A DNA stretch of 64,000 bases, from the NCBI GenBank assembly GCA_020628645.1, contig JAHDES010000032.1, positions 1 to 64,000 on the forward strand, given 5' to 3'. This stretch comes from Saprospiraceae bacterium. Its GTDB lineage: Bacteria > Bacteroidota > Bacteroidia > Chitinophagales > Saprospiraceae. A program made the translations under genes and the position numbers. The notes under the pieces were generated by a model, which had not been told where the DNA came from, did not search any database, and worked only from the letters and a program-made list of their open reading frames with translations. This document shows, one piece after another, positions 1 to 64,000 of the stretch (within the stretch, counting starts at the first letter, position 1; each line of letters starts with the position of its first letter).

Positions 1-70
1 ACCTTCAACGTATTCCCCCGACCTTTGGTACGGGATTAAAACCGACCTTGCAGGTACGGGATTCAGGAAA

Positions 71-213
71 ATACCGCTTTGAAAAAATCCCGCCAGAGTC
101 GGGCAGGCATAAATTATATACGAAAGGATTTTGTCAAAACGGTATTATACAGAAATTGTGGCTTTATTGAAATTTGCCCGACTTCGTCATTCAGGCGGGT
201 TTCAAAAAACTTA
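71..213. repeat. GC-rich imperfect inverted repeat
   Basis: This intergenic stretch is clearly richer in G+C than its surroundings. An arm at about 78-105 (TTTGAAA, then CCCGCC, then AGTCGGGCA) is the imperfect reverse complement of 175-207 (TGCCCGACTT, then GGCGGG, then TTTCAAAA). Just upstream, 21-60 contains two direct copies of a GACCTT..GGTACGGGATT unit. No gene is visible in 1-330. It looks like a dispersed palindromic element, but its boundaries are uncertain because the window starts here. Confidence 0.5.
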
Positions 214-264
214 TCTCTACTTATCTATGCCGAAAAAAACCAATAGGTTACCACCAAAAAGAAG

Positions 265-299
265 AACTCCCTAAGATTCAGCTTGAATCTTAGGGAGTT
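265..299 (-). terminator. Intrinsic terminator of the amidohydrolase gene
   Basis: A perfect 16-bp stem (265-280 with 284-299) closes a 3-nt loop. On the minus strand it is followed by a T-rich tract (CTTCTTTTT). It lies about 30 nt after the stop codon of the minus-strand amidohydrolase gene. Confidence 0.8.
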
Positions 300-330
300 T
301 CTCTAACAAATTTAGGAAAAACAGTGTATC

Positions 331-1608
331 CTATTTTTGCTTATAAATTTTTCCTGCTTTCATAATGAATTTCACATCTAGAAGCGTCTCTATATTTTCA
401 ATTGGATTATCATCAACTGCAATGATATCAGCAATTTTCCCTTTTTCAATAGATCCCAATTCATCATCTATACGCAGTAATTTGGCAGCTTCCATTGTCG
501 CAGATTGAATAGCTTCCATGGCTGGCATGCCCGCTTCTGTCATAAAGATGAATTCTTTTGCATTATCACCATGTGGAGAAACCCCTGCATCTGTTCCAAA
601 CGCTATTTTCACACCAGCTTTATAGGCTTTAGCAAAAGTGTTTTGTATTTGTGGCCCCACAGTCAATGCTTTGGGGACTATGACATCAGGATAAAATCCT
701 TTGATCGCTGCTTTTTCTGCTACAAATTTTCCAGCAGAAATAGTCGGTACTAAGTAGGTTCCTTTTTGCTTCATTAATTGCATGATTTCATCCGTCATAA
801 AAGTGCCATGCTCAATACTACTAATACCTGCCATCACAGCGCGTTTCATCCCTTCTGCCCCATGCGCATGAGCAGCCGTTGTCATTCCATAATCATTGGC
901 TGTCTCGATAATCGCATTTAATTCTTCCATTCGAAATTGAGGGCCTTGCCCGTCTTTAGCAACGGAAAGCACCCCTCCAGTAGCTGTAATTTTGATACAA
1001 TCTGCTCCATTTTTATAGCGTTGGCGAACTGCTTTTCGGGCATCTTCTGGGCTATTGACTACGCCTTCTTTTGGCCCTGGATCACCCATTAAATCTTTTC
1101 GTACACCATTGGATGGATCAGCATGTCCACCTGTTGTGGCAATAGATTTTTCGCTCGTATAAATTCTTGGTCCTACGATATGCCCTACCGCAATTGCCTT
1201 TTGCAGGGAAACATTTACTCCTGTCCCTCCTAAGTCTCGAACAGTTGTAAAACCTGCCATTAATGTTCGTTCACAATAGACAGTAGCTTTCAATGCTACA
1301 TCAGCTTCATTTAAACGAAAGCCTTCTTCGTAGCGTTTTTTACTGGATTGATGTTCAATATGAACGTGCATATCCATTAAACCTGGAAGAACAGTTTTGT
1401 CTTTTAAGTCAATTGCTATAGCATCTCCTTTTGGAGTTGCAAACCCTCTTTGTACATCAATGATTTTATCCCCTTCTACAATAATCGTCACTTCATTTTG
1501 AACACGATCTTGTTTACCGTCAATAAATTTACCTGCGTGGATATAAGTCGTTTGCGCCTGCAATATACTTGTCCCAAATAGAACAAGGAAGAAAAGTATC
1601 TCTCTCAT
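331..1608 (-). CDS. Secreted amidohydrolase family protein (imidazolonepropionase-like)
   Basis: A 425-residue metal-dependent hydrolase of the amidohydrolase superfamily, close to the imidazolonepropionase / Xaa-Pro dipeptidase-like subgroup. Residues 1-19 are a signal peptide ending LQAQ, so it acts in the periplasm or outside. Metal ligands are visible: HVH at 81-83 after the strand VLPGLMD, a probable carboxylated Lys at 206 (DCIKIT), His at 247/249 (AAHAHG), His 267 (IEHGT) and Asp 340 (FGTDAG). The C-terminal composite domain ([11 protein letters not shown]) is typical. Substrate cannot be told from sequence; peptides or cyclic amides are likely. It is a single gene with its own terminator. 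Confidence 0.88.
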
Positions 1609-1826
1609 GCTTATTAGATTTAAATTAATTATGTATTTACAATACTAGAAATTTATGCTACATTTCCGTTTGCTTTAAAATTTCAATAAAAAAAAGGAAT
1701 TCACAATATTAAACTCCAAAGGGTCGTTTTGTCATCATTCCATTCAATTATAAGCGAAAATACATAAATTATAGATTCTAGCTTCTCTACTTTACATATC
1801 TTTCTATATATGTGTTAAATTTATTA

Positions 1827-1834
1827 TAAATTTG
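1827..1834 (+). promoter_or_regulatory. Candidate -7 element for the TPR gene
   Basis: TAAATTTG matches the Bacteroidota -7 consensus TAnnTTTG. It lies about 100 nt upstream of the TPR protein start. No clear -33 TTG is seen at the right distance. The rest of the 1609-1937 gap is AT-rich and shows nothing else. Confidence 0.35.
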
Positions 1835-1937
1835 TTTTCCTAGAAAAGAAAGTAAGTACATTTTACTTTTCTTTGAAACGTATCTTCTTACCATAGACCG
1901 CATGATCGTTCCGAATTTAGACTAAAAACCATTACCA

Positions 1938-4900
1938 ATGAGATGTAAGTCACTTATTTTCCTGATAATAATGATTTGTTCAACAAGTTCATTCTTTGCA
2001 CAAGAAACAGCCGTCTTTACAGAGGCACAAGAACATTTCAAACGTGCTACAAACTTTTTTGATAAAGGATTGTATGGACAATCCCAAGTGCATTATCAAA
2101 AAACGATTGATCTATTACAACCCATAAATGAACCTGCTTGGAATGACCTAAAAATGGAAGCAGAACTTCATTATGCGCGCGCGGCAGTTCGTTTAAATCA
2201 AGCAGATGGAGAGAAACGTATCATTGATTTTGTTCGTCTGTATAGCCCCGATCCCCTAGCAAGTGAGGCGATTATAGAGGTCGCCAATTTCTATTATAAT
2301 GACAAAAATTATGATAAAGCCTTTCAATTTTTGTCGATGATAGACACCTATAATCTATCAGATGACCAAAAATCTGAAGTTGTTTTCAAAAAAGGGTATG
2401 TATTATTTGTACGAAAAAAATTTAGTCAAGCCAAATCTCAATTTAGTCAAATAAGAGATATACAAAATCAATATTATTATCCAAGTAATTACTATTTGGG
2501 AATGTGTCATTTTTTTAATGGCAAATACGATCTAGCTTTAGAAAGTTTTAATCGAGTTGAAAAATCTAAAAAATATAAAAACGTCATTCCTTATTATAAA
2601 ACACAGATTTATTTTGCAGAAGGAGATTATGAACAAGTCTTAGAATATGGCTTGCCTCAAATTGCCAATCGTTCTAATAAAAACCAGAAAGAATTACATC
2701 AATTAGTAGGTCAAGCATATTTTGAATTGGGAGAATATTCCAATGCGCTGCCTTATTTGGAATATTATGCGAGTAAATCCAATAAAATGCGAGAAGAAGA
2801 TTTCTATCAATTGGGATTTACACAGTATAAAACACAGAATTATCGTCAAGCGATAAAAAATCTAAAAGAACTAAGTGAAGTTGACAATGCATTGGGTCAA
2901 AATGCGCTCTACATTTTAGGAGATGCTTATTTAAAAAATAATGAACGTTCTTCTGCTCGCTCTGCTTTCGCCAATGCCATGCGTATGAAACATGATCGTA
3001 CCTTACAACGCGAAGCACAATGGAATTATGCCAAATTATCATATGAATTAAAATACGATCGAGAAGCCATCAATACCCTTCAAAAAATCAAACCTGAATC
3101 TTCTCATTATGATGAAGCACAAACCATAATGAGTGCGATCTTTCTCAATACAAGGGATTATGAACGCGCCATGCAAATCATAGATGACATGCCTACCAAA
3201 ACGCCTAAAATTAGAGAGACCTACCAACGAGTAGCGTATTATCGAGGCATACAATTGTATAAAGATGGAAATACGGATGCTGCTCGTACTTACTTTTTGA
3301 AATCCTTAGAAACACCTCTTGATAGTCGAGTAAAAGCTTTAGCCAATTATTGGTTGGGAGATATTGCTCATCAAGAAAAAGATTATTCAAAAAGTAATAA
3401 TTACATGGATAAATTCTTGCCTTATGCTAGGGGCGTTGATAATCTTCCAGATGAGTCATCTCGACATACTGCAAACTATATTGTAGGCTACAATTATTTA
3501 AAAAAGAAACAATACAATAAAGCACTCAATCATTTTAAAGAAACCGTTTCAGGTATTGAACGAGAACGTCAGTACATTGATAATGAATACATTACAGACA
3601 AAATGCTTGGTGATGCGATAATGCGAACAGGCGATTGCTATTTCAAACAAAATCAATACGATAGTGCCATCAACTATTATCAAGAAGCTATAGATCGACG
3701 CTATAATGGCTATATTTATGCCACTTATCAGTTGGCTATCATTGAAGGTTTACGTGGTAATAAAACGGCTAAAATTATCGCCTTAGAAAATGTAGTAAAA
3801 AGTTCCCCTGAATCAGAATATGCTGATGATGCCTTACTCAATTTGGGTATTACCTACCAAGAAATGGGGAAATTTAATGAGGCGGCAAAACCATTGCGTA
3901 AACTCATTGATGATTATAAATCTTCGCCTTTGTACAATCAAGCATTACTATCGCTTGGTTTGATAACCTTCAATCAAGGCGATTATAATCAAGCGATTCG
4001 TTATTATAAAGATGTATTTAAAAGTAATCCGAATGAAAAAGAAGCAACAGCAGCTTTATCTGCCCTAGAAGAAATTTATGTAGACGTTTTAGGAAAACCA
4101 GATGATTATTTTCGTTTCTTAGAAACAGTAGAAGGCTATACTGTTGGAGAAGATGACAAAGAAAGTATCAGTTATCGAGCTGCTGAAACACAATTTGAAA
4201 ATGGCGAATATCAACGTGCTATTGAAGGATATAAAAACTATCTAGCCAAATATCCTAGTGGCAGTTATAGTTTACAAGCCACTTATAATATTGCTGAATC
4301 CTATGCCGTCTTAAAACAATATAGTCCAGCTCTAAATTATTATGAAAAAATAATTGCTTTAGGACAAAGTCGTTTTTATGGAAAAGCACTCAACAAGGCT
4401 GCCTTAATTGCCTATAATCATGAGCAAGATTTCCAGAAATCATATGAATATTATCAATTGTTAGAATTAGTAGCCGATAATGCTGACTTACGTTTTGATG
4501 CTCAAATTGGGGCTTTACGATCCGCTTATCGAATCAATGATACCAATGCCGTTTATTCACTAGCTAATAAAGTACGAAACAATCCACAAGCTTCAAAAGA
4601 ACAAATAGCAGCCGCCAATTTTTATATTGGTAAAATTGCGTTAGATCGAGATAATTTAGATGAAGCCTTAGCTGCTTTTAATGATGTCATTCGCAATAGT
4701 GATAATGAACAAACTGCCGAGGCTCGCTACAGTGTTGCTTATATTTATTACAAACAACGAGAATTGGAAATTGCTAAACGCATTTGTATCAATGCAAATA
4801 AAGAAAGTTCTAATTATCAATATTGGGTGGCAAAAAGTGTGATTTTATTATCTGATATTTTAGCAGAACAAGGCGATTTATTTAATGCTAAAGCTGCCTT

Positions 4901-5048
4901 AGAAGCCTTGATAGAAAATTATTTCGAGGATCAAAGTTTAATTGATATTGCAAAAACAAAATTAGTAGCTATTAATCAACAATTAGATGAAAGCAGCCGT
5001 ATTCGAGAAGATTCACCTGATGGTGTTTTAGAATTGGATGAAGGATAA
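1938..5048 (+). CDS. Large periplasmic TPR-repeat protein
   Basis: A 1036-residue protein with a signal peptide (about 1-22, ending FFAQ), followed by tetratricopeptide repeats along nearly its whole length. Repeated signatures such as YNKALNHFKE, YDSAINYYQEA and YNQAIRYYKDVF are spaced by about 34 residues. TPR superhelices are protein-protein docking surfaces, so it is probably a scaffold in the periplasm or at the inner face of the outer membrane. It is followed after 44 nt by an outer-membrane barrel gene on the same strand. That pairing is common in Bacteroidota and suggests a joint envelope role. No catalytic motif is visible, and the acidic C-terminus lacks a T9SS sorting domain. Confidence 0.85.
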   Translation: MRCKSLIFLIIMICSTSSFFAQETAVFTEAQEHFKRATNFFDKGLYGQSQVHYQKTIDLLQPINEPAWNDLKMEAELHYARAAVRLNQADGEKRIIDFVRLYSPDPLASEAIIEVANFYYNDKNYDKAFQFLSMIDTYNLSDDQKSEVVFKKGYVLFVRKKFSQAKSQFSQIRDIQNQYYYPSNYYLGMCHFFNGKYDLALESFNRVEKSKKYKNVIPYYKTQIYFAEGDYEQVLEYGLPQIANRSNKNQKELHQLVGQAYFELGEYSNALPYLEYYASKSNKMREEDFYQLGFTQYKTQNYRQAIKNLKELSEVDNALGQNALYILGDAYLKNNERSSARSAFANAMRMKHDRTLQREAQWNYAKLSYELKYDREAINTLQKIKPESSHYDEAQTIMSAIFLNTRDYERAMQIIDDMPTKTPKIRETYQRVAYYRGIQLYKDGNTDAARTYFLKSLETPLDSRVKALANYWLGDIAHQEKDYSKSNNYMDKFLPYARGVDNLPDESSRHTANYIVGYNYLKKKQYNKALNHFKETVSGIERERQYIDNEYITDKMLGDAIMRTGDCYFKQNQYDSAINYYQEAIDRRYNGYIYATYQLAIIEGLRGNKTAKIIALENVVKSSPESEYADDALLNLGITYQEMGKFNEAAKPLRKLIDDYKSSPLYNQALLSLGLITFNQGDYNQAIRYYKDVFKSNPNEKEATAALSALEEIYVDVLGKPDDYFRFLETVEGYTVGEDDKESISYRAAETQFENGEYQRAIEGYKNYLAKYPSGSYSLQATYNIAESYAVLKQYSPALNYYEKIIALGQSRFYGKALNKAALIAYNHEQDFQKSYEYYQLLELVADNADLRFDAQIGALRSAYRINDTNAVYSLANKVRNNPQASKEQIAAANFYIGKIALDRDNLDEALAAFNDVIRNSDNEQTAEARYSVAYIYYKQRELEIAKRICINANKESSNYQYWVAKSVILLSDILAEQGDLFNAKAALEALIENYFEDQSLIDIAKTKLVAINQQLDESSRIREDSPDGVLELDEG

Positions 5049-5092
5049 TTGGCTTTTCTCGATGCTTAATTTTGTTGAATTGTTATAAGAAA

Positions 5093-6727
5093 ATGAAAAA
5101 AACTATGTCTTTATATAAAATAATTCTTGCTAGTTTATTTGTATTATTCACTTCTAATTTTTTGAGTGCTCAAGAAGATGATTTAGAATCTGGGGAAGTT
5201 CAAGTCATTAATAATTTTGAAGCATCGTTATTAGAAACCGAAAAAGTGGATCTTAATCCTAGCCTCCCTCCTTTGGATACGACAACAAAAAGATTGGTGT
5301 ATGCCATTCCTTCTAAGAGTTTGGATGTGGAATATCTCCCTCCTACGCTTCGTCCTATTGGAATGCGTGCCGATAAATTACCTGATTCGTATAATGGCTA
5401 TGCAAAATTGGGGTACGGTATTCCCAATTCTCCTTATGCTGAATTATCCTATCATAAATTATTGAAGGAGCAGCTTGATTTTGGGATTGATTTATTTCAT
5501 CATTCTGCCAATAATAATAATAAAATTGAGAATCAACGATTTGGCATTACAGGTGGCGAGCTAGAAAGTACCTATTATTTCGATCAAGGATTTGCTGCAG
5601 GCGCAAATGTTGGTTTTACTTCTGATGTTAATTATTTATATGGTTATGACCAAGAAGTGGAATCTTTCAATCCTGAAGATGTAAAACAACGTTTCAATAC
5701 TTTAGAATTAGGAGGTAAATTCTTCAACGGTGAGCGCACACAAGGAGACTTAAATTATTATGCTGGCGCAGATTTTTATCGTTTTACAGATAATTTTGCG
5801 TCTGGTGAATCTGGATTTGATCTTGATCTGGGTATCACTAAATATTTTGCAGATAAACACCCCCTTTCGCTCAAATTGAGTACTGATTTCACCACTTTTG
5901 AAGACACTGCCACCCAAAAACTAAACAATCTTCAATTGATCCCCAATTTCGCTTTTCATGGGGATAAATTTAAAATTAGTGTAGGAGCAAATTTACTTTC
6001 TCACAATGATAATTTTAAAATTTATCCTTTAGTAGAAGCTAGTGCTTCTATCGTCCGAAATTTATTAACGGCTTTTGCGGGTTGGCGTGGAGATTATCAG
6101 AAAAATACGTTTCGTTCTTTGGCAAATTACAATCCTTATATGGTCTCAAGAGGTTTCGATCTTCGAAATACGGAGTTCCAAGAATTTTATGGTGGGATCA
6201 AAGGACGGGTAAAAATCATTGAATACCAAGGACAAATTGGCTATAAACAAGCTAATAATCTCGCTTTATATCTTTCTAATCCCGATGATACGAAACGCTT
6301 TGATGTCTTATATGATACTGCCAATATCGTGAATATACAGGGGCGAATCAATCTGAATATTATAAAAGATTTGGAGTTTGGAGCAAGCCTTAGTCAAAGC
6401 TTTTTTGATCTGCAAAATGAAGAAAAACCCTGGCATTTACCTGCCTTAGAGTTTAATATTCATACGACTTACAAAGCCTTAAAAGAACAATTGTTAGTAC
6501 GAGGAGATTTGTATTTGGCGAATGGGGTACCTTATCAAAATGACTTAGGTCTTGCTGATAATTTAAATGCGTTATTTGATGTAAGTCTGGGTGCAGAATA
6601 TCTGTTTTCTAAAAATGTTGGTGCTTTTGTTTCCGTCAATAATTTATTGAGTAACAATCGCCAACGCTGGTATCGCTATCCTACCTTTGGGTTAAATCTA
6701 ATGGGAGGAATAACGGCTAGGTTTTAA
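5093..6727 (+). CDS. Outer-membrane beta-barrel protein (TonB-receptor-like), TPR partner
   Basis: About 544 residues from the ATG at 5093. An in-frame TTG at 5072 would add seven residues in front of a good signal peptide (MKKTMSLYK, then ending LSAQ), so 5093 is preferred. After a proline-rich segment the protein is made of alternating, aromatic-rich amphipathic strands (YNGYAKLGYG, GANVGFTSDVNYLYG, GAEYLFSKNVGAFVSVNNLL). It ends in Phe, as outer-membrane barrels recognised by BAM do. No plug domain or TonB box is obvious, so TonB-dependent transport is not shown. It is co-directional with and 44 nt after the TPR gene, probably in one operon. Confidence 0.8.
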   Translation: MKKTMSLYKIILASLFVLFTSNFLSAQEDDLESGEVQVINNFEASLLETEKVDLNPSLPPLDTTTKRLVYAIPSKSLDVEYLPPTLRPIGMRADKLPDSYNGYAKLGYGIPNSPYAELSYHKLLKEQLDFGIDLFHHSANNNNKIENQRFGITGGELESTYYFDQGFAAGANVGFTSDVNYLYGYDQEVESFNPEDVKQRFNTLELGGKFFNGERTQGDLNYYAGADFYRFTDNFASGESGFDLDLGITKYFADKHPLSLKLSTDFTTFEDTATQKLNNLQLIPNFAFHGDKFKISVGANLLSHNDNFKIYPLVEASASIVRNLLTAFAGWRGDYQKNTFRSLANYNPYMVSRGFDLRNTEFQEFYGGIKGRVKIIEYQGQIGYKQANNLALYLSNPDDTKRFDVLYDTANIVNIQGRINLNIIKDLEFGASLSQSFFDLQNEEKPWHLPALEFNIHTTYKALKEQLLVRGDLYLANGVPYQNDLGLADNLNALFDVSLGAEYLFSKNVGAFVSVNNLLSNNRQRWYRYPTFGLNLMGGITARF

Positions 6728-6735
6728 ATATTGAT

Positions 6736-6780
6736 TTCCGTGAGACTTAGCAAGTTTGCAAAATGCTAAGTCTCACGGAA
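6736..6780. repeat. 17-bp perfect hairpin overlapping the transposase 3' end
   Basis: Arms 6736-6752 and 6764-6780 are perfectly complementary (TTCCGTGAGACTTAGCA) around an 11-nt loop. The right arm includes the TAG stop codon (6766-6768) and last codons of the minus-strand transposase gene. It may serve as terminator for the barrel gene, but neither side has a strong T-run. A REP-like substrate of the adjacent transposase is an alternative. Confidence 0.7.
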
Positions 6781-7479
6781 GTCCTCTTCTAAGAAAAATT
6801 GGTGATTTTCTTGATGGAAATGAAGAAAAGCAGTTCTACTACCAAATAGAGTGATTACTTCTTTTCTTTTTAATTTGGTCGTTTGATTAGTTATTAAAGT
6901 TTGGTAGGAACTCCACTTATATTCATTATAGGAAATAGAAAAACCATGATGTTTAGGATTATTATGAATATACCATATTAAACGGCGCAAGTATAAATCA
7001 TCCTCTACTTTCTTTCTTCTAAAATTACGTTGAAAAAGTGAACCTGAACGCCCTTCTTGTTTGTTAATCGCTTTTGAATAACTCATCATAAAACGCCTCA
7101 TACGTTCGCTGATTGACCAAGCTAATACTTCGTCTACCCATACTCGATGATATAAAGGAACAGCATTATATTCATCTACCAAAAATAGTTTTTCCAATTC
7201 CCATTCTTGGCGTCCAACTTGTTTACAAATCAATTTTGGAATCTTTGGAAAATCCTTTTTAAAAGAGGTAAAAAGCTCCTGATTTGTTTTCGTTTTAATC
7301 AATAAATGAAAATGATTGGATAATAAGCAATAGGCATAAGTATCTACATAATCCGAGAGATAATCCCGATAACGAGATAAGAAAAAAGCATAATTTTCTT
7401 GTAAATAAAACAAGCGTACGCGATTATTTCCTTGATTATAAAGATGATAGAATGTATGTGCTTCTAGAAACTCCGCCAT
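6766..7479 (-). CDS. REP-associated tyrosine transposase (RAYT, Y1/HUH family)
   Basis: A 237-residue single-strand DNA transposase of the IS200-like Y1 superfamily. The HUH-type motif is HFH at 56-58 within LLSNHFHLLIKTK. The C-terminal half carries the RAYT signature (GSLFQRNFRRKKV, then RRLIWYIHNNPKHHG). The catalytic Tyr is probably in the MSYSKAINK segment. RAYTs are domesticated, single-copy enzymes linked to palindromic intergenic repeats. This one has no IS ends, but its stop codon sits inside a 17-bp hairpin. It starts 9 nt after the stop of the upstream lipoprotein gene, so the two may be cotranscribed. Confidence 0.88.
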   Translation of the reverse strand: MAEFLEAHTFYHLYNQGNNRVRLFYLQENYAFFLSRYRDYLSDYVDTYAYCLLSNHFHLLIKTKTNQELFTSFKKDFPKIPKLICKQVGRQEWELEKLFLVDEYNAVPLYHRVWVDEVLAWSISERMRRFMMSYSKAINKQEGRSGSLFQRNFRRKKVEDDLYLRRLIWYIHNNPKHHGFSISYNEYKWSSYQTLITNQTTKLKRKEVITLFGSRTAFLHFHQENHQFFLEEDFRET

Positions 7480-7488
7480 TATACTTTT

Positions 7489-8007
7489 CTATTTTTGAGA
7501 TAAAATGACTCGTATCATTGCAGCTTCACCTTGCCCAATTTTATCAATTTTAGCATAGGTGTTGGGGGCTAATTCCACTTCTTGACTGGGTTGAAAAGCA
7601 TCTAAATTCTCAGCAATTGCGCCTGCCCAAAAAGAAAAAGCTTTTACTTCTTCTTTTAAATTTCCCATATAATCTAATAAAGCAATCGCATTTTTAAAGA
7701 TATTTTGTTCTGACTGAGTGACAAAAGTATAATTGGTAAATTGCAATTCTTGTTCAATCGTATTACAGCCCGATTGCAATAAATTTAAACGCAATCCATT
7801 ATCAAATACTACGGTCTCCTCCCCTTCTATTTCTCCTAATTGATGACTTTGCTCTTTAATAAAATTATCAGAGGATGAAAATATCAATTGCGGTGATCCA
7901 TATTTACATTTAGTAGGCGTAGAATCATTACCACAAGATGAAATAACCGTTGTGATAAATAATAAAAAAAGGATATAAAATTGTTTTTTGTTTAATCTTT
8001 TTATCAT
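7489..8007 (-). CDS. Putative lipoprotein of unknown function
   Basis: 172 residues. The N-terminus is a lipoprotein signal with lipobox VISSC, placing Cys at about 25. The following GNDSTPT tether is typical of a lipidated surface or periplasmic protein. The mature part has two further Cys, no motif I recognise, and a mix of beta-type segments. It lies just upstream of the transposase gene in the same direction. Confidence 0.7.
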   Translation of the reverse strand: MIKRLNKKQFYILFLLFITTVISSCGNDSTPTKCKYGSPQLIFSSSDNFIKEQSHQLGEIEGEETVVFDNGLRLNLLQSGCNTIEQELQFTNYTFVTQSEQNIFKNAIALLDYMGNLKEEVKAFSFWAGAIAENLDAFQPSQEVELAPNTYAKIDKIGQGEAAMIRVILSQK

Positions 8008-8125
8008 AATAATATTAAATTGTTAAACAAAATAAATAATTCTGTGTTCTTTTAACGGAATTCAAAAGTACATTATTTAAACTGTCTTCTTAGAATTCTA
8101 TTTCACAAAATATATAACTTTAAAT

Positions 8126-8815
8126 ATGAATCGTAATAAATTACATATCTCCCAAAAGAAAAATGGCCATTCAGAAGATATAGGCAATGCTCACATAGGA
8201 ACTGCATATGGTACACCCATTCGAGATGATGCATTTGAATTATCAGAGGAAGAAAAAATGGAAAAAATAGAGCAGCATTTCAAAGAAATCATGAATATTT
8301 TAGGGCTAGATTTAAAAGATGACAGTCTTAGTGGCACACCTCATCGAGTGGCTAAAATGTACGTTAAAGAAATATTTAGAGGTTTAAATCCTGAAAACAA
8401 ACCAAGGGTAGCCTTATTTGAAAATAAATATGGCTATCGCCAGATGTTGGTAGAAAAAAATATTACAGTACATTCTACTTGTGAACATCATTTTTTACCC
8501 ATTTATGGCGTAGCGCATGTTGCTTATATTTCTTCAGGTAAAGTAATTGGTTTATCCAAAATTAATCGTCTTGTCGAATATTTTTCTAAACGTCCACAAG
8601 TACAAGAACGTCTCACAATACAAATTGCTGATGAACTTAAACGAGTGCTAGAAACTGAAGATATTGCAGTGTATATTGATGCGGAACACATGTGTGTAAA
8701 ATCAAGAGGAATTGAAGATAACCAAAGTAGCACGGTAACAACAGCTTATAGTGGAAAATTCTTAAATGAAAATGTAAGAGCCGAATTTTTACAATCTATC
8801 CAATCTACACGATAA
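8126..8815 (+). CDS. folE: GTP cyclohydrolase I
   Basis: Converts GTP to 7,8-dihydroneopterin triphosphate, the first step of folate and pterin synthesis, in the cytoplasm. The 229-residue protein carries the zinc ligands Cys119 and His122 (STCEHHF) and Cys190 (EHMCVKSRG), with the same 71-residue spacing as the E. coli enzyme. It also has the conserved GLSKINRLVEYFSKRPQVQE segment and the C-terminal SGKFLN. The N-terminal 40 residues are a lineage-specific extension. The next gene (SDR) starts at the base after the stop codon, so they form one transcription unit. Confidence 0.96.
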   Translation: MNRNKLHISQKKNGHSEDIGNAHIGTAYGTPIRDDAFELSEEEKMEKIEQHFKEIMNILGLDLKDDSLSGTPHRVAKMYVKEIFRGLNPENKPRVALFENKYGYRQMLVEKNITVHSTCEHHFLPIYGVAHVAYISSGKVIGLSKINRLVEYFSKRPQVQERLTIQIADELKRVLETEDIAVYIDAEHMCVKSRGIEDNQSSTVTTAYSGKFLNENVRAEFLQSIQSTR

Positions 8816-9532
8816 ATGGAAAGTCTTTTTAAAAAAAATGTATTAGTTGTTGGTGCAACTGGTGGAATCGGACAAGAAGTGGTTCAGCTTTTAAAAGCGA
8901 ATAATGCTAATCTTTATCTTACTGGAAGAGACCTTAATCGTTTAAAAGAAATTGCTACCCAAAATGCCATTTCTACTAATAACTGCTTTCAACTCGATAT
9001 TACAGATGCGAATGCAGTAGAAAATATCGCTCAAAAAATTCACCAACAAATTCCTCAAATTGACATTCTAATTAATGCGGCTGGTATTGGTATTATCAAA
9101 CCCTTAGAAAAGCTGAGTACAGATGATTTTAGTCAATCAATTGATGTTAACTTAAAAGGAACATTTTATCTTTTGAAAGCTTTTCTTCCTGCAATGAAAG
9201 CCGAAAAAAAAGGCTTAATCATTAATATCCCTGGGGTATTAGGAAAAACTCCAATGGCAGGAGCAAGTGCTTATACTGCTTCTAAATATGGCTTGAATGG
9301 TATGCTAAAATCAGTTCGTGAAGAACTCAAACGAACGAATATTCGTATTACAAACCTTTATTTAGGAGGAGTGGATTCTCCATTTTGGGATGAAATTGAT
9401 ATGCGCGTAAATCGAGATAAATTTATCACTGCTAAAGAAGCCGCTAAAGCAATTTGGTTCTTGTGCCAACAACCGAGTTCGGGCGTAGTTTCTGAGATGG
9501 TTTTACAGCCCTTTAATCATCAGGCGATCTAG
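8816..9532 (+). CDS. SDR family oxidoreductase lacking the catalytic Ser
   Basis: A 238-residue classical short-chain dehydrogenase/reductase. The nucleotide-binding motif GATGGIGQ is at 13-20, NAAG at 87-90, and the active-site YTASK gives Tyr153 and Lys157. The Ser normally 13 residues before the Tyr (NISS context) is replaced: the sequence reads NIPG, with Gly140 at that position. The gene abuts folE with no gap, so a role in pterin metabolism (for example a sepiapterin-reductase-like step) is possible but only inferred from context. It converges on the next gene with only 4 nt between stop codons. Confidence 0.85.
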   Translation: MESLFKKNVLVVGATGGIGQEVVQLLKANNANLYLTGRDLNRLKEIATQNAISTNNCFQLDITDANAVENIAQKIHQQIPQIDILINAAGIGIIKPLEKLSTDDFSQSIDVNLKGTFYLLKAFLPAMKAEKKGLIINIPGVLGKTPMAGASAYTASKYGLNGMLKSVREELKRTNIRITNLYLGGVDSPFWDEIDMRVNRDKFITAKEAAKAIWFLCQQPSSGVVSEMVLQPFNHQAI

Positions 9533-9536
9533 TATT

Positions 9537-10130
9537 TTAGGCTTTAATACATTGTTTAAAAATCGAAATATTATCTACTAAAATATTGCCTTTATAAGGC
9601 GTTGTTATGCCTTTTACATAATAAGCTTCGATGATAACATAATTGTATTTTTTTGCAGCCGTAAACGAAAATTTGTGAGTTTCCCATTCTGTATTTTGGA
9701 TAGCTGTTGATTCTCCTAACAATTGATCTTTCGAACATTTTGTCCGTCCTGCCCAAATTCGTAATCGAATAGGAATATTATAATTAGCATAGGTTTTTGA
9801 ACGCGCTAAATCAACTGTAAAATCATAGCACTCTCCTTTTTTGATGGGTGTTCCTAATCGCTGTCCAATACTTTCCCAAGTTCCATCTTCCCTTGTTATC
9901 AATCCCATGTAAGTATCACCATCAGAAGACTCATTATACACGCCCCAAACGCCAGGTAAAATATCAGGCGTAGAACCTGGTTTACAAGCATGCCAACCTC
10001 CAGGAGTGGTAGCATCTTGGGGTTCATCTTCAAAGGATGCATTTATTAATTGAATGTGTTGTACTCCATCCTGAGCATTCAAAAAGGTGAAAATTAGTAA
10101 AAAGTGAAGTATCAAAGTGTAATATTTCAT
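9537..10130 (-). CDS. Secreted protein with a jelly-roll, carbohydrate-binding-like domain
   Basis: About 197 residues from the ATG at 10130. An in-frame ATG at 10151 would put seven residues ahead of a normal signal peptide (MKYYTLILHF, then FLNAQ), so the inner start is preferred. The mature protein begins with a segment of the NASFEDEPQ..TPGGWHACKPGSTPDILPG type. It ends with a VDNISIFKQC strand, the pattern of galactose-binding-like beta-sandwich domains. I recall similar domains at the N-terminus of Bacteroidota gliding or adhesion proteins. It could bind glycans on the cell surface; no enzyme motif is seen. Confidence 0.7.
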   Translation of the reverse strand: MKYYTLILHFLLIFTFLNAQDGVQHIQLINASFEDEPQDATTPGGWHACKPGSTPDILPGVWGVYNESSDGDTYMGLITREDGTWESIGQRLGTPIKKGECYDFTVDLARSKTYANYNIPIRLRIWAGRTKCSKDQLLGESTAIQNTEWETHKFSFTAAKKYNYVIIEAYYVKGITTPYKGNILVDNISIFKQCIKA

Positions 10131-10211
10131 AATCGTGCTTAATGAAATCAATAAATCATTCGATAGAATTCTGAAAACTTATTATTTTCGCGTAAACTAA
10201 GTGGTATTCCT

Positions 10212-11078
10212 TTGAAAAATAACTTGTCTACCAAAAAGCCTAATTTCATTTACTCGATTGCAAGTGTGGCACTTGTCCTACTTCTCTTGGGCTTTTTTGG
10301 TATGGTCTTGTTGCATACCAATAGTTTAGTGCAATATTTAAAAGAACAAGTTAACATTATCGTTGAATTAAAAGACGATATTGCCGCCGATAATATTGCA
10401 AAGGTAAAAGATAAACTTAAAAAAACGACTTACGTTTTACCCAACACCATTCATTTTATTAGTAAAGAAGATGCACTTGATTTATTAAGAGAAGATTTTG
10501 GAGAAGATTTTATGCAGTTTGATTTGAGTAATCCTTTGTATAATGTGCTTACTTTTAATGTAAAAGCTGATTTTTTGACCAAAGATCGCTTAGAAGAAAT
10601 TCGCCAGATTATCACCAAAGATGAAAGTGTTCGTGATGTTTTTTATCAGGAAGGTTTAGTGGAAATTGTGAGTAGCAATATCAATCAATTAGCTTGGATA
10701 GGTTTGGGAATTGGGGTTTTATTTTTGTTTATTGCCTTGTATCTCATTCATAATACTATTCGATTAGCCATTTATACCAATCGATTTATTATTAAAAATA
10801 TGGAATTGATTGGTGCAGATTGGAATTTCATCGCTCGACCTTATTTGATGAATAGTTTGAGAGATGGAGCCATTAGTGCATTAATTGCCATTGCATCATT
10901 ACTACTAATTTGGAATTTTTTAAAGGTAAGTTATCCAGATTTACAACTCATACAAGATAATACTAATATCTTTTTGCTTTGTCTAATTTTGTTAATGGCA
11001 GGAATTGTTCTGACGAGTTTGAGTACCTATTTTGTTGTCCATAAATTTTTAAAGATGCGTTTGGATGATCTCTACTAG
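10212..11078 (+). CDS. ftsX: Cell division protein FtsX (permease-like)
   Basis: Membrane partner of the FtsE ATPase that controls peptidoglycan hydrolases at the septum. 288 residues: a cytoplasmic N-tail, TM1 at about 15-35, a periplasmic extracellular loop (about 36-155, with the usual YVLPNTIHFISKEDAL pattern), then three TM segments ending in a short positively charged tail. The only suitable start in this frame is TTG at 10212; no in-frame ATG lies nearby upstream. It opens the ftsX-DUF3098-uppP-truB cluster, a conserved Bacteroidota order. ftsE is not in the window. Confidence 0.9.
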   Translation: MKNNLSTKKPNFIYSIASVALVLLLLGFFGMVLLHTNSLVQYLKEQVNIIVELKDDIAADNIAKVKDKLKKTTYVLPNTIHFISKEDALDLLREDFGEDFMQFDLSNPLYNVLTFNVKADFLTKDRLEEIRQIITKDESVRDVFYQEGLVEIVSSNINQLAWIGLGIGVLFLFIALYLIHNTIRLAIYTNRFIIKNMELIGADWNFIARPYLMNSLRDGAISALIAIASLLLIWNFLKVSYPDLQLIQDNTNIFLLCLILLMAGIVLTSLSTYFVVHKFLKMRLDDLY

Positions 11079-11183
11079 TGTTAATGACTTTCAAATGAGG
11101 ATAAAATTGTACCAATTTTTATATTTTTTACGTAATATTTGTAGATAAAACCAACACTAATTTTATTTCAGCTTTAAAAAACT

Positions 11184-11191
11184 TACTTTTG
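11184..11191 (+). promoter_or_regulatory. Candidate -7 element for the DUF3098 gene
   Basis: TACTTTTG fits TAnnTTTG and lies 39 nt before the DUF3098 start codon. A matching -33 TTG is not obvious. Confidence 0.35.
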
Positions 11192-11230
11192 CGCTGTTTA
11201 GTGCAATAATGGATTGATTACCTTCTACAT

Positions 11231-11566
11231 ATGAGTAATAAAACATCAAAGAAAAAAGTCGTTACCACCAAAAAAACTGTTACGACTGCTCGTAAAAAAA
11301 TCACCCCTACCTCCCGTACTCGTTCGGGAAGTTCACAAAAATCTTCAGAACCTATCGCTTTAACCTTTTCCAAACAATCCTATATTTGGATGGGAATTGG
11401 AATGGCATTGGTCGCTTTGGGTTTAATCATGATGATTGGAGGTAAAATGCCTAGTCCTGATGTTTGGGATGAAAATATCATCTATAATCCACGTATCATG
11501 GTGGTAGGACCTATTCTTATCTTAGCTGGATTGATTGTCGAAATCTACGCTATTTTCAAAAAATAA
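11231..11566 (+). CDS. DUF3098 family small membrane protein
   Basis: 111 residues. The first 45 are a Lys/Thr/Ser-rich basic cytoplasmic tail. Two transmembrane helices follow (about 53-72 and 92-108) around a MPSPDVWDENIIYNPRIM loop. This is the hallmark of DUF3098, a Bacteroidota-restricted family usually sitting between ftsX and uppP, as here. Function is unknown; linkage suggests a role in envelope growth or division. Confidence 0.85.
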   Translation: MSNKTSKKKVVTTKKTVTTARKKITPTSRTRSGSSQKSSEPIALTFSKQSYIWMGIGMALVALGLIMMIGGKMPSPDVWDENIIYNPRIMVVGPILILAGLIVEIYAIFKK

Positions 11567-11568
11567 TT

Positions 11569-11680
11569 ATTCTTTGACAAATTGCTTGGAATGAAAAATG
11601 TGCAGCCTTAAAAAATCTTCGATTTTGCAAGTCAAACGTTTTGAAATTCCATATCAATCGCAATTTTCAAGTCAAAGAAT
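11569..11680. repeat. Imperfect palindromic element between DUF3098 and uppP
   Basis: ATTCTTTGAC plus AAATTGC at 11569-11585 are mirrored by GCAATTT and GTCAAAGAAT at 11660-11680. A further TGGAAT/ATTCCA pair lies inside. The about 110-bp element fills the gap between two co-directional genes and would form a long hairpin in the transcript. It lacks a T-run, so it is not a simple terminator. Confidence 0.5.
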
Positions 11681-11701
11681 CGAAACAATGTATCCTGTTG
11701 A

Positions 11702-12508
11702 ATGGAAGACCTGATTAAGGCAATTGTACTCGGAATTATACAAGGATTAACAGAATTCCTTCCTGTAAGTAGTAGTGGTCATTTAGAATTGGCAAAATTC
11801 TTCTTGAATGACGATAGTATTGCTGAGCAAAGTATGTTGATGACCGTAGTATTGCATTTTGCAACGGCACTTAGTACCATTATTGTATTTCGAAAAGATG
11901 TAAGTTCTATTCTAAAAGGATTGTTCAAACCGTTCAAATCTGGGAAATTAGCTCTAAATGATGATTGGATATTTAGTTTAAAAATCATTTTATCCATGAT
12001 CCCTGCGGTGATTGTAGGTTTGGTTTTTGAAGAACAAATTGAAGCGCTTTTCAATCAAAAAATCTTTTTAGTTGGCTTAATGTTAGTCGTTACAGGATTG
12101 CTTTTATTCCTAGCTGATTGGTCAGAAGATACAGGCAAGCGCGTAGGATGGTGGGATGCACTGATCATTGGAATTGCGCAAGCGATTGCTATTTTACCTG
12201 GTATTTCTCGTTCTGGGGCTACCATTTCTACTTCTGTTTTGCTAGGTGTAGATCGAACTCGTGCTGCTCGATTTTCTTTTTTGATGGTTGTTCCTTTGAT
12301 TTTTGGTAAAATTGCTAAAGATATTTTAGATGGCGCATTGATAGAAACTAGTGTTCAATTCTTACCACTAATTGTAGGATTTATTGCTGCATTTTTAACA
12401 GGATTAGTCGCGTGTACTTGGATGATCCAATTGGTGAAACGCAGTAAATTAAGTTGGTTTTCCTACTATTGTTTCGCTGTTGCTGGTCTTGCACTTTACC
12501 TCTCCTAA
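11702..12508 (+). CDS. uppP: Undecaprenyl-diphosphatase (UppP/BacA)
   Basis: Dephosphorylates undecaprenyl diphosphate to recycle the lipid carrier for peptidoglycan and polysaccharides, in the inner membrane. The 268-residue polytopic protein has both family motifs: GLTEFLPVSSSGHLE near residue 15, holding catalytic Glu and Ser/His, and PGISRSGATIS near 164, holding the Arg. Length matches the family. It is the third gene of the ftsX cluster, 25 nt before truB. Confidence 0.95.
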   Translation: MEDLIKAIVLGIIQGLTEFLPVSSSGHLELAKFFLNDDSIAEQSMLMTVVLHFATALSTIIVFRKDVSSILKGLFKPFKSGKLALNDDWIFSLKIILSMIPAVIVGLVFEEQIEALFNQKIFLVGLMLVVTGLLLFLADWSEDTGKRVGWWDALIIGIAQAIAILPGISRSGATISTSVLLGVDRTRAARFSFLMVVPLIFGKIAKDILDGALIETSVQFLPLIVGFIAAFLTGLVACTWMIQLVKRSKLSWFSYYCFAVAGLALYLS

Positions 12509-12532
12509 CTCATCTCTATTAATATTCTAACT

Positions 12533-13261
12533 ATGCAACAGGCAGATAATGCCCCTCTCTCTAAACTCAATTTTCAAGAAGGAACAACTCTTTTGGTCGA
12601 TAAACCTTTGACTTGGACATCATTTGATGTCGTCAATAAATTGCGTTTTAAACTCAAATATCGTTTGGGGGTAAAAAAAATAAAGGTTGGTCATGCAGGA
12701 ACACTCGATCCAATGGCTACTGGTTTACTCATCATTTGTACGGGTAAATTCACAAAAAAACTAGCATCTTATCAAGCTCAAGAAAAAGAATATACTGGCA
12801 CGATTGAATTAGGAGCTACTACTCCTTCTTTTGATAAAGAAACTCCTATTGATACCACTTATCCAACCGAGCATATCACATCCGATTTAATAGAACAAGC
12901 GAGACAACAATTTTTAGGCGAAATAGAACAATATCCCCCCATGTTTTCGGCTATAAAAGTAGATGGACAACCCCTTTACAAAAAAGCACGAAAAGGAATA
13001 AAAGTAGAAGTAAAACCAAGACCCGTTGAAATCAAACAGTTTGAAATCACTCGTTTTGAGGAAAATGAAGTGGATTTTCGAGTGGTTTGTAGTAAAGGAA
13101 CTTATATTCGCTCCTTAGCTTATGATTTTGGGAAAGCACTTCGCTCGGGAGCTCATTTATCGGCACTTTGTAGAACAAGAATTGGTGAATACCAACTCTC
13201 AAATGCTTGGGATTTGGAAGAATTAGTAAGGTTATTAGAGCAGCCGATTGATGATAAATAA
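12533..13261 (+). CDS. truB: tRNA pseudouridine(55) synthase TruB
   Basis: Makes pseudouridine 55 in the T-loop of tRNAs. 242 residues, a length typical of the short bacterial form without a C-terminal PUA-like extension. Motif I has the catalytic Asp59 (GHAGTLDPMATGLL). The YPPMFSAIKVDGQPLYKKARKG and SKGTYIRSLAYDFGK motifs are also present. It is the last gene of the ftsX-DUF3098-uppP-truB cluster. Confidence 0.95.
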   Translation: MQQADNAPLSKLNFQEGTTLLVDKPLTWTSFDVVNKLRFKLKYRLGVKKIKVGHAGTLDPMATGLLIICTGKFTKKLASYQAQEKEYTGTIELGATTPSFDKETPIDTTYPTEHITSDLIEQARQQFLGEIEQYPPMFSAIKVDGQPLYKKARKGIKVEVKPRPVEIKQFEITRFEENEVDFRVVCSKGTYIRSLAYDFGKALRSGAHLSALCRTRIGEYQLSNAWDLEELVRLLEQPIDDK

Positions 13262-13286
13262 CAGTTTGAAATAAGGATGAAACTTG

Positions 13287-13970
13287 TCAATTTTTATACA
13301 TTTCGATCTTCTTAATAAGTTCAAGTCCTTTATCTTTGAATTCTCCGATTTCAGGTAAGTAAACTGTGTAGGCATAAAATTGAGCTGTTGCTACTCTTTT
13401 CTTATAATCTTGGCTTTCAAGTGCATAGGTGATGAATTCTTCATTTATGTTCAATTGGACATAATCAAACCACCAATCATAGTTTTCCTTCCAATGACTA
13501 AAATTTTCTTTGAAATCATCTGCTCGTATTTGATCGTCTACTTTTATCTCCCATAATTGTTCGGTATAAAATTCAATCAGTTCTTGTACCAATTGCTCTT
13601 TCTCCATAGTAATATGTCCATTGAATTTTTCTAAAAGTGAAACACCTCTTTTTGAAAATGAAAGTTCAGGAAAGCCAAAGATTAAGAATGAAATAGTAGG
13701 ATTGTTTTCATAATCTTCTCTTGAATACTAAGAATTGATAACATTTTCGAAAACTGTATCTGCTCTATTATAAAATTCAAATATCTTATCAATTTTGGTA
13801 ATGTCGTTTTCTAAATCTTCTTTTATGGTGAACAATATTTGATTGAGTTCTTTGTCTTGTTTTCTACTCTCATTACAATTATTGATGGTGACAGCGATTA
13901 GTATGCCAATAACGACCAGAATTATTTCCCGAATTGCGTAGATAAAAAAATTAGACGTTCCTTTTTTCAT
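13287..13970 (-). pseudogene. DUF6090-like membrane protein gene split by an in-frame amber codon
   Basis: Translating the minus strand from the ATG at 13970 gives MKKGTSNFF and a TM helix with the family phrase IREIILVVIGILIAVTINN, then a coiled segment. A TAG follows at 13728-13730. The same frame stays open after it: 40 further codons (YSREDYENN, later GFPELSFSKRGVSLLEKF) run without a stop into an ATG at 13607 and on to the stop at 13287. The total is 227 sense codons, the usual family size. The two apparent short genes are therefore one gene broken by a single nonsense codon. A sequencing error or readthrough cannot be excluded. Confidence 0.85.
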
Positions 13971-14053
13971 TGATCTATTTAGAGTAATCCAAGTCTTTAT
14001 ACAACGAATTTGAAGCTATTCAAAAATAGATAAGGCTTAAAAATTAAACTTAA

Positions 14054-14074
14054 CAAGGGGTTCAAACCACCTTG
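14054..14074. repeat. 21-bp near-palindrome shared with the MITE at 51.4 kb
   Basis: CAAGGGGTT, one variable base, then AAACCACCTTG. The same 21-mer occurs at 51445-51465 with one difference (C here, A there). It can form a stem with two mismatches. It lies about 50 nt downstream of the ribBA stop codon. Confidence 0.6.
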
Positions 14075-14120
14075 GATCAATTATAATCCTATTAATTTTG
14101 TAAGCTTACAATCTAGTAAA

Positions 14121-15278
14121 CTACAACTCAATATTCTCCACCACTTCCAATCCATAACCAATTAAACCAATTCGTTTTTTAGGATTATTGGTAATCAAAC
14201 GCATTTTTGTTATACCTAAATCGCGAATAATTTGCGCGCCCACGCCAAAGTCACGTTGTTCCATGTCAGCCTTCATATCTTCAATATTTTTGCCTTCTTT
14301 TTGTGCATAAGCTTTTAAACGACTTACGATAGTATCTGCTTTTTCTTGATGGCGCATAAAAAGCAATAAGCCTTTTCCTTCTTCCGCTATTTTTTCAATA
14401 GACTGTTGGAGTTGCATACCATATCCTTCAAATAAAGAGCCAATAATATCGCCTGTTTCAGTGGAAGAATGTACTCGAACTAATACAGGTTCATTGGGTT
14501 CCCAATAACCTTTTTTAATCGCCAAATGAGTATCACCAGTTGTAATTTGTTGATAAGCGGTTACTTCAAATTCTCCATATTGTGTATCCATTTTTACAGA
14601 AACTTCACGTTTGACAATACGCTCCGTTTTCATGCGATATGCCACTAAATCTTTGATGCTAATGATTTTTAAATCATGTTTTTTAGCAATCTCTAACAAT
14701 TGAGGCGTTCGAGCCATGGAACCATCTGGATTTAGTATTTCTACTAAAACACCTGCTGGATAAAAACCCGCCATTTTCGCTAAATCAATCGCTGCTTCTG
14801 TGTGTCCCGTTCGTCGTAAAACACCTCCAACTTTAGCACGTAAAGGAAAAATATGCCCTGGACGAGCAAAATCAGTGGATTTTGTAGCTGGATTTACTAA
14901 GGCGCGAATACCTGTAGCTCTGTCATAAGAAGAAATTCCTGTTGTACAACCTTGTCCAATTAAATCAATCGAAACGGTAAAAGCCGTCTCATGAAGTGCT
15001 GTATTGTCAGAAACCATCATCTTTAAATCCAATTCATCTGCACGACGCTCATCTATAGGTGTACAAATTAAACCGCGTCCGTGCGTCGCCATAAAGTTGA
15101 TAATTTCTGGTGTAACACATTCTGCTGCACAGATGAAATCACCTTCATTTTCTCGATCTTCGTCGTCTACTACGATGATAACTTTTCCTGCCTTTATTTC
15201 TGCAATGGCTTCTTCAATGGTATTGAGTTGGAATTCTTGTGAATCGGAAGCTTGATGACCGTTTGTGGTAGTTTGCAT
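14121..15278 (-). CDS. ribB: 3,4-dihydroxy-2-butanone-4-phosphate synthase with degenerate GTP cyclohydrolase II domain (RibBA-like)
   Basis: Residues about 17-215 are a complete DHBP synthase (riboflavin pathway; ribulose 5-phosphate to DHBP plus formate): DDEDRENEGD at 38-47, HGRGL at 66-70, RPGHIFPLRAKVGG at 139-152 and TGHTEAAIDL. Residues about 216-385 have the RibA fold (MRLITNNPKKRIGLIGYGLEVVE). The zinc ligands are lost: the SECLTGD and RCDCG motifs read SSTETGD and FEGYG, putting Thr273, Glu284 and Tyr286 in the Cys positions. GTP cyclohydrolase II activity is therefore unlikely. Similar degenerate RibBA proteins exist in other Bacteroidota, so a separate RibA should exist elsewhere. 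No FMN riboswitch is visible upstream. Confidence 0.9.
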   Translation of the reverse strand: MQTTTNGHQASDSQEFQLNTIEEAIAEIKAGKVIIVVDDEDRENEGDFICAAECVTPEIINFMATHGRGLICTPIDERRADELDLKMMVSDNTALHETAFTVSIDLIGQGCTTGISSYDRATGIRALVNPATKSTDFARPGHIFPLRAKVGGVLRRTGHTEAAIDLAKMAGFYPAGVLVEILNPDGSMARTPQLLEIAKKHDLKIISIKDLVAYRMKTERIVKREVSVKMDTQYGEFEVTAYQQITTGDTHLAIKKGYWEPNEPVLVRVHSSTETGDIIGSLFEGYGMQLQQSIEKIAEEGKGLLLFMRHQEKADTIVSRLKAYAQKEGKNIEDMKADMEQRDFGVGAQIIRDLGITKMRLITNNPKKRIGLIGYGLEVVENIEL

Positions 15279-15388
15279 GATTTAAAAATTGGTTATAAAT
15301 GCAAGATAGAGATAAGTAGGGAAACTTATCATATTCTATTACAAAACAACTAAAAAGCTGTTATGTTTTAGTAAAAATGAGGGATGAA

Positions 15389-16534
15389 TTATTTTCCTTT
15401 TAGTACTTCACGAGAGATTACTAACTTTTGAATTTCAGAAGTTCCTTCTCCGATCGTACATAATTTAGAATCGCGGTAGAACTTCTCCACTGGAAATTCT
15501 TTAATATAACCATAGCCTCCAAATATTTGTACAGCTTCCGTAGAAACTTCAACAGCTACTTCAGAAGCATAATATTTTGCCATAGCAGCAGTTTTGGTGA
15601 CATATTCGTGTTGATCTTTGAGTTCGCCAGCTTTACGCGTTAATAATTCAGCAGCTTGAATTTTGGTCGCCATATCGGCTAATTTAAAACTGATTCCTTG
15701 AAAAGAAGAGATGGGTTTACCAAATTGCTCGCGTTCTTTGGAGTAGTTGACAGCTGCTTCATAAGCTCCTTTAGCAATCCCTAAGGATAAAGCTGCAATT
15801 GAGATTCGTCCACCATCTAAGATTTTCATAGATTGTACAAATCCTTCTCCTACTTTACCTAAAATTTGGCTTTTAGGTACTCGGCAATTTTCAAATATCA
15901 TTTCAGCCGTTTCAGAAGCACGCATCCCTAATTTATCTTCTTTTTTACCTGCTCTAAATCCAGGTGTACCTCGCTCTATAACAAAGGCAGTCATTCCATG
16001 ACTATCTAATAATTCACCTGTACGTGCAATAAGCACAGCAACATGACCTGACTTTCCATGCGTAATGAAATTTTTAGCCCCATTAATCACATAATAATCG
16101 CCATCTTCTTCTGCTACACATCGCATACGACCTGCATCACTACCTGTATTAGGTTCTGTTAACCCCCAAGCACCAATCCATTCTCCAGAGGCTAATTTGG
16201 GAAGATATTTACGTTTTTGTTCTTCATTACCAAACATTAAAATATGGTTCGTACACAAAGAATTATGTGCAGCAGTAGATAAACCAATAGAGCCGCATAC
16301 TTTTGCTATCTCTTCGATCACCGTAATATATTCTTGGTAGCCTAAGCCTGATCCACCATATTCTTCAGGAACGAGAACACCTAGAAAACCATGTTCGCCC
16401 ATCTTATGAAACATATCCATAGGAAAAAATTGAGATTCATCCCATTCCATTACATGTGGGCGGATATACGTTTCTGCGAAATCTCTAGCACTTTCTTTGA
16501 TGATTTGAAGGTTTTCTACTGTCATCGTTGTCAT
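15389..16534 (-). CDS. Acyl-CoA dehydrogenase
   Basis: FAD-dependent alpha,beta-dehydrogenation of acyl-CoA. 381 residues, the usual length for the short/branched-chain group. Visible features are the N-terminal helical domain, the FAD-site signature ([15 protein letters not shown] near 128-142), and the C-terminal [19 protein letters not shown]. The catalytic base is Glu363 in IGEGTSEIQ. The position of this Glu is that of the butyryl/short-chain rather than isovaleryl group, so fatty acid degradation is most likely. It is monocistronic, with a 263-bp AT-rich upstream gap in which no clear site was found. Confidence 0.93.
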
Positions 16535-16797
16535 ACGAAACCAAATTTATTTTTGTAATTTAAATATTTGTCAATTTTAATTTTGAAATTTTAAATTATT
16601 CCAATTTAATGTTCAAAACTGTAAACAAAGATACTATTTATTTAACGATAAATAAAGCGTAAAGATGCCTTTATTAATATTAAAACGAACAGATAATAAA
16701 CTAACAGAGAGAAGAAAAAAGGGTTTATAAAAAATGAAGATAAAAGAAGAATTTAAAAAAACTGGGAAACTATAATTGCCCCCCAGTTCTATTACGA

Positions 16798-19311
16798 CTA
16801 ATAATGTTTTTTGACAGATTCAGATCCCATATTTTGAATGACCGCTTGATTGAACATGTCTTGAAAATTAATGTAGGCAATTTTGGGTTCTTGCACTGCA
16901 TTATATTTACGTTTTTCTACATCAGCAGAAAAGCCTAAATTGACCGTTGAACAACCTAAAGATCGCCCTCGTTTCACCAATTGATAAACGGTTTGACGAT
17001 AAATGTGATGAGAATGTAAATAATCGTAATCAAAACCTAAAAACATTCCATAATATTCCTTACTTGATATCGCGCCGCAGAAGAATCCAACAATTTCTTG
17101 TTCTCCAGATTTAGAAAATTCAGCTTTAAGCTCAATTTTGACCATATCAAAATAGTTCTGCTTTAGCATATCTGCAAAAAATTGCTTGGGCAAAGGAAAC
17201 GTATTGATAGCAAAATTTACCTTTTTCACAGCAGAATACAATTCATAAATACGATCTACATTTTCAATATCGGAAGCATCCATTGGATTGACTTCGAACA
17301 TGTGCCAGAAGGGTCGTAAATATTTTTTATGGTTTTTTCTTCTTTTGTAGGTATGCGCTTCGTAGGTTAAAAATTCTTCATCAGTATTCCAAGTAATATC
17401 ATAAATCTTGTTCTTATTTGGCATTTTGTTGACCACAAAACCTTTGTCCAAGAAAAATTGCTCTAAGAATTTATCCCCTGCCGACATATCTCTAAATACG
17501 ATTAACTCCGTTCCGCGTTTTTGTTCTTCTTCTAATAAAAGATCAACTAATTTGGATAAAGCGGCTTTAGCTTGAGGATGAGAAGTATCTACATGTAATG
17601 GTTCTCCTTCTAGCGATTGACATCCAAGCGCAATTGATTTAGAAATTAGATAATTCGGATTTTCCTTCGTTCTAATTTGTTCTAACTCCATCGACACGGA
17701 TGAAGGCGCTAAAACATCTTCTTTCCATAAAGCTTCAGTAAAGAAAGCGGACAAAATTAAATTATCGGCTTCATCTCGAATGGTGTAATATAAAAACGAC
17801 CAATTGTTGTAGTCATTTTCATTATTAGTAAAGACTTTTTCCATAAACGCAAGACTATCCGAATGATAAACGCCATGTTTAGTCATCACATAATTCCATT
17901 CCTTCATATTTTTTAGTTTTGAGATGGAATCAGTGTATTCAATTTTTAAAGTAGAAGATGATTCATTTGCTTGATTTGCATCCGAAGATGGAGTTGAAGT
18001 AGTCTGAGTGGAAGCATTTACCAATGGGAAATATTGTGCTAAGTCCTCAAATTCTGGCTTCTTAAAAGATCTAGCTAATTCTTTGAATGTAAAATTCTCC
18101 TTCGCCATTTCTCTTGGCAAATGATAGGCAATTCGTTCGATCAAACCATCAATGTCTTCTTTTTGTATATGACACGTAATTAAAAATCGTATACCTGCAC
18201 AACGAACCGATACCGCTGGAAATCCTCCGACATTGGTTAAATAACCATCATTAATCAAGGCATCCAACATATTGTAAGCTATTTTTAATAAGCCAGTTGG
18301 AATATAAAAAATAGGCGATTCTTCTTCTTTAACTTGTGGTAGATTGTACTTGCGAATTAATTTATTGGTGTAGCGAATTTTGTCCATTAAATCTTCCTGC
18401 AATTCTACTAATTCATCGGTCAAATGAATTTTAGCGGAAGCGATGGCAGCACCTAATAAACCAGAACTCAAAGGAGCAGAAAAAATCATGGTATTCCCAC
18501 AATTACGAACTCTCCGACAATACTCAGGATCTTTCGTTACCAAAACCCCTCCAATAACACCAAAGCCTTTACCCAAGGAAACGGTCATCATCATCTTTGG
18601 ATGTAAATCAACCTCACTTAATACGTGTCCTCTTCCATGTTTTCCTTTCCAACTACAGCCATGTGCATCATCTACGTATAGATAAAAGGAAGGATATTTA
18701 TCCATCAATTCCACTAGTTTTTTCATATCAGGAGCATCGCCGTACATGGAGTAAATACCATCTAAAACATACCAGATTTTCTCGTATTGCTTGCCTCGAT
18801 ATTTTTTAATCATATCCTCCAAAATATCGTAACGGTTATGTCGTACTGTTTTTACGGTAAGACCACTTGCTTTTTTATATTGTACCGCTTGTGTCATACT
18901 TGCATGTACTTGATGGTCGAGCAATACCAAATCATCACTTCCAAAAAGAACAGGAATAGCAGATAAATGAAGCATGGTAGATGAAGGCGCCACCACGACA
19001 TGCCCGCCATACATTTTACTGAGTAGTTCTTCCAATTCGACATAATATCCTGAAGAAACATAAGCACGAGACATAGTCAGGCGAATACCTTCTTGTTGGA
19101 TGGCCTCAATCGAGGCTTGTTTTACTTTAGGATGTCGTTCTAAGCCCAAATAATTACAATTACCAAAATGGATAACTTCTTTGTTGCGAATGATGAGTTT
19201 TCTACCGCTAATAACTTTGTTAGTATTTAGCTGTAATACATTAGAATCTATACCGTGAATAACGACATTATCAATAATATCGACGATATTAGAATGCTTT
19301 ACTTTTGCCAT
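16798..19311 (-). CDS. Fused alpha-oxoamine synthase (PLP) and GNAT-like acyltransferase
   Basis: 837 residues in two parts. Residues 30-400 are an alpha-oxoamine synthase (family of serine palmitoyltransferase, KBL, BioF, which condense an amino acid with acyl-CoA). PLP-stacking His136 (LDHQVHAS), Asp214 with VDDAHG, and Schiff-base Lys248 (SLGKGFG) are all present. A Ser/Thr/Asn-rich linker covers 431-455. Residues about 456-837 resemble a GNAT/BioF2-like acyltransferase (GCSTVNLGFSADVEKRKYN near the end). Bacterial ceramide synthases are also GNAT-type, so the fusion might make a sphingolipid or sulfonolipid backbone and N-acylate it; this is inference. The gene is monocistronic. Confidence 0.8.
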   Translation of the reverse strand: MAKVKHSNIVDIIDNVVIHGIDSNVLQLNTNKVISGRKLIIRNKEVIHFGNCNYLGLERHPKVKQASIEAIQQEGIRLTMSRAYVSSGYYVELEELLSKMYGGHVVVAPSSTMLHLSAIPVLFGSDDLVLLDHQVHASMTQAVQYKKASGLTVKTVRHNRYDILEDMIKKYRGKQYEKIWYVLDGIYSMYGDAPDMKKLVELMDKYPSFYLYVDDAHGCSWKGKHGRGHVLSEVDLHPKMMMTVSLGKGFGVIGGVLVTKDPEYCRRVRNCGNTMIFSAPLSSGLLGAAIASAKIHLTDELVELQEDLMDKIRYTNKLIRKYNLPQVKEEESPIFYIPTGLLKIAYNMLDALINDGYLTNVGGFPAVSVRCAGIRFLITCHIQKEDIDGLIERIAYHLPREMAKENFTFKELARSFKKPEFEDLAQYFPLVNASTQTTSTPSSDANQANESSSTLKIEYTDSISKLKNMKEWNYVMTKHGVYHSDSLAFMEKVFTNNENDYNNWSFLYYTIRDEADNLILSAFFTEALWKEDVLAPSSVSMELEQIRTKENPNYLISKSIALGCQSLEGEPLHVDTSHPQAKAALSKLVDLLLEEEQKRGTELIVFRDMSAGDKFLEQFFLDKGFVVNKMPNKNKIYDITWNTDEEFLTYEAHTYKRRKNHKKYLRPFWHMFEVNPMDASDIENVDRIYELYSAVKKVNFAINTFPLPKQFFADMLKQNYFDMVKIELKAEFSKSGEQEIVGFFCGAISSKEYYGMFLGFDYDYLHSHHIYRQTVYQLVKRGRSLGCSTVNLGFSADVEKRKYNAVQEPKIAYINFQDMFNQAVIQNMGSESVKKHY

Positions 19312-19625
19312 GAATTTTTGTTTATATTAATAATAGATTTGTATTTTCGACAATAGTATGTTGCTTGAAAATGAGCATTGGCACACTTTCAAAATATAAA
19401 AAGATGATCCACTTGACATGGGGTGTCAGTAAAGAAAAACCATAATCAAAAGAGAGAAATATGATAGCTTTGAAAAATAGCTATCTTGTTTTCATTAAAG
19501 AGATTTTTAGCTTTTCCATTTTTTTGTAAACTATTTTTTGTTAGCACCAAGATAAGGAATAAGTTGGATACTTAGTAGCTATTATGTTACTTTTTACAAT
19601 TCATTAGGCAATTTAGATAAGAATT

Positions 19626-19664
19626 AAAAAAGTGCTTAGAAACTAATGGTCTAAGCACTTTTTT
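19626..19664 (-). terminator. Intrinsic terminator downstream of topA
   Basis: A 15-bp perfect stem (19626-19640 with 19650-19664) with core AGTGCTTAGA flanked by A6/T6 runs, so it can work in both directions. It lies about 150 nt past the topA stop codon. The gap 19312-19812 otherwise contains the palindromic repeat at 19700-19812. Confidence 0.75.
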
Positions 19665-19699
19665 AATTTTGTTGACAAAGAAAGCATTTTTAGTAGTAG

Positions 19700-19812
19700 G
19701 GCACGAATAAATTTACATTTTTATTTCCTCGAATTAGTTCAATTAACGTCATTTTCAATGACTCATAATTTTCGCTATTTCAAGGAAAGTAAATTTATTT
19801 TCTCCGCGTGCC
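19700..19812 (+). repeat. Palindromic intergenic repeat, copy A
   Basis: Outer arms GGCACG (19700-19705) and CGTGCC (19807-19812) enclose AATAAATTTAC (19706-19716) and GTAAATTTATTT (19789-19800). The centre contains ATTTTCAATGACT. The element ends directly at the topA stop codon. A second, larger copy lies in reverse orientation at about 55631-55780 and shares the arms, a CCT..AATTAG block and the central 13-mer. Confidence 0.65.
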
Positions 19813-22353
19813 TTATTTTTTCTTCTTCCCGCCTCGGCCTTTTTTAGCGAATGCATCTGGAATTTCAGCTTCTATCAATTTCTTTACCTGTTCTAAAGTA
19901 TATTCTTTGGCTTGTTCAGAGGTGACACGTTGACCATCTACTTTAGGAATTTTGACATTCTTTTTCTTGAATCGAATGAATGGTCCCCATCGTCCATTTT
20001 CGACAGAAATTTTTTCCTCTGGCCATTGATGGATATAACGATTGGCTTCTTTTTCAACTTTTTTCTCGATCAACTCATGCATTTCTTCAAGTGAAATCGT
20101 TGCAGGATCGTATTTTCTAGGAATATTCACAAATAATCCTTTCCATTTTAAGAATGGCCCAAATCGACCTTTACCTTTTGTGATAGGTTCTCCTTTATAA
20201 GTCCCAACAGGCGCATCTGCTTGGCGTTTTTCTTTAATTAACTCAATGGCGCGTTCATAAGAAAGCGTCAAAGGATCTTCCGTACGAGGGATAGAAATAA
20301 AGGCTTTATCATGCTTAACATACGGCCCATAACGACCTGCCCCTACTGTAACTTCAAAATCTTCATATGAACCTAACACTCTTGGAAGTTTGAATAAATC
20401 TTTCGCTTCTTCAAATGTGATAGTTTCCATGGATTGTCCAGGTCGAAGATTGGCATAGCGTGGTTTTTCTTCTTCTGCTAATTCATCGGGTGCACCAATT
20501 TGGACTACAGGACCAAATCTAGACATCCGTACAAGGAGTGTTCGTCCTGTTTCAGGGTCTTTACCTAGGATTCGTTCTCCTGTAGCACGTTCTGCATTTG
20601 CGAGGGTTTCCTCAACTGTTTCGTGAAAAGGTTCATAGAATTTACCCAGAATATTCGTCCAATTTTCTTTTCCATCGGCAATGGTATCGAATTTCTTTTC
20701 AATACCTGCGGTGAAACTATAATTCATTACTTCTTCAAAATGCTCGGATAGAAAATCACTTACGAGCATGCCCATATCTGTTGGAAATAAGCGATTTTTT
20801 GAAGCTCCTGTCATTTCTTGATTGACTTTTTTGTCAATCTTACCTTCAGCTAATTTTATTACATTAAAATTTCTTGGCGTACCCTCACGCGTTTCTTTCA
20901 CTACATATCCTCGTGCTTCTTCCATGATTTTACTAATGGTAGGTGCGTAAGTAGAAGGACGACCTATACCTAATTCTTCTAATTTTTTGACTAAGCCTGC
21001 TTCAGTAAATCGAGCTGGTGGACGGGTAAAGCGTTCCGTAGCAGTCATCTCACGAAGATCAATGACTTGTCCAATTTTTAATGGTGGTAAAATGCCTTTT
21101 GCTTCATCTTCTTCGTCATCATCTTTGGATTCGAGATAAACTTTCAGGAAACCGTCAAACTTCAAGACTTCTCCTTCTGCCTTTAAAAATGCATCTGGAA
21201 TCGTGGAGATTCCAATATCAACAGTTGTTTTCTCTAATTGCGCATCCGACATTTGAGAGGCGATGGTACGCTTCCAGATTAACTCATACAAGCGTTGTTG
21301 ATCTCGATCATTGACTACATTTTGACGGTCAATATACGTGGGACGAATGGCTTCGTGCGCTTCTTGAGCATTTGAGTTTTTACTTTTGTAACGTCGAGTA
21401 TGTAGGTATTGATTGCCGTAATTTACTTCAATCTGATCGGCTATATTTTTTAAAGCAACTTCACTCAAGGCTGTAGAATCTGTACGCATGTAGGTAATTA
21501 AACCTGCCTCGTATAATTTCTGTGCAGCAATCATAGTACGCTTTACAGCGAAACCTAATTTCCGACTGGCTTCTTGCTGTAAAGTAGAGGTGGTGAAGGG
21601 TGCTGCGGGGCGGCGTTTAGTAGGGCGGACTTTGATATCAGCAATAGAAAAGTTTGCTCCTATACATTTTTGAAGAAAACTATTTGCATCTTGTTCAGTA
21701 TCATAACGAGTGGGCAATTCAGCTTTCAAGGCTACTTTTTGCCCTTTACTATTTAACACATTGAAAATAGCAGTAATTTTATAAAATGGTTTGGCTTCGT
21801 GTGCCATGATTTCTCGTTCTCGCTCCACAATGAGTTTCACTGCAACAGATTGAACTCGACCAGCCGATAATTTACCTTTTACTTTTCGCCATAATAAGCC
21901 AGAAAGTTCAAACCCAACTAAGCGATCTAAAATACGACGCGCTTGTTGTGCATTGACAAGATTTAAGTCTACTTTTCGAGGAGATTGAATCGCTTTCTGA
22001 ATAGCTGGTTTGGTGATTTCTCGAAAGACAATGCGTTTTGTCGTCATTTCATCCAAGCCTAAGACTTTACATAAATGCCAAGAAATGGCTTCCCCTTCTC
22101 GGTCTTCATCCGTAGCGAGCCAAACTTCATCCACTTTTTTGACCCAGTCTTTAAGATCTTTGACAACTTTCTTTTTTTCAGGAGATACAACATAGGAAGG
22201 TTTAAATCCATTGCTAACATCTACGCCTTTATCGCCTTTATCTAGATCACGTACATGTCCAAAACTCGATTTCACCTTAAAATCTTTTCCAAGGTATTTT
22301 TCAATTGTTTTAGCTTTAGCAGGTGACTCTACAATCAATAGATTCTTGGTCAT
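19813..22353 (-). CDS. topA: DNA topoisomerase I (type IA)
   Basis: Relaxes negative supercoils. 846 residues. The N-terminal Toprim domain has LLIVESPAKAKT with Glu9 and the acidic TDEDREGE motif. The catalytic Tyr is residue 288 (ITYMRTDS). The C-terminus has no zinc fingers; instead there are three topo I C-terminal repeats (GRYGPYVKHDKAF, GRFGPFLKWKGLF, GRWGPFIRFKKKN) and a Gly/Lys tail (KKGRGGKKKK). This C-terminal arrangement is usual in Bacteroidota. A terminator and a palindromic repeat follow the gene. Confidence 0.96.
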   Translation of the reverse strand: MTKNLLIVESPAKAKTIEKYLGKDFKVKSSFGHVRDLDKGDKGVDVSNGFKPSYVVSPEKKKVVKDLKDWVKKVDEVWLATDEDREGEAISWHLCKVLGLDEMTTKRIVFREITKPAIQKAIQSPRKVDLNLVNAQQARRILDRLVGFELSGLLWRKVKGKLSAGRVQSVAVKLIVEREREIMAHEAKPFYKITAIFNVLNSKGQKVALKAELPTRYDTEQDANSFLQKCIGANFSIADIKVRPTKRRPAAPFTTSTLQQEASRKLGFAVKRTMIAAQKLYEAGLITYMRTDSTALSEVALKNIADQIEVNYGNQYLHTRRYKSKNSNAQEAHEAIRPTYIDRQNVVNDRDQQRLYELIWKRTIASQMSDAQLEKTTVDIGISTIPDAFLKAEGEVLKFDGFLKVYLESKDDDEEDEAKGILPPLKIGQVIDLREMTATERFTRPPARFTEAGLVKKLEELGIGRPSTYAPTISKIMEEARGYVVKETREGTPRNFNVIKLAEGKIDKKVNQEMTGASKNRLFPTDMGMLVSDFLSEHFEEVMNYSFTAGIEKKFDTIADGKENWTNILGKFYEPFHETVEETLANAERATGERILGKDPETGRTLLVRMSRFGPVVQIGAPDELAEEEKPRYANLRPGQSMETITFEEAKDLFKLPRVLGSYEDFEVTVGAGRYGPYVKHDKAFISIPRTEDPLTLSYERAIELIKEKRQADAPVGTYKGEPITKGKGRFGPFLKWKGLFVNIPRKYDPATISLEEMHELIEKKVEKEANRYIHQWPEEKISVENGRWGPFIRFKKKNVKIPKVDGQRVTSEQAKEYTLEQVKKLIEAEIPDAFAKKGRGGKKKK

Positions 22354-22619
22354 ATTGATAATTTCTTTTCTTTAATTCAAATTAATAAAGCTCTTAACCA
22401 TCTGTTTGACAACTACTTACAGGGATTCATACTAAACTTAACTGAAGTCTTTGTCTAATTTTCTCAACCAAATAAACTAAGATTGGGTAAAAAAAGTTGC
22501 AGGCTTTTTAAAATTATACGACCACAAATGTATAAATTTTACTTTAGGAAAAAAGAAATTTAGGGGAAGGAATTTGTAATATTTTTTCTTACGATTGAAA
22601 AATCAGACCAATAAAAGGA

Positions 22620-22649
22620 GATCAATCAAATTTAAAAATTTGATTGATC
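22620..22649 (-). terminator. Terminator hairpin overlapping the stop codon of the DUF6794 gene
   Basis: A perfect 14-bp stem (22620-22633 with 22636-22649; GATCAATCAAATTT) with a 2-nt loop contains the last codons (DQSNF) and stop of the minus-strand gene. CTCCTTTTATT follows on the minus strand. The rest of 22354-22619 shows no gene. Confidence 0.6.
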
Positions 22650-23207
22650 GTGTTCTTTTTTTTGTTGTAAACTATCTGTAGAAGTTGGTTTGGGTCGTTG
22701 GATAATTTTTTGTTCTAGTACTTTTCCAGTTTTTGCTTTTTGTTGATGAGCTGCTTTACGTTTTTCGATTATCTGTTCAATTTGTTCCTTGATTTTAAGG
22801 GATTTGCGATTTAAATTTCTATGGTATGAAAGTATCACAAAAGTCGCCATGTCGTCTGGATGATGAATTCCTAATTTTTTTAAATAGTGAGAAAAACGAG
22901 ACCCTTGATAAAAACCCCAGTTATGTATCATCCAACGACCAAAACTAAAATGAAGTTTTTTAACCGCCGAAACTTCATCCATTTGTTTAAATTTTATTTG
23001 ATCTGTTTTAGAAATCAATCGATTTAATTCTAAAAAAGCTTGGGTCAAATCTTTTGGGATGTATACATCATATAAAAATTCTTTTTCAATTCGTTTTTGG
23101 TATTGATCCTTATATTCTTTTTCATTCGAAGGAGGTTTTTCTTGAGCGGCTAAGGAATTTAGGCTTAAAAAACCTCCTAAAAATAAAATATAAAATAATC
23201 GATTCAT
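22632..23207 (-). CDS. Secreted DUF6794-like protein
   Basis: About 191 residues from the ATG at 23207. The upstream in-frame ATG at 23243 would bury a clear signal peptide (MNRLFYILFL, ending LAAQ), so the inner start is preferred. Residues about 45-140 match the DUF6794 pattern as I remember it: VYIPKDLTQAFLELNRLI, then FSFGRWMIHNWGFYQGSRFS, then LGIHHPDDMATFVILSYHR. The C-terminus is Lys/Gln-rich and probably disordered. Function is unknown. Its stop codon lies in a hairpin. Confidence 0.75.
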   Translation of the reverse strand: MNRLFYILFLGGFLSLNSLAAQEKPPSNEKEYKDQYQKRIEKEFLYDVYIPKDLTQAFLELNRLISKTDQIKFKQMDEVSAVKKLHFSFGRWMIHNWGFYQGSRFSHYLKKLGIHHPDDMATFVILSYHRNLNRKSLKIKEQIEQIIEKRKAAHQQKAKTGKVLEQKIIQRPKPTSTDSLQQKKEHDQSNF

Positions 23208-23249
23208 CCTTTCTGCTTTTGTTGATACTAATACAAAAATCATTCTATA

Positions 23250-23400
23250 CCCCTTACTTAAGTAGTTCCAGGGGGTTATTCGGGCAGAAAATTTTAACGA
23301 AAGAGATCAAAATAAAGCTTCAAACGCTTCATCACGTCGCTATTTCAGCTTTTTATTGATCTCAAAATTTTTGCCCGAATAATTAACACCCCTTACTTAA
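23250..23400. mobile_element. MITE-like hairpin element with 12-bp flanking direct repeats
   Basis: Imperfect inverted repeats of about 46 bp (23272-23319 and 23347-23392) share GGGG, TTATTCGGGCA, AAAATTTT, GAGATCAA and AAAGCT. A 27-nt loop separates them. CCCCTTACTTAA occurs on both sides, at 23250-23261 and 23389-23400, as a target duplication might. The right copy overlaps the arm end by four bases, so the exact ends are unsure. No ORF is inside. Confidence 0.6.
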
Positions 23401-23441
23401 CATATCTTGTATAATAAAAAGTATGCAACGATCTCTATTCT

Positions 23442-26417
23442 TTACAACCGAATTAATTTTTTAACAAATCTGGTTTCATTAATTTGTAATTGGAGGAAAT
23501 AAACTCCACTTGACAAATCATGTGCAGGTATTTCCCACTCCTCAAAAGGTCGAATATATTTTTCTGGAAAAGAACGAATCATTTGCCCCTTAAAATTGAC
23601 AATGGAAGCTTGAATATTTATGATAGATTGTCCTGTATACAGGATCTTAAAATGTTCTGTAAACGGATTAGGATATAGTTTAAATAGAAGATTTCCCTCT
23701 ATATCATTTGTATTTTCAATTAAATCACTCGTAGCTTCTAAAGTCATACCTGCTACATCTGTACATCCAATATTATTTTCGACCGATAAACTTACATAGT
23801 AGGTTCCAGGGATAGCATAAGTATGTGAGGGATTTTGTTCTGTACTACTATTTCCATCTCCAAAATCCCAATACCAAGAAGAGGCATCCATTGAACTATC
23901 AGAAAAAACGAACATTTCACCAAAATCTAAGTTAATCGTATCCGAAGAAACTACAAATTCAGCTTGAGGTATACTATCAGCAGGTAATACTTCTACCAAA
24001 ACAGGAACTCGTCCACAAACATCATAAAATTCAATTTGCCAATCATAAAAAGGGCCGTAAGTTTGAATACCTGCTTGATTGCTTGCCGCATTAATCGTTA
24101 ATACATCATTTACAACAAAAGGATAATCAAATTCGCCCACAGAATAAGAAAGGGCATTACCTTGATGTAATTTAAATTGATATTCCCCTGGTTCAATTTT
24201 TAGATTAAGGTCTACTACTTTTTCACCACTTCCAGCTAAAATAAGTGTTTTCTCAGAAACGACTTCTCCTGCATTATCCAATAATTGAATAATTCGTCCT
24301 CCTGGGTTATCATAAAAGACTTTTACAGATTTTAAGGTAAATGGATAAATAGATTCAAATTTCATTAAAACAGTGTTATCTTCTTCTAAAGTTGGGGTTC
24401 CTTCAGATTGATCACTCAGACCTGCTTGACCATTTCGAAGTACATCTGCAAAAAAAGTAGTAGTAGTATCAAGTGGATCAGTTGTAAATTGGAAACCCTC
24501 CCCTACTTTATTGCCATTATTAATGGCATCATACCATTCTACCACAGCATCACCTACATAATCACAATACAAAACAGCATTGGCATTTTTACAAACTTTC
24601 ACTTCTGATTCTCCCATGACTGAGGCATTGTAACCTATTGCAGATGAAATGATAATGGGTTGTTGAATTCGATTATTTAAAGGACGATAATCAGGCAATC
24701 CATTAACTTTTTGAATATCAATTGCCATCAAAAAATTTCCAGATTCTAACTCTTGTATAGGTAAAGAGATAAATGTTCTATCATGAGGAGCAAGATAGCC
24801 ATTCCAAGTATACAAACTAACTAAATCACCATCTAAAAGGTACGTAAAATCTAAAGAATAAATTGGATTTACACCTGCATTTTCGACCATCACAAATGGA
24901 GAAACTTCATTGCCACATTCTACAGCTTGAACACTTGAACTTATTAAAATAACATCATTGGTATTAACTGGAGGAACAGGTTCGTATCCTTTTGCTATTA
25001 AATAATTATAAGCTTCTAGGGCATTAATCATTCCCATTCCATAAACATTATCTTCTCCTTCATCTCCTAAATCAGTACAAGTATGAAAAACCGCTAATTT
25101 CAATTCTCTACCTGTCAAGTATGGAAACGCTTCTTTCAATAACATAATCACACCAGAAACATGTGGTGCTGCCATAGAAGTCCCTGACTTTTGACCATAT
25201 TCTCCATTAAAAACCGCAGAGCGAACGTTTACCCCTGGAGCTGCAACTTCTGGTTTGATGAGCAAGGTGCCTTCTCCGCCACAATGTGATGGCCCACGGC
25301 TACTAAAATCAGCGACGAGATATGGAGAAAAGACGCGTGTTGCAGCAACGGTAAAAGCATCTACAGTATCTCTATTTATGTTGTGTGGTTGAGTGATCGT
25401 TCCGTCATCAGGCCCTTCATTTCCAGCAGAAAAGATAACTGCAATACCTGCCACCTCCAGTGCTTCTAAAGTAGGTACATAAATGCTAGTACAATCTTCC
25501 CCCTGTAATGTAGGGTCATACCAAGAATTATTTATGACATCTGGCATATCCTCAATGGTAGTAGGATTTTGATCAGGATCAAGCGACCATTCAAATGCTC
25601 CAATATTATCTGCTGTACCAAGTCCACAAAGAATTGCTCCCCCTACCCAACGGGCATTGTATGCAACACCTATCGTATCTTTATTTAGTCGATCCAAGCC
25701 CATCATTGTTCCCAAAACATGTGTTCCGTGATCGCCACAATCCTCTGGTAAATCTGTCGATTGGTTAAAATCATACCATGCTTCATACTGATTGGTACTA
25801 TGAAAACCTGCGTATTGATTAGCAATGGAGGGATGATGAGGATCAACTCCAGTATCAGCTACAAAGCCCATTTGACCATAACCAGTATAGCCTTTTTCCC
25901 AGAGCGCAGGTGCATTGACAGCCAATAAACCTGGTTCGATAGAATTGGGTTCAATAGGTAGGTTTTCTGCTTCTGTAATGGCTTCGGTTAGTTCTAAATT
26001 GGCATCATAGCCAATCCAAGCAATGTAGGGATCATTGCTTAGTTTTTCTATTAAACTTTTTTTAGCTTTCAGAAAAACAGCATTGGCAATCCAGAAAGAA
26101 TGAATGCTGTTAGTTTCTACAGCAGTAGATTGTTCAAATTCTTGAATATATTTAAGCTGTGTACTTGCAGCTTTTTCTTTCAACAAAGGGATGAGCGTAG
26201 CCGTCCGTTCTTCGAGCGATGCTTTTTGGAGACGAAGTTGTTGTTCGAGTTGTTGAAGATTAATTTGGTCTTCTAATAAGACATAAATAGGGTGATATGT
26301 TTCAGGAGAATCAATAACTAAATCCTGTACCTTTTTTTGAACTACAGAAGGATTGATGGATTGAGCAATTAACAAACTTGAAAAAAAGCAGAAGAATAAA
26401 GTAAAAACTCGCCACAT
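23442..26417 (-). CDS. Secreted subtilisin-like serine protease with PKD and T9SS sorting domains
   Basis: 991 residues. Signal peptide about 1-19. A propeptide-like region precedes an S8 catalytic domain with the triad Asp188 (VADTGVD), His230 (DHGTHVLGTMMG) and Ser414 (SGTSMAAPHVSG); the oxyanion Asn is in FSAGNEGP (near 333). A CARDB-like segment and beta domains lie in the middle. A PKD domain at about 815-895 contains WDFGDGNSSTEQNPSHTY. The C-terminal 80 residues (LYPNPFTEHFKI, then SSGVYFLQLQI and FVKKLIRL) form a type A T9SS sorting domain. It is therefore an exported, probably surface-attached peptidase. Confidence 0.93.
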   Translation of the reverse strand: MWRVFTLFFCFFSSLLIAQSINPSVVQKKVQDLVIDSPETYHPIYVLLEDQINLQQLEQQLRLQKASLEERTATLIPLLKEKAASTQLKYIQEFEQSTAVETNSIHSFWIANAVFLKAKKSLIEKLSNDPYIAWIGYDANLELTEAITEAENLPIEPNSIEPGLLAVNAPALWEKGYTGYGQMGFVADTGVDPHHPSIANQYAGFHSTNQYEAWYDFNQSTDLPEDCGDHGTHVLGTMMGLDRLNKDTIGVAYNARWVGGAILCGLGTADNIGAFEWSLDPDQNPTTIEDMPDVINNSWYDPTLQGEDCTSIYVPTLEALEVAGIAVIFSAGNEGPDDGTITQPHNINRDTVDAFTVAATRVFSPYLVADFSSRGPSHCGGEGTLLIKPEVAAPGVNVRSAVFNGEYGQKSGTSMAAPHVSGVIMLLKEAFPYLTGRELKLAVFHTCTDLGDEGEDNVYGMGMINALEAYNYLIAKGYEPVPPVNTNDVILISSSVQAVECGNEVSPFVMVENAGVNPIYSLDFTYLLDGDLVSLYTWNGYLAPHDRTFISLPIQELESGNFLMAIDIQKVNGLPDYRPLNNRIQQPIIISSAIGYNASVMGESEVKVCKNANAVLYCDYVGDAVVEWYDAINNGNKVGEGFQFTTDPLDTTTTFFADVLRNGQAGLSDQSEGTPTLEEDNTVLMKFESIYPFTLKSVKVFYDNPGGRIIQLLDNAGEVVSEKTLILAGSGEKVVDLNLKIEPGEYQFKLHQGNALSYSVGEFDYPFVVNDVLTINAASNQAGIQTYGPFYDWQIEFYDVCGRVPVLVEVLPADSIPQAEFVVSSDTINLDFGEMFVFSDSSMDASSWYWDFGDGNSSTEQNPSHTYAIPGTYYVSLSVENNIGCTDVAGMTLEATSDLIENTNDIEGNLLFKLYPNPFTEHFKILYTGQSIINIQASIVNFKGQMIRSFPEKYIRPFEEWEIPAHDLSSGVYFLQLQINETRFVKKLIRL

Positions 26418-26517
26418 GAGCTATTTGTAGATTTTTCTTGTTCAATACCTAATATAAGGTGTACCTTTACAGATAGTAGTAAAGATAACAATTTTGTAAA
26501 CCAAGTTTATCCTCAAA

Positions 26518-26793
26518 GTGCCACATCTACGACCTTTTGAATTTTTCTTAGTCCAATCTGTTTTTTATTTGTTGTTATGGTTGGTGAATGATTACATGGG
26601 TAGTCTTGTAAGCTTAACATTCGGTAGTATAATTTTAGCCATTTTCATCATCTCTTTAATCGTAGAATGGATTCAGCCATCGAAAGTACCACGTTCTTAT
26701 TTTTACTACATGCTGGCATCCATTGCTGCTCCTATTCTTATCGGAATCATTTACCTATCTCTTATGGGTGGACAATTGGATTGGTTTGAATGA
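26518..26793 (+). CDS. Small integral membrane protein
   Basis: 91 residues with three predicted TM helices (about 8-25, 29-48, 63-83). It starts at a GTG (26518); no ATG is available in frame ahead of the first helix. The N-terminal MPHLRPFEFFLVQS and C-terminal GGQLDWFE segments look conserved, but I do not know a named function. It lies between two minus-strand genes and is divergent from the subtilase gene (100 bp apart). Confidence 0.65.
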   Translation: MPHLRPFEFFLVQSVFYLLLWLVNDYMGSLVSLTFGSIILAIFIISLIVEWIQPSKVPRSYFYYMLASIAAPILIGIIYLSLMGGQLDWFE

Positions 26794-26811
26794 GTATTAA
26801 ACTAAAATCAC

Positions 26812-27927
26812 CTACGCATTCTCTCCATCTACAATGGTCAAGTAAAAACTAAATACCCACTCTCCTTCTCCAATTCGACTCCAATTGCCTTCTTCCTCTA
26901 ATATAGTAACTAAAGTATCACGTTGTACCCGTCTGACAATTTCATAATTAGTACCTGGCCCAGATCGTACATTTAGAAAACTAGGTGCATTTACACGAGC
27001 TGTTTTCATTTCAATGATGCGAACAAGTGGAGCATATACCCAACGATTTTCGCCAATGTTATACCAGCGTTCTTTTTTATCAAATATTTCTACTTCAGAA
27101 CCATCTGCTAATACATCTACAATTGAATTATTAACGGAAGGCCCAGACCGTACATTCAAGCCAGTAGGGTCATTAACAATTCCTATTTTTTTAGAAAACG
27201 TAATAACGACATAATGTTTATGTATCCATTGATCTACTCCTATTCGATACCAATTTCCAGCTTCTTCATAAATTTTAACTTCATCATTGATATTAAGTAC
27301 ACCAACTACAGGAAATTCGATTCCATTGCCTGTACGAATGTTTAAATCTGCCGTATTTACTATACCTGTTTTAATTGGATTTCCAATAGAAAAGGTTAAG
27401 CCTCGATTCACATCTGTACGGAAGGCTTGCCAGTCATTTTCTTCAATCATCATTCTAGGACAGTCCTTGCCTGTAATATCATAATGACGATATAAATCTT
27501 TGATCGTAAAATTATATTTATTTAAAAGAAACTGTGCTAATTCTACAGAATGTTGATAGGTTTTATTCCAATCGCCATCTTTATTGACACACATTTCAAT
27601 ACCTATTAAAAAATAATTGGGTGTTAGCCCATCTTCGATGACGGCTAATCCCATTGGTTTATAATATTTCCCCCCAACATGATATCCTACTTCATGGTCG
27701 GGCATACACTGAACAATAGAATGGTCATCCACTACATAATGAGCAGAGGCATAACGATCTGTAGTATTAAAATAATTACGATTTCGTTTGGCGTTTGCAC
27801 CAATACCCTCGTTTGCTGTCCAATGCATGACAACGCCTTTAAGCGTGCGGATACTGTACCAATCTGGATTTCTAAGATAAGGTCTGTTCCTACGACTAGT
27901 TAGATAGTCTTTGGTGATGGGTAACAT
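26812..27927 (-). CDS. N-acetylmuramoyl-L-alanine amidase with three SH3b domains
   Basis: 371 residues. Residues about 25-170 form an Amidase_2/PGRP-type zinc amidase that cuts the lactoyl-peptide bond in peptidoglycan. His35 (VVMHWTANEG) is the first zinc ligand and HYDITGKDCP supplies the second His and the Cys. Three bacterial SH3 domains follow (about 188-245, 250-305, 312-368), each with N(I/V)R(S/T)GxG..Y or similar and ending W(I/V)(H/Y/F), probably for wall binding. There is no signal peptide, which is unusual for a wall hydrolase and hints at export by another route or action after lysis. Confidence 0.85.
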   Translation of the reverse strand: MLPITKDYLTSRRNRPYLRNPDWYSIRTLKGVVMHWTANEGIGANAKRNRNYFNTTDRYASAHYVVDDHSIVQCMPDHEVGYHVGGKYYKPMGLAVIEDGLTPNYFLIGIEMCVNKDGDWNKTYQHSVELAQFLLNKYNFTIKDLYRHYDITGKDCPRMMIEENDWQAFRTDVNRGLTFSIGNPIKTGIVNTADLNIRTGNGIEFPVVGVLNINDEVKIYEEAGNWYRIGVDQWIHKHYVVITFSKKIGIVNDPTGLNVRSGPSVNNSIVDVLADGSEVEIFDKKERWYNIGENRWVYAPLVRIIEMKTARVNAPSFLNVRSGPGTNYEIVRRVQRDTLVTILEEEGNWSRIGEGEWVFSFYLTIVDGENA

Positions 27928-28033
27928 AATGATTTATTTGTTTTTGGTTTTTTGGTAAAAATGTTTTCTCATGAATAAATCACAATTTAAGTACTCCAAA
28001 TGGAATAGCAAAACACTTGTTGAATTATTTTAA

Positions 28034-28041
28034 TACTTTTG
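28034..28041 (+). promoter_or_regulatory. Candidate -7 element for trmD
   Basis: TACTTTTG fits TAnnTTTG, 25 nt before the trmD ATG. A TTG lies upstream at 28017-28019, but the spacing (14 nt) is short. Confidence 0.35.
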
Positions 28042-28066
28042 TATTTTGTAATGTAGAAAAGATGCT

Positions 28067-28744
28067 ATGCGTATAGATATAATATCTGTTTTGCCTGAGT
28101 TATTGGTAAGTCCTTTTGAGCATTCTATTATGAAACGTGCTCAACAAAAAGGCTTATTGGAAGTAGTCGTTCATAATTTACGTGATTATGGGCTTGGGAA
28201 ACATCGGCAAGTAGACGATTATCAATATGGAGGGGGAGCTGGAATGGTGATGATGGTAGAGCCATTGTCCAATTGTATAGAACAGTTACAAGTTCAGCGC
28301 TCCTATGATGAAATCATATTCCTTACACCTGATGGAAAAACGCTGCATCAAGGAATTGCGAATCAATTATCTTTAAGTAAAAATTTACTTTTTATTTGTG
28401 GGCATTATAAAGGGATCGACGAGCGAATTCGAGAACAATATGTAACGATGGAAATTTCAATCGGAGATTTTGTACTTTCAGGTGGAGAACTGGCAGCGGC
28501 AGTTTTAGTAGATTCAATAGGGCGTTTATTACCGGGGGTATTAAATGATGAGACTTCTGCTTTGTTTGATTCTTTTCAGGATGGCTTATTAGCCCCACCT
28601 GTTTATACCCGTCCATCAGAATTTAAAGGATGGAAAGTACCTGATGTTTTATTATCTGGTCATGATAAAGCAATTGAAGATTGGCGATATGAGCAGTCTT
28701 TAAATCGAACAAAAGAACGTCGCCCAGATTTACTTCAAAAATAA
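28067..28744 (+). CDS. trmD: tRNA (guanine-N1)-methyltransferase TrmD
   Basis: Methylates G37 of tRNAs that read codons starting with C or with G at the third anticodon neighbour, using SAM. 225 residues, the usual length. The SPOUT knot region is evident ([10 protein letters not shown], then [13 protein letters not shown], then [14 protein letters not shown]). The N-terminal [13 protein letters not shown] and [13 protein letters not shown] are also diagnostic. An intrinsic terminator follows directly. Confidence 0.96.
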
Positions 28745-28785
28745 AGCCCGAGTAATAAAAACTACTCAGGCTATATTTATTTTTT
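28745..28785 (+). terminator. trmD terminator
   Basis: Arms AGCCCGAGTA (28745-28754) and TACTCAGGCT (28763-28772) pair with one G-U. They are followed by ATATTTATTTTTT and begin at the base after the trmD stop codon. Confidence 0.75.
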
Positions 28786-28803
28786 ATAGTCTTTTGTGTT
28801 GTT

Positions 28804-29349
28804 TTAAGATTCAGCTGCTTGTTTAATGATATTGATTTTACCATCAGCGCCATACAATTCTTTTGATTTTTTATTGTATGCCATTGCTGCTTCTTCTGGT
28901 GTATCAAACATTCCAATATGAACAGATTTGCGATCAATCGAAATAACTGCTCGGTAACGTTTGTTTTCTTTGTATACACCAGTATAGCCTGTTCTACTAC
29001 TTGTCTTACGTTGGCGGCTGGCAACAGCTCTAGAGCGCCAAACTAAATTATCCAAACGACAATCTAATTTATTACCATTTTTTGCACCAACAAGATTTTT
29101 GGTAGAAGATCGCTGATCGTTAAGAAATTTTTCAGCGATTAATTTGTGTAGATAGATGGTTTCTGTTTTGTAACCACCTTCTGCCTTTTTCCATGTTTTT
29201 TGGAAAACTGCGCAGCCGCTTGAATGTCTTCTCAAATTATTGATAAAATCAACTTTTTTAAGATAAGGATCAGTAGTTAAATATTCATATACCTCATCTT
29301 CAAGCATGACATTCTCGTCTGCGTTCTTAAGTTTAACTTTGTACAACAC
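28804..29349 (-). CDS. AP2-domain protein with degenerate HNH-like domain
   Basis: 181 residues starting at a GTG (29349). The middle part (about 65-108) has the layout of HNH_3 homing endonucleases: LHKLIAEKFL, then NGNKLDCRLDNLVW. The usual second His (VNHIDGNK type) is missing, as it reads VGAKNGNK, so nuclease activity is doubtful. Residues about 118-165 form an AP2/ERF-like DNA-binding domain (GYTGVYKENKRYRA, then GMFDTPEEAAMAYNKKSKELYG). AP2 plus HNH is typical of homing endonucleases. This one may be a domesticated, binding-only derivative. Neighbours give no function. Confidence 0.75.
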   Translation of the reverse strand: MLYKVKLKNADENVMLEDEVYEYLTTDPYLKKVDFINNLRRHSSGCAVFQKTWKKAEGGYKTETIYLHKLIAEKFLNDQRSSTKNLVGAKNGNKLDCRLDNLVWRSRAVASRQRKTSSRTGYTGVYKENKRYRAVISIDRKSVHIGMFDTPEEAAMAYNKKSKELYGADGKINIIKQAAES

Positions 29350-29740
29350 GCTCTCTCGTTTTAAAATGTTAACAGAAATAATATAATACCTATTTTTGAC
29401 TTGTAAGCATAAAGATAAGAAGTTTTAGATGAATTTAAAAGAAAATGAAACAAGATTGTTACATATTTTTATTTTTAAAACTCACTAAAAATAGGGATCG
29501 CATAATACTAATACTTTATTTTTATCATATTGTTTCTAAGAGTGGCTAACATTTTGGAGATAAAAACAAGAACACAAGATTCAATCTATTGATTTTCATT
29601 AATTTACAAAATCAAATAAATTAAAATTTTAATTTTTTAATTTACAAAAAGTATACATTTTTTCATAATTTGACTTTTCATAGACCATAAAATGTTAAAA
29701 TTAAATACTTCACTTAATTTCAGACAAAAAAGATTGGAAA
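29350..29740. other. AT-rich gap between divergent genes
   Basis: 391 bp separating the AP2-domain gene (minus) from ribD (plus). Very AT-rich with long A and T runs. It should hold two promoters, but I found no convincing TTG/TAnnTTTG pair, no hairpin, and no FMN riboswitch-like sequence. Confidence 0.5.
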
Positions 29741-30796
29741 ATGCCTGATTTTAATCCTAATTATTTGCTCCGTTGTTTTGATTTAGCTCGTATGGGAGCA
29801 CAATCTGCCGCTCCAAATCCAATGGTAGGTGCAGTAATTGTCCATCAAAATCGCATTATAGGAGAAGGTTTTCATCAAAAATATGGTGGTGCGCATGCAG
29901 AAGTAAATGCCGTACAATCTGTTGTTGAGAAGAATCGACATTTGATCGCTGAGAGTAATATGTATGTCTCTTTAGAACCTTGTTGTATTCATGGTAATAC
30001 TCCTCCTTGTACGGATTTGATTTTAAAGCATCAAATACCCCAAGTAATTATATCAAATAGTGATCGAACGGATGGGGTAGATGGTAAAAGTGTTCCACTT
30101 TTGCGTAAGAAGAAAGTAAAGGTTATAACTGGAATTTTAGAGCAAAAAGGGAATTCAGTTTGCAAAATCAGAAATACCATCGTTACTAAAAATAGACCTT
30201 ATATTATTTTAAAATACGCACAAAGTAAAGATGGATTTATAGGACAAAAAGATCATCAAATTTGGTTAACTAATTCTTTTTCTAAACGACTAGTTCATAA
30301 ATGGCGTTCAGAAGTTGATGTCATTTTGGTAGGCACAAATACAGCAATCATTGATAATCCAAAATTGACGACTCGACATTATTATGGCAACTCACCGTTG
30401 CGCATTGTTTTGGATAAACAACTTCGTATTCCAAAAACTAATCATCTGTTTGACCAATCTACTCCTACTTGGGTGTATACTCAAGTAGAAAAGCCTCCAA
30501 CTTCATCTAAAAATCTCACTTATCATTCTATCTCATTTGATGAAAATAGTTTAACTAGTATTTTGGCACAATTATATCAAGATAAAAAAGGAATTGTATT
30601 GGTAGAAGGTGGGCAACAGGTACTACAATCCTTTATAGATGCTAATTTATGGGATGAAGCTAGGATTTTCACCAATCCTAGTTGCTTAAATGATGGCATT
30701 AAAGCTCCTTCTATAAATGGAGTATTGGAACAAAAAAATCGTCTCTTGAACGATACTTTGGAGGTGTTTTCTAATCCAACACCCAAAGCAATTTGA
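29741..30796 (+). CDS. ribD: Bifunctional riboflavin biosynthesis protein RibD
   Basis: Deaminates the GTP cyclohydrolase II product and then reduces the ribosyl side chain. 351 residues. The N-terminal deaminase domain has zinc ligands His52 (GAHAEVNAV, with catalytic Glu54), Cys81 and Cys90 (SLEPCCIHGNTPPC). The C-terminal reductase domain (about 150-345) has YIILKYAQSKDGFI, VDVILVGTNTAIIDNPKLT and VEGGQQVLQSFI. It is far from ribBA, so riboflavin genes are scattered in this genome. Confidence 0.94.
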   Translation: MPDFNPNYLLRCFDLARMGAQSAAPNPMVGAVIVHQNRIIGEGFHQKYGGAHAEVNAVQSVVEKNRHLIAESNMYVSLEPCCIHGNTPPCTDLILKHQIPQVIISNSDRTDGVDGKSVPLLRKKKVKVITGILEQKGNSVCKIRNTIVTKNRPYIILKYAQSKDGFIGQKDHQIWLTNSFSKRLVHKWRSEVDVILVGTNTAIIDNPKLTTRHYYGNSPLRIVLDKQLRIPKTNHLFDQSTPTWVYTQVEKPPTSSKNLTYHSISFDENSLTSILAQLYQDKKGIVLVEGGQQVLQSFIDANLWDEARIFTNPSCLNDGIKAPSINGVLEQKNRLLNDTLEVFSNPTPKAI

Positions 30797-30860
30797 CTAG
30801 CTAAAAATGATAACGTACGTTAAACTTATTTTAAAATAGGGCTTTGTTATGATAGATCAC

Positions 30861-30892
30861 TTGTATAAATGGTTTTAATGTTGTTACATTTG
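30861..30892 (+). promoter_or_regulatory. Promoter candidate for the periplasmic thioredoxin
   Basis: TTG at 30861-30863, a 21-nt spacer, and TACATTTG at 30885-30892 match the Bacteroidota -33/-7 promoter pattern. The start codon is 21 nt downstream. Confidence 0.55.
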
Positions 30893-30912
30893 TACAACGA
30901 TAATACAGAAAG

Positions 30913-31500
30913 ATGAAAAAAACACTTCAATATATCGGATTTTTTGGCTTACTCATAATGAGTTTGTCTACTAACGCTCAAGAACGAACGAAAGTAGAAT
31001 GGCTTAGTTGGGAAGAAGCGATAGAACGTTCTGAAGTAGAACCCCGAAAATTTTTCATTGATGTATACACGGATTGGTGTGGTTGGTGTAAACGTATGGA
31101 TAAAGCTACTTTTCAAAAACCGCACATTGCAAAATACTTAAATGAAAACTACTATTCTATAAAATTCAATGCAGAAAGCACACAAGATATTACTTTCAAT
31201 GGTAAAACGTATAAATACATCAAACAAGGACGTAGAGGCTACCACGAATTAGCAGTAGCCATTACCAAAGGTCGTTTAAGTTTTCCTACGATAGTCTTTA
31301 TTGATGAAGCTAAAAATGTCATTCAACCCATCCCCGGTTTTCGCTCTCCAGATGAATTCGAAATTATCATGACCTACTTTGGCTATGATTTTTATCGAAA
31401 AACGCCTTGGAATATCTACAAAGAAGATTACATTCCTATGCGAAAAAAATCTGCTATTCATAGTGCTGAACAAGTACCTGTTATTAGTGATGAGAATTGA
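30913..31500 (+). CDS. Periplasmic thioredoxin-fold protein
   Basis: 195 residues. Signal peptide about 1-23 (ending TNAQ). A thioredoxin-like domain with active-site Cys56-Gly-Trp-Cys59 sits in DVYTDWCGWCKRMDKATF, the DUF255/Thioredoxin_7 style. The cis-Pro segment is LSFPTIVFIDE. It is probably a reductant of periplasmic disulfides. It converges with the aromatic operon: its stop codon and that of the DAHP synthase gene are separated by one base, with no terminator between. Confidence 0.88.
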   Translation: MKKTLQYIGFFGLLIMSLSTNAQERTKVEWLSWEEAIERSEVEPRKFFIDVYTDWCGWCKRMDKATFQKPHIAKYLNENYYSIKFNAESTQDITFNGKTYKYIKQGRRGYHELAVAITKGRLSFPTIVFIDEAKNVIQPIPGFRSPDEFEIIMTYFGYDFYRKTPWNIYKEDYIPMRKKSAIHSAEQVPVISDEN

Positions 31501-31501
31501 T

Positions 31502-32614
31502 TTATTCTTCTTTCATGATCGCCTCTTGATGATTGATAGATTCTTCGTGGATAGCTTTTAAAAATACATTAATAAAGGTTTCGCTTAATCCATGATCAGA
31601 TCCTTTTTGCACTGCTTTTTCTAAAATTTCATTCCAACGAGAAGGTTGTAAAATGGCAATGTTATTTTTCTTTTTATAACTACCAATCGCCTCGGCTAAT
31701 TTCATTCGTTTCCCTAATTGCAACAACAAATCATTATCAATCAAATCAATTTGTTGGCGTAAGCCATCTAAATTTTCCAAAAATAATTCATCATCTGTAG
31801 TTACATTTCGATAAACCAAATTATCCAGTAATGATGAAAATGTTTTAGGGGTTATTTGTTGCTTAGCATCACTCCATGCATTATCTGGATCAATGTGTGT
31901 TTCTGTCATTAAACCCGCAAAATTTAAATCCATAGATCGCTGCGCCACATTATCTAGAATATCTCGACGACCACAAATATGACTGTTATCACAAATAATC
32001 TCCAAATTTGGAAAACGACGCATCAATTCAATTGGAATTTGCCACATCGGCTCATTTCGATATTGAGAATTGCCAGCAGAAGAAAAGCCTCGGTGGATCA
32101 CTGCAATTCGAGAAATTCCTGCTTTATAAATACGCTCAATCGCGCCAATCCATAAGGCTAAATCTGGATTAATTGGGTTTTTTATCATTACAGGAATATC
32201 AATTCCTTCCAATGCATCGGCTACTTCTTGTACAGAAAATGGATTTACAGTCGTCCGCGCTCCTAACCAAACAACATCTACGCCATGCTTGATGGCTTCA
32301 AAAACGTGCTGACGATTGGCAACTTCAGTTGTAACTGGTAATCCGACTTGTTCTTTTACTTTTTTGAGCCATTTTAAACCGATAGACCCCACGCCTTCGA
32401 AAGAATTGGGGCGAGTACGAGGTTTCCAAATTCCAGCGCGGAATAAGTCCACTCTACCATCTTCTTTTAATTGGCGAGCAATTTCGAGGACTTGTTGTTC
32501 GGATTCTGCGCTACAGGGGCCAGCAATCACATAAGGACGATCTTTTTTCTCAAAGATTGGTTTGATATTCATTGTAGATGTATTTGTACTTGATGAATTT
32601 TTAGTTGCTATCAT
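31502..32614 (-). CDS. Bifunctional DAHP synthase / chorismate mutase
   Basis: 370 residues. The N-terminal part (about 15-270) is a DAHP synthase of the KDO8P-synthase-like (type I beta) class, the entry reaction of the shikimate pathway: VIAGPCSAES, FRAGIWKPRTRPNSFEG, GARTTVNPF, HRGFSS and CDNSH. The C-terminal part (about 275-360) is an AroQ chorismate mutase helix bundle (NLDGLRQQIDLIDNDLLLQLGKRM). Chorismate mutase fusion lets prephenate-pathway demand feed back on entry to the pathway. It is the last gene of the pheA operon, 21 nt after tyrA. Confidence 0.93.
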   Translation of the reverse strand: MIATKNSSSTNTSTMNIKPIFEKKDRPYVIAGPCSAESEQQVLEIARQLKEDGRVDLFRAGIWKPRTRPNSFEGVGSIGLKWLKKVKEQVGLPVTTEVANRQHVFEAIKHGVDVVWLGARTTVNPFSVQEVADALEGIDIPVMIKNPINPDLALWIGAIERIYKAGISRIAVIHRGFSSAGNSQYRNEPMWQIPIELMRRFPNLEIICDNSHICGRRDILDNVAQRSMDLNFAGLMTETHIDPDNAWSDAKQQITPKTFSSLLDNLVYRNVTTDDELFLENLDGLRQQIDLIDNDLLLQLGKRMKLAEAIGSYKKKNNIAILQPSRWNEILEKAVQKGSDHGLSETFINVFLKAIHEESINHQEAIMKEE

Positions 32615-32635
32615 GTTGTAATTTTTACTTTTTTG

Positions 32636-33475
32636 TTATTTTAAAATTTTACGAATGGTATTCGCTTGTTCTATTAATTCATAAATGGTTTGAAAATCAT
32701 TTTTAATCAATAAACTTCTAAATCTTGCGAGCGAATTAATGTGTTCATCCAATACATCGAGCACATTATCCCGATTTTGACGAAATATAGGAGTCCACAT
32801 ATCAGGTGAACTCTTCGCTAAACGTACGGTTGATCCAAATCCTCCACTCGCTAATTCAAAAATTCGATTTTCATTTTTTTCTTTTTCTAAAACGGTCAAT
32901 GCCAATGCAAATGAACTGATATGCGAAATATGCGATACATAAGCCGTATGAATATCATGCGCATGAGCATCCAAATAAGTAATCGTCATAGGAATGGAAG
33001 CATACAGTAACTTGGCTATATCAATTGCATCAGTATCACTATCTTCAATATCACAAAATACGGTGCATTTATGATCAAATAAATTGGGGATAGCTGCTTC
33101 TGGCCCTGAAAATTCTGTACCTGCCATTGGATGTGTCGCTACATAACGTCCTCGTTTAGGATGTGATTTTACGGTAGCTAATAAAGCTTTTTTTGTCGAT
33201 CCTACATCTAACACCACTTGTTGATCTACTAGATCTAATACTTGAATCAAAACCGATTTCATCGCATCCACTGGTGTAGCAACTACAATAATATCCGAAC
33301 GATGAGCCGCTTCTTCTAAACTTGCTCCTTCATCAATAATTCTTCTCCGCAATGCTTTATCTATGTTTTCTTCGGACGCATCAACACCAATGATGTGCGA
33401 AGCAAAGCCATTTTCTTTGATCGTAATAGCCAAAGAACCACCAATAAGACCTACTCCTATAATTGTTACTACCAT
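32636..33475 (-). CDS. tyrA: Prephenate dehydrogenase
   Basis: Oxidatively decarboxylates prephenate to 4-hydroxyphenylpyruvate, the tyrosine branch. 279 residues. The Rossmann motif GVGLIGGS is at 7-14, VVVATPVDAM follows, and the prephenate-binding THPMAGTEFSGPEAA segment carries the conserved His. No ACT domain is fused, so feedback may rest on the operon leader or on other enzymes. Its start overlaps the end of the aminotransferase gene by 7 bp, indicating translational coupling. Confidence 0.93.
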   Translation of the reverse strand: MVVTIIGVGLIGGSLAITIKENGFASHIIGVDASEENIDKALRRRIIDEGASLEEAAHRSDIIVVATPVDAMKSVLIQVLDLVDQQVVLDVGSTKKALLATVKSHPKRGRYVATHPMAGTEFSGPEAAIPNLFDHKCTVFCDIEDSDTDAIDIAKLLYASIPMTITYLDAHAHDIHTAYVSHISHISSFALALTVLEKEKNENRIFELASGGFGSTVRLAKSSPDMWTPIFRQNRDNVLDVLDEHINSLARFRSLLIKNDFQTIYELIEQANTIRKILK

Positions 33476-34644
33476 ACTTTTACACTTGCGTTTTGTTGAA
33501 TGCGTTGAATCGCTTGTTGCAATACTTCTTCAGGGCTACATAATGAAATGCGAATATATTGATTTCCACGATCTCCGAAAATTCCCCCCGGAGTAATAAA
33601 AACACCTGTTTCTTTTAATAATTGATCTGATAATTGAAAACCAGATGCATAAGAAGACGGAATTTTTGCCCATACAAACATTCCTGAGCAATCACGATTA
33701 AAGGAACAGTTTAATTGCTCTAAAATTTGAAAAGCGATTTGTTGTCTTTTTTTGTAAATAGCGTTTAAATCAGCATACCATTTTTCATCTGCATCTAGTG
33801 CTTTCACTGCTGCCAATTGTAAGGGTTTGAACATCCCAGAATCCATATTACTTTTGAAACGAAGAATGGTTTGAACATAATCTGCTCGTCCTGCTAACAT
33901 TCCTACGCGCCAGCCCGCCATATTTTGGGCTTTACTCAAAGAATTGAGTTCTAACGCCACCTCTTTTGCTCCGTCTACTGCTAAAATACTGATGTAATCC
34001 TCATTTAAGATAAAACTATACGGATTATCATTACACAACAAAATTTGATGCTTCTTGGCAAATTGAACCACTTTTTCAAAGAAAGAACGTGTAACTTTTG
34101 CACCTGTAGGCATGTGTGGATAATTGAGCCACATGATTTTCACTTTCGATAAATCCGTTTGTTCTAACGCTACTAAATCAGGCAACCAAGCCGTCTCTTC
34201 AGATAAATCGTATGTACGGATGCTAGCTCCTGTTAATCGTGTAACAGACTGATAAGTTGGATAACCTGGGTTAGGAATTAAGACTTCATCTCCAGCTTCA
34301 AGAAAGGTCATTGAAATGTGCATAATCCCTTCTTTTGAACCAATTAAAGGTAGAAGTTCATTGGTAGCATTCAATTCAACGCCATACCATTTTTGGTAAA
34401 AACGAGCCATTGCTTCACGTAATTCAAGAATACCTGAATAGGATTGATATTTATGATTTTGAGGAACTAAACTTTCTGTTCTAAGTGTCTCTATCACATC
34501 AGGTGAAGGAGGCAAATCGGGACTTCCAATGCCTAAATTGATGACATCAATTCCTTGCGCACGCATGGCAGCAATTTCCTTTAATTTCACGGAAAAATAA
34601 TATTCTTTTACTTCTCCCAATCGACTAGCTGTGTTTATAATCAT
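33469..34644 (-). CDS. PLP-dependent class I aminotransferase (aromatic operon)
   Basis: 391 residues, fold type I aspartate aminotransferase family. The PLP-lysine is Lys239 (NSLSKAQNMAGWRVG). Other marks are LPLIGSKEGIMH, NPGYPTYQ, the substrate loop NYPHMPTGA and the C-terminal Arg in YIRISLCSPEE. Its place between pheA and tyrA implies the last step to Phe and Tyr (phenylpyruvate and hydroxyphenylpyruvate transamination). This assignment is by context. pheA ends 5 nt upstream and tyrA overlaps by 7 bp. Confidence 0.88.
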   Translation of the reverse strand: MIINTASRLGEVKEYYFSVKLKEIAAMRAQGIDVINLGIGSPDLPPSPDVIETLRTESLVPQNHKYQSYSGILELREAMARFYQKWYGVELNATNELLPLIGSKEGIMHISMTFLEAGDEVLIPNPGYPTYQSVTRLTGASIRTYDLSEETAWLPDLVALEQTDLSKVKIMWLNYPHMPTGAKVTRSFFEKVVQFAKKHQILLCNDNPYSFILNEDYISILAVDGAKEVALELNSLSKAQNMAGWRVGMLAGRADYVQTILRFKSNMDSGMFKPLQLAAVKALDADEKWYADLNAIYKKRQQIAFQILEQLNCSFNRDCSGMFVWAKIPSSYASGFQLSDQLLKETGVFITPGGIFGDRGNQYIRISLCSPEEVLQQAIQRIQQNASVKVW

Positions 34645-34649
34645 AAGTT

Positions 34650-35519
34650 CTAGTGTTCGTAATGATTTCCTTTGGGGTAGATGCCTAAAATTTTTAATTC
34701 GCTGGTTAATGGACGAATCGCTTCAATTCCTTGCGATAAAGTAAAACGCCCATCTATGATAAAATCTATAAAAAAGCGGTACTCCCATGCTTTTCCGACA
34801 ATGGGAGTAGATTGAATCTTCGTTAAATTCATCTGATAGGCAGACATTACCCCTAAAATTTGGTGTAAACTACCTACCTCATGCGCCGTTGAAAAACAAA
34901 GTGAGACTTTATTCCCATTTTCATTTTGTTTAACAGAGTTTCGCTTGGTTAAAACTAAAAAACGCGTATAATTTTGCTTATTCGTCTCGATACTTGGAGC
35001 TACGATTTCTAATTGATACAATTCAGCGGCTAAACTACTTGCGATTGCTCCTTTAGTTCGATCTCGTCGTTCTTGGATCATTTTTGCGCTAAGGGCTGTA
35101 TCTGCATTTTCAATTAATCGAATTTTTGGATAGTTTCGGAAAAAATTCCGCGTTTGAGCAATTGCCATTGGATGCGAATGAACCTCTTCCAAATCTTCAA
35201 TTTGAACTCCAGGCAAAACCATTAAATTTTGTTTGATTCGTAAGTAAACTTCACCGTCTATTTGTAACTTAGAATCATTTAATAAACTATAATTATACAT
35301 CAAACTTCCAGCAAGTGAATTTTCAATCGCCATCAAAGCGGTGTCTACTTTACCAGTTTCAACAGCTTGTACCAAATCATCAAAAGTATGGGCAGGAACG
35401 ATTTCAATTGCTTGATCGCCAAAATATAAATGAGCGGCTACATCATGAAATGCACCTGCATAACCTTGTATGGCAACCTTCAAATGCGATTCTTCTTGCT
35501 GCTGTTCTGAATTTGTCAT
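34650..35519 (-). CDS. pheA: Prephenate dehydratase
   Basis: Converts prephenate to phenylpyruvate. 289 residues. The catalytic domain (about 13-195) contains the TRF motif at 185-187 (KQNYTRFLVL) and the conserved AIENSLAGS. A C-terminal ACT domain (about 205-275) normally binds Phe for feedback inhibition. The usual GAL and ESRP motifs read GSL (216-218) and QSTP (236-239), as I recall for other Bacteroidota; the effect on feedback is unknown. It is the first gene of a four-gene aromatic operon. Its mRNA leader has two tandem attenuators ending 17 nt before the ATG. Confidence 0.95.
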   Translation of the reverse strand: MTNSEQQQEESHLKVAIQGYAGAFHDVAAHLYFGDQAIEIVPAHTFDDLVQAVETGKVDTALMAIENSLAGSLMYNYSLLNDSKLQIDGEVYLRIKQNLMVLPGVQIEDLEEVHSHPMAIAQTRNFFRNYPKIRLIENADTALSAKMIQERRDRTKGAIASSLAAELYQLEIVAPSIETNKQNYTRFLVLTKRNSVKQNENGNKVSLCFSTAHEVGSLHQILGVMSAYQMNLTKIQSTPIVGKAWEYRFFIDFIIDGRFTLSQGIEAIRPLTSELKILGIYPKGNHYEH

Positions 35520-35535
35520 ATTAGTAAATTAGATC

Positions 35536-35567
35536 AAAAAAAAATGCCTCAATTTGCATTGAGGCAT
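35536..35567 (-). terminator. pheA leader attenuator 2 (terminator helix)
   Basis: On the minus strand, AATGCCTCAA pairs with TTGAGGCATT (stem 35544-35552 with 35559-35567) and is followed by nine T (35544-35536). It ends 17 nt before pheA, so forming it would stop transcription of the operon. The first arm can instead pair with TGAGGCATT at 35608-35600, inside the end of leader ORF 2 (antiterminator). A pause-type helix ACTTC/GAAGT lies at 35608-35624. Confidence 0.88.
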
Positions 35568-35592
35568 TTTTTTAGATCATTTTAAAGAATAA

Positions 35593-35673
35593 TCAATACA
35601 ATGCCTCACTTCTGCAAAAGAAGTAAAAATAAAAAGATGCAAAAAAATAAATTGCACTATTTTTGGTTGGCAT
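35593..35673 (-). CDS. pheA leader peptide 2 (Phe-rich)
   Basis: A 26-codon ORF (ATG at 35673-35671, TGA at 35595-35593). It contains the run IYFFASFYFYFFC: six Phe and three Tyr in twelve codons. Its last codons (SEAL) overlap the antiterminator strand TGAGGCATT. A ribosome stalled at the Phe/Tyr codons would leave that strand free to block the terminator; one reaching the stop codon would cover it. This is the arrangement of enterobacterial pheL leaders, but the sequence is not homologous to them. There is no Shine-Dalgarno, as usual in this phylum. Confidence 0.85.
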   Translation of the reverse strand: MPTKNSAIYFFASFYFYFFCRSEALY

Positions 35674-35699
35674 TGGTTAAGATTTAAAAATTAATTTAT

Positions 35700-35726
35700 A
35701 AAAAAAGGAGCTCCAAAGGAACTCCT
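35700..35726 (-). terminator. pheA leader attenuator 1 (terminator helix)
   Basis: AGGAGTTCC pairs with GGAGCTCCT (one G-U; 35718-35726 with 35706-35714) around a TTT loop and is followed by seven T (35706-35700). Its first arm region GTTCCTTT (35722-35715) is exactly complementary to AAAGGAAC (35768-35761), which overlaps the stop codon of leader ORF 1. This gives a competing antiterminator. Confidence 0.8.
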
Positions 35727-35766
35727 AATTTGTTATATCTTGTTTAACACACGATCAGTTGTTCCT

Positions 35767-35832
35767 TTAGTTGTTCTTGCTACAGAAGCTAAAAAAATAA
35801 TAGAAATATGTGTTAGAATAATTGTTCATCAT
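35767..35832 (-). CDS. pheA leader peptide 1 (Tyr/Phe-rich)
   Basis: A 21-codon ORF (ATG at 35832-35830, or the next codon at 35829; TAA at 35769-35767). It contains YSNTYFYYFFSF: four Tyr and four Phe within twelve codons. Its stop codon overlaps strand AAAGGAAC, the antiterminator partner of attenuator 1. It begins about 10 nt after the predicted transcription start. The relative excess of Tyr over leader 2 suggests a Tyr bias, which is inference. Confidence 0.8.
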   Translation of the reverse strand: MMNNYSNTYFYYFFSFCSKNN

Positions 35833-35848
35833 TTTTAAATTGATAGCT

Positions 35849-35879
35849 CAAAGCTAAGGATTTATTTATTGGGATGCAA
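35849..35879 (-). promoter_or_regulatory. Promoter of the pheA leader-operon
   Basis: On the minus strand TTG (35879-35877), a 20-nt spacer and TAGCTTTG (35856-35849) match the Bacteroidota -33/-7 consensus. The predicted start is near 35842, about 10 nt before leader ORF 1, so the transcript would include both attenuators. Confidence 0.65.
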
Positions 35880-35948
35880 CTGGAATTCCTTTTTTTTGAA
35901 AATTGAGGAATAAAATTGAGTTTGAAGATCAAAATATACATTTAAAAG

Positions 35949-36035
35949 ATGCCTAACTTAAAAATCGTTCAAGGAGATATTACCAAAATTTAAATAGACA
36001 TTATTGTGAATGCTGCCAATTCGTCTTTATTAGGA
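35949..36035 (+). pseudogene. Macro-domain gene remnant
   Basis: From the ATG at 35949 the frame reads MPNLKIVQGDITKI, TAA (35991-35993), then IDIIVNAANSSLLG. This is the conserved start of an ADP-ribose-binding macro domain (QGDIT..D.IVNAANSSLLGG) with one in-frame stop. Homology ends at about 36035 and the rest of the domain (about 120 residues) is absent. The 3' side runs into the end of the minus-strand epimerase gene. It is a decayed fragment and cannot encode a working protein. Confidence 0.75.
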
Positions 36036-36066
36036 AACTTCTTTCTTTTTAATAGGAAGAGTACCT

Positions 36067-37203
36067 TTATTTGTATTTCTTCCATTTTGCCAAAATGTCT
36101 TTTTCTCTATTCATAAAAGAGCGTTCACCAGATAAAATATTATTTCGTCGTTCGTCAGATACAGCATCGGAATACCACCAATCTTTTGTATCTCTTACGG
36201 TTTGCGATAATGATCTAAAGGTAAGATCGGCTTCCATTGCTTTGCTATTATCACTCTTAGACATCCCAGCATATTTAGGTAATTGAATCACCCAAGGCTG
36301 TATCCCTATAATCCCATTTTCTTTTAAAAAATCGAGATCATCAATTTGTATGTAATTTACTGGAGAATTGTAATTGGCATGAATACCATGTACAAAAGCG
36401 TTGGTCGTCATGCTAAATCCTGGACCAGAAGCATTGTAGATTCCCGTCGTTTTATTTTCAATTAATCGGATCATCCATTCCGCAAGATCTCTTACATCAA
36501 TATATTGTACGACTTCATTTCTTTGACCTGGAATAATTATATCCCCCCCTTTTTCAAGTCTTGCCAACCAATAAGGAAAACGATCGGTACGATCGCCTGG
36601 CCCTACGATTAATGCTGGTCGTACTATAATAGAGCGTTCTGCACCAAAATGTTCCTTTGTAGCTAATTCTGAAGTGGCTTTCATCACCCCATATTCATAG
36701 GTGTACTTTTCATCTTCCGTGATATTATCAGGCACTTTAGTGACCAATGAACGGCTTTCTGAAAAATCATCTCCAATAAAAGGATAGTATACACTAATCG
36801 AAGAAGTATACATGTAATATTCCACTTGATCCTTTAAAAGTCGAGCGGTGTCTTCTGTCCATTTGGTTTTACGACCTGAATTATCAATAACCACATCCCA
36901 TTTTCTATTTTTTAGGGCTTCTAAATTATCTTCTCGATCCCCAATTAATTGTTCGACTTGATCGAAGCGTTCGGGATGAATTTTAGGAATCGTTTTTCCT
37001 CTGGTAAAAATCGTCACTTCATGCCCTCGATCTAAGGCATAAGCAATTTGATGCGGTCCTAAAAAACTTGTTCCTCCAAGAATGAGAATTTTTAATTTCT
37101 TTTCATTCATCTCAGTATTAACAAATTTCTTTAATGGACTTGCGATTGGCGTTAGTCCTAAGCCCAAGCTGATACCTAGAAACTTTCGTCTACTTTTTTT
37201 CAT
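36067..37203 (-). CDS. Tat-exported NAD-dependent epimerase/dehydratase family protein
   Basis: 378 residues. The N-terminus has a twin-arginine signal (SRRKFLGISLGLGL, Arg5-Arg6) so the folded protein is exported. The body is an extended SDR: Rossmann motif GGTSFLG near 43-49, DRGHEVTIFTRGK, DVVIDNSGR, and YTSSISVY as the catalytic region. SDRs are rarely periplasmic; Tat export suits a cofactor-loaded enzyme. Substrate unknown, probably a sugar or sugar-like compound. Confidence 0.85.
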   Translation of the reverse strand: MKKSRRKFLGISLGLGLTPIASPLKKFVNTEMNEKKLKILILGGTSFLGPHQIAYALDRGHEVTIFTRGKTIPKIHPERFDQVEQLIGDREDNLEALKNRKWDVVIDNSGRKTKWTEDTARLLKDQVEYYMYTSSISVYYPFIGDDFSESRSLVTKVPDNITEDEKYTYEYGVMKATSELATKEHFGAERSIIVRPALIVGPGDRTDRFPYWLARLEKGGDIIIPGQRNEVVQYIDVRDLAEWMIRLIENKTTGIYNASGPGFSMTTNAFVHGIHANYNSPVNYIQIDDLDFLKENGIIGIQPWVIQLPKYAGMSKSDNSKAMEADLTFRSLSQTVRDTKDWWYSDAVSDERRNNILSGERSFMNREKDILAKWKKYK

Positions 37204-37299
37204 TTTCCTATCTTGATTTAATATGGTTACTATTTACTATCAAGCAGCTATTAAAAATAATAAAATTATCAAGATTGAAATTCATTTTAATCTTAAAAA

Positions 37300-37986
37300 T
37301 CACGCAACTCGATATTTCTTTTTCATATAGCGTGAGTAGATTAAGCCTAGAATAGTTGGTAAAATCCAAGGCAAAATCATCCATTGTACGGGTAAATGAA
37401 AGACTTGCATGAGGATTCGATTTCCACCAAAAGCAAAAAAGGCGGTATAAGCAGCGATTCCTGTGATAATGGTTCCTTGAATGTGCATTTTGAGTTTGGT
37501 TTCTTTATCCATAGCCATGGCTTTGGTCATTAATATGTCTCGACCTGCGGGTAAAGTCAACACGCCAAAAAATGCCATCATCACGCCCATATTTTGAAAA
37601 TGGAATTTGATCCCCGCTAAAAGAATCATTCCAACACCAGATAAAAACATGACCACTACAAATGTCTTTCGTATCCAAAAATAGCGGTTCGACCATTCTT
37701 TTTGTTGCCTTAAAATTTCATAAGAATACCATAAGGGATAAGTAGTGACAAGTGCTAGAAATCCTAAATATAAGGCAGCAATATATTTATCCATAAAAAG
37801 ATTACATACACTCATTATTGCAGAGGTAACTAATACAACCCACATGCTGATGTAATAAAACCATCCAACTTTTTTATGGAGCGAACCACCTTTTTTTACA
37901 GCAACAGGAATCCAAAATAAAACTAGACTTAAAAAGCCAAAGGGAATATGAATCCAAAGTGTGATTTTATGTATGTACTCGATCAT
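37300..37986 (-). CDS. DUF2306-like membrane protein
   Basis: About 228 residues from ATG 37986 (MIEYIHKITLWIHIP). An earlier ATG at 38022 adds 12 residues and cannot be excluded. Seven or so TM helices are visible. The N-terminal HIPFGFLSLVLFWIPVAVKKGGSLHKKVGWFYY segment with its HKKVG motif is typical of DUF2306-type predicted membrane proteins. Function unknown. It follows the LytTR regulator gene in the same direction after a gap of 143 bp, so the two might be linked. Confidence 0.7.
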   Translation of the reverse strand: MIEYIHKITLWIHIPFGFLSLVLFWIPVAVKKGGSLHKKVGWFYYISMWVVLVTSAIMSVCNLFMDKYIAALYLGFLALVTTYPLWYSYEILRQQKEWSNRYFWIRKTFVVVMFLSGVGMILLAGIKFHFQNMGVMMAFFGVLTLPAGRDILMTKAMAMDKETKLKMHIQGTIITGIAAYTAFFAFGGNRILMQVFHLPVQWMILPWILPTILGLIYSRYMKKKYRVA

Positions 37987-38129
37987 AATTGAAACTAATT
38001 TTGTGATTGATAACACAAACATAAAGGACTAAAAAACGCTGTACAAGCTAGAAGTGACGAGCAACATTAGGAGGGATTAATGACAAACCAAAAGTGATGA
38101 TTTACAAGGGTTTGGGACGAATGACAAGC

Positions 38130-38966
38130 TTATTTGATACGAAATTGAGCTACATAGCTCCTTGAAACAGGTATTTTTTTATCACAATCCATGAGCGTTA
38201 AAACTAAACCTTGAGCATTTCCAGAAGTAGATTCTATAGCTTCGCGATTGACTAAATAAGAGCGATGACATTTAATGATTGGGCTTCCTTCTAATTCATC
38301 TAATATGCTTTTTAAAGTAGCGCGTTGGGTGGTTTCTTTGAGTTGATTTTCAGAATGAAGATAACCTATTTTGATATAGTTTTGAAGGGCTTCAATATAT
38401 CTAATTTGACGGGTAGGTATATCAAATATTGTTTGTTCGTTTTGAGATGTATTTTCTATAGGATGAGTTTTTTCTTCATTTATTTCTGCTGCTATATTCT
38501 GGTATTTCCGTTCGGAACGAAATAAGGCTAAAGCCCCTGCTGCTACACATGGAAATACACCAATAGCGAAAGTGCCATATATCATATTTGGTAAAAATCG
38601 CCACTGAATATTTCCAAACCAAATACCGACATAAAAGAAATTGGCTAAACTTATCGCAAGCATTACGCCTATAATATAAATGATCCATTTCCAATAGGTG
38701 AAATTGGTTTGTTCGTGCTTGAATTTAAAAACTCTTACCATGAAAAATTCATAAATCATAGATGCTAAAAAGGTCATCAGTCCAAACCCAAGACAAATCA
38801 TAAAATGACCTGATTTGACACCATCTATATTAAAGGGTTTGAAAACATACAGAAAGAAAGTAACAAAAATACTGGTCAAAATCACCATTCTTAAAAGATC
38901 AGAAAAGCTTTCCTCAATTGGAAAGGGCTTCTTTAGGGTTGACCATATATTTTTTAAGAATTTCAT
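38130..38966 (-). CDS. Membrane-anchored LytTR transcriptional regulator
   Basis: 278 residues. Four TM helices fill about 25-160. The C-terminal 105 residues form a LytTR DNA-binding domain (TRQIRYIEALQNYIKIGYL, then PIIKCHRSYLVNREAI, then KKIPVSRSYVAQF). There is no receiver domain, so the membrane part may sense the signal directly. It is divergent from coaD; the neighbouring DUF2306-like gene is a possible target. Confidence 0.88.
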   Translation of the reverse strand: MKFLKNIWSTLKKPFPIEESFSDLLRMVILTSIFVTFFLYVFKPFNIDGVKSGHFMICLGFGLMTFLASMIYEFFMVRVFKFKHEQTNFTYWKWIIYIIGVMLAISLANFFYVGIWFGNIQWRFLPNMIYGTFAIGVFPCVAAGALALFRSERKYQNIAAEINEEKTHPIENTSQNEQTIFDIPTRQIRYIEALQNYIKIGYLHSENQLKETTQRATLKSILDELEGSPIIKCHRSYLVNREAIESTSGNAQGLVLTLMDCDKKIPVSRSYVAQFRIK

Positions 38967-39057
38967 GAACTAAAGGTATAAAAACCTGCTTAAAATTCTC
39001 TAGCATCAATAATTTTTGTAAGTTTCGCTTTCAAAAAAAGATTAACCTTTTATAAAA

Positions 39058-39531
39058 ATGAATAAAAAAATAGCGGTGTTCCCCGGTTCTTTTGATCCAA
39101 TCACAGTTGGTCATGTCGATTTAGTAAAAAGAGCAATTCCCCTTTTTGATCAAATTATTGTTGCTGTTGGAATTAATTCTCAAAAAAAATATTTATTTAA
39201 TCTAGAACAACGAATGCAATGGCTAGAAGATGTTTTTGCGAGTGAGGATAAAGTAGTGGTAGATTCATTTCAGGGCTTAACGGCTTATTTTTGTCAAGAA
39301 AAAGGAGCCAACTACTTATTGCGCGGCTTACGTAATGGTTCTGATTTTGATTATGAAAAAACCATTTCTCAAATGAATAATATTGTAGGAAATGGCTTAG
39401 AAACGATTTTCTTAATTAGTGCACCAGCTTATTCGCATATCAGTTCTACCATTGTACGAGAAGTGATTAAAGGAAATGGAGAAGCAGCAGCCTTCTTACC
39501 ACCAGAAGTGAAAATTGAAGGGATTGGGTGA
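39058..39531 (+). CDS. coaD: Phosphopantetheine adenylyltransferase
   Basis: Fourth step of coenzyme A synthesis: 4'-phosphopantetheine plus ATP to dephospho-CoA. 157 residues, as usual. The nucleotidyltransferase motif GSFDPITVGH lies at 10-19, RGLRNGSDFDYE near 90 and ISSTIVREVI near 133. Monocistronic. Confidence 0.96.
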   Translation: MNKKIAVFPGSFDPITVGHVDLVKRAIPLFDQIIVAVGINSQKKYLFNLEQRMQWLEDVFASEDKVVVDSFQGLTAYFCQEKGANYLLRGLRNGSDFDYEKTISQMNNIVGNGLETIFLISAPAYSHISSTIVREVIKGNGEAAAFLPPEVKIEGIG

Positions 39532-39675
39532 TATTCAAGCAACTTTTTTTGTTCTAGTTTGGTTATTTAATTATACGGTATGAAAGTTGTTTTAGCATAA
39601 TTTTAGTTATAACAAGTAGCACCAAAACACCTAATTTAAGATTAAAATTAAAGCAAAAATGCTTTTGGTAAATAT

Positions 39676-39999
39676 ATGAGTACAATAAAAATAACAGTAA
39701 TTGATCGGGAAGATCAAGAACATGAATTAGAGGCTCCTACTGACATGAATATGAATGTCATGGAGGTGTGCAAAGCTTATGAACTACCTGTAGAAGGGAC
39801 TTGTGGAGGAATGGCACTTTGTGCTTCTTGCCATTGTTACGTGTTGACGAATCATGAATTGAGAGAACCTTCGGATGATGAAGAAGATATGCTCGATCAA
39901 GCTTTCTTTGTGGAAGATAATTCTAGACTGGGATGCCAGATAAGAATAGATGAGGAGCTAGCGGGGTTAAAGGTTAAACTAGCTCCTCAGTCGGATTAA
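39676..39999 (+). CDS. 2Fe-2S ferredoxin (adrenodoxin type)
   Basis: 107 residues. The four cluster ligands are Cys43, Cys49, Cys52 and Cys87, in the pattern C-x5-C-x2-C typical of adrenodoxin-like ferredoxins (EGTCGGMALCASCHCYV, then RLGCQIR). A small acidic electron carrier; its partner enzyme is not adjacent. Confidence 0.93.
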   Translation: MSTIKITVIDREDQEHELEAPTDMNMNVMEVCKAYELPVEGTCGGMALCASCHCYVLTNHELREPSDDEEDMLDQAFFVEDNSRLGCQIRIDEELAGLKVKLAPQSD

Positions 40000-40140
40000 T
40001 AACTCATTGAATTTTGGGGTGAATCAGGATTGACTTTGTACGTCATTTGGTTTAGTTGTGGTTTCTCTAGCTCTATGCCTCTTTGCTATTACAAAGATGA
40101 GAAATAATTCAACGCCAACCTATCCCCCAAAATCGGCATA

Positions 40141-40172
40141 AAAAAAACTCACCATTTTTGGTGAGTTGCTTT
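40141..40172 (-). terminator. lepA terminator, probably bidirectional
   Basis: AACTCACC (40146-40153) pairs with GGTGAGTT (40160-40167), with A7 before and TTTTTA after. On the minus strand it ends in seven T, about 35 nt beyond the lepA stop codon; it can also end ferredoxin transcripts. Confidence 0.75.
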
Positions 40173-40202
40173 TTATTTATCTAAGCAATATTAGTTAATT
40201 AA

Positions 40203-41993
40203 TTAATCTAACTTTAATACTTCAAGGAAGGCTTTTTGTGGCACTTCTACATTTCCGATCTGACGCATCTTCTTCTTTCCTTTCTTTTGCTTTTCTAATA
40301 ACTTACGTTTACGCGTAATATCACCACCGTAACATTTAGCGGTTACATCTTTACGTAAAGCAGAAATTGTTTCTCTTGCAATAATTTTCATTCCAATAGA
40401 AGCCTGAATCGCAATCATAAATTGCTGACGCGGTAATAGTTCTTTTAGTTTCTTACAAATCTTACGCCCAAAAGCTTGCGCTTTATCTCGATGCACTAAG
40501 GCAGATAAAGCATCCACAGGATCACCATTCAAGCGAATATCCATTTTCACTAAATCCGACTGACGATAATCTTTTGGTGAATAATCAAATGATGCATAAC
40601 CCCTAGAAATGGATTTTAAGCGATCATAAAAATCAAAAACAATCTCCGCCAAAGGTAAATCAAAACTTAATTCTACTCGTTCTGTAGTCAAATAAGTTTG
40701 CTTGGTAAGCATCCCTCGTTTTTCCATACACAAGGTCATGATCGTACCAATGTATTCAGGCTTAGTGATAATTTGAGCTACGATAAAAGGCTCTTCTACA
40801 AAATCAAGCTTAGTCATATCAGGAAGATCGGTAGGTGTATTGACCACCATACGATTTCCTTTTTTATCTTGTGCGTAATACGATACGTTAGGAATGGTCG
40901 TAATCACTTCTTGTTCAAATTCTCGTGATAAACGTTCTTGAATAATTTCCAAATGTAACATTCCTAAGAAACCACAACGAAACCCAAATCCAAGTGCTAC
41001 AGATGTCTCTGGTTCAAACACCAAAGAAGCATCATTCAATTGAAGTTTTTCTAAACTATCTCGTAAATCTTCAAAATCGTCATTGTCTATCGGAAAAATA
41101 CCCGCAAATACCATTGGTTTTACATCCTCAAAACCTTTAATGGCTTCTTCACAAGGGTTTTCGATGGTAGTAATCGTATCCCCTACTTTAATTTCTTTTG
41201 AAACCTTTATTCCTGTAATGATATAGCCCACATTTCCAGCACCCAATTCCTTTTGCGGAACTTGATTGAGTTGTAATATTCCAATCTCATCCGCAGAATA
41301 TTCTTTACCTGTATTGACAAAACGTACTTTGTCGCCTTTTTTCATTACTCCATTAATGATTCTAAAATAAGCGATGACGCCTCGATAAGAATTAAATACA
41401 GAATCAAAAATCAAGGCTTGTAATGGCCCATCAGGATTACCTTTTGGTGAAGGAATACGATCAACAATAGCGGTCATAATATCCTGTACACCTATTCCTG
41501 TTTTTCCACTCGCCAAAATGATTTCATCTACATCACAACCAATCAAGTCAATAATTTGATCAGAAACTTCCTCAATCATCGCACTCTCCATATCCACTTT
41601 GTTCAAGACTGGAATAATTTCCAAATCATGTTCAATAGCCAAATATAGATTAGAAATGGTTTGTGCCTGAATTCCTTGAGAAGCATCAACCAAAAGTAAA
41701 GCACCTTCACAAGCTGCAATGGAACGAGATACTTCGTAGGAAAAATCAACATGACCAGGTGTGTCAATGAGGTTGAAGGTATATTTCTCTCCATCTGTAT
41801 GATTATAATACATTTGGATGGCATGACTTTTAATGGTAATTCCGCGTTCGCGTTCAATATCCATATCGTCCAATGCTTGATTTTGCATATCTCGTTCAGA
41901 GATAGTTTTGGTAAACTCAAGCAATCGATCCGAAAGTGTACTCTTTCCATGATCGATATGGGCAATAACACAAAAATTTCTCAAATTCTTCAT
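40203..41993 (-). CDS. lepA: Elongation factor 4 (LepA)
   Basis: Ribosome-bound translational GTPase. About 596 residues from the ATG at 41993 ([19 protein letters not shown]). A TTG three codons further up is a weaker start. G motifs: AHIDHGKST (G1), DTPGHVD (G3) and NKVD (G4). Domains II, III and V and the LepA-specific C-terminal domain ([19 protein letters not shown]) are complete. Confidence 0.97.
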
Positions 41994-42144
41994 ATACCGC
42001 AAATATACGTTTTTTTAAAACAGGATGGTTCAGTCTTTTCTTAGTTTAATGTCAAATTTTAGGCTGCAAATGTAAGATGTTTCTAAAGAAGAAAACTACT
42101 TTTCATCTTTTTTGTACTTTAGCCATAAGTAAAACCGAATTAAT

Positions 42145-43746
42145 ATGCGATTAATTTTAGCTTGTCTTATCTTCTGCAACTTTATAATGTGTATTACCGC
42201 ACAAGATTTTTATCCACATAATGAAGCCATTGATATTAAGCAATATGTCTTCCAATTAGACTTAAATGATTCAACAGATGTCATTTATGGAAATGCAGCA
42301 ATTGAAGTTTTGTTTAAGAAGTCTATCACTTCTTTTGCATTAGATTTAGTTCAAAAAGATGCTGAAAAAGGAATGACCGTACACCAATTACTCGAAAATG
42401 GCGAAGCTGTTTCCTTTCAACAAAAAAATGACCGTGTCGAAATCCAATGTTCTTCTCCTTCCAAATCCAATGAAAAACGAACCTATCAAATAAAGTATTC
42501 AGGTATTCCTAAAGATGGATTAGTCATTTCTGCTAATAAACATGGAAGACGCACTTTCTTTGGAGATAATTGGCCCAATCGTGCCCACAATTGGCTACCC
42601 TGTATTGACCATCCTTCGGATAAAGCAAAAGTTGATTTCATCATCACTGCTCCCGATCATTATCAAGTCGTGGCGAATGGTTTTCAAATGGAAGAAACCA
42701 ATCTTTTAGATGGAACAAAACGGACTCATTGGCGAGAAACAATTCCACTTCCTATGAAAGTAGTAGTAATCGGTGTTGCTGAATTTGCCGTTCAATATGT
42801 GGGTAAAGTCAATGAAGTACCTGTTTATTCTTGGATTTTTACAGATGATCGAGAAGCTGGTTTTTATGATTATCGAATTGCTACAAAAGTGTTAGATTTT
42901 TTTCAATCACATGTTGCACCTTATCCGTATAAAAAACTCGCTAATGTACAATCTAAAACACGATTTGGAGGGATGGAAAATGCCAGTACAATTTTTTATT
43001 TTGAAAATTCCGTCACTGGAAAACGAGAACACGAACCACTCATAGCACACGAAATTGCACATCAATGGTTTGGAAATTCTGCTTCTGAACGCTACTGGCA
43101 TCATCTCTGGTTGAGTGAAGGATTTGCTACCTATTTTACCAATTTATACCTCGAACACGCTTATGGTAAAGACAAATTAAAAGCACGAATGCAAGAAGAA
43201 CGGGATAAAGTAGTCAAGTTTACGGCTAGAAGTTTACGTCCTGTAGTTGATACTTCTGTTAAAGATTATATGAAATTACTTAATCCCAATTCTTATCAAA
43301 AAGGAGGTTGGGTCTTACACATGCTTCGCAATAAAATAGGGGATGACTATTTTTGGGAAGGCATTCGTTCTTATTATCAACGCTATCAAGTGGGAAATGC
43401 GGTTACAGAAGATTTTCAGCGTGTGATGGAAGAAGTCAGCGGAACAAATTTAGCTCCATTTTTCAAACAATGGATTTATACGGCTGGCCATCCTCAATTA
43501 AATTATTCCTATAATTTTGATGAGAAAAAAAATGAACTAGTGGTCTCCATCAAACAAATTCAAGGTCAATTATTTGAATTTCCTTTAGAAATTGGCATTT
43601 ATCAAGAGGGTCAAGTACTCCCACAAATAGAGACCATTCAAATCAATCAAAAGAAGCAGGAATTTCGTTTTCCTATTCAACAAGCCCCTTCCAGTGTCAA
43701 AATAGACCCGAATGTGGTGCAATTATTTGAAATCGTAGAAGATTAA
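42145..43746 (+). CDS. Secreted M1-family zinc aminopeptidase, short form
   Basis: 533 residues. Signal peptide 1-19. The N-terminal beta domain is followed by the thermolysin-like catalytic domain: the exopeptidase motif is GGMEN (275-279, a variant of GAMEN), and HEIAH at 302-306 with Glu325 (LSEGFATY) forms the zinc site. It stops soon after the helical part of the catalytic domain and a small beta domain, so it lacks the large C-terminal helical domain of the about 850-residue members. Likely a periplasmic or secreted peptide scavenger. Confidence 0.92.
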   Translation: MRLILACLIFCNFIMCITAQDFYPHNEAIDIKQYVFQLDLNDSTDVIYGNAAIEVLFKKSITSFALDLVQKDAEKGMTVHQLLENGEAVSFQQKNDRVEIQCSSPSKSNEKRTYQIKYSGIPKDGLVISANKHGRRTFFGDNWPNRAHNWLPCIDHPSDKAKVDFIITAPDHYQVVANGFQMEETNLLDGTKRTHWRETIPLPMKVVVIGVAEFAVQYVGKVNEVPVYSWIFTDDREAGFYDYRIATKVLDFFQSHVAPYPYKKLANVQSKTRFGGMENASTIFYFENSVTGKREHEPLIAHEIAHQWFGNSASERYWHHLWLSEGFATYFTNLYLEHAYGKDKLKARMQEERDKVVKFTARSLRPVVDTSVKDYMKLLNPNSYQKGGWVLHMLRNKIGDDYFWEGIRSYYQRYQVGNAVTEDFQRVMEEVSGTNLAPFFKQWIYTAGHPQLNYSYNFDEKKNELVVSIKQIQGQLFEFPLEIGIYQEGQVLPQIETIQINQKKQEFRFPIQQAPSSVKIDPNVVQLFEIVED

Positions 43747-43922
43747 TTTAATTTTTCTATTTTGTAGGCTCAAATTAAAACAGTCATATGAAACGAGCAT
43801 GATATTTATTAATCATAAATAACACACTAGGGTATGATTAAAATATATTATGCGAGAACGCAGTGGTTACATGTGTGCAGAAATTTTTCTGCAAATTTTA
43901 ACTACTGAAAAATTTTAAACAC

Positions 43923-45245
43923 ATGAAAAACTTAGCACTACATTGGCAAATCCTCATCGGAATGGTATTAGGAATTGTATTTGGTATATTAGCTTCTAGT
44001 ACTGGATTAGAATGGTTCGTAAATGACTGGATTGCTCCTTTCGGCACAATTTTCATCAAGTTATTAAAGTTAATTGCCATCCCTTTGATATTGGCATCTT
44101 TAATAAAAGGAATTGCTGATCTTCAAGACATTTCTAAATTTTCCAAAATCGGCGGAAAAACAATTGTCCTTTATATTTTCTCGACTTTAATTGCCATTAT
44201 TATTGGTTTAACACTCGTAAATATAGTAAACCCTGGAGATGGAATATCTCAGGAGACCATTGATACCTTGACAGCAAATTATGCCAATGATTCTAGCATT
44301 CAAAAGAAAATGGAAACGGCTAGTTCTACTAAAAATACAGGGCCACTACAATTTCTAGTAGATATTGTTCCTGATAATATATTCAAAGCCACTGCTGATA
44401 ATGGTTCGATGTTGCAAGTCATTTTCTTCGCGATATTATTTGGTATCGGTTTATTACTAATTGAAAAAAAGAAAGCCAAACCAGTTATTGATTTTGTAGA
44501 TGGTTTTAATGAAGTGATCTTAAAAATTGTTGACTTAATTATGCTGATCGCTCCTTATGCGGTATTCGCACTTCTAGCAAAAGTAATTGTTTCTACAAGT
44601 GATCCAGATTTATTGATGTCATTAGTGACCTATGCAATCACAGTCGTTGTTGGCTTATTATTAATGATTGGGGTATATTTAACAATTATCGCTTTGTATG
44701 TTGGTAAAAGCCCAATGTGGTACCTCCAACAAATTTCTCCAGCTCAATTATTAGCCTTTTCTACCAGTTCAAGTGCAGCTACTCTTCCTGTCACCATGGA
44801 ACGTGTCACCGAACATGTCGGCGTAGATAAAGAAGTAAGTAGTTTTGTACTACCTGTAGGAGCAACGATCAATATGGATGGTACCAGTTTATATCAAGCT
44901 GTTGCAGCCGTATTTATTTGTACAGCACTAAAACATGATATTACCTTTGCCGATCAATTGACCATTGTGTTAACTGCACTTTTAGCATCCATTGGCTCGG
45001 CTGCTGTCCCCGGGGCAGGAATGGTGATGTTAGTGATTGTATTGGAATCCATTGGTTTTCCAGCAGAGAAATTAGCGATTGGATTAGCCTTAATCTTTGC
45101 TGTAGATCGACCTTTAGACATGTGTAGAACGGTCATTAATGTAACTGGTGATGCTACTGTTGCCACGGTTATTGCTAAATCAGAAGGGAAATTGGGCACA
45201 CCCAAACCCAAAAATTGGGATGATAATTATGAAGCCGTAAAATAA
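43923..45245 (+). CDS. Dicarboxylate/amino acid:cation symporter (DAACS)
   Basis: 440 residues, inner-membrane glutamate-transporter-homolog (SLC1-like) family. The two hairpin and unwound-helix motifs are present: STSSSAATLPVTMERV and NMDGTSLYQAVAAVF, followed by GSAAVPGAG and the C-terminal DRPLDMCRTVINVTGD that binds substrate and cation. It probably takes up glutamate, aspartate or C4-dicarboxylates with Na+ or H+. Confidence 0.93.
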   Translation: MKNLALHWQILIGMVLGIVFGILASSTGLEWFVNDWIAPFGTIFIKLLKLIAIPLILASLIKGIADLQDISKFSKIGGKTIVLYIFSTLIAIIIGLTLVNIVNPGDGISQETIDTLTANYANDSSIQKKMETASSTKNTGPLQFLVDIVPDNIFKATADNGSMLQVIFFAILFGIGLLLIEKKKAKPVIDFVDGFNEVILKIVDLIMLIAPYAVFALLAKVIVSTSDPDLLMSLVTYAITVVVGLLLMIGVYLTIIALYVGKSPMWYLQQISPAQLLAFSTSSSAATLPVTMERVTEHVGVDKEVSSFVLPVGATINMDGTSLYQAVAAVFICTALKHDITFADQLTIVLTALLASIGSAAVPGAGMVMLVIVLESIGFPAEKLAIGLALIFAVDRPLDMCRTVINVTGDATVATVIAKSEGKLGTPKPKNWDDNYEAVK

Positions 45246-45256
45246 TGACTAAAAAG

Positions 45257-45313
45257 GTCGTGGCACGACTTTAATGTATAGATTTAGTCCAGAAATAGAA
45301 GTCGTGCGCCGAC
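45257..45313. repeat. Inverted repeat after the symporter gene
   Basis: GTCGTGGCACGACTT (45257-45271) is mirrored by AAGTCGTGCGCCGAC (45299-45313) at 13 of 15 positions, around a 27-nt loop. There is no T-run, so it is a palindromic element rather than a clear terminator. Confidence 0.5.
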
Positions 45314-45340
45314 TAATCAGGTGTAGTAAATTTAATTAAT

Positions 45341-45685
45341 ATGAAATTTTTTCTAGGTATAATTTGTATTCTTTTGATTGGATTCTTTACACAAGCATAT
45401 CTCCCTTGGTGGGGCATCGCAGGCATTGCTCTTTTAACTGGAATTGCATTAGGTGAAAAAGGGCGACCAAGTTTTTGGTATGGTTTCATCGCTGTCTTCT
45501 TATTATGGGGAGGTATGGCATTCTATTTAAGTAATGGTAATGATGGTATTCTAGCAGAAAAAATAGGGGCGCTATTGGGCGGCATTCCGGGAATAGCTGT
45601 AATTCTTATCACAGGCTTTTTGGGTGGATTAGTGGGTGGATTGGCAGCTTTGACGGGTAGTTTAGGGAGGGCTTGGGTTCAATAA
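45341..45685 (+). CDS. Small Gly-rich integral membrane protein
   Basis: 114 residues with about four TM segments and no polar domain. Phrases such as GKRPSFWYGF-like GEKGRPSFWYGFIAVFLLWGG and the Gly-rich end GFLGGLVGGLAAL suggest a conserved Bacteroidota family, but I cannot name it. It lies 56 nt before fmt on the same strand and may be cotranscribed. Confidence 0.65.
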   Translation: MKFFLGIICILLIGFFTQAYLPWWGIAGIALLTGIALGEKGRPSFWYGFIAVFLLWGGMAFYLSNGNDGILAEKIGALLGGIPGIAVILITGFLGGLVGGLAALTGSLGRAWVQ

Positions 45686-45741
45686 TATCTACACTATAAA
45701 ATAGTTTTCAATTTTTATTTTTACTAAAAAGCAATCAACGA

Positions 45742-46662
45742 ATGCGTATAATTTTCATGGGAACACCCGATTTCGCGGTGCCGAGTTTTTCAATACTAGT
45801 CGAAAATGGATTTGATGTAGTTGCAGTCATCACGGCAGTTGATAAATATGGTGGAAGAGGAGGTAAAAAATTATTACAATCTGCGGTTAAGAAATATGCC
45901 CTTTCTCAAAATATACCCGTTTTACAACCTAAAAATTTAAAACATCCAGATTTTGTAGAAGAATTACGTTCTTATCAAGCAGACTTACAAGTAGTAGTTG
46001 CTTTTCGAATGTTGCCCGTTATAGTTTGGGATATGCCCCCAATGGGTACGATCAATTTACATGGTTCCTTATTACCAAAATATCGAGGTGCGGCTCCGAT
46101 TAATTGGGCGGTCATTAATGGCGAACCAGAAACAGGCGTAACCAGTTTTAAACTCAAACACGAGATTGATACAGGTAATATGATCTTTCAAGAAAAATTA
46201 TCCATCGGAGAAGAAGAAACCGTCGGAGAAGTACATGACCGAATGATGGAACTAGGCGCGAAAGTGGTATTAAAAACCGTTCAAGCCATTGAAAAAGGAG
46301 AGTTCCCACTCCTTCCTCAGGATGATACAAAGGTTTGTAAAGCACCAAAAATCCATCACGAAACCTGTGAGATTGATTTTTCAAAACCAATTGATGAAGT
46401 CCACAATTTCATTCGCGGACTCAGCCCCTATCCTACCGCTTGGACTACTTTAGAAGATCAAAAATTAAAAGTCTTCAAAGCCAAACGAGAATATGCCTTC
46501 CACGACCTCCCAACTGGAAAATGGATCACTGATAATAAAAACTACTTAAAAGTCACTGTAAAAGGAGGCTTCATTCACCTTCTCGACCTCCAATTACAAG
46601 GACGCAAACGAATGGAGGTCAACGCTTTTTTAAATGGGTATAAGTTAGTTCTCTCCAATTAA
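45742..46662 (+). CDS. fmt: Methionyl-tRNA formyltransferase
   Basis: Formylates initiator Met-tRNA with 10-formyl-THF. 306 residues. MRIIFMGTPDFAVPSF opens the protein, and the catalytic loop NLHGSLLPKYRGAAPINWA supplies the Asn-His pair. The C-terminal OB-like domain is complete. The next gene starts 10 nt after the stop. Confidence 0.96.
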   Translation: MRIIFMGTPDFAVPSFSILVENGFDVVAVITAVDKYGGRGGKKLLQSAVKKYALSQNIPVLQPKNLKHPDFVEELRSYQADLQVVVAFRMLPVIVWDMPPMGTINLHGSLLPKYRGAAPINWAVINGEPETGVTSFKLKHEIDTGNMIFQEKLSIGEEETVGEVHDRMMELGAKVVLKTVQAIEKGEFPLLPQDDTKVCKAPKIHHETCEIDFSKPIDEVHNFIRGLSPYPTAWTTLEDQKLKVFKAKREYAFHDLPTGKWITDNKNYLKVTVKGGFIHLLDLQLQGRKRMEVNAFLNGYKLVLSN

Positions 46663-46671
46663 TAAAAAAAA

Positions 46672-47892
46672 ATGAAAAACTCCTTGTTTCTAATACTTCT
46701 AATTTGTTTGGTTGGATGTAAAAAAGTGAAGAGAGAGTATAAAGAGTTGGATTTTCAGCTTGAAACCTATGAATGGGATGAAAATCCTTATAATTTCTCC
46801 TCTAAAATAAAAGATTCTATTTTAGTAGAAAAAGGACCTCAAAGAGCAGCTTGGCGCTTTTCGTATGTAGGAGATATAAAAAATATGCATAAGGTGTGGG
46901 ATATTGATCGAACTGTAAAAAAGGACTTGCCAAAATCAAAAAGAGATAGCTTTAGTTTATTTGAAGAAAAAAATGCCCTTAAATATATCTTAGATCAAGC
47001 AAAAACACATCAAGTAGTAATAATAAATGAAGGACATCATATGCCTCAGCATAGAGTTTTTACAAGTCAATTACTACAAGGATTAAAACAAAATGGATAT
47101 CAACATTTAGGCTTAGAAAGTTATTACGCAAGTCCAAAAAATGATTCTATCTTACAAGCAATCGGATACCCTACTTTACAGTCTGGATTTTATACAAAAG
47201 AACCACAATTTGGAAATTTAATAAGAATGGCTCATGAGCAAGCTTATAACATATTTGGATACGAAAGCTATGGGCATGCAAATGGAAAAGAAAGAGAAAT
47301 AAATCAAGCAAAAAACATCCAACAATATTTGTTAAATCACCCAAATGAAAAGCTATTAATTCATTGTGGCTTTGATCATGGATATGAAGGTGCATTGAAC
47401 AGTAAATGGGAAAAAGCAATGGCAGGAAGATTTACTGAATTTACAAATATCAATCCATTAACTATAAATCAAGTTATCTACTCCGAAAGAAGTGAAAAAA
47501 AATACGAAAACCCTTATTATCAACTTACAGATGTAGAAAAACCAAGTGTTTTTATTAATCAAAAAGGAGAAATATTTGGAGAATATAATAATGGAGGTTG
47601 GTTTGATATAGCCGTATTTCACCCAAGAAGTAATGGACTTAATCGACCAAAATGGATGATCTTTGGAGATAGATATGAGGAAAAATTTTCTTTTGAAGAT
47701 GCAAAAATAGACTGTCCATGTTTAGTACTAGCCTATAAAAAAGGTGAAAAAATAGGTCTAGCAGTACCTTATGATATTCAAGAAACAAAAGAGAAAAGTG
47801 TAAATTTAATATTGGATAAATCAGATTTTGAAATCGTGATCTGGAATAAAAAAGGAAAAGCGCTTAAAACTGAGGTTAGAAATAGCAACTGA
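46672..47892 (+). CDS. Lipoprotein with an EreA/ChaN-like (TIKI superfamily) domain
   Basis: 406 residues with a lipoprotein signal (lipobox LVGC, Cys at about 16). Residues about 110-260 read VVIINEGHHMPQHRVF, then GYQHLGLESYYAS and LLIHCGFDHGYEG. This E..H / GLE / H arrangement resembles the metal-binding erythromycin-esterase and ChaN-like fold. The assignment is by pattern and moderate. The C-terminal 110 residues are beta-rich and unknown. Codon use is AT-richer than in fmt. Confidence 0.6.
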   Translation: MKNSLFLILLICLVGCKKVKREYKELDFQLETYEWDENPYNFSSKIKDSILVEKGPQRAAWRFSYVGDIKNMHKVWDIDRTVKKDLPKSKRDSFSLFEEKNALKYILDQAKTHQVVIINEGHHMPQHRVFTSQLLQGLKQNGYQHLGLESYYASPKNDSILQAIGYPTLQSGFYTKEPQFGNLIRMAHEQAYNIFGYESYGHANGKEREINQAKNIQQYLLNHPNEKLLIHCGFDHGYEGALNSKWEKAMAGRFTEFTNINPLTINQVIYSERSEKKYENPYYQLTDVEKPSVFINQKGEIFGEYNNGGWFDIAVFHPRSNGLNRPKWMIFGDRYEEKFSFEDAKIDCPCLVLAYKKGEKIGLAVPYDIQETKEKSVNLILDKSDFEIVIWNKKGKALKTEVRNSN

Positions 47893-48068
47893 TTTTAAGT
47901 AGTTAATCAACCTAAATCGATTTTGTTTTCTCAAATAAAAACATCCGACTTCATTTGTACTCAACTCGCAATAAACAAAAATAAAAAATTGATTCTCTGA
48001 CCTTCAGTCATTTCTCTGTGCATTCTTATATTAATTGCTTCATCATAAACAATCAAAAACGAAATCCA

Positions 48069-48890
48069 ATGAAAGTCCAACTCACCTTAATCATCACTGG
48101 CTTACTTTTTTTGAGTAATTGTAGATTACCAAAGAAAATATTATCACAAGCAGGAGGGAAAATTGTTGAATATGAAGTCTCCAATGATTCCTTAAAAATC
48201 CAAATCAACAATTCATTAGATTGTCCCTTACGAATATCCGCTAATTCAACCCACGAAGCACTTCAAGCGAAAATAGTAAAAAACTTTCCTGTGAATATTG
48301 CCCCAAAAAAAGATACCCTACTTACCTACTGGACAGATAAATCAAAAGAAGAAATCCAACTAACATTTTCAGCAATGATGGGAAATCCAAAAGATCCTAT
48401 TCAAAAAAAAGAGATCAATCTTCCCTTTAAAAAAGGCGATAAGTATAAAATTATTCAAGCTTACAACGGTAGTTTTTCTCATTCTTCTGAATATTCCAGA
48501 TATGCCCTTGATTTTAATCTAGTTACTGGCGATACCATTTGTGCAGCAGCAGATGGAGTTGTAGTTGGTGTAATTGAAGAGTATTCTAAAGGGGGAAAAA
48601 CTAAAAAATGGAAAGATTATGCTAACTATATTACCATTTTCCACCCTGATATGAATTTATACACCCAATATGTGCACCTAATGCATCAAGGGAGTTTAGT
48701 AGAAGTTGGAGATATTGTCAAAGCAGAACAAATTATTGGTTTATCTGGAAAAACGGGTTATACCGACGTAGAACATCTTCATTTTAATGTTTTAAAAGCG
48801 AATGATACTGGAATGGAATCTACCCCTATCAATTTTAAAGAAGGGTATAAAGGCATTGATCTAAAAAAAGGAGTTTGGGTGGAAAAATAA
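48069..48890 (+). CDS. M23 (LytM) family lipoprotein with an incomplete zinc site
   Basis: About 273 residues from the ATG at 48069. An earlier in-frame ATG (48018) would precede the lipoprotein signal MKVQLTLIIT..LSNC and is less likely. The C-terminal LytM domain has the usual DFNLVTGDTICAAADGVV and HLHF motifs. However, the first zinc ligand, normally His four residues before the Asp, is Arg (YSRYALDF). Hydrolase activity is therefore doubtful; it may be a non-catalytic activator or binder, like some LytM factors. Confidence 0.75.
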   Translation: MKVQLTLIITGLLFLSNCRLPKKILSQAGGKIVEYEVSNDSLKIQINNSLDCPLRISANSTHEALQAKIVKNFPVNIAPKKDTLLTYWTDKSKEEIQLTFSAMMGNPKDPIQKKEINLPFKKGDKYKIIQAYNGSFSHSSEYSRYALDFNLVTGDTICAAADGVVVGVIEEYSKGGKTKKWKDYANYITIFHPDMNLYTQYVHLMHQGSLVEVGDIVKAEQIIGLSGKTGYTDVEHLHFNVLKANDTGMESTPINFKEGYKGIDLKKGVWVEK

Positions 48891-48926
48891 AGCAATCCTA
48901 CCAATATTTTATAAAAAACAAGTGGT

Positions 48927-49142
48927 ATGAAAAAGTCAATACTAGAAAACATCAAACAAATATTATTAATCGTATTTAGCGTTGTTCTTGGTATATTTCT
49001 AAGTGAGCGAATAGAGGAACGAAAAAATAAAGATGAAGCTGCTCTTTTATTGTCAAAAATAAAATCTGAGGTAACTAAAAACAAACAACTTTTAGAATAT
49101 TGGGTACCTTATCACTTTGTAATCGTTCATCAATATGAATAA
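48927..49142 (+). pseudogene. Truncated DUF6090-like membrane protein
   Basis: 71 codons: a TM helix with ENIKQILLIVFSVVLGIFLSE, then RIEERKNKDEAALLLSKIKSEV, the standard start of DUF6090-like proteins of about 200 or more residues. The frame ends (VHQYE, stop) inside the first codons of the SDR gene, overlapping it by 8 bp. The remaining family length is missing. It is a remnant cut at the SDR gene border, the second decayed member of this family in the window. Confidence 0.65.
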
Positions 49143-49899
49143 AAGTATTGCCATAGTAACGGGAACAAGCAGATTAAAAGGAATTGGAAAAGCCATTTGT
49201 CTCGAATTAGCCAAACAAGGATGTGATATTTTCTTTACCTACTGGACAGATTATGATAAACAAATGCCTTGGAGTCTTAAAGATGATGAACCCTCATTAA
49301 TTCAAAAAGAATTAGAAAATTATGGCATAAAATGTAAAAAATTAGAGTTGGATCTAACACAAGAAAATTCCATTGGTCTATTATTCCAAGAAGTCGAAAA
49401 AGAATTTGGTACTGCTTCTATTCTGGTAAATAATGCCACTTATAGTACCATGACTTCCATTGACAATATAAATGCGAAAGAACTAGATAAACACTATGAA
49501 TTAAACATAAAAGCGACCACTTTATTAAGTGCTGAATTTATTAAAAGATTCAATTACAAAGAAGGAGGTCGAATCATAAATATTACTTCTGGACAATCTT
49601 TAGGACCAATGCCCAATGAAATCGCCTATGCCATGACGAAAAGTGCAATCGAAATGCTCACCTATACCTTAGCTAGTGAAATTGCAGCAAAAGGAATAAC
49701 CATTAATGCCATCAATCCAGGGCCAAATGATACGGGCTGGATGGATCAAGAATTAAAAGAAAAACTCCGAAAACAATTCCCTATGGGAAGAATTGGCAAT
49801 CCTTCTGATACCGCAAATTTAGTGGGTTATTTAGTTAAAAAAGAAGCAGCATGGATTACTGGGCAAATCATTCATTCCGAAGGTGGTTTTAAACGATAA
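49135..49899 (+). CDS. SDR family oxidoreductase
   Basis: 254 residues, classical SDR: VTGTSRLKGIGKAI (nucleotide binding, about 8-21), NNAT, catalytic Ser in NITSGQS, and YAMTK with Tyr and Lys. NPGPNDTGWM follows. The close match of phrases such as DIFFTYWTDYDKQMPW to SDRs I remember from Bacillus hints at horizontal transfer, but this is from memory only. The gene start overlaps a truncated membrane-protein gene. Substrate unknown. Confidence 0.85.
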   Translation: MNKSIAIVTGTSRLKGIGKAICLELAKQGCDIFFTYWTDYDKQMPWSLKDDEPSLIQKELENYGIKCKKLELDLTQENSIGLLFQEVEKEFGTASILVNNATYSTMTSIDNINAKELDKHYELNIKATTLLSAEFIKRFNYKEGGRIINITSGQSLGPMPNEIAYAMTKSAIEMLTYTLASEIAAKGITINAINPGPNDTGWMDQELKEKLRKQFPMGRIGNPSDTANLVGYLVKKEAAWITGQIIHSEGGFKR

Positions 49900-49924
49900 A
49901 AAATCAAGGCTCTTATTAAGAATC

Positions 49925-50029
49925 AGGTGGAAAATTAAACAAAGCTCTAAAAACTACCTGAAAAGGGTGAAAATCTATTGATTTCATCAAATTTAGAGCC
50001 ATTTTTAACGCTAAAATTAGCATCCACCT
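49925..50029. repeat. Nested inverted repeat before the lyase gene
   Basis: Outer arms AGGTGGA (49925-49931) and TCCACCT (50023-50029) and inner arms GCTCTAAA (49944-49951) and TTTAGAGC (49992-49999) are nested. The about 105-bp element ends about 45 nt before the lyase start and could be another palindromic repeat. Confidence 0.45.
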
Positions 50030-50072
50030 AGTTGTTTATATGAGCCAAAATCAATTGAATAAAATTACATTC

Positions 50073-51287
50073 ATGATAAAAAAAGTAATATTCTTTCTAA
50101 TTGTGATATTAATCCACGGAGCCTGTGATTTAGATAATACAGCTCCAGCTACCATCTTGGTGGATACTAAAAAATTAATACAAACTAAAATACACATTCA
50201 AAAAAATGATCCTACTCTCCTACCCGCATTTAATCAACTAATCAAAGAAGCGGATCAAGCACTTCAAGAAGGTCCTTTTTCGGTAACCCATAAAGAAAAA
50301 CTTCCACCGAGTGGAGATCAACATGACTATGCAAGCTATAGTCGATACTGGTGGCCCGATCCAGATAAAGTAGATGGACTACCCTACATACGTCGAGATG
50401 GCGAAACCAATCCTAAAAGTCAAAGTCTTAACGAATCGGATCGTCAACGTATCGGAGCACTAGCACGAAATTGTGAAACCTTGGGCCTAGCCTACTATTT
50501 GACTGCTGAAGAAAAATATGCTGAAAAAGTTGCTGAACTTCTTCGTGTCTGGTTTCTTGATCCAACTACTCGCATGAATCCAAATGTTAATCATGCCCAA
50601 TGTAGACCCGGCCATAATAATGGTTCTAAATCTGGTATATTGGATGGACGGCTCTTGGTATCTGCTTTGGAAGGATCATTACTTATTAAGGGGTCCAAAA
50701 CGCTAAATGATAAAGAATATAAAAACTTGAAAGAATGGGCTGAAAAATATTTTAAATGGCTGACGACTAATCAAATGGCATTAGATGAGGCTGCATCCAA
50801 GAATAATCATGGCTCCTATTATGATGCTCAAGCCATTTATTTTGCACTTTATTCTGAAAACTATGAAGCAGCAACACTAATTGCAAAGGAGTTTAATGAG
50901 AATCGAATCCTATCTCAAATTCAGAATGATGGTTCAATGCCAGAAGAAATTGCTCGTACTCGTCCACTTTTTTATAGTATTTATAATCTTCATGCCATGT
51001 TTCTTGTCGCATATCTTGCTGAAAAAGTTGATGTAGATATTTGGAAAGCAAAAGATAATAATTCTCGTTTAAGAAAAGGACTTGATTTTCTTGTGCCATA
51101 CTCTGATTCAAATAAAAAATGGCCGCATCCTACTCTTGGAGATGCAGACCGAATGGAATTATTTCCAATTCTTCAAATGGCAAATCACGCTTATCCAGAT
51201 GGAGGCTACTTAAATAGTTTAAAAAAATTACCAAAAGAAAAGTCTAATATCCATCGTGCTAATCTTGTCTTTCCTTTAATGCGTTAA
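50073..51287 (+). CDS. Alginate-lyase-fold polysaccharide lyase, lipoprotein
   Basis: About 404 residues from the ATG at 50073. The ATG at 50040 would add 11 residues before the lipoprotein signal (MIKKVIFFLIVIL, lipobox HGAC). The rest is an (alpha/alpha) toroid of the PF05426 alginate-lyase type: RYWWPDPDKVDGLPYIRRDG, NCETLGLAYYLT, CRPGHNNGSKSGI, KNNHGSYYD and RTRPLFYSIYNLHAM, which bear the likely catalytic His and Tyr. It probably cleaves uronate-containing polysaccharide at the cell surface. It is not inside a PUL (no SusC/D nearby). Confidence 0.85.
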   Translation: MIKKVIFFLIVILIHGACDLDNTAPATILVDTKKLIQTKIHIQKNDPTLLPAFNQLIKEADQALQEGPFSVTHKEKLPPSGDQHDYASYSRYWWPDPDKVDGLPYIRRDGETNPKSQSLNESDRQRIGALARNCETLGLAYYLTAEEKYAEKVAELLRVWFLDPTTRMNPNVNHAQCRPGHNNGSKSGILDGRLLVSALEGSLLIKGSKTLNDKEYKNLKEWAEKYFKWLTTNQMALDEAASKNNHGSYYDAQAIYFALYSENYEAATLIAKEFNENRILSQIQNDGSMPEEIARTRPLFYSIYNLHAMFLVAYLAEKVDVDIWKAKDNNSRLRKGLDFLVPYSDSNKKWPHPTLGDADRMELFPILQMANHAYPDGGYLNSLKKLPKEKSNIHRANLVFPLMR

Positions 51288-51400
51288 GACCTTAGTTTAA
51301 ATCCAAAACGGCTTTTCAATAAAGATAATTCTATCAAATTGTGTTTCCTAAATCAAATAAAATGACTACATTTCAAACAAAGTATCTATTTGTGGGTTAA

Positions 51401-51553
51401 TCCTTTTTTCTGTGTACAGGACAAAAATAATTGTTAGAAGGATGCAAGGGGTTAAAACCACCTTGAAACGGGACTTATTCCAACGTAATTTATTGCGTTG
51501 CCCTTAAAAAGAACCACTTATTCTAAGTTTTGTCCTGTACACAGTCCTTTTTT
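51401..51553. mobile_element. 135-bp MITE with perfect TIRs and 9-bp target duplication
   Basis: The 17-bp end CTGTGTACAGGACAAAA (51410-51426) is repeated as a perfect inverted copy at 51528-51544. TCCTTTTTT flanks both sides (51401-51409 and 51545-51553), as a 9-bp target duplication. The interior has no ORF but contains the 21-bp near-palindrome also seen at 14054-14074 (here 51445-51465). It is a non-autonomous element that would need a transposase elsewhere in the genome. The flanking 51288-51400 and 51554-51676 show nothing else. Confidence 0.9.
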
Positions 51554-51676
51554 ATAGTTTTAAATTTATACCCAAATCTATTCATAAATACCATGTATAA
51601 AAAAATATCAGTCTAGTATTTCACTTTTAACTATTAAACAGAAAGAAAAATTCAACTGAGTAAAATTATTTTCAAA

Positions 51677-53368
51677 ATGAAAAATCAAATCCTTCTTTTC
51701 TTTTTCGTAACTATTTGCGCCAATTTACTCGCACAAGATCGAGTTACTGGTAAAAACTTTGCAACCCGTTCCGAAGTGATTGCACAAAATGGAATGGTTT
51801 GTACCAGCCATCCCCTCGCCTCTCAAGTCGGATTAGATATATTAAAAGCTGGAGGAACAGCCATAGATGCCGCCATCGCTGCAAATGCTACCCTCGGCTT
51901 AATGGAACCTACAGGTTGTGGCATTGGCGGTGATTTATTTGCCATAGTTTGGGATGCCAACACGCAACAATTGTATGGACTAAATGCCAGTGGTCGCTCG
52001 CCTCAATCCTTAACCTTAGATTATTTTAAAAAAGAAGGAATTACAAAAATACCTGCCCTTGGCCCTCTTCCTGTGAGCGTTCCTGGCTGTGTTGATGGAT
52101 GGTTTGAATTACACAAGAAATTTGGTAAACTTTCTATGACTCAACTCCTCAATCCTGCCATTGAATACGCCGAAAAAGGCTTTCCAATGACGGAATTGAT
52201 CGCCTATTATTTTAATCGTTCTGTTCCTTACTACATGCGACAATCTTTTGAGAATATAGAAGACACCTACACTGTAAATGGAAAAGTGCCTCAAAAGGGA
52301 GAAATTTTTAAAAATCCTTATTTGGCAAATACCTACCGAAAAATAGCAATGGGAGGACGAAATGCTTTTTACAAAGGTGAAATAGCACGAACTATCTCAG
52401 ATTTCATTCAAAAACAAGGTGGATTTTTATCTTTTGAAGATTTAGCGAATCACCAATCAGAATGGGTTGCCCCCGTTTCTACGAATTATCGAGGCTATGA
52501 TGTTTGGGAATTACCACCAAATGGGCAAGGCATCGCAGCCCTTCAAATTTTGAATATTTTAGAAAACTTTGATCTCCAAAAATATGGTTATGGTAGTAAA
52601 GAACATATTCATTATATGACAGAAGCTAAAAAATTAGCTTTTGAAGATAGAGCCAAATATTACGCAGACATGGACTTTACTGATGTTCCAGTGGAGCAAC
52701 TCATCTCTAAAAAATATGGAAAAGAAAGAGCTGCACTTATCAAAGAAAATCGAGCAGGATCATACAATGCTGGTGAAATTAGTGCTGGCGAAACGATTTA
52801 TCTAACCGTTGCCGATCAATATGGTAATATGATCTCCTTAATTCAAAGCAATTATCGGGGAATGGGTTCAGGTATGGTGCCTCCCAAATTAGGATTTATG
52901 TTGCAAGATCGTGGTGAATTGTTTTCCTTGATTGAAGGACAAGCCAATACCTACGAACCGAATAAACGCCCTTTTCATACTATAATTCCTGCCTTTGTTA
53001 CTAAAGATGGACAGCCTTATATGAGTTTTGGGGTGATGGGTGGCGATTTTCAGCCACAAGGTCATGTTCAAATTTTAGTGAATATGATTGATTTTGGGAT
53101 GAACCTGCAAGAAGCTGGTGATGCCCCTCGAATGGATCATACAGGTTCCTCTACACCAATGGGCGTGGTAGCGGAAGATCGAGGTCAAATTCGACTAGAA
53201 AGTGGATACGATTATGAAATTGTCCGTCAGTTAATGGGAATGGGGCATAAAGTAGGTTTTGCTAGGGGCATTTATGGTGGGTATCAAGCTATTTTGTATG
53301 ACATGGAGAACAAAGTTTATTATGGAGCGTCTGAATCTCGAAAAGATGGACAAGCTGTTGGTTACTGA
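51677..53368 (+). CDS. ggt: Gamma-glutamyltransferase (Ntn hydrolase)
   Basis: 563 residues. Signal peptide 1-19, so periplasmic. The large-subunit part has GMVCTSHPLASQVG and GGTAIDAAIAANATLGLMEP. Self-cleavage before Thr373 (GETIYLTVAD) would generate the small subunit with Thr373 as nucleophile; spacing to the Asp matches E. coli Thr391. QSNYRGMGSGMVPPKLGFMLQDRG follows as in the YwrD-like group. It degrades glutathione and other gamma-glutamyl peptides. Confidence 0.93.
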   Translation: MKNQILLFFFVTICANLLAQDRVTGKNFATRSEVIAQNGMVCTSHPLASQVGLDILKAGGTAIDAAIAANATLGLMEPTGCGIGGDLFAIVWDANTQQLYGLNASGRSPQSLTLDYFKKEGITKIPALGPLPVSVPGCVDGWFELHKKFGKLSMTQLLNPAIEYAEKGFPMTELIAYYFNRSVPYYMRQSFENIEDTYTVNGKVPQKGEIFKNPYLANTYRKIAMGGRNAFYKGEIARTISDFIQKQGGFLSFEDLANHQSEWVAPVSTNYRGYDVWELPPNGQGIAALQILNILENFDLQKYGYGSKEHIHYMTEAKKLAFEDRAKYYADMDFTDVPVEQLISKKYGKERAALIKENRAGSYNAGEISAGETIYLTVADQYGNMISLIQSNYRGMGSGMVPPKLGFMLQDRGELFSLIEGQANTYEPNKRPFHTIIPAFVTKDGQPYMSFGVMGGDFQPQGHVQILVNMIDFGMNLQEAGDAPRMDHTGSSTPMGVVAEDRGQIRLESGYDYEIVRQLMGMGHKVGFARGIYGGYQAILYDMENKVYYGASESRKDGQAVGY

Positions 53369-53536
53369 TTATAAACCAATAATTTTCACCAGACCATTAC
53401 ATCTGTTGTTTATTTTAAATGTGTTAAAAAATTAGCTCAAGTAGATGAATTAGCACAATTATTGTAATTCAATACCTGACGCTTTGGTCGTCTAATTTTT
53501 TTATTAAAAATCAAACGACACTTATTATAAAAAAAT

Positions 53537-53544
53537 TATCTTTG
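53537..53544 (+). promoter_or_regulatory. Candidate -7 element for the OmpA-family gene
   Basis: TATCTTTG is the most common form of the Bacteroidota -7 element. It lies about 100 nt before the ATG at 53643. A -33 TTG is not clear. Confidence 0.5.
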
Positions 53545-53642
53545 CAAAACAAAACAACCTGCATTACTCCCTATACTGAGGGTTTTCTCCTCTAATTATT
53601 TTTCCAATAAAACCAAGTATTGCTTAACCCGTGAATTGTTGT

Positions 53643-55619
53643 ATGAGGTCATACCTTTGCTTATTCTTTATTTTGGGTGTAACTACGCTTATTAATGCCC
53701 AAGAAATTGATGTTGTTAACACGAATAGTGCTAAAGAATCGCTCCGTGTGGCACAAGACCTTATTGCCCAAAATGAATTTAAAAAAGCAAAAAAACAACT
53801 GGAACATACCGTAAAAATTAAAGAAAATTTTGCGATTGCCTATCGTTTACTCGGAAAAGTCTGTTTAGATATGGCAGATTATGATTGTGCATCGCATGCC
53901 TTTGAAACCTCATTTGATTTAGATGATAAACTTTCTCGTGCAGCATTTTTTGAATGTGGTGAAGCCCATCTCAATAATGAAAAACCAGATTTAGCCCTTT
54001 ATTATTATGAACGATACGAACAAAATAAAGGAAAACGTTATGCCAATGCCAGTAAAGAAAGTGCGCTCGAAATTGAATATGACAATCTTTTAGCTACTCG
54101 AAAAGCAAATTGTTCTTACATTTTACAATTGGATACCGCCAATATTCAAACTTGGGCAAAACATCTCGGACGTTCTGTTAACTCCAAACATGATGAATAC
54201 CTTCCTTCAATTACTAGTGATGGAAAACATTTACTTTTTACAAGAAATATTCGCAAACTAAACGAAAATATATTTTTAAGTAGCCTAACTAAAGAAAATT
54301 ATTGGCAAGATGCCATGCCTATTGATGGCAAGCTCAATACTGCTAACAATGAAGGGATGGCTAAATTTGAAGCACATGGCAATACCTTCTATTTTGCTGG
54401 TTGTAAACGAGAAGATGAAGAAAGTGGGTGTGATATTTATAAAGCTACTTTTGATGATGGAAAAGTAACGGCCATAAATTCTATAGAAGGAAATCTAAAT
54501 TCTTATTATTGGGATTCTCAACCTTCTATCAGTTGTGATGGACAAACGATGTATTTTTCTAGTACTCGTTTGGATGGATTTGGAGGGGCAGATATTTGGA
54601 AAAGTCAACTAATGGCAAATGGCGAATGGGGTGTACCTGAAAATTTAGGCCCTCATATCAATACTCCACAAGATGAACAAGCTCCTTTTATAGGTACAGA
54701 TGGTGTTTCTTTATATTTCACCTCAGATGGACATTTAGGGCAAGGAAATGGAGATATTTTTGTGAGTTGGTGGGAAAATGAAGCTTGGTCTATTCCTGAA
54801 AACATGGGTTTCCCCATAAATTCACCCGCTAAAGAATTGGGTTTTTATATAAAAGGAGATGGTAAAACGGCTTACTTTGCTTCTTCTCGAAAAAATGGAA
54901 GAGGTGGATTGGATTTATATGAAGTAGAAGTTCCTCAATTATTACGTCCTTCTCCAATGGTACAATTGGAAGTTTTTGTAGTAGATGAACTTACCCAAGA
55001 ACCAATTTCTTGTAACATTACCTTGGGAAACAATGGCACAAATCATGCTTATACTACTAATGAAAATGGATGGGTCTTCACTTGTTTAGATGGAAATAAA
55101 GGCTATTCTTTTCAAATAAAACATAAAGGATATGCTCCTTTAATAGATGCAGTTTTTCTCGATGCACAAGATAATTCTTCCAATCAACAAGTGCGTTTAG
55201 AACTAAAATCATCCACCACTAAAGAAGAAGTTGTAGAAGAAAAAGTAGAGGAAGAACCCGATAAACACAATGGTGAAGAACGTTTGACAAAAACCATCGT
55301 CCAATTATTTTTTGAAACAAATTCATATGAGCTAAATGAAAAAAATGTAAATAAACTCGCTTATGTGATTGAATTATTAGAACGGTATGATGATTGGTCT
55401 GTAGAAGTCGTTGGTTTTGCTGACAATCAAGGAGATGCTAAATATAATAAAGAATTATCTCAAAAACGAGCACAAAAAATTGTGGATTTCTTAAATGAAC
55501 AATCTTCTATAGCTATCCAAACGAATGTCAACGCTATCGGTAAAGGAGCAACTGGTGTAGCCAATGACGAACAATCAAGAAAGAAAAGTCGAAGAGTGGA
55601 TGTGATTTTAACACGATAA
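53643..55619 (+). CDS. OmpA-family protein with TPR, PD40 propeller and CNA-B-like domains
   Basis: About 658 residues from the ATG at 53643. A GTG four codons earlier (53631) is less suited to the signal peptide MRSYLCLFFILGV..NAQ. Order: TPR repeats (about 25-140), PD40/WD40-like propeller (about 165-440; DGQTMYFSSTRLDGFGGADIW and SLYFTSDGHLGQGNGDIF), carboxypeptidase-regulatory-like domain (about 445-530), and an OmpA peptidoglycan-binding domain (GFADNQGDAKYNKELSQKRA). This is the architecture of PorE, a T9SS-associated envelope protein of P. gingivalis. PorE is a lipoprotein and this one is not, so orthology is unproven. Confidence 0.85.
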   Translation: MRSYLCLFFILGVTTLINAQEIDVVNTNSAKESLRVAQDLIAQNEFKKAKKQLEHTVKIKENFAIAYRLLGKVCLDMADYDCASHAFETSFDLDDKLSRAAFFECGEAHLNNEKPDLALYYYERYEQNKGKRYANASKESALEIEYDNLLATRKANCSYILQLDTANIQTWAKHLGRSVNSKHDEYLPSITSDGKHLLFTRNIRKLNENIFLSSLTKENYWQDAMPIDGKLNTANNEGMAKFEAHGNTFYFAGCKREDEESGCDIYKATFDDGKVTAINSIEGNLNSYYWDSQPSISCDGQTMYFSSTRLDGFGGADIWKSQLMANGEWGVPENLGPHINTPQDEQAPFIGTDGVSLYFTSDGHLGQGNGDIFVSWWENEAWSIPENMGFPINSPAKELGFYIKGDGKTAYFASSRKNGRGGLDLYEVEVPQLLRPSPMVQLEVFVVDELTQEPISCNITLGNNGTNHAYTTNENGWVFTCLDGNKGYSFQIKHKGYAPLIDAVFLDAQDNSSNQQVRLELKSSTTKEEVVEEKVEEEPDKHNGEERLTKTIVQLFFETNSYELNEKNVNKLAYVIELLERYDDWSVEVVGFADNQGDAKYNKELSQKRAQKIVDFLNEQSSIAIQTNVNAIGKGATGVANDEQSRKKSRRVDVILTR

Positions 55620-55630
55620 GCTAAGGAACG

Positions 55631-55780
55631 GGGAGCAAATAAATTTACGTTTTCCTTAAATTAGAGAAGAGTACCCGCCTGTCATGGCGGACAGGTAAGT
55701 CATTGAAAATGCCTGTCCACCTTTGGTGGGACGTTGTTAATCAAGCTAATTTAAGGAATCAAGAAAGTATATTTATTTCG
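55631..55780 (-). repeat. Palindromic intergenic repeat, copy B
   Basis: Arms AAATAAATTTACG with CCTTAAATTAG (55637-55664) and CTAATTTAAGG with ATATTTATTT (about 55746-55778) are inverted. The core is GC-rich with two small hairpins (CCTGTC/GACAGG and CCACC/GGTGG) and AGTCATTGAAAAT. Its reverse complement aligns block by block with 19700-19812. It starts about 12 nt after the OmpA gene stop. No gene is visible in 55620-55931. Confidence 0.65.
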
Positions 55781-55931
55781 ACCCAATTACTAAGGTGTAT
55801 CTTTTTATAGAAATTAACATTACAAATTAGGTAAAACAACATCCGCTTTCTATATTTGGGGTCGGAGGAACACCCCAGCCAAATCTTAGTCTTTTAAAGT
55901 TTAAGTTTCATTCCTCCAAAATTGAACAAAG

Positions 55932-57275
55932 GTGAAAAAAACAGACATCAAGAAATTGAAGCGTTTATTAAAAAAACGCTTTTTATATGGTAGTATCATC
56001 CTTGCAGCAATTCTTGTAGGTTTTGGGTTAAGTCAAACTAGTTTTCTTACCAATACTACAGCTTCTCTTCAAGATACGAAACAGATCAAACTGGGTAGTT
56101 TACCCATAGTCCAACCTACCATTAAATATGGTTTTGTACTTGACACGCTCAATGTAACGGAAGCCAATATTGAAGCCAATCAATTCTTAGCCGATATTTT
56201 GCTCAAGCATAAAATTGATTATGTGACTATTGATCAAATTGCTAAAAATTCCAAGGATATTTATGATGTGACTAAACTTAGGGCTGGAAAACCTTTTATG
56301 GTCATTAATCAAGATACGACTACAGCCGCTGATTATTTCATTTATGAGCCTAATGTGTATCGTTACGTCATTTACAATTTAAAAAATCCTTCTGATATAA
56401 AAGTTGTAGAACGGGAAGTTGAAACGGAAGTCAAAACTGCTTCTGGTACCGTTGAAACTTCTCTTTGGAATACAATGGTCGATAATGGCTTGAGCTACGA
56501 ATTAACCGCTAAAATGGAAGATGCACTCGCTTGGTCTATTGATTTTTACCATATTGCAAAAGGCGATCAATTTAAATTGATCTACGATCAAGAATATATC
56601 GATGGACAAAAGGTGGGAATCGGAAAAGTGTATGCCGCTTATTACAAAAATTTTGAAAATGAGTATTATGCGATTCATTTTGAAAATGAAAAACACCAAG
56701 GCTTTTTCGATGAGAAAGGTCGCCCTATGAAAAAAGCTTTCCTAAAATCTCCCGTTCGATTTTCACGTATTTCCTCACGCTATAATAAACGTCGTTTTCA
56801 CCCCATTCTCAAACGTGTAAAAGCTCATTTAGGAACTGATTATGCTGCTCCTAAGGGTACTCCAATTCTTGCAGTTGCAGATGGCGTAGTCTCTAAAAGA
56901 GGTTATGGAAAAGGAAATGGCAACTATATCAAAATCAAACATGACGATGTACATGCGACGCAATACTTACACATGAGCAAATTTGCGAAGGGCGTTCGTA
57001 AAGGTACTCATGTCAAACAAGGGCAAACGATAGGCTATGTAGGTTCAACTGGCTTAGCTACAGGCCCACATGTTTGTTTCCGTTTTTGGAAAAATGGTAA
57101 GCAAGTGGATCATCTTCGTCAAAACCTACCACCACCTGATCCAATGCCTGAAGAAGATTTACCGCGTTATTTTGAAGTTCGGGATGTTATGGTGGCTAAA
57201 TTAGATGCAATTCCTTATAAAGAAACAAAACAATTGGCAGATAATTCTTCTCCTATAAAAACTAAAGATCCTTAA
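55932..57275 (+). CDS. Membrane-anchored M23 peptidoglycan endopeptidase
   Basis: 447 residues starting at GTG (55932); no ATG precedes the membrane anchor (about 16-35). Middle: an opacity-associated/LysM-like region. The M23 domain at about 290-400 has the zinc motif HLGTDY (His, Asp). The second motif reads GPHVCFRFW, with Cys where HxH has its second His, a variant I recall from Bacteroidota MepM-type proteins. It probably cleaves stem-peptide crosslinks for cell-wall growth. A strong terminator follows. Confidence 0.88.
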   Translation: MKKTDIKKLKRLLKKRFLYGSIILAAILVGFGLSQTSFLTNTTASLQDTKQIKLGSLPIVQPTIKYGFVLDTLNVTEANIEANQFLADILLKHKIDYVTIDQIAKNSKDIYDVTKLRAGKPFMVINQDTTTAADYFIYEPNVYRYVIYNLKNPSDIKVVEREVETEVKTASGTVETSLWNTMVDNGLSYELTAKMEDALAWSIDFYHIAKGDQFKLIYDQEYIDGQKVGIGKVYAAYYKNFENEYYAIHFENEKHQGFFDEKGRPMKKAFLKSPVRFSRISSRYNKRRFHPILKRVKAHLGTDYAAPKGTPILAVADGVVSKRGYGKGNGNYIKIKHDDVHATQYLHMSKFAKGVRKGTHVKQGQTIGYVGSTGLATGPHVCFRFWKNGKQVDHLRQNLPPPDPMPEEDLPRYFEVRDVMVAKLDAIPYKETKQLADNSSPIKTKDP

Positions 57276-57319
57276 ATCAAAAAAGGTCAAGTGAACATTC
57301 ACTTGACCTTTTTTGATTT
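57274..57319. terminator. Bidirectional terminator between convergent genes
   Basis: A 21-bp perfect stem (57274-57294 with 57299-57319; core GGTCAAGTGA) with a 4-nt loop and A6/T6 tracts on both sides. It lies between the M23 gene and the SRPBCC gene and can stop both. Confidence 0.88.
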
Positions 57320-57337
57320 ACTTCTACTCTATAGAAA

Positions 57338-57925
57338 TTATGCCGCCTTTCTTTTCTTCGATAACTTGTTCACTCGTTCCGCTTTTGCAATAGATACTTG
57401 CCCTGTTTCGGCATACACTTTCGCATCATTCAACACTGTAGTCAAAGTTTGAACCATTTTCTTTTTCATCGCACCTTTCATAATCGCGCCCATCAATCCT
57501 TTTACACCAAAATCAGCATTCATTACTAATTTTGATCGATTTCCATCTATAGGAACGACTGTCCAGGTATTTTCTGCTTTAGTGATAAAGCCTGGCATTC
57601 CATCCATAACAGCATAAGTTAATTTCTTTCGTTCCTCATTGTAAAAGGTCAGTTTTTCGCTAATTTTACTAAAACCTGCTACATTGACATCGCAAAATCG
57701 CTCATCACAAACTGCACCTTCAAATTTAGAAACGCCTTTTCCTTCGGCATGATCGACATTTGAAGACCATTTGTATACATCCACAAAGCCTGGCCCAACC
57801 ATTTCCCAAAGTTCACTTGCTGGTACGTCTATTGTAATTTCTTTTTCTACTTGAAAACCTTTTTGTGCCATAATTCCAAAATTTACAGTTAATAAAATGA
57901 AACAGAGATTTAAAATCTTCTTCAT
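57338..57925 (-). CDS. Secreted SRPBCC (START-like) family protein
   Basis: 195 residues. Signal peptide about 1-21 (ending IMAQ). The mature part is a polyketide-cyclase-like SRPBCC fold: VEKEITIDVPASELWEMVG, DERFCDVNVAGFSKISEKL, TWTVVPIDGNRSKLVMNADFG and the long C-terminal helix. It probably binds a small hydrophobic ligand in the periplasm. No enzyme motif is seen. Confidence 0.82.
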   Translation of the reverse strand: MKKILNLCFILLTVNFGIMAQKGFQVEKEITIDVPASELWEMVGPGFVDVYKWSSNVDHAEGKGVSKFEGAVCDERFCDVNVAGFSKISEKLTFYNEERKKLTYAVMDGMPGFITKAENTWTVVPIDGNRSKLVMNADFGVKGLMGAIMKGAMKKKMVQTLTTVLNDAKVYAETGQVSIAKAERVNKLSKKRKAA

Positions 57926-58008
57926 GATAATTTTTGTTTTTAATTATTTAAAAATCATATCACAAAGATCAAGTGTTTAGGTATACTGTTTTTTCTGAAA
58001 GTGTTCAA

Positions 58009-58845
58009 TTAATGGCTAATTTGGTTCTTTCGAAATTTTGTGGGGGAAAGATTGAATTTTTTCTGGAAATTATCGGAAAAAGTACTGATGTCCACGAAGC
58101 CCAATGAAAATGCAATTTCAGTAATACTATCATTGGTCGTAAGCAATAATTGTTTAGCTTGCTGCAATCTTCGATGCTTTATGTAATGAGCAGGAGTATC
58201 GGAGAAGGTCTTTTTAAATTCTCGTTTAAAGGTAGATAGACTCATATTACAAATAAAAGCCAATTGCTCGATACTCAAATTATGATACAAATTATTCTCT
58301 ACCGCCTCTTTTAATTCTATGTTGATTGGAGCAAAGACTTCTGAAAGATACTTTCTTATATTTATATGATTCTCTGATTTTAGGAGGATTAGCATTAATT
58401 CTTTCAGTTTTAAAATGCCTAATTCTTCATCAAAGGAATCTGGTTCTTCAAAATAGAGCGATAAATTATTCATAAATTGTTCTACTAATTTATTCCCTAT
58501 TAATTTTTTGGGTTGTTGCGTTTCTTCTACGGTTAAAAAGGAAGGTATCTCTTCTTTATAGATTTTTTTTAATAATTCTGGATAGAGATAAATCGCAATA
58601 GCTTCGCAAATTTTAGCGTCATTATCTGATTTAAATTGCTGTACATAACGTCCACAACTTTTTAAAATTGCATTTTTTCGACTTGTTTGATGCATGCCTC
58701 TTGTATCATAACTCATCATCGTACCTTGTGTCACATAAAAGAAACAAGCGACATCTTTGAGTTCACCATCCATCGTAAAAGGAGCATTAAAAACGGCCTT
58801 TTGAAATAAAGGCATCTCCTTGAAAAATATAATCTTTGAATCCAT
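58009..58845 (-). CDS. AraC family transcriptional regulator
   Basis: 278 residues. The N-terminal 170 residues form an ExsA-like sensing domain. The C-terminal 100 residues have two helix-turn-helix motifs (LSIEQLAFICNMSLSTFKREF and SITEIAFSLGFVDISTFSDNF) with the NLSPTKFR end. It is divergent from the MFS transporter gene (169 bp apart), so that transporter is a likely target. Confidence 0.92.
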   Translation of the reverse strand: MDSKIIFFKEMPLFQKAVFNAPFTMDGELKDVACFFYVTQGTMMSYDTRGMHQTSRKNAILKSCGRYVQQFKSDNDAKICEAIAIYLYPELLKKIYKEEIPSFLTVEETQQPKKLIGNKLVEQFMNNLSLYFEEPDSFDEELGILKLKELMLILLKSENHINIRKYLSEVFAPINIELKEAVENNLYHNLSIEQLAFICNMSLSTFKREFKKTFSDTPAHYIKHRRLQQAKQLLLTTNDSITEIAFSLGFVDISTFSDNFQKKFNLSPTKFRKNQISH

Positions 58846-59014
58846 ACACCAAAAATACGAGCTAAATCAGAAAAAAACTTTCTGAAAAAGTTCAAAAGTT
58901 CTCTTAAATAGACTATTTATTCGCAGACAAATCAACTAGTATTCATTATTCATACTATGCCAGCTATAGTTTTATCTACTATATTGCATTCCTTTTAAAT
59001 AATGATGTGAATTA

Positions 59015-60205
59015 ATGACTGCTTCTTCCATCCCAAAATACATCTTACCCGTCATTGTCGTAGCACAATTTTGTTGTACCTCACTTTGGTTTGCAGGCAA
59101 CAGCGTCATGGAAGATTTAGTCAAAAATTATGACTTAATAGCTAATGCACTTGGGCATTTAACTTCTGCTGTACAAGTAGGCTTTATTACAGGGACTTTA
59201 ATCTTTGCAATTTTAACCATCGCAGATCGGTTTGCTCCTTCTAAGGTATTTTTAGTATGTGCATTATTGGGTGCATGCAGTAATTTAGGTCTACTATGGT
59301 CAGGCAATACCTTTGAAAGCTTGCTTCTTATTCGCTTTTTAACTGGATTTTTTCTGGCAGGAATTTATCCTGTGGGGATGAAGATTGCTGCTGATTATTT
59401 TGAAAAAGGACTTGGTCGATCCTTAGGTTTTTTAGTTGGAGCATTAGTTCTTGGTACCGCATTCCCTCATTTATTAAAAGGAATAGCATTTAATTTTTCT
59501 TGGAAAAGTGTCCTAATTTGTACTTCTTCATTGGCTATGATAGGTGGATTGAGTATGCTTCTTTTTGTTCCAAATGGGCCTTTTCGAAAAGCGGGTAAAA
59601 AATTGAATTTCAAGGCTTTTTTTAAGGTATTCCAAAATCATAAATTTCGTGCTGCCGCATTGGGTTATTTTGGTCATATGTGGGAATTGTACACCTTCTG
59701 GGCCTTCGTTCCCATCTTTTTCATCAATTATAATAACCTTTATCTAACTGCTAATTTGAATGTTTCTGTTTTATCCTTTTTGACAATAGGCATAGGAGGA
59801 ATTGGGTGTGTCCTCGCAGGCTATTTGTCCTCTATTTTCGGAACTAAAAGAATAGCATTTTTAGCCTTATTTTTATCCTGTTGTTGCTGTTTACTTTCGC
59901 CTTTGCTGTTGGAAATAGCATATCCTTTTATCTTTATTGGGTTTCTCCTTTTTTGGGGATTAACAGTAGTAGCAGATTCTCCACTATTTTCGACTTTGGT
60001 AGCCCAAAATGCCGACCCTCAAATAAAGGGAACAGCATTAACTATTGTGAATTGCATAGGGTTCGCGATTACAATTTTTAGTATTCAACTTATCAATTAT
60101 CTACAACAATCTACCAATTCAAATATCATCTATATCCTTTTAGCAATAGGGCCTATTTTAGGGTTAATTGCTTTGAGTATGAAATCAAAGAATGAAATTA
60201 GCTGA
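59015..60205 (+). CDS. MFS transporter
   Basis: 396 residues, 12 predicted TM helices. N-half: QFCCTSLWFAGNSVMEDL; the A-like motif between TM2 and TM3 is DRFAPSKVFL. The general pattern fits the CynX/NarK-like part of the major facilitator superfamily. Substrate unknown. It is divergent from the AraC regulator gene. Confidence 0.9.
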   Translation: MTASSIPKYILPVIVVAQFCCTSLWFAGNSVMEDLVKNYDLIANALGHLTSAVQVGFITGTLIFAILTIADRFAPSKVFLVCALLGACSNLGLLWSGNTFESLLLIRFLTGFFLAGIYPVGMKIAADYFEKGLGRSLGFLVGALVLGTAFPHLLKGIAFNFSWKSVLICTSSLAMIGGLSMLLFVPNGPFRKAGKKLNFKAFFKVFQNHKFRAAALGYFGHMWELYTFWAFVPIFFINYNNLYLTANLNVSVLSFLTIGIGGIGCVLAGYLSSIFGTKRIAFLALFLSCCCCLLSPLLLEIAYPFIFIGFLLFWGLTVVADSPLFSTLVAQNADPQIKGTALTIVNCIGFAITIFSIQLINYLQQSTNSNIIYILLAIGPILGLIALSMKSKNEIS

Positions 60206-60273
60206 AACATAAAAATCTAAGATAGATTTTTAAAATCATAAAGATTTCTCTATTTTTAAGCACCTTGTTATAT

Positions 60274-60337
60274 TATACTACCGAATTAACAAAATCCTTT
60301 CATTTATAATTTATGATTTTCTCAATTCGGCAGTATA
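60274..60337. repeat. Inverted repeat between the MFS and amylase genes
   Basis: TATACTACCGAATT (60274-60287) and AATTCGGCAGTATA (60324-60337) are complementary at 13 of 14 positions around an AT-rich 36-nt centre. It might end MFS transcription or be a small palindromic element; there is no T-run directly after it. Confidence 0.5.
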
Positions 60338-60391
60338 CTTTTATGGTGTGATTCACAAAACCACTTTATCAATTGCGTATAAATTTGAATT

Positions 60392-62548
60392 ATGCATTTC
60401 CTACGAATTCTTTCTTTATTTACATTCTTAATCATAAGTATTACTAGCCAAGCACAAGATGTTTTACTCCAAGGCTGGTATTGGGATTATCCTAAAACGT
60501 GTGATGGCAATAATTGGTCTGACACACTTAACATGAAAGTCAATGATCTTGCAAATGCAGGATTTACCCATGTATGGCTACCTCCTTTATCAAGGGCTAG
60601 TTTTGGAAATTGTAGCAATGGTTATGACCCAAAAGATTTGTATGATTTAGGGGAATACGGCGGTGGCGCAACTGGTTTTGGGACGCGCACTCAATTAGAT
60701 GCATTAATAAGCAGTTTGACCGCTAATGGAATTGAAGCCGTTGCAGATGTGGTCTATAATCACAGAGATGGGGGCGATCCAGAACCCAATTCAGCCGTCA
60801 AAGATTACATTACGATTCACATGGATGGAACTAAATGTCCATTCCCATCTGACCGATTTCGAGTTGTTCTCCCTTTGGGTGGAACAAGTGGAAATGGAGC
60901 GGGCGATTATTATTTCAAAATTAGTTCAAAATCTGCTTCTTCCAACTTCTATAACAAACCCTATAATGTCTTAATGGAAACATCTTTAGTGAATGGGTTG
61001 ATGTTGCCAGACATGACAGAAAGTGAACCCAATGGTGGCGGCGACTGTAGCGAAGCTTTTGATGATTTGACGCTGGGTGTGAATCTAAAAGCAAATGTGG
61101 ATGGATCGGGTTGCTTGACGGATGAATTCAAATTGACACTCCAAACAAGTGATTTTGATGCTGCTGGAGATGAACTCATTATTTATCTCACGAATGATAA
61201 TAATGATTATTCCGATCATCGTATTTATGGGATTTGGAATGCTAGTGTAAGTGCAGATGTTGCAGGACAACTTATTTATGAAACTTATACTGACTTTAGT
61301 ATGCTTCCGAGTGGACAAGGAAGTATGAATTATGAAGATTTCAAACCCAACTCTTCTAATGCTAGTACCACTACCCTATGCGGCGATTGGGATGGGATGT
61401 GGTTCTTTTACGATTACGACCAATATAATAATGATACCAAAACAGACTTAATTGACTGGACAAAATGGCTATGGAATGATGTTAATATCCGTGGGTTTCG
61501 AATGGATGCAGTGAAACATTTCGATCCTGTATTTATTGGAGATATGTTGGATAATTTACATGATAATAGTATGTTACCAAGTTTGGTAGTGGGAGAAGTT
61601 TTTGATGGGAATCCTACTGTTTTACAAAATTGGTTATCAGGTGTTTATGCTCAAATGGATAATGACACAAAAACCGATATCAAAGTTCGTGTTTTTGATT
61701 TTGCTTTGCGGAATTCCTTGAAAGATGCTTGTGATCTGTTTGGCTATGATGTTCGAAATGTTTTTAATTCAGGATTAGTAGATGCGGTGGGAGAAAATAG
61801 TCTAAATGTGGTAACCTTTATCAATAATCATGATTTTCGCGGTGCAGGAGAACCCGTTCAAAATGATCCTATGTTGGCATATGCGTATTTATTAACCAAT
61901 AATCAAATTGGCTTACCGACGGTATTTTATCCTGATTATTTTGGGACTAGCATCCCCAATGCACCTACTTATCATTTAGAAGATCCTATCAATCAATTGC
62001 TTCACATTCATCAAAATTATATTGTCAATTCTTCAAGTGTGGATTATTTGAGTCGATTTAGTGCACCTTATAATCAAACGTTTACTACAGGTTTTCCGAA
62101 TACTACGCTCAATTACCAATTAAGTGGAGGAATCGCGGATCGAGAAGTTTTAGTAGCGATTAATTTTGCGGGGGAGGCATTGGATATGCAGCAAGCAATC
62201 AATATGACTAATTTAATGCAAGGCGATACCCTTTTTGAATTAACAGGCAATGCGATCACAAACTTTATGGTTATTGATGCGAATAATGAGGTACAAATCG
62301 AAATTCCTGCAAGAAGTTACGGAATCTGGGTATCAGGAAGTTGTTTGGATATCATGACCATCAATTCTACTCCAGTCACAGATGGGACTTACATCGTGAG
62401 CGATCATATATTATCTAGTGGTACTATTGTGAATGGAAGTACGGTAACTTATCAAGCAGGTAATTTTATTGATTTAAATCCTGGTTTTGAGACTGATTTG
62501 GGTGCTATTTTTTGTGCAGATATAAATCCATGTGTGTATGTGCCTTAA
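60392..62548 (+). CDS. Secreted GH13 alpha-amylase with a long insertion
   Basis: 718 residues. Signal peptide 1-21. The TIM barrel has region I DVVYNH (119-124), nucleophile Asp372 (GFRMDAVKH), acid/base Glu402 (VVGEVFDG) and the transition-state pair His480-Asp481 (NNHDF). Region I and region II are about 250 residues apart, well above the usual about 100; the extra part (about 140-320) looks like an inserted beta domain. The C-terminal 55 residues (TYIVSDHILSSGTIV, then FIDLNPGFETDLGAIF) resemble the 3-coathanger stack domain of secreted Bacteroidota proteins. It likely hydrolyses starch or glycogen outside the cell. Confidence 0.9.
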   Translation: MHFLRILSLFTFLIISITSQAQDVLLQGWYWDYPKTCDGNNWSDTLNMKVNDLANAGFTHVWLPPLSRASFGNCSNGYDPKDLYDLGEYGGGATGFGTRTQLDALISSLTANGIEAVADVVYNHRDGGDPEPNSAVKDYITIHMDGTKCPFPSDRFRVVLPLGGTSGNGAGDYYFKISSKSASSNFYNKPYNVLMETSLVNGLMLPDMTESEPNGGGDCSEAFDDLTLGVNLKANVDGSGCLTDEFKLTLQTSDFDAAGDELIIYLTNDNNDYSDHRIYGIWNASVSADVAGQLIYETYTDFSMLPSGQGSMNYEDFKPNSSNASTTTLCGDWDGMWFFYDYDQYNNDTKTDLIDWTKWLWNDVNIRGFRMDAVKHFDPVFIGDMLDNLHDNSMLPSLVVGEVFDGNPTVLQNWLSGVYAQMDNDTKTDIKVRVFDFALRNSLKDACDLFGYDVRNVFNSGLVDAVGENSLNVVTFINNHDFRGAGEPVQNDPMLAYAYLLTNNQIGLPTVFYPDYFGTSIPNAPTYHLEDPINQLLHIHQNYIVNSSSVDYLSRFSAPYNQTFTTGFPNTTLNYQLSGGIADREVLVAINFAGEALDMQQAINMTNLMQGDTLFELTGNAITNFMVIDANNEVQIEIPARSYGIWVSGSCLDIMTINSTPVTDGTYIVSDHILSSGTIVNGSTVTYQAGNFIDLNPGFETDLGAIFCADINPCVYVP

Positions 62549-63138
62549 TCTGAAATAGTATACAATAGAACATACTTATATTTCCCGTACCATTCCCCTT
62601 TGATTTTCGCTTTTTGCGGACTCTTCATTTCACTGTTGATTGGAATCAATTGCCAACCCAAAAGATCATTATTATCGGTAATGGGTTCTTCAATATCGGT
62701 AATTTGTTGTGGTAATTTTCCAATAGATTGGATGTATTGTTGGACAGAAGTCAAGGATTCATATGCATTTAATCCAAAGTCATATTCTAGGATTAAAAAA
62801 TATAGGTATTGTTTTTTATTCGCACTCAATTGAAATGGAATATCGAGCTCTAATTCTTGTTTTTTATCCTGAGTCGTAAAATCAGTTGTAGTGGTATGAT
62901 TTAATTCTACTGGAAAATAACGACCCTCTTCTCGTTCTTCTAAAAGACCATAAATTAAGAAGGCTTCATCTGTTTTAGACCCCAATAAACCGAAATAAAA
63001 ACGTTCTTCTAAATTGGCAGCTTTTAGCGAACTAATTTCACATTTGTAATTTTGATCCACACTTAACTGAATGCTGGAGCAAGCATTCCATAAAAATAAT
63101 ATTACCAACCCAACAATGGATAAAGCACTTTTTTTCAT
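62545..63138 (-). CDS. Putative lipoprotein of unknown function
   Basis: About 197 residues; start at the second ATG (63138) of a Met-Met pair. Lipobox WNAC (Cys at about 20). No recognised domain; beta-rich, with acidic segments. Its TAA stop overlaps the amylase TAA in the shared TTAA (62545-62548), a convergent pair with no room for a terminator. Confidence 0.7.
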   Translation of the reverse strand: MKKSALSIVGLVILFLWNACSSIQLSVDQNYKCEISSLKAANLEERFYFGLLGSKTDEAFLIYGLLEEREEGRYFPVELNHTTTTDFTTQDKKQELELDIPFQLSANKKQYLYFLILEYDFGLNAYESLTSVQQYIQSIGKLPQQITDIEEPITDNNDLLGWQLIPINSEMKSPQKAKIKGEWYGKYKYVLLYTISD

Positions 63139-63367
63139 CAATCGTTTATTTCAATTGATGAACAAAGAATAATAGATGGGATTATATTTTTCATAATTTT
63201 CCTTCTTAGACAAATTCCGTGGTCAGTTCAAGATAAATGAGTGAACGACTAAAGGAAGTGAACAAATTTAGATTTGAATTGACTTTTAATCACGGGATTT
63301 GTTTGAGAACCATAATTTTTTAATTTTATTTTATCAATACAAGCTTTCTAAAAAAGATATATAAAAT

Positions 63368-64000
63368 TTATCCTTTATCCGCCTCTGAACTTGCATCTTG
63401 TCGTAATAAACCTTTAAAAGCATCATGAACGGTATTGCCTTCATATAAGACTTTATAAACCTCCGTCGTAATAGGTACATCAATTCCATATTTTTCTGCG
63501 AGTTCCAAAACGACAGCACAAGTCTTCACGCCTTCGGCAACCATTGACATTTCATCTATAATCTCATCTAGTTTTCTTCCTTTACCCAAATTATAACCAA
63601 CATGGCGATTGCGACTCAAAGTACTACTACAAGTGGCGATTAAATCACCCATTCCTGCCAATCCTGAAAAGGTTAAAGGCTTTCCACCCATCGCCACGCC
63701 TAAACGTGTTAATTCAGCTAACCCTCTTGTAATAATCGCCGATTTGGTATTATCACCTGCACCTGCACCATCGCCCATTCCTGTAGCAATCGCAATCACA
63801 TTTTTCAGAGCACCGCCCAATTCGCAGCCCACCACATCATCATTGGTATAGACCCGAAATAAGCCCGAATGAAAGACTTTTTGTAAGGCTACTGAAATAG
63901 TATCATCTACTGTTGCAATTACAGAAGCTGCGGCTTGTCCAGCTAAGATTTCTCGTGCGAGATTGGGGCCTGTCAAAACACCAACTGGATGACCAGGCAT
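63368..64000 (-). CDS. gpsA: Glycerol-3-phosphate dehydrogenase [NAD(P)+], N-terminus outside window
   Basis: The C-terminal 210 residues of a cytoplasmic enzyme that makes sn-glycerol 3-phosphate for phospholipids. LTGPNLAREI is conserved. CELGGALKNVIAIATGMGDG has the catalytic Lys, and DNTKSAIITRGLAELTRLG and FSGLAGMGDLIATCSS are typical. The Rossmann N-terminal domain (about 120 residues) lies beyond 64000, so the Met at the window edge is not the start. Confidence 0.95.
   Translation of the reverse strand: MPGHPVGVLTGPNLAREILAGQAAASVIATVDDTISVALQKVFHSGLFRVYTNDDVVGCELGGALKNVIAIATGMGDGAGAGDNTKSAIITRGLAELTRLGVAMGGKPLTFSGLAGMGDLIATCSSTLSRNRHVGYNLGKGRKLDEIIDEMSMVAEGVKTCAVVLELAEKYGIDVPITTEVYKVLYEGNTVHDAFKGLLRQDASSEADKG

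Follow-up and report, generated by a model that had tools for sequence, protein, structure and literature searches.

Two putative Phe/Tyr leader-peptide attenuators in series ahead of a pheA operon in Saprospiraceae

In the window (the whole stretch of DNA that was analysed, 64,000 nt of Saprospiraceae bacterium contig JAHDES010000032.1), the pheA operon is preceded by two leader ORFs rich in Phe and Tyr codons, each followed by its own terminator, with a promoter motif ahead of the first leader only. The same tandem layout recurs in relatives. With a probability of roughly three in four, the two modules are ribosome-mediated transcription attenuators acting in series, in which one and the same sensor, answering to shortage of Phe or of Tyr, is repeated and mainly cuts leak.

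Anatomy of the leader region and operon

The sequence on the minus strand reads in the order promoter, leader ORF 1, terminator 1, leader ORF 2, terminator 2 and pheA operon (Table 1). A first-pass annotation of this DNA had described two full attenuators placed serially behind a single promoter, ahead of an operon for both Phe and Tyr; this description held, and the tandem-leader observation at the window locus is real. The Phe and Tyr codon counts that it gave for both leaders were also correct. The run in leader 2 comprises 6 Phe and 3 Tyr, the fourth Tyr being terminal and outside the run. The promoter had been placed about 10 nt before leader 1; the motif ends 16 nt from the ATG, and the distance becomes ~10 nt if the start lies a few bases later. 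We take the motif TTG-N18-22-TAnnTTTG to be the housekeeping promoter of Bacteroidota. The window promoter is absent from the consensus scan because that scan seeks sigma-70 hexamers. Terminator 2 was called on the minus strand by a purpose-made scanner, with nine T after the G+C core; in the consensus scan, mutual pairing of its A and U runs caused the hairpin to be reported on the plus strand only. A weak hairpin can be computed at the end of each window leader (-7.2 and -7.7 kcal/mol), and these two hairpins are possible protector candidates.

Table 1. Features of the leader region and operon in the window
Feature	Position	Strand	Details
Bacteroidota-type promoter	35849..35879	-	TTG-N20-TAGCTTTG, from sequence; TTG 35879-35877, N20, TAGCTTTG 35856-35849
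Leader ORF 1	35767..35832	-	21 aa, MMNNYSNTYFYYFFSFCSKNN; 4 Tyr + 4 Phe
Predicted antiterminator segment, module 1	35753..35769	-	TAAAGGAACAACTGATC; begins at leader stop codon; computed duplex with 5' arm of terminator 1, -14.3 kcal/mol
Intrinsic terminator 1	35700..35726	-	stem 35726-35706, U run 35705-35700 (six T); -12.8 kcal/mol
Leader ORF 2	35593..35673	-	26 aa, MPTKNSAIYFFASFYFYFFCRSEALY; 6 Phe + 4 Tyr in total
Predicted antiterminator segment, module 2	35599..35618	-	TTTGCAGAAGTGAGGCATTG; within leader 2 end; computed duplex with 5' arm of terminator 2, -16.9 kcal/mol
Intrinsic terminator 2 + U run	35536..35573	-	directly 5' of pheA; -18.4 kcal/mol
pheA, prephenate dehydratase	34650..35519	-	ATG at 35519; Pfam PDT PF00800, 1.2e-54
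Class I/II aminotransferase	33469..34644	-	Pfam PF00155, 4.5e-61
tyrA, prephenate dehydrogenase	32636..33475	-	NCBIfam NF006307 above cut-off, 360 bits
DAHP synthase/chorismate mutase fusion, final operon gene	31502..32614	-	Pfam PF00793 + PF01817

Pfam backed all four operon genes. Against NCBIfam, pheA fell under the equivalog cut-offs, and tyrA was the only one of the four above its cut-off. The operon products (pheA, tyrA and DAHP synthase/chorismate mutase) fit the amino acids that the leaders would sense, as expected of an attenuator. Where the downstream DNA sufficed, 53 of 56 leader-bearing loci had an identical four-gene order, including 5/5 tandem and 48/51 single loci; operon content therefore does not account for the doubling.

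Two further features of the window were recorded. Upstream of the pheA promoter, at 35949-36041 on the plus strand, lies an in-frame remnant, MPNLKIVQGDITKI*IDIIVNAANSSLLGNF, which in our judgement resembles the 5' end of a macro-domain gene interrupted by a stop codon; a Pfam search with its 31 residues gave no match. A symmetric hairpin at 40146-40167 carries a terminator score on both strands and lies between two converging genes, at 39676-39999 (plus strand) and 40203-42002 (minus strand), presumably a ferredoxin-like gene and lepA, respectively. It is probably a shared bidirectional terminator.

Recurrence of the modules in Bacteroidota

Relatives of pheA were gathered by PheA similarity from the window's genus, family, order and class and from contigs of named genomes, among which the best matches were mostly Saprospiraceae; from two of the within-lineage searches, matches without a ready locus were only partly fetched. 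The 550 nt upstream of pheA were scanned for modules, defined as an ORF with at least 6 Phe/Tyr per 12 residues, then a terminator. Removal of 5 loci with <300 nt upstream (L029, L033, L090, L123 and L213) and 15 duplicates from 261 loci left 241 distinct upstream regions, among which some genomes may count twice where regions differ slightly. At least one module was present in 201/241 regions, the detector scoring two modules in 53, one in 148 and none in 40. The detector is strict: L022, L037, L039, L040, L042 and L173 were scored as single yet hold a second leader-like ORF, with its terminator detected or not. L020 is probably overcalled as tandem, its second leader being without Tyr. No third module was found farther up (-1150 to -450) in 144 regions.

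Dinucleotide shuffles, five per region, gave a single module in 1/1205 cases and two modules never. Reverse complements gave a single module in 1/241 and background 550-nt windows in longer loci in 6/2077, again never two. These three controls rule out that the Phe/Tyr codons arise by chance from U-rich DNA. The leader frame held 7.9 Phe/Tyr per 12 residues vs. 3.6 in the better alternative frame, which agrees with the controls but is a biased comparison because the modules were selected by leader frame. The link between codon ending and GC was weak (Spearman 0.18), and no weight is placed on either observation. The survey counts, set against the shuffles, indicate that single Phe/Tyr leaders ahead of pheA are widespread among the sampled Bacteroidota and that the tandem is a recurrent variant.

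The window's family code, f1, comprised 47 tandem and 58 single regions and 13 without a module; it was taken as Saprospiraceae in the wide sense because f1 regions match named ones exactly (Portibacter and a Lewinellaceae genome included). Loci named as Saprospiraceae were tandem in 4 cases and single in 6, and all 28 Flavobacteriaceae-labelled regions had a single module. The initial set also held two tandem loci, L052 and L204, assigned to Hymenobacteraceae; this family was taken for code f69 on the strength of the PheA tree, where L204 and the Hymenobacter persicinus locus L052 form a pair. On account of these two loci, Hymenobacteraceae were then searched. Loci were obtained for 30 of 47 matches (29 new, 28 of them non-duplicate), and 10 of the 28 new regions were tandem. 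A wider phylum sample, with loci for 30 matches (20 new, 14 non-duplicate), gave 0/14. The 42 added regions thus brought 10 tandem cases, all from Hymenobacteraceae. The first-pass annotation had proposed a search of Bacteroidota genomes for doubled aromatic-leader modules before pheA, and the tandem does recur: the combined 283 regions comprised 63 tandem, 179 single and 41 without a module, and the tandem state occurred in two Bacteroidota families.

Within the window's genus, the two other genomes among the matches returned had one module and none, respectively; the tandem state is not conserved in the genus. In a phylogeny of 149 PheA proteins, the tandem label was clustered: it needs at least 14 changes, and shuffled labels need 30.6 on average. 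Several gains or losses are nevertheless implied, at least 4 changes being forced by well supported branches; the figure of 14 is inflated because the strict detector misses some second modules.

The motif TTG-N18-22-TAnnTTTG was found within 80 nt ahead of leader 1 in 43/52 tandem loci (0.3 expected from shuffles) and ahead of the leader in 63/148 single loci (1.2 expected). Ahead of leader 2 it was found in 0/53 tandem loci. Because the motif precedes leader 1 and never leader 2, both terminators act in series, which bears out the earlier proposal that one transcript passes through both attenuators. The same count of 0/53 speaks against an additional promoter between the modules, which the first-pass annotation had itself named as an observation that would speak against its reading. 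Among 29 Hymenobacteraceae loci, the exact motif was found in one single-module locus and in 0/10 tandem loci (550 nt before pheA); the promoter argument therefore rests on the Saprospiraceae group.

Leaders ahead of other amino-acid genes were compared. A single His module was present in 12/30 hisG loci and none in 18/30, with no tandem. At trpE, 14/30 loci had a single Trp module and 15/30 had none; one was scored as having two, the first apparently a false call. Because the His and Trp detectors used other thresholds than the Phe/Tyr detector, these counts could overlook weaker second modules. The genome to which the window belongs carries a single His module (L274) and a single Trp module (L301). 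The idea that these genomes double their leader modules in general was thus rejected, with no tandem at hisG and hardly any at trpE. No leucine leader module was found before leuA in 30 loci, a weak test because leuA is possibly operon-internal.

Clear single leader + terminator modules occur among the same-family hisG and trpE loci (L262-L321), such as the His-rich leader MQHLHHHHHHHAVSGHWPKGNG (L287) and the Trp-rich leader MKLINTYNWWWNFTDLSSK (L292). By eye, leaders in L004, L008, L113 and other tandem pheA loci often end in Tyr-Gly-X-Pro-stop. The Tyr-Gly-X-Pro codons can fold a small hairpin over the stop codon, and this ending may reflect RNA pairing rather than peptide function.

Predicted switching and the probable role of the second module

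For every module, we searched the sequence between leader start and terminator for the segment that pairs best with the terminator's 5' arm. This predicted antiterminator segment overlapped the position of a stop-codon ribosome in 53/53 first, 49/53 second and 142/148 single modules. The module's own terminator arm paired better than the arms of other loci in 49/53 first, 49/53 second and 142/148 single modules (p 6e-9 to 6e-25). In the window, both modules have by calculation a competing antiterminator that is masked by the stop-codon ribosome.

A stall scan was then applied in which RNA under and behind the ribosome is hidden and the output is the expected number of antiterminator pairs. Window leader 1 gave 7.0 pairs at every Phe/Tyr stall vs. 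0.1 at the stop. Window leader 2 gave about 8 to 10 pairs at Phe/Tyr stalls vs. 0.1 at the stop, except at its last Tyr (0.2 pairs). From these calculations, switching is predicted for both modules. Across loci, the mean was ~8 pairs at a Phe/Tyr stall vs. ~2 with the ribosome at the stop. For first, second and single modules, respectively, the means were 7.2, 6.7 and 5.5 pairs when the stall was at another codon and 5.1, 7.6 and 6.0 pairs when no ribosome was present. A strict definition of switching (at least 4 pairs at a Phe/Tyr stall and fewer than 2 at the stop) applied to 26/53 first, 29/53 second and 92/148 single modules (147/254 in all). The stall model thus shows little position-specific preference for Phe/Tyr; because pair counts are similar at other codons, specificity in the model stems from codon frequency and not from fine position.

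In the proposed mechanism, a ribosome finishing the Phe/Tyr-rich leader would sit at the stop codon and mask the antiterminator segment, the terminator hairpin would form, and transcription would end. If Phe-tRNA or Tyr-tRNA is scarce, the ribosome would stall in the run and leave the antiterminator segment exposed; pairing of this segment with the 5' arm of the terminator would allow polymerase to read through. Transcription would reach pheA-aminotransferase-tyrA-DAHP synthase only after passing both terminators, and scarcity of Phe or of Tyr would relieve both. With like checkpoints in series, read-through values would multiply. In a toy model with independent terminators, fold induction was squared and the Hill number rose from 1.0 to 1.1-1.2. 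Doubling is therefore likely to give lower leak, a wider induction range and a response that is only slightly steeper; its physiological purpose we infer only.

The first-pass annotation had suggested an AND/OR gate for two amino acids, based on the differing Phe:Tyr ratios of the two window leaders. Phe and Tyr codons were both present in 125/126 tandem leaders, the exception being the probably false call L020, and in 179/179 single leaders. Across the 63 tandem loci, the Phe share was higher in leader 2 than in leader 1 in 29 and lower in 27 (p = 0.93). Since both codons occur in nearly every tandem leader and the ratios do not differ overall, an AND gate for the two amino acids was rejected as a general rule, with Hymenobacteraceae a possible exception. 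The part of the proposal that stands is joint passage of the two terminators; one result that leans its way is the higher Phe share of leader 2 in Hymenobacteraceae. In the stall model, antitermination is favoured in both leaders of 51/53 loci by one or more Phe stalls and one or more Tyr stalls, and stalls at other early codons often favour it too. Because both stall types act in both leaders, either shortage should relieve both terminators. In this model the logic should be OR for the amino acids and AND solely for the two terminators.

A graded version of the two-amino-acid proposal is that leader 1 is weighted toward Tyr and leader 2 toward Phe, and that full expression, which needs both terminators relieved, reports the joint supply. 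The window counts (4:4 vs. 6:4 Phe:Tyr) agree with such a sensor. So does Hymenobacteraceae, where leader 2 has, as in the window, a higher Phe share than leader 1 in 10 of 12 loci and a lower one in 1 (p = 0.0098, from a test that treats these closely related loci as independent). Doubling at a two-amino-acid operon, with the sampled his and trp loci not convincingly doubled, also agrees with it. However, the 51 loci of the Saprospiraceae group show no such difference (leader 2 Phe share higher in 19 and lower in 26, p = 0.16), nor does the full tandem set; both codons are nearly always present, and stalls at either are equivalent in both leaders in the model. We consider this sensor improbable. 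An origin of the extra module as a by-product of duplication or rapid leader turnover, with little use of its own, seems just as doubtful. The patchy spread of the tandem state, including its absence from both other returned genomes of the genus, the many label changes on the PheA tree and the slightly greater similarity of leaders 1 and 2 within a locus than between loci (p = 0.015) are consistent with a by-product. However, most tandem loci, though much diverged, retain a leader, a terminator and a fitting antiterminator in both modules, and two families share the arrangement.

A trans-acting leader peptide has been reported for trpL of Sinorhizobium (PMC7298713), which lends some plausibility to a regulatory RNA or peptide freed at terminator 1 as the product of module 1, with module 2 alone controlling the operon. 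With the promoter motif before leader 1 only, however, module 1 gates everything downstream, and we regard this alternative as very improbable. The tandem regions and their single-module relatives form a natural comparison set. They raise the questions of whether a second ribosome-based checkpoint tightens repression and why the leaders are doubled ahead of the Phe/Tyr genes but not ahead of the his and trp genes. The tandem loci would also be well suited to studying how tightly translation is coupled to transcription in Bacteroidota.

Relation to known systems

The trp, his and pheA leaders of Escherichia coli are the classical leader-peptide attenuators. The window region resembles them in having a leader ORF rich in codons for the product, an antiterminator competing with an intrinsic terminator, and a position directly before a biosynthetic operon. 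It differs from them in its two serial copies, the mixture of Phe and Tyr in each leader and the Bacteroidota promoter. A 2010 paper by Lopatovskaya and colleagues deals with attenuation across bacteria and may include Bacteroidota leaders. At gathering thresholds, Rfam gave no match anywhere in the window. Phe_leader (RF01859) gave one match per module, at 24.2 and 23.4 bits, under its gathering score of 55 bits; the window modules are predicted to work like Phe_leader, yet are not filed as RF01859 members. For T-boxes there was no Rfam match in the window at the gathering threshold and none among 31 weak matches. Among the matches listed, no open paper was found to describe two like leader-peptide attenuators in series, and the same literature agrees with the earlier statement that no described tandem leader pair is known for an aromatic operon in this phylum.

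The nearest system within the phylum is that of Flavobacterium psychrophilum, whose transcriptome revealed a structured 5' element before pheA that is conserved in other Flavobacteriaceae genera, and strong clues for leader-peptide attenuation ahead of amino-acid operons (PMC9723704). The likeness to the present region lies in the phylum and in a structured 5' element before pheA; the section of that report on 5' cis-regulatory RNAs mentions no tandem.

Serial arrangements are described elsewhere. According to the account in PMC3641672, the leader RNA of Salmonella mgtCBR carries two leader ORFs, each tied to transcription into the operon, as here. mgtM and mgtP respond to different signals (ATP and proline), and their control is unlike that by intrinsic terminators; the window region, in contrast, has two like sensors and intrinsic terminators. 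Codon content gives no sign of a differing signal per leader here, both leaders carrying Phe and Tyr. The rimP leader of some Gammaproteobacteria is similar in its two serial premature terminators, one with a potential antiterminator, and differs in that the account given in PMC2965389 describes no leader peptide. Tandem homologous riboswitches (PMC9481103) and tandem T-boxes (PMC12452182) share with the window region, as far as those accounts go, the serial placement of like sensors with their own decision points, and a steeper, more digital response is described for the tandem riboswitches (PMC9481103). In both of those classes the RNA itself binds the ligand or tRNA, whereas in the pheA tandem the sensor would be the translating ribosome.
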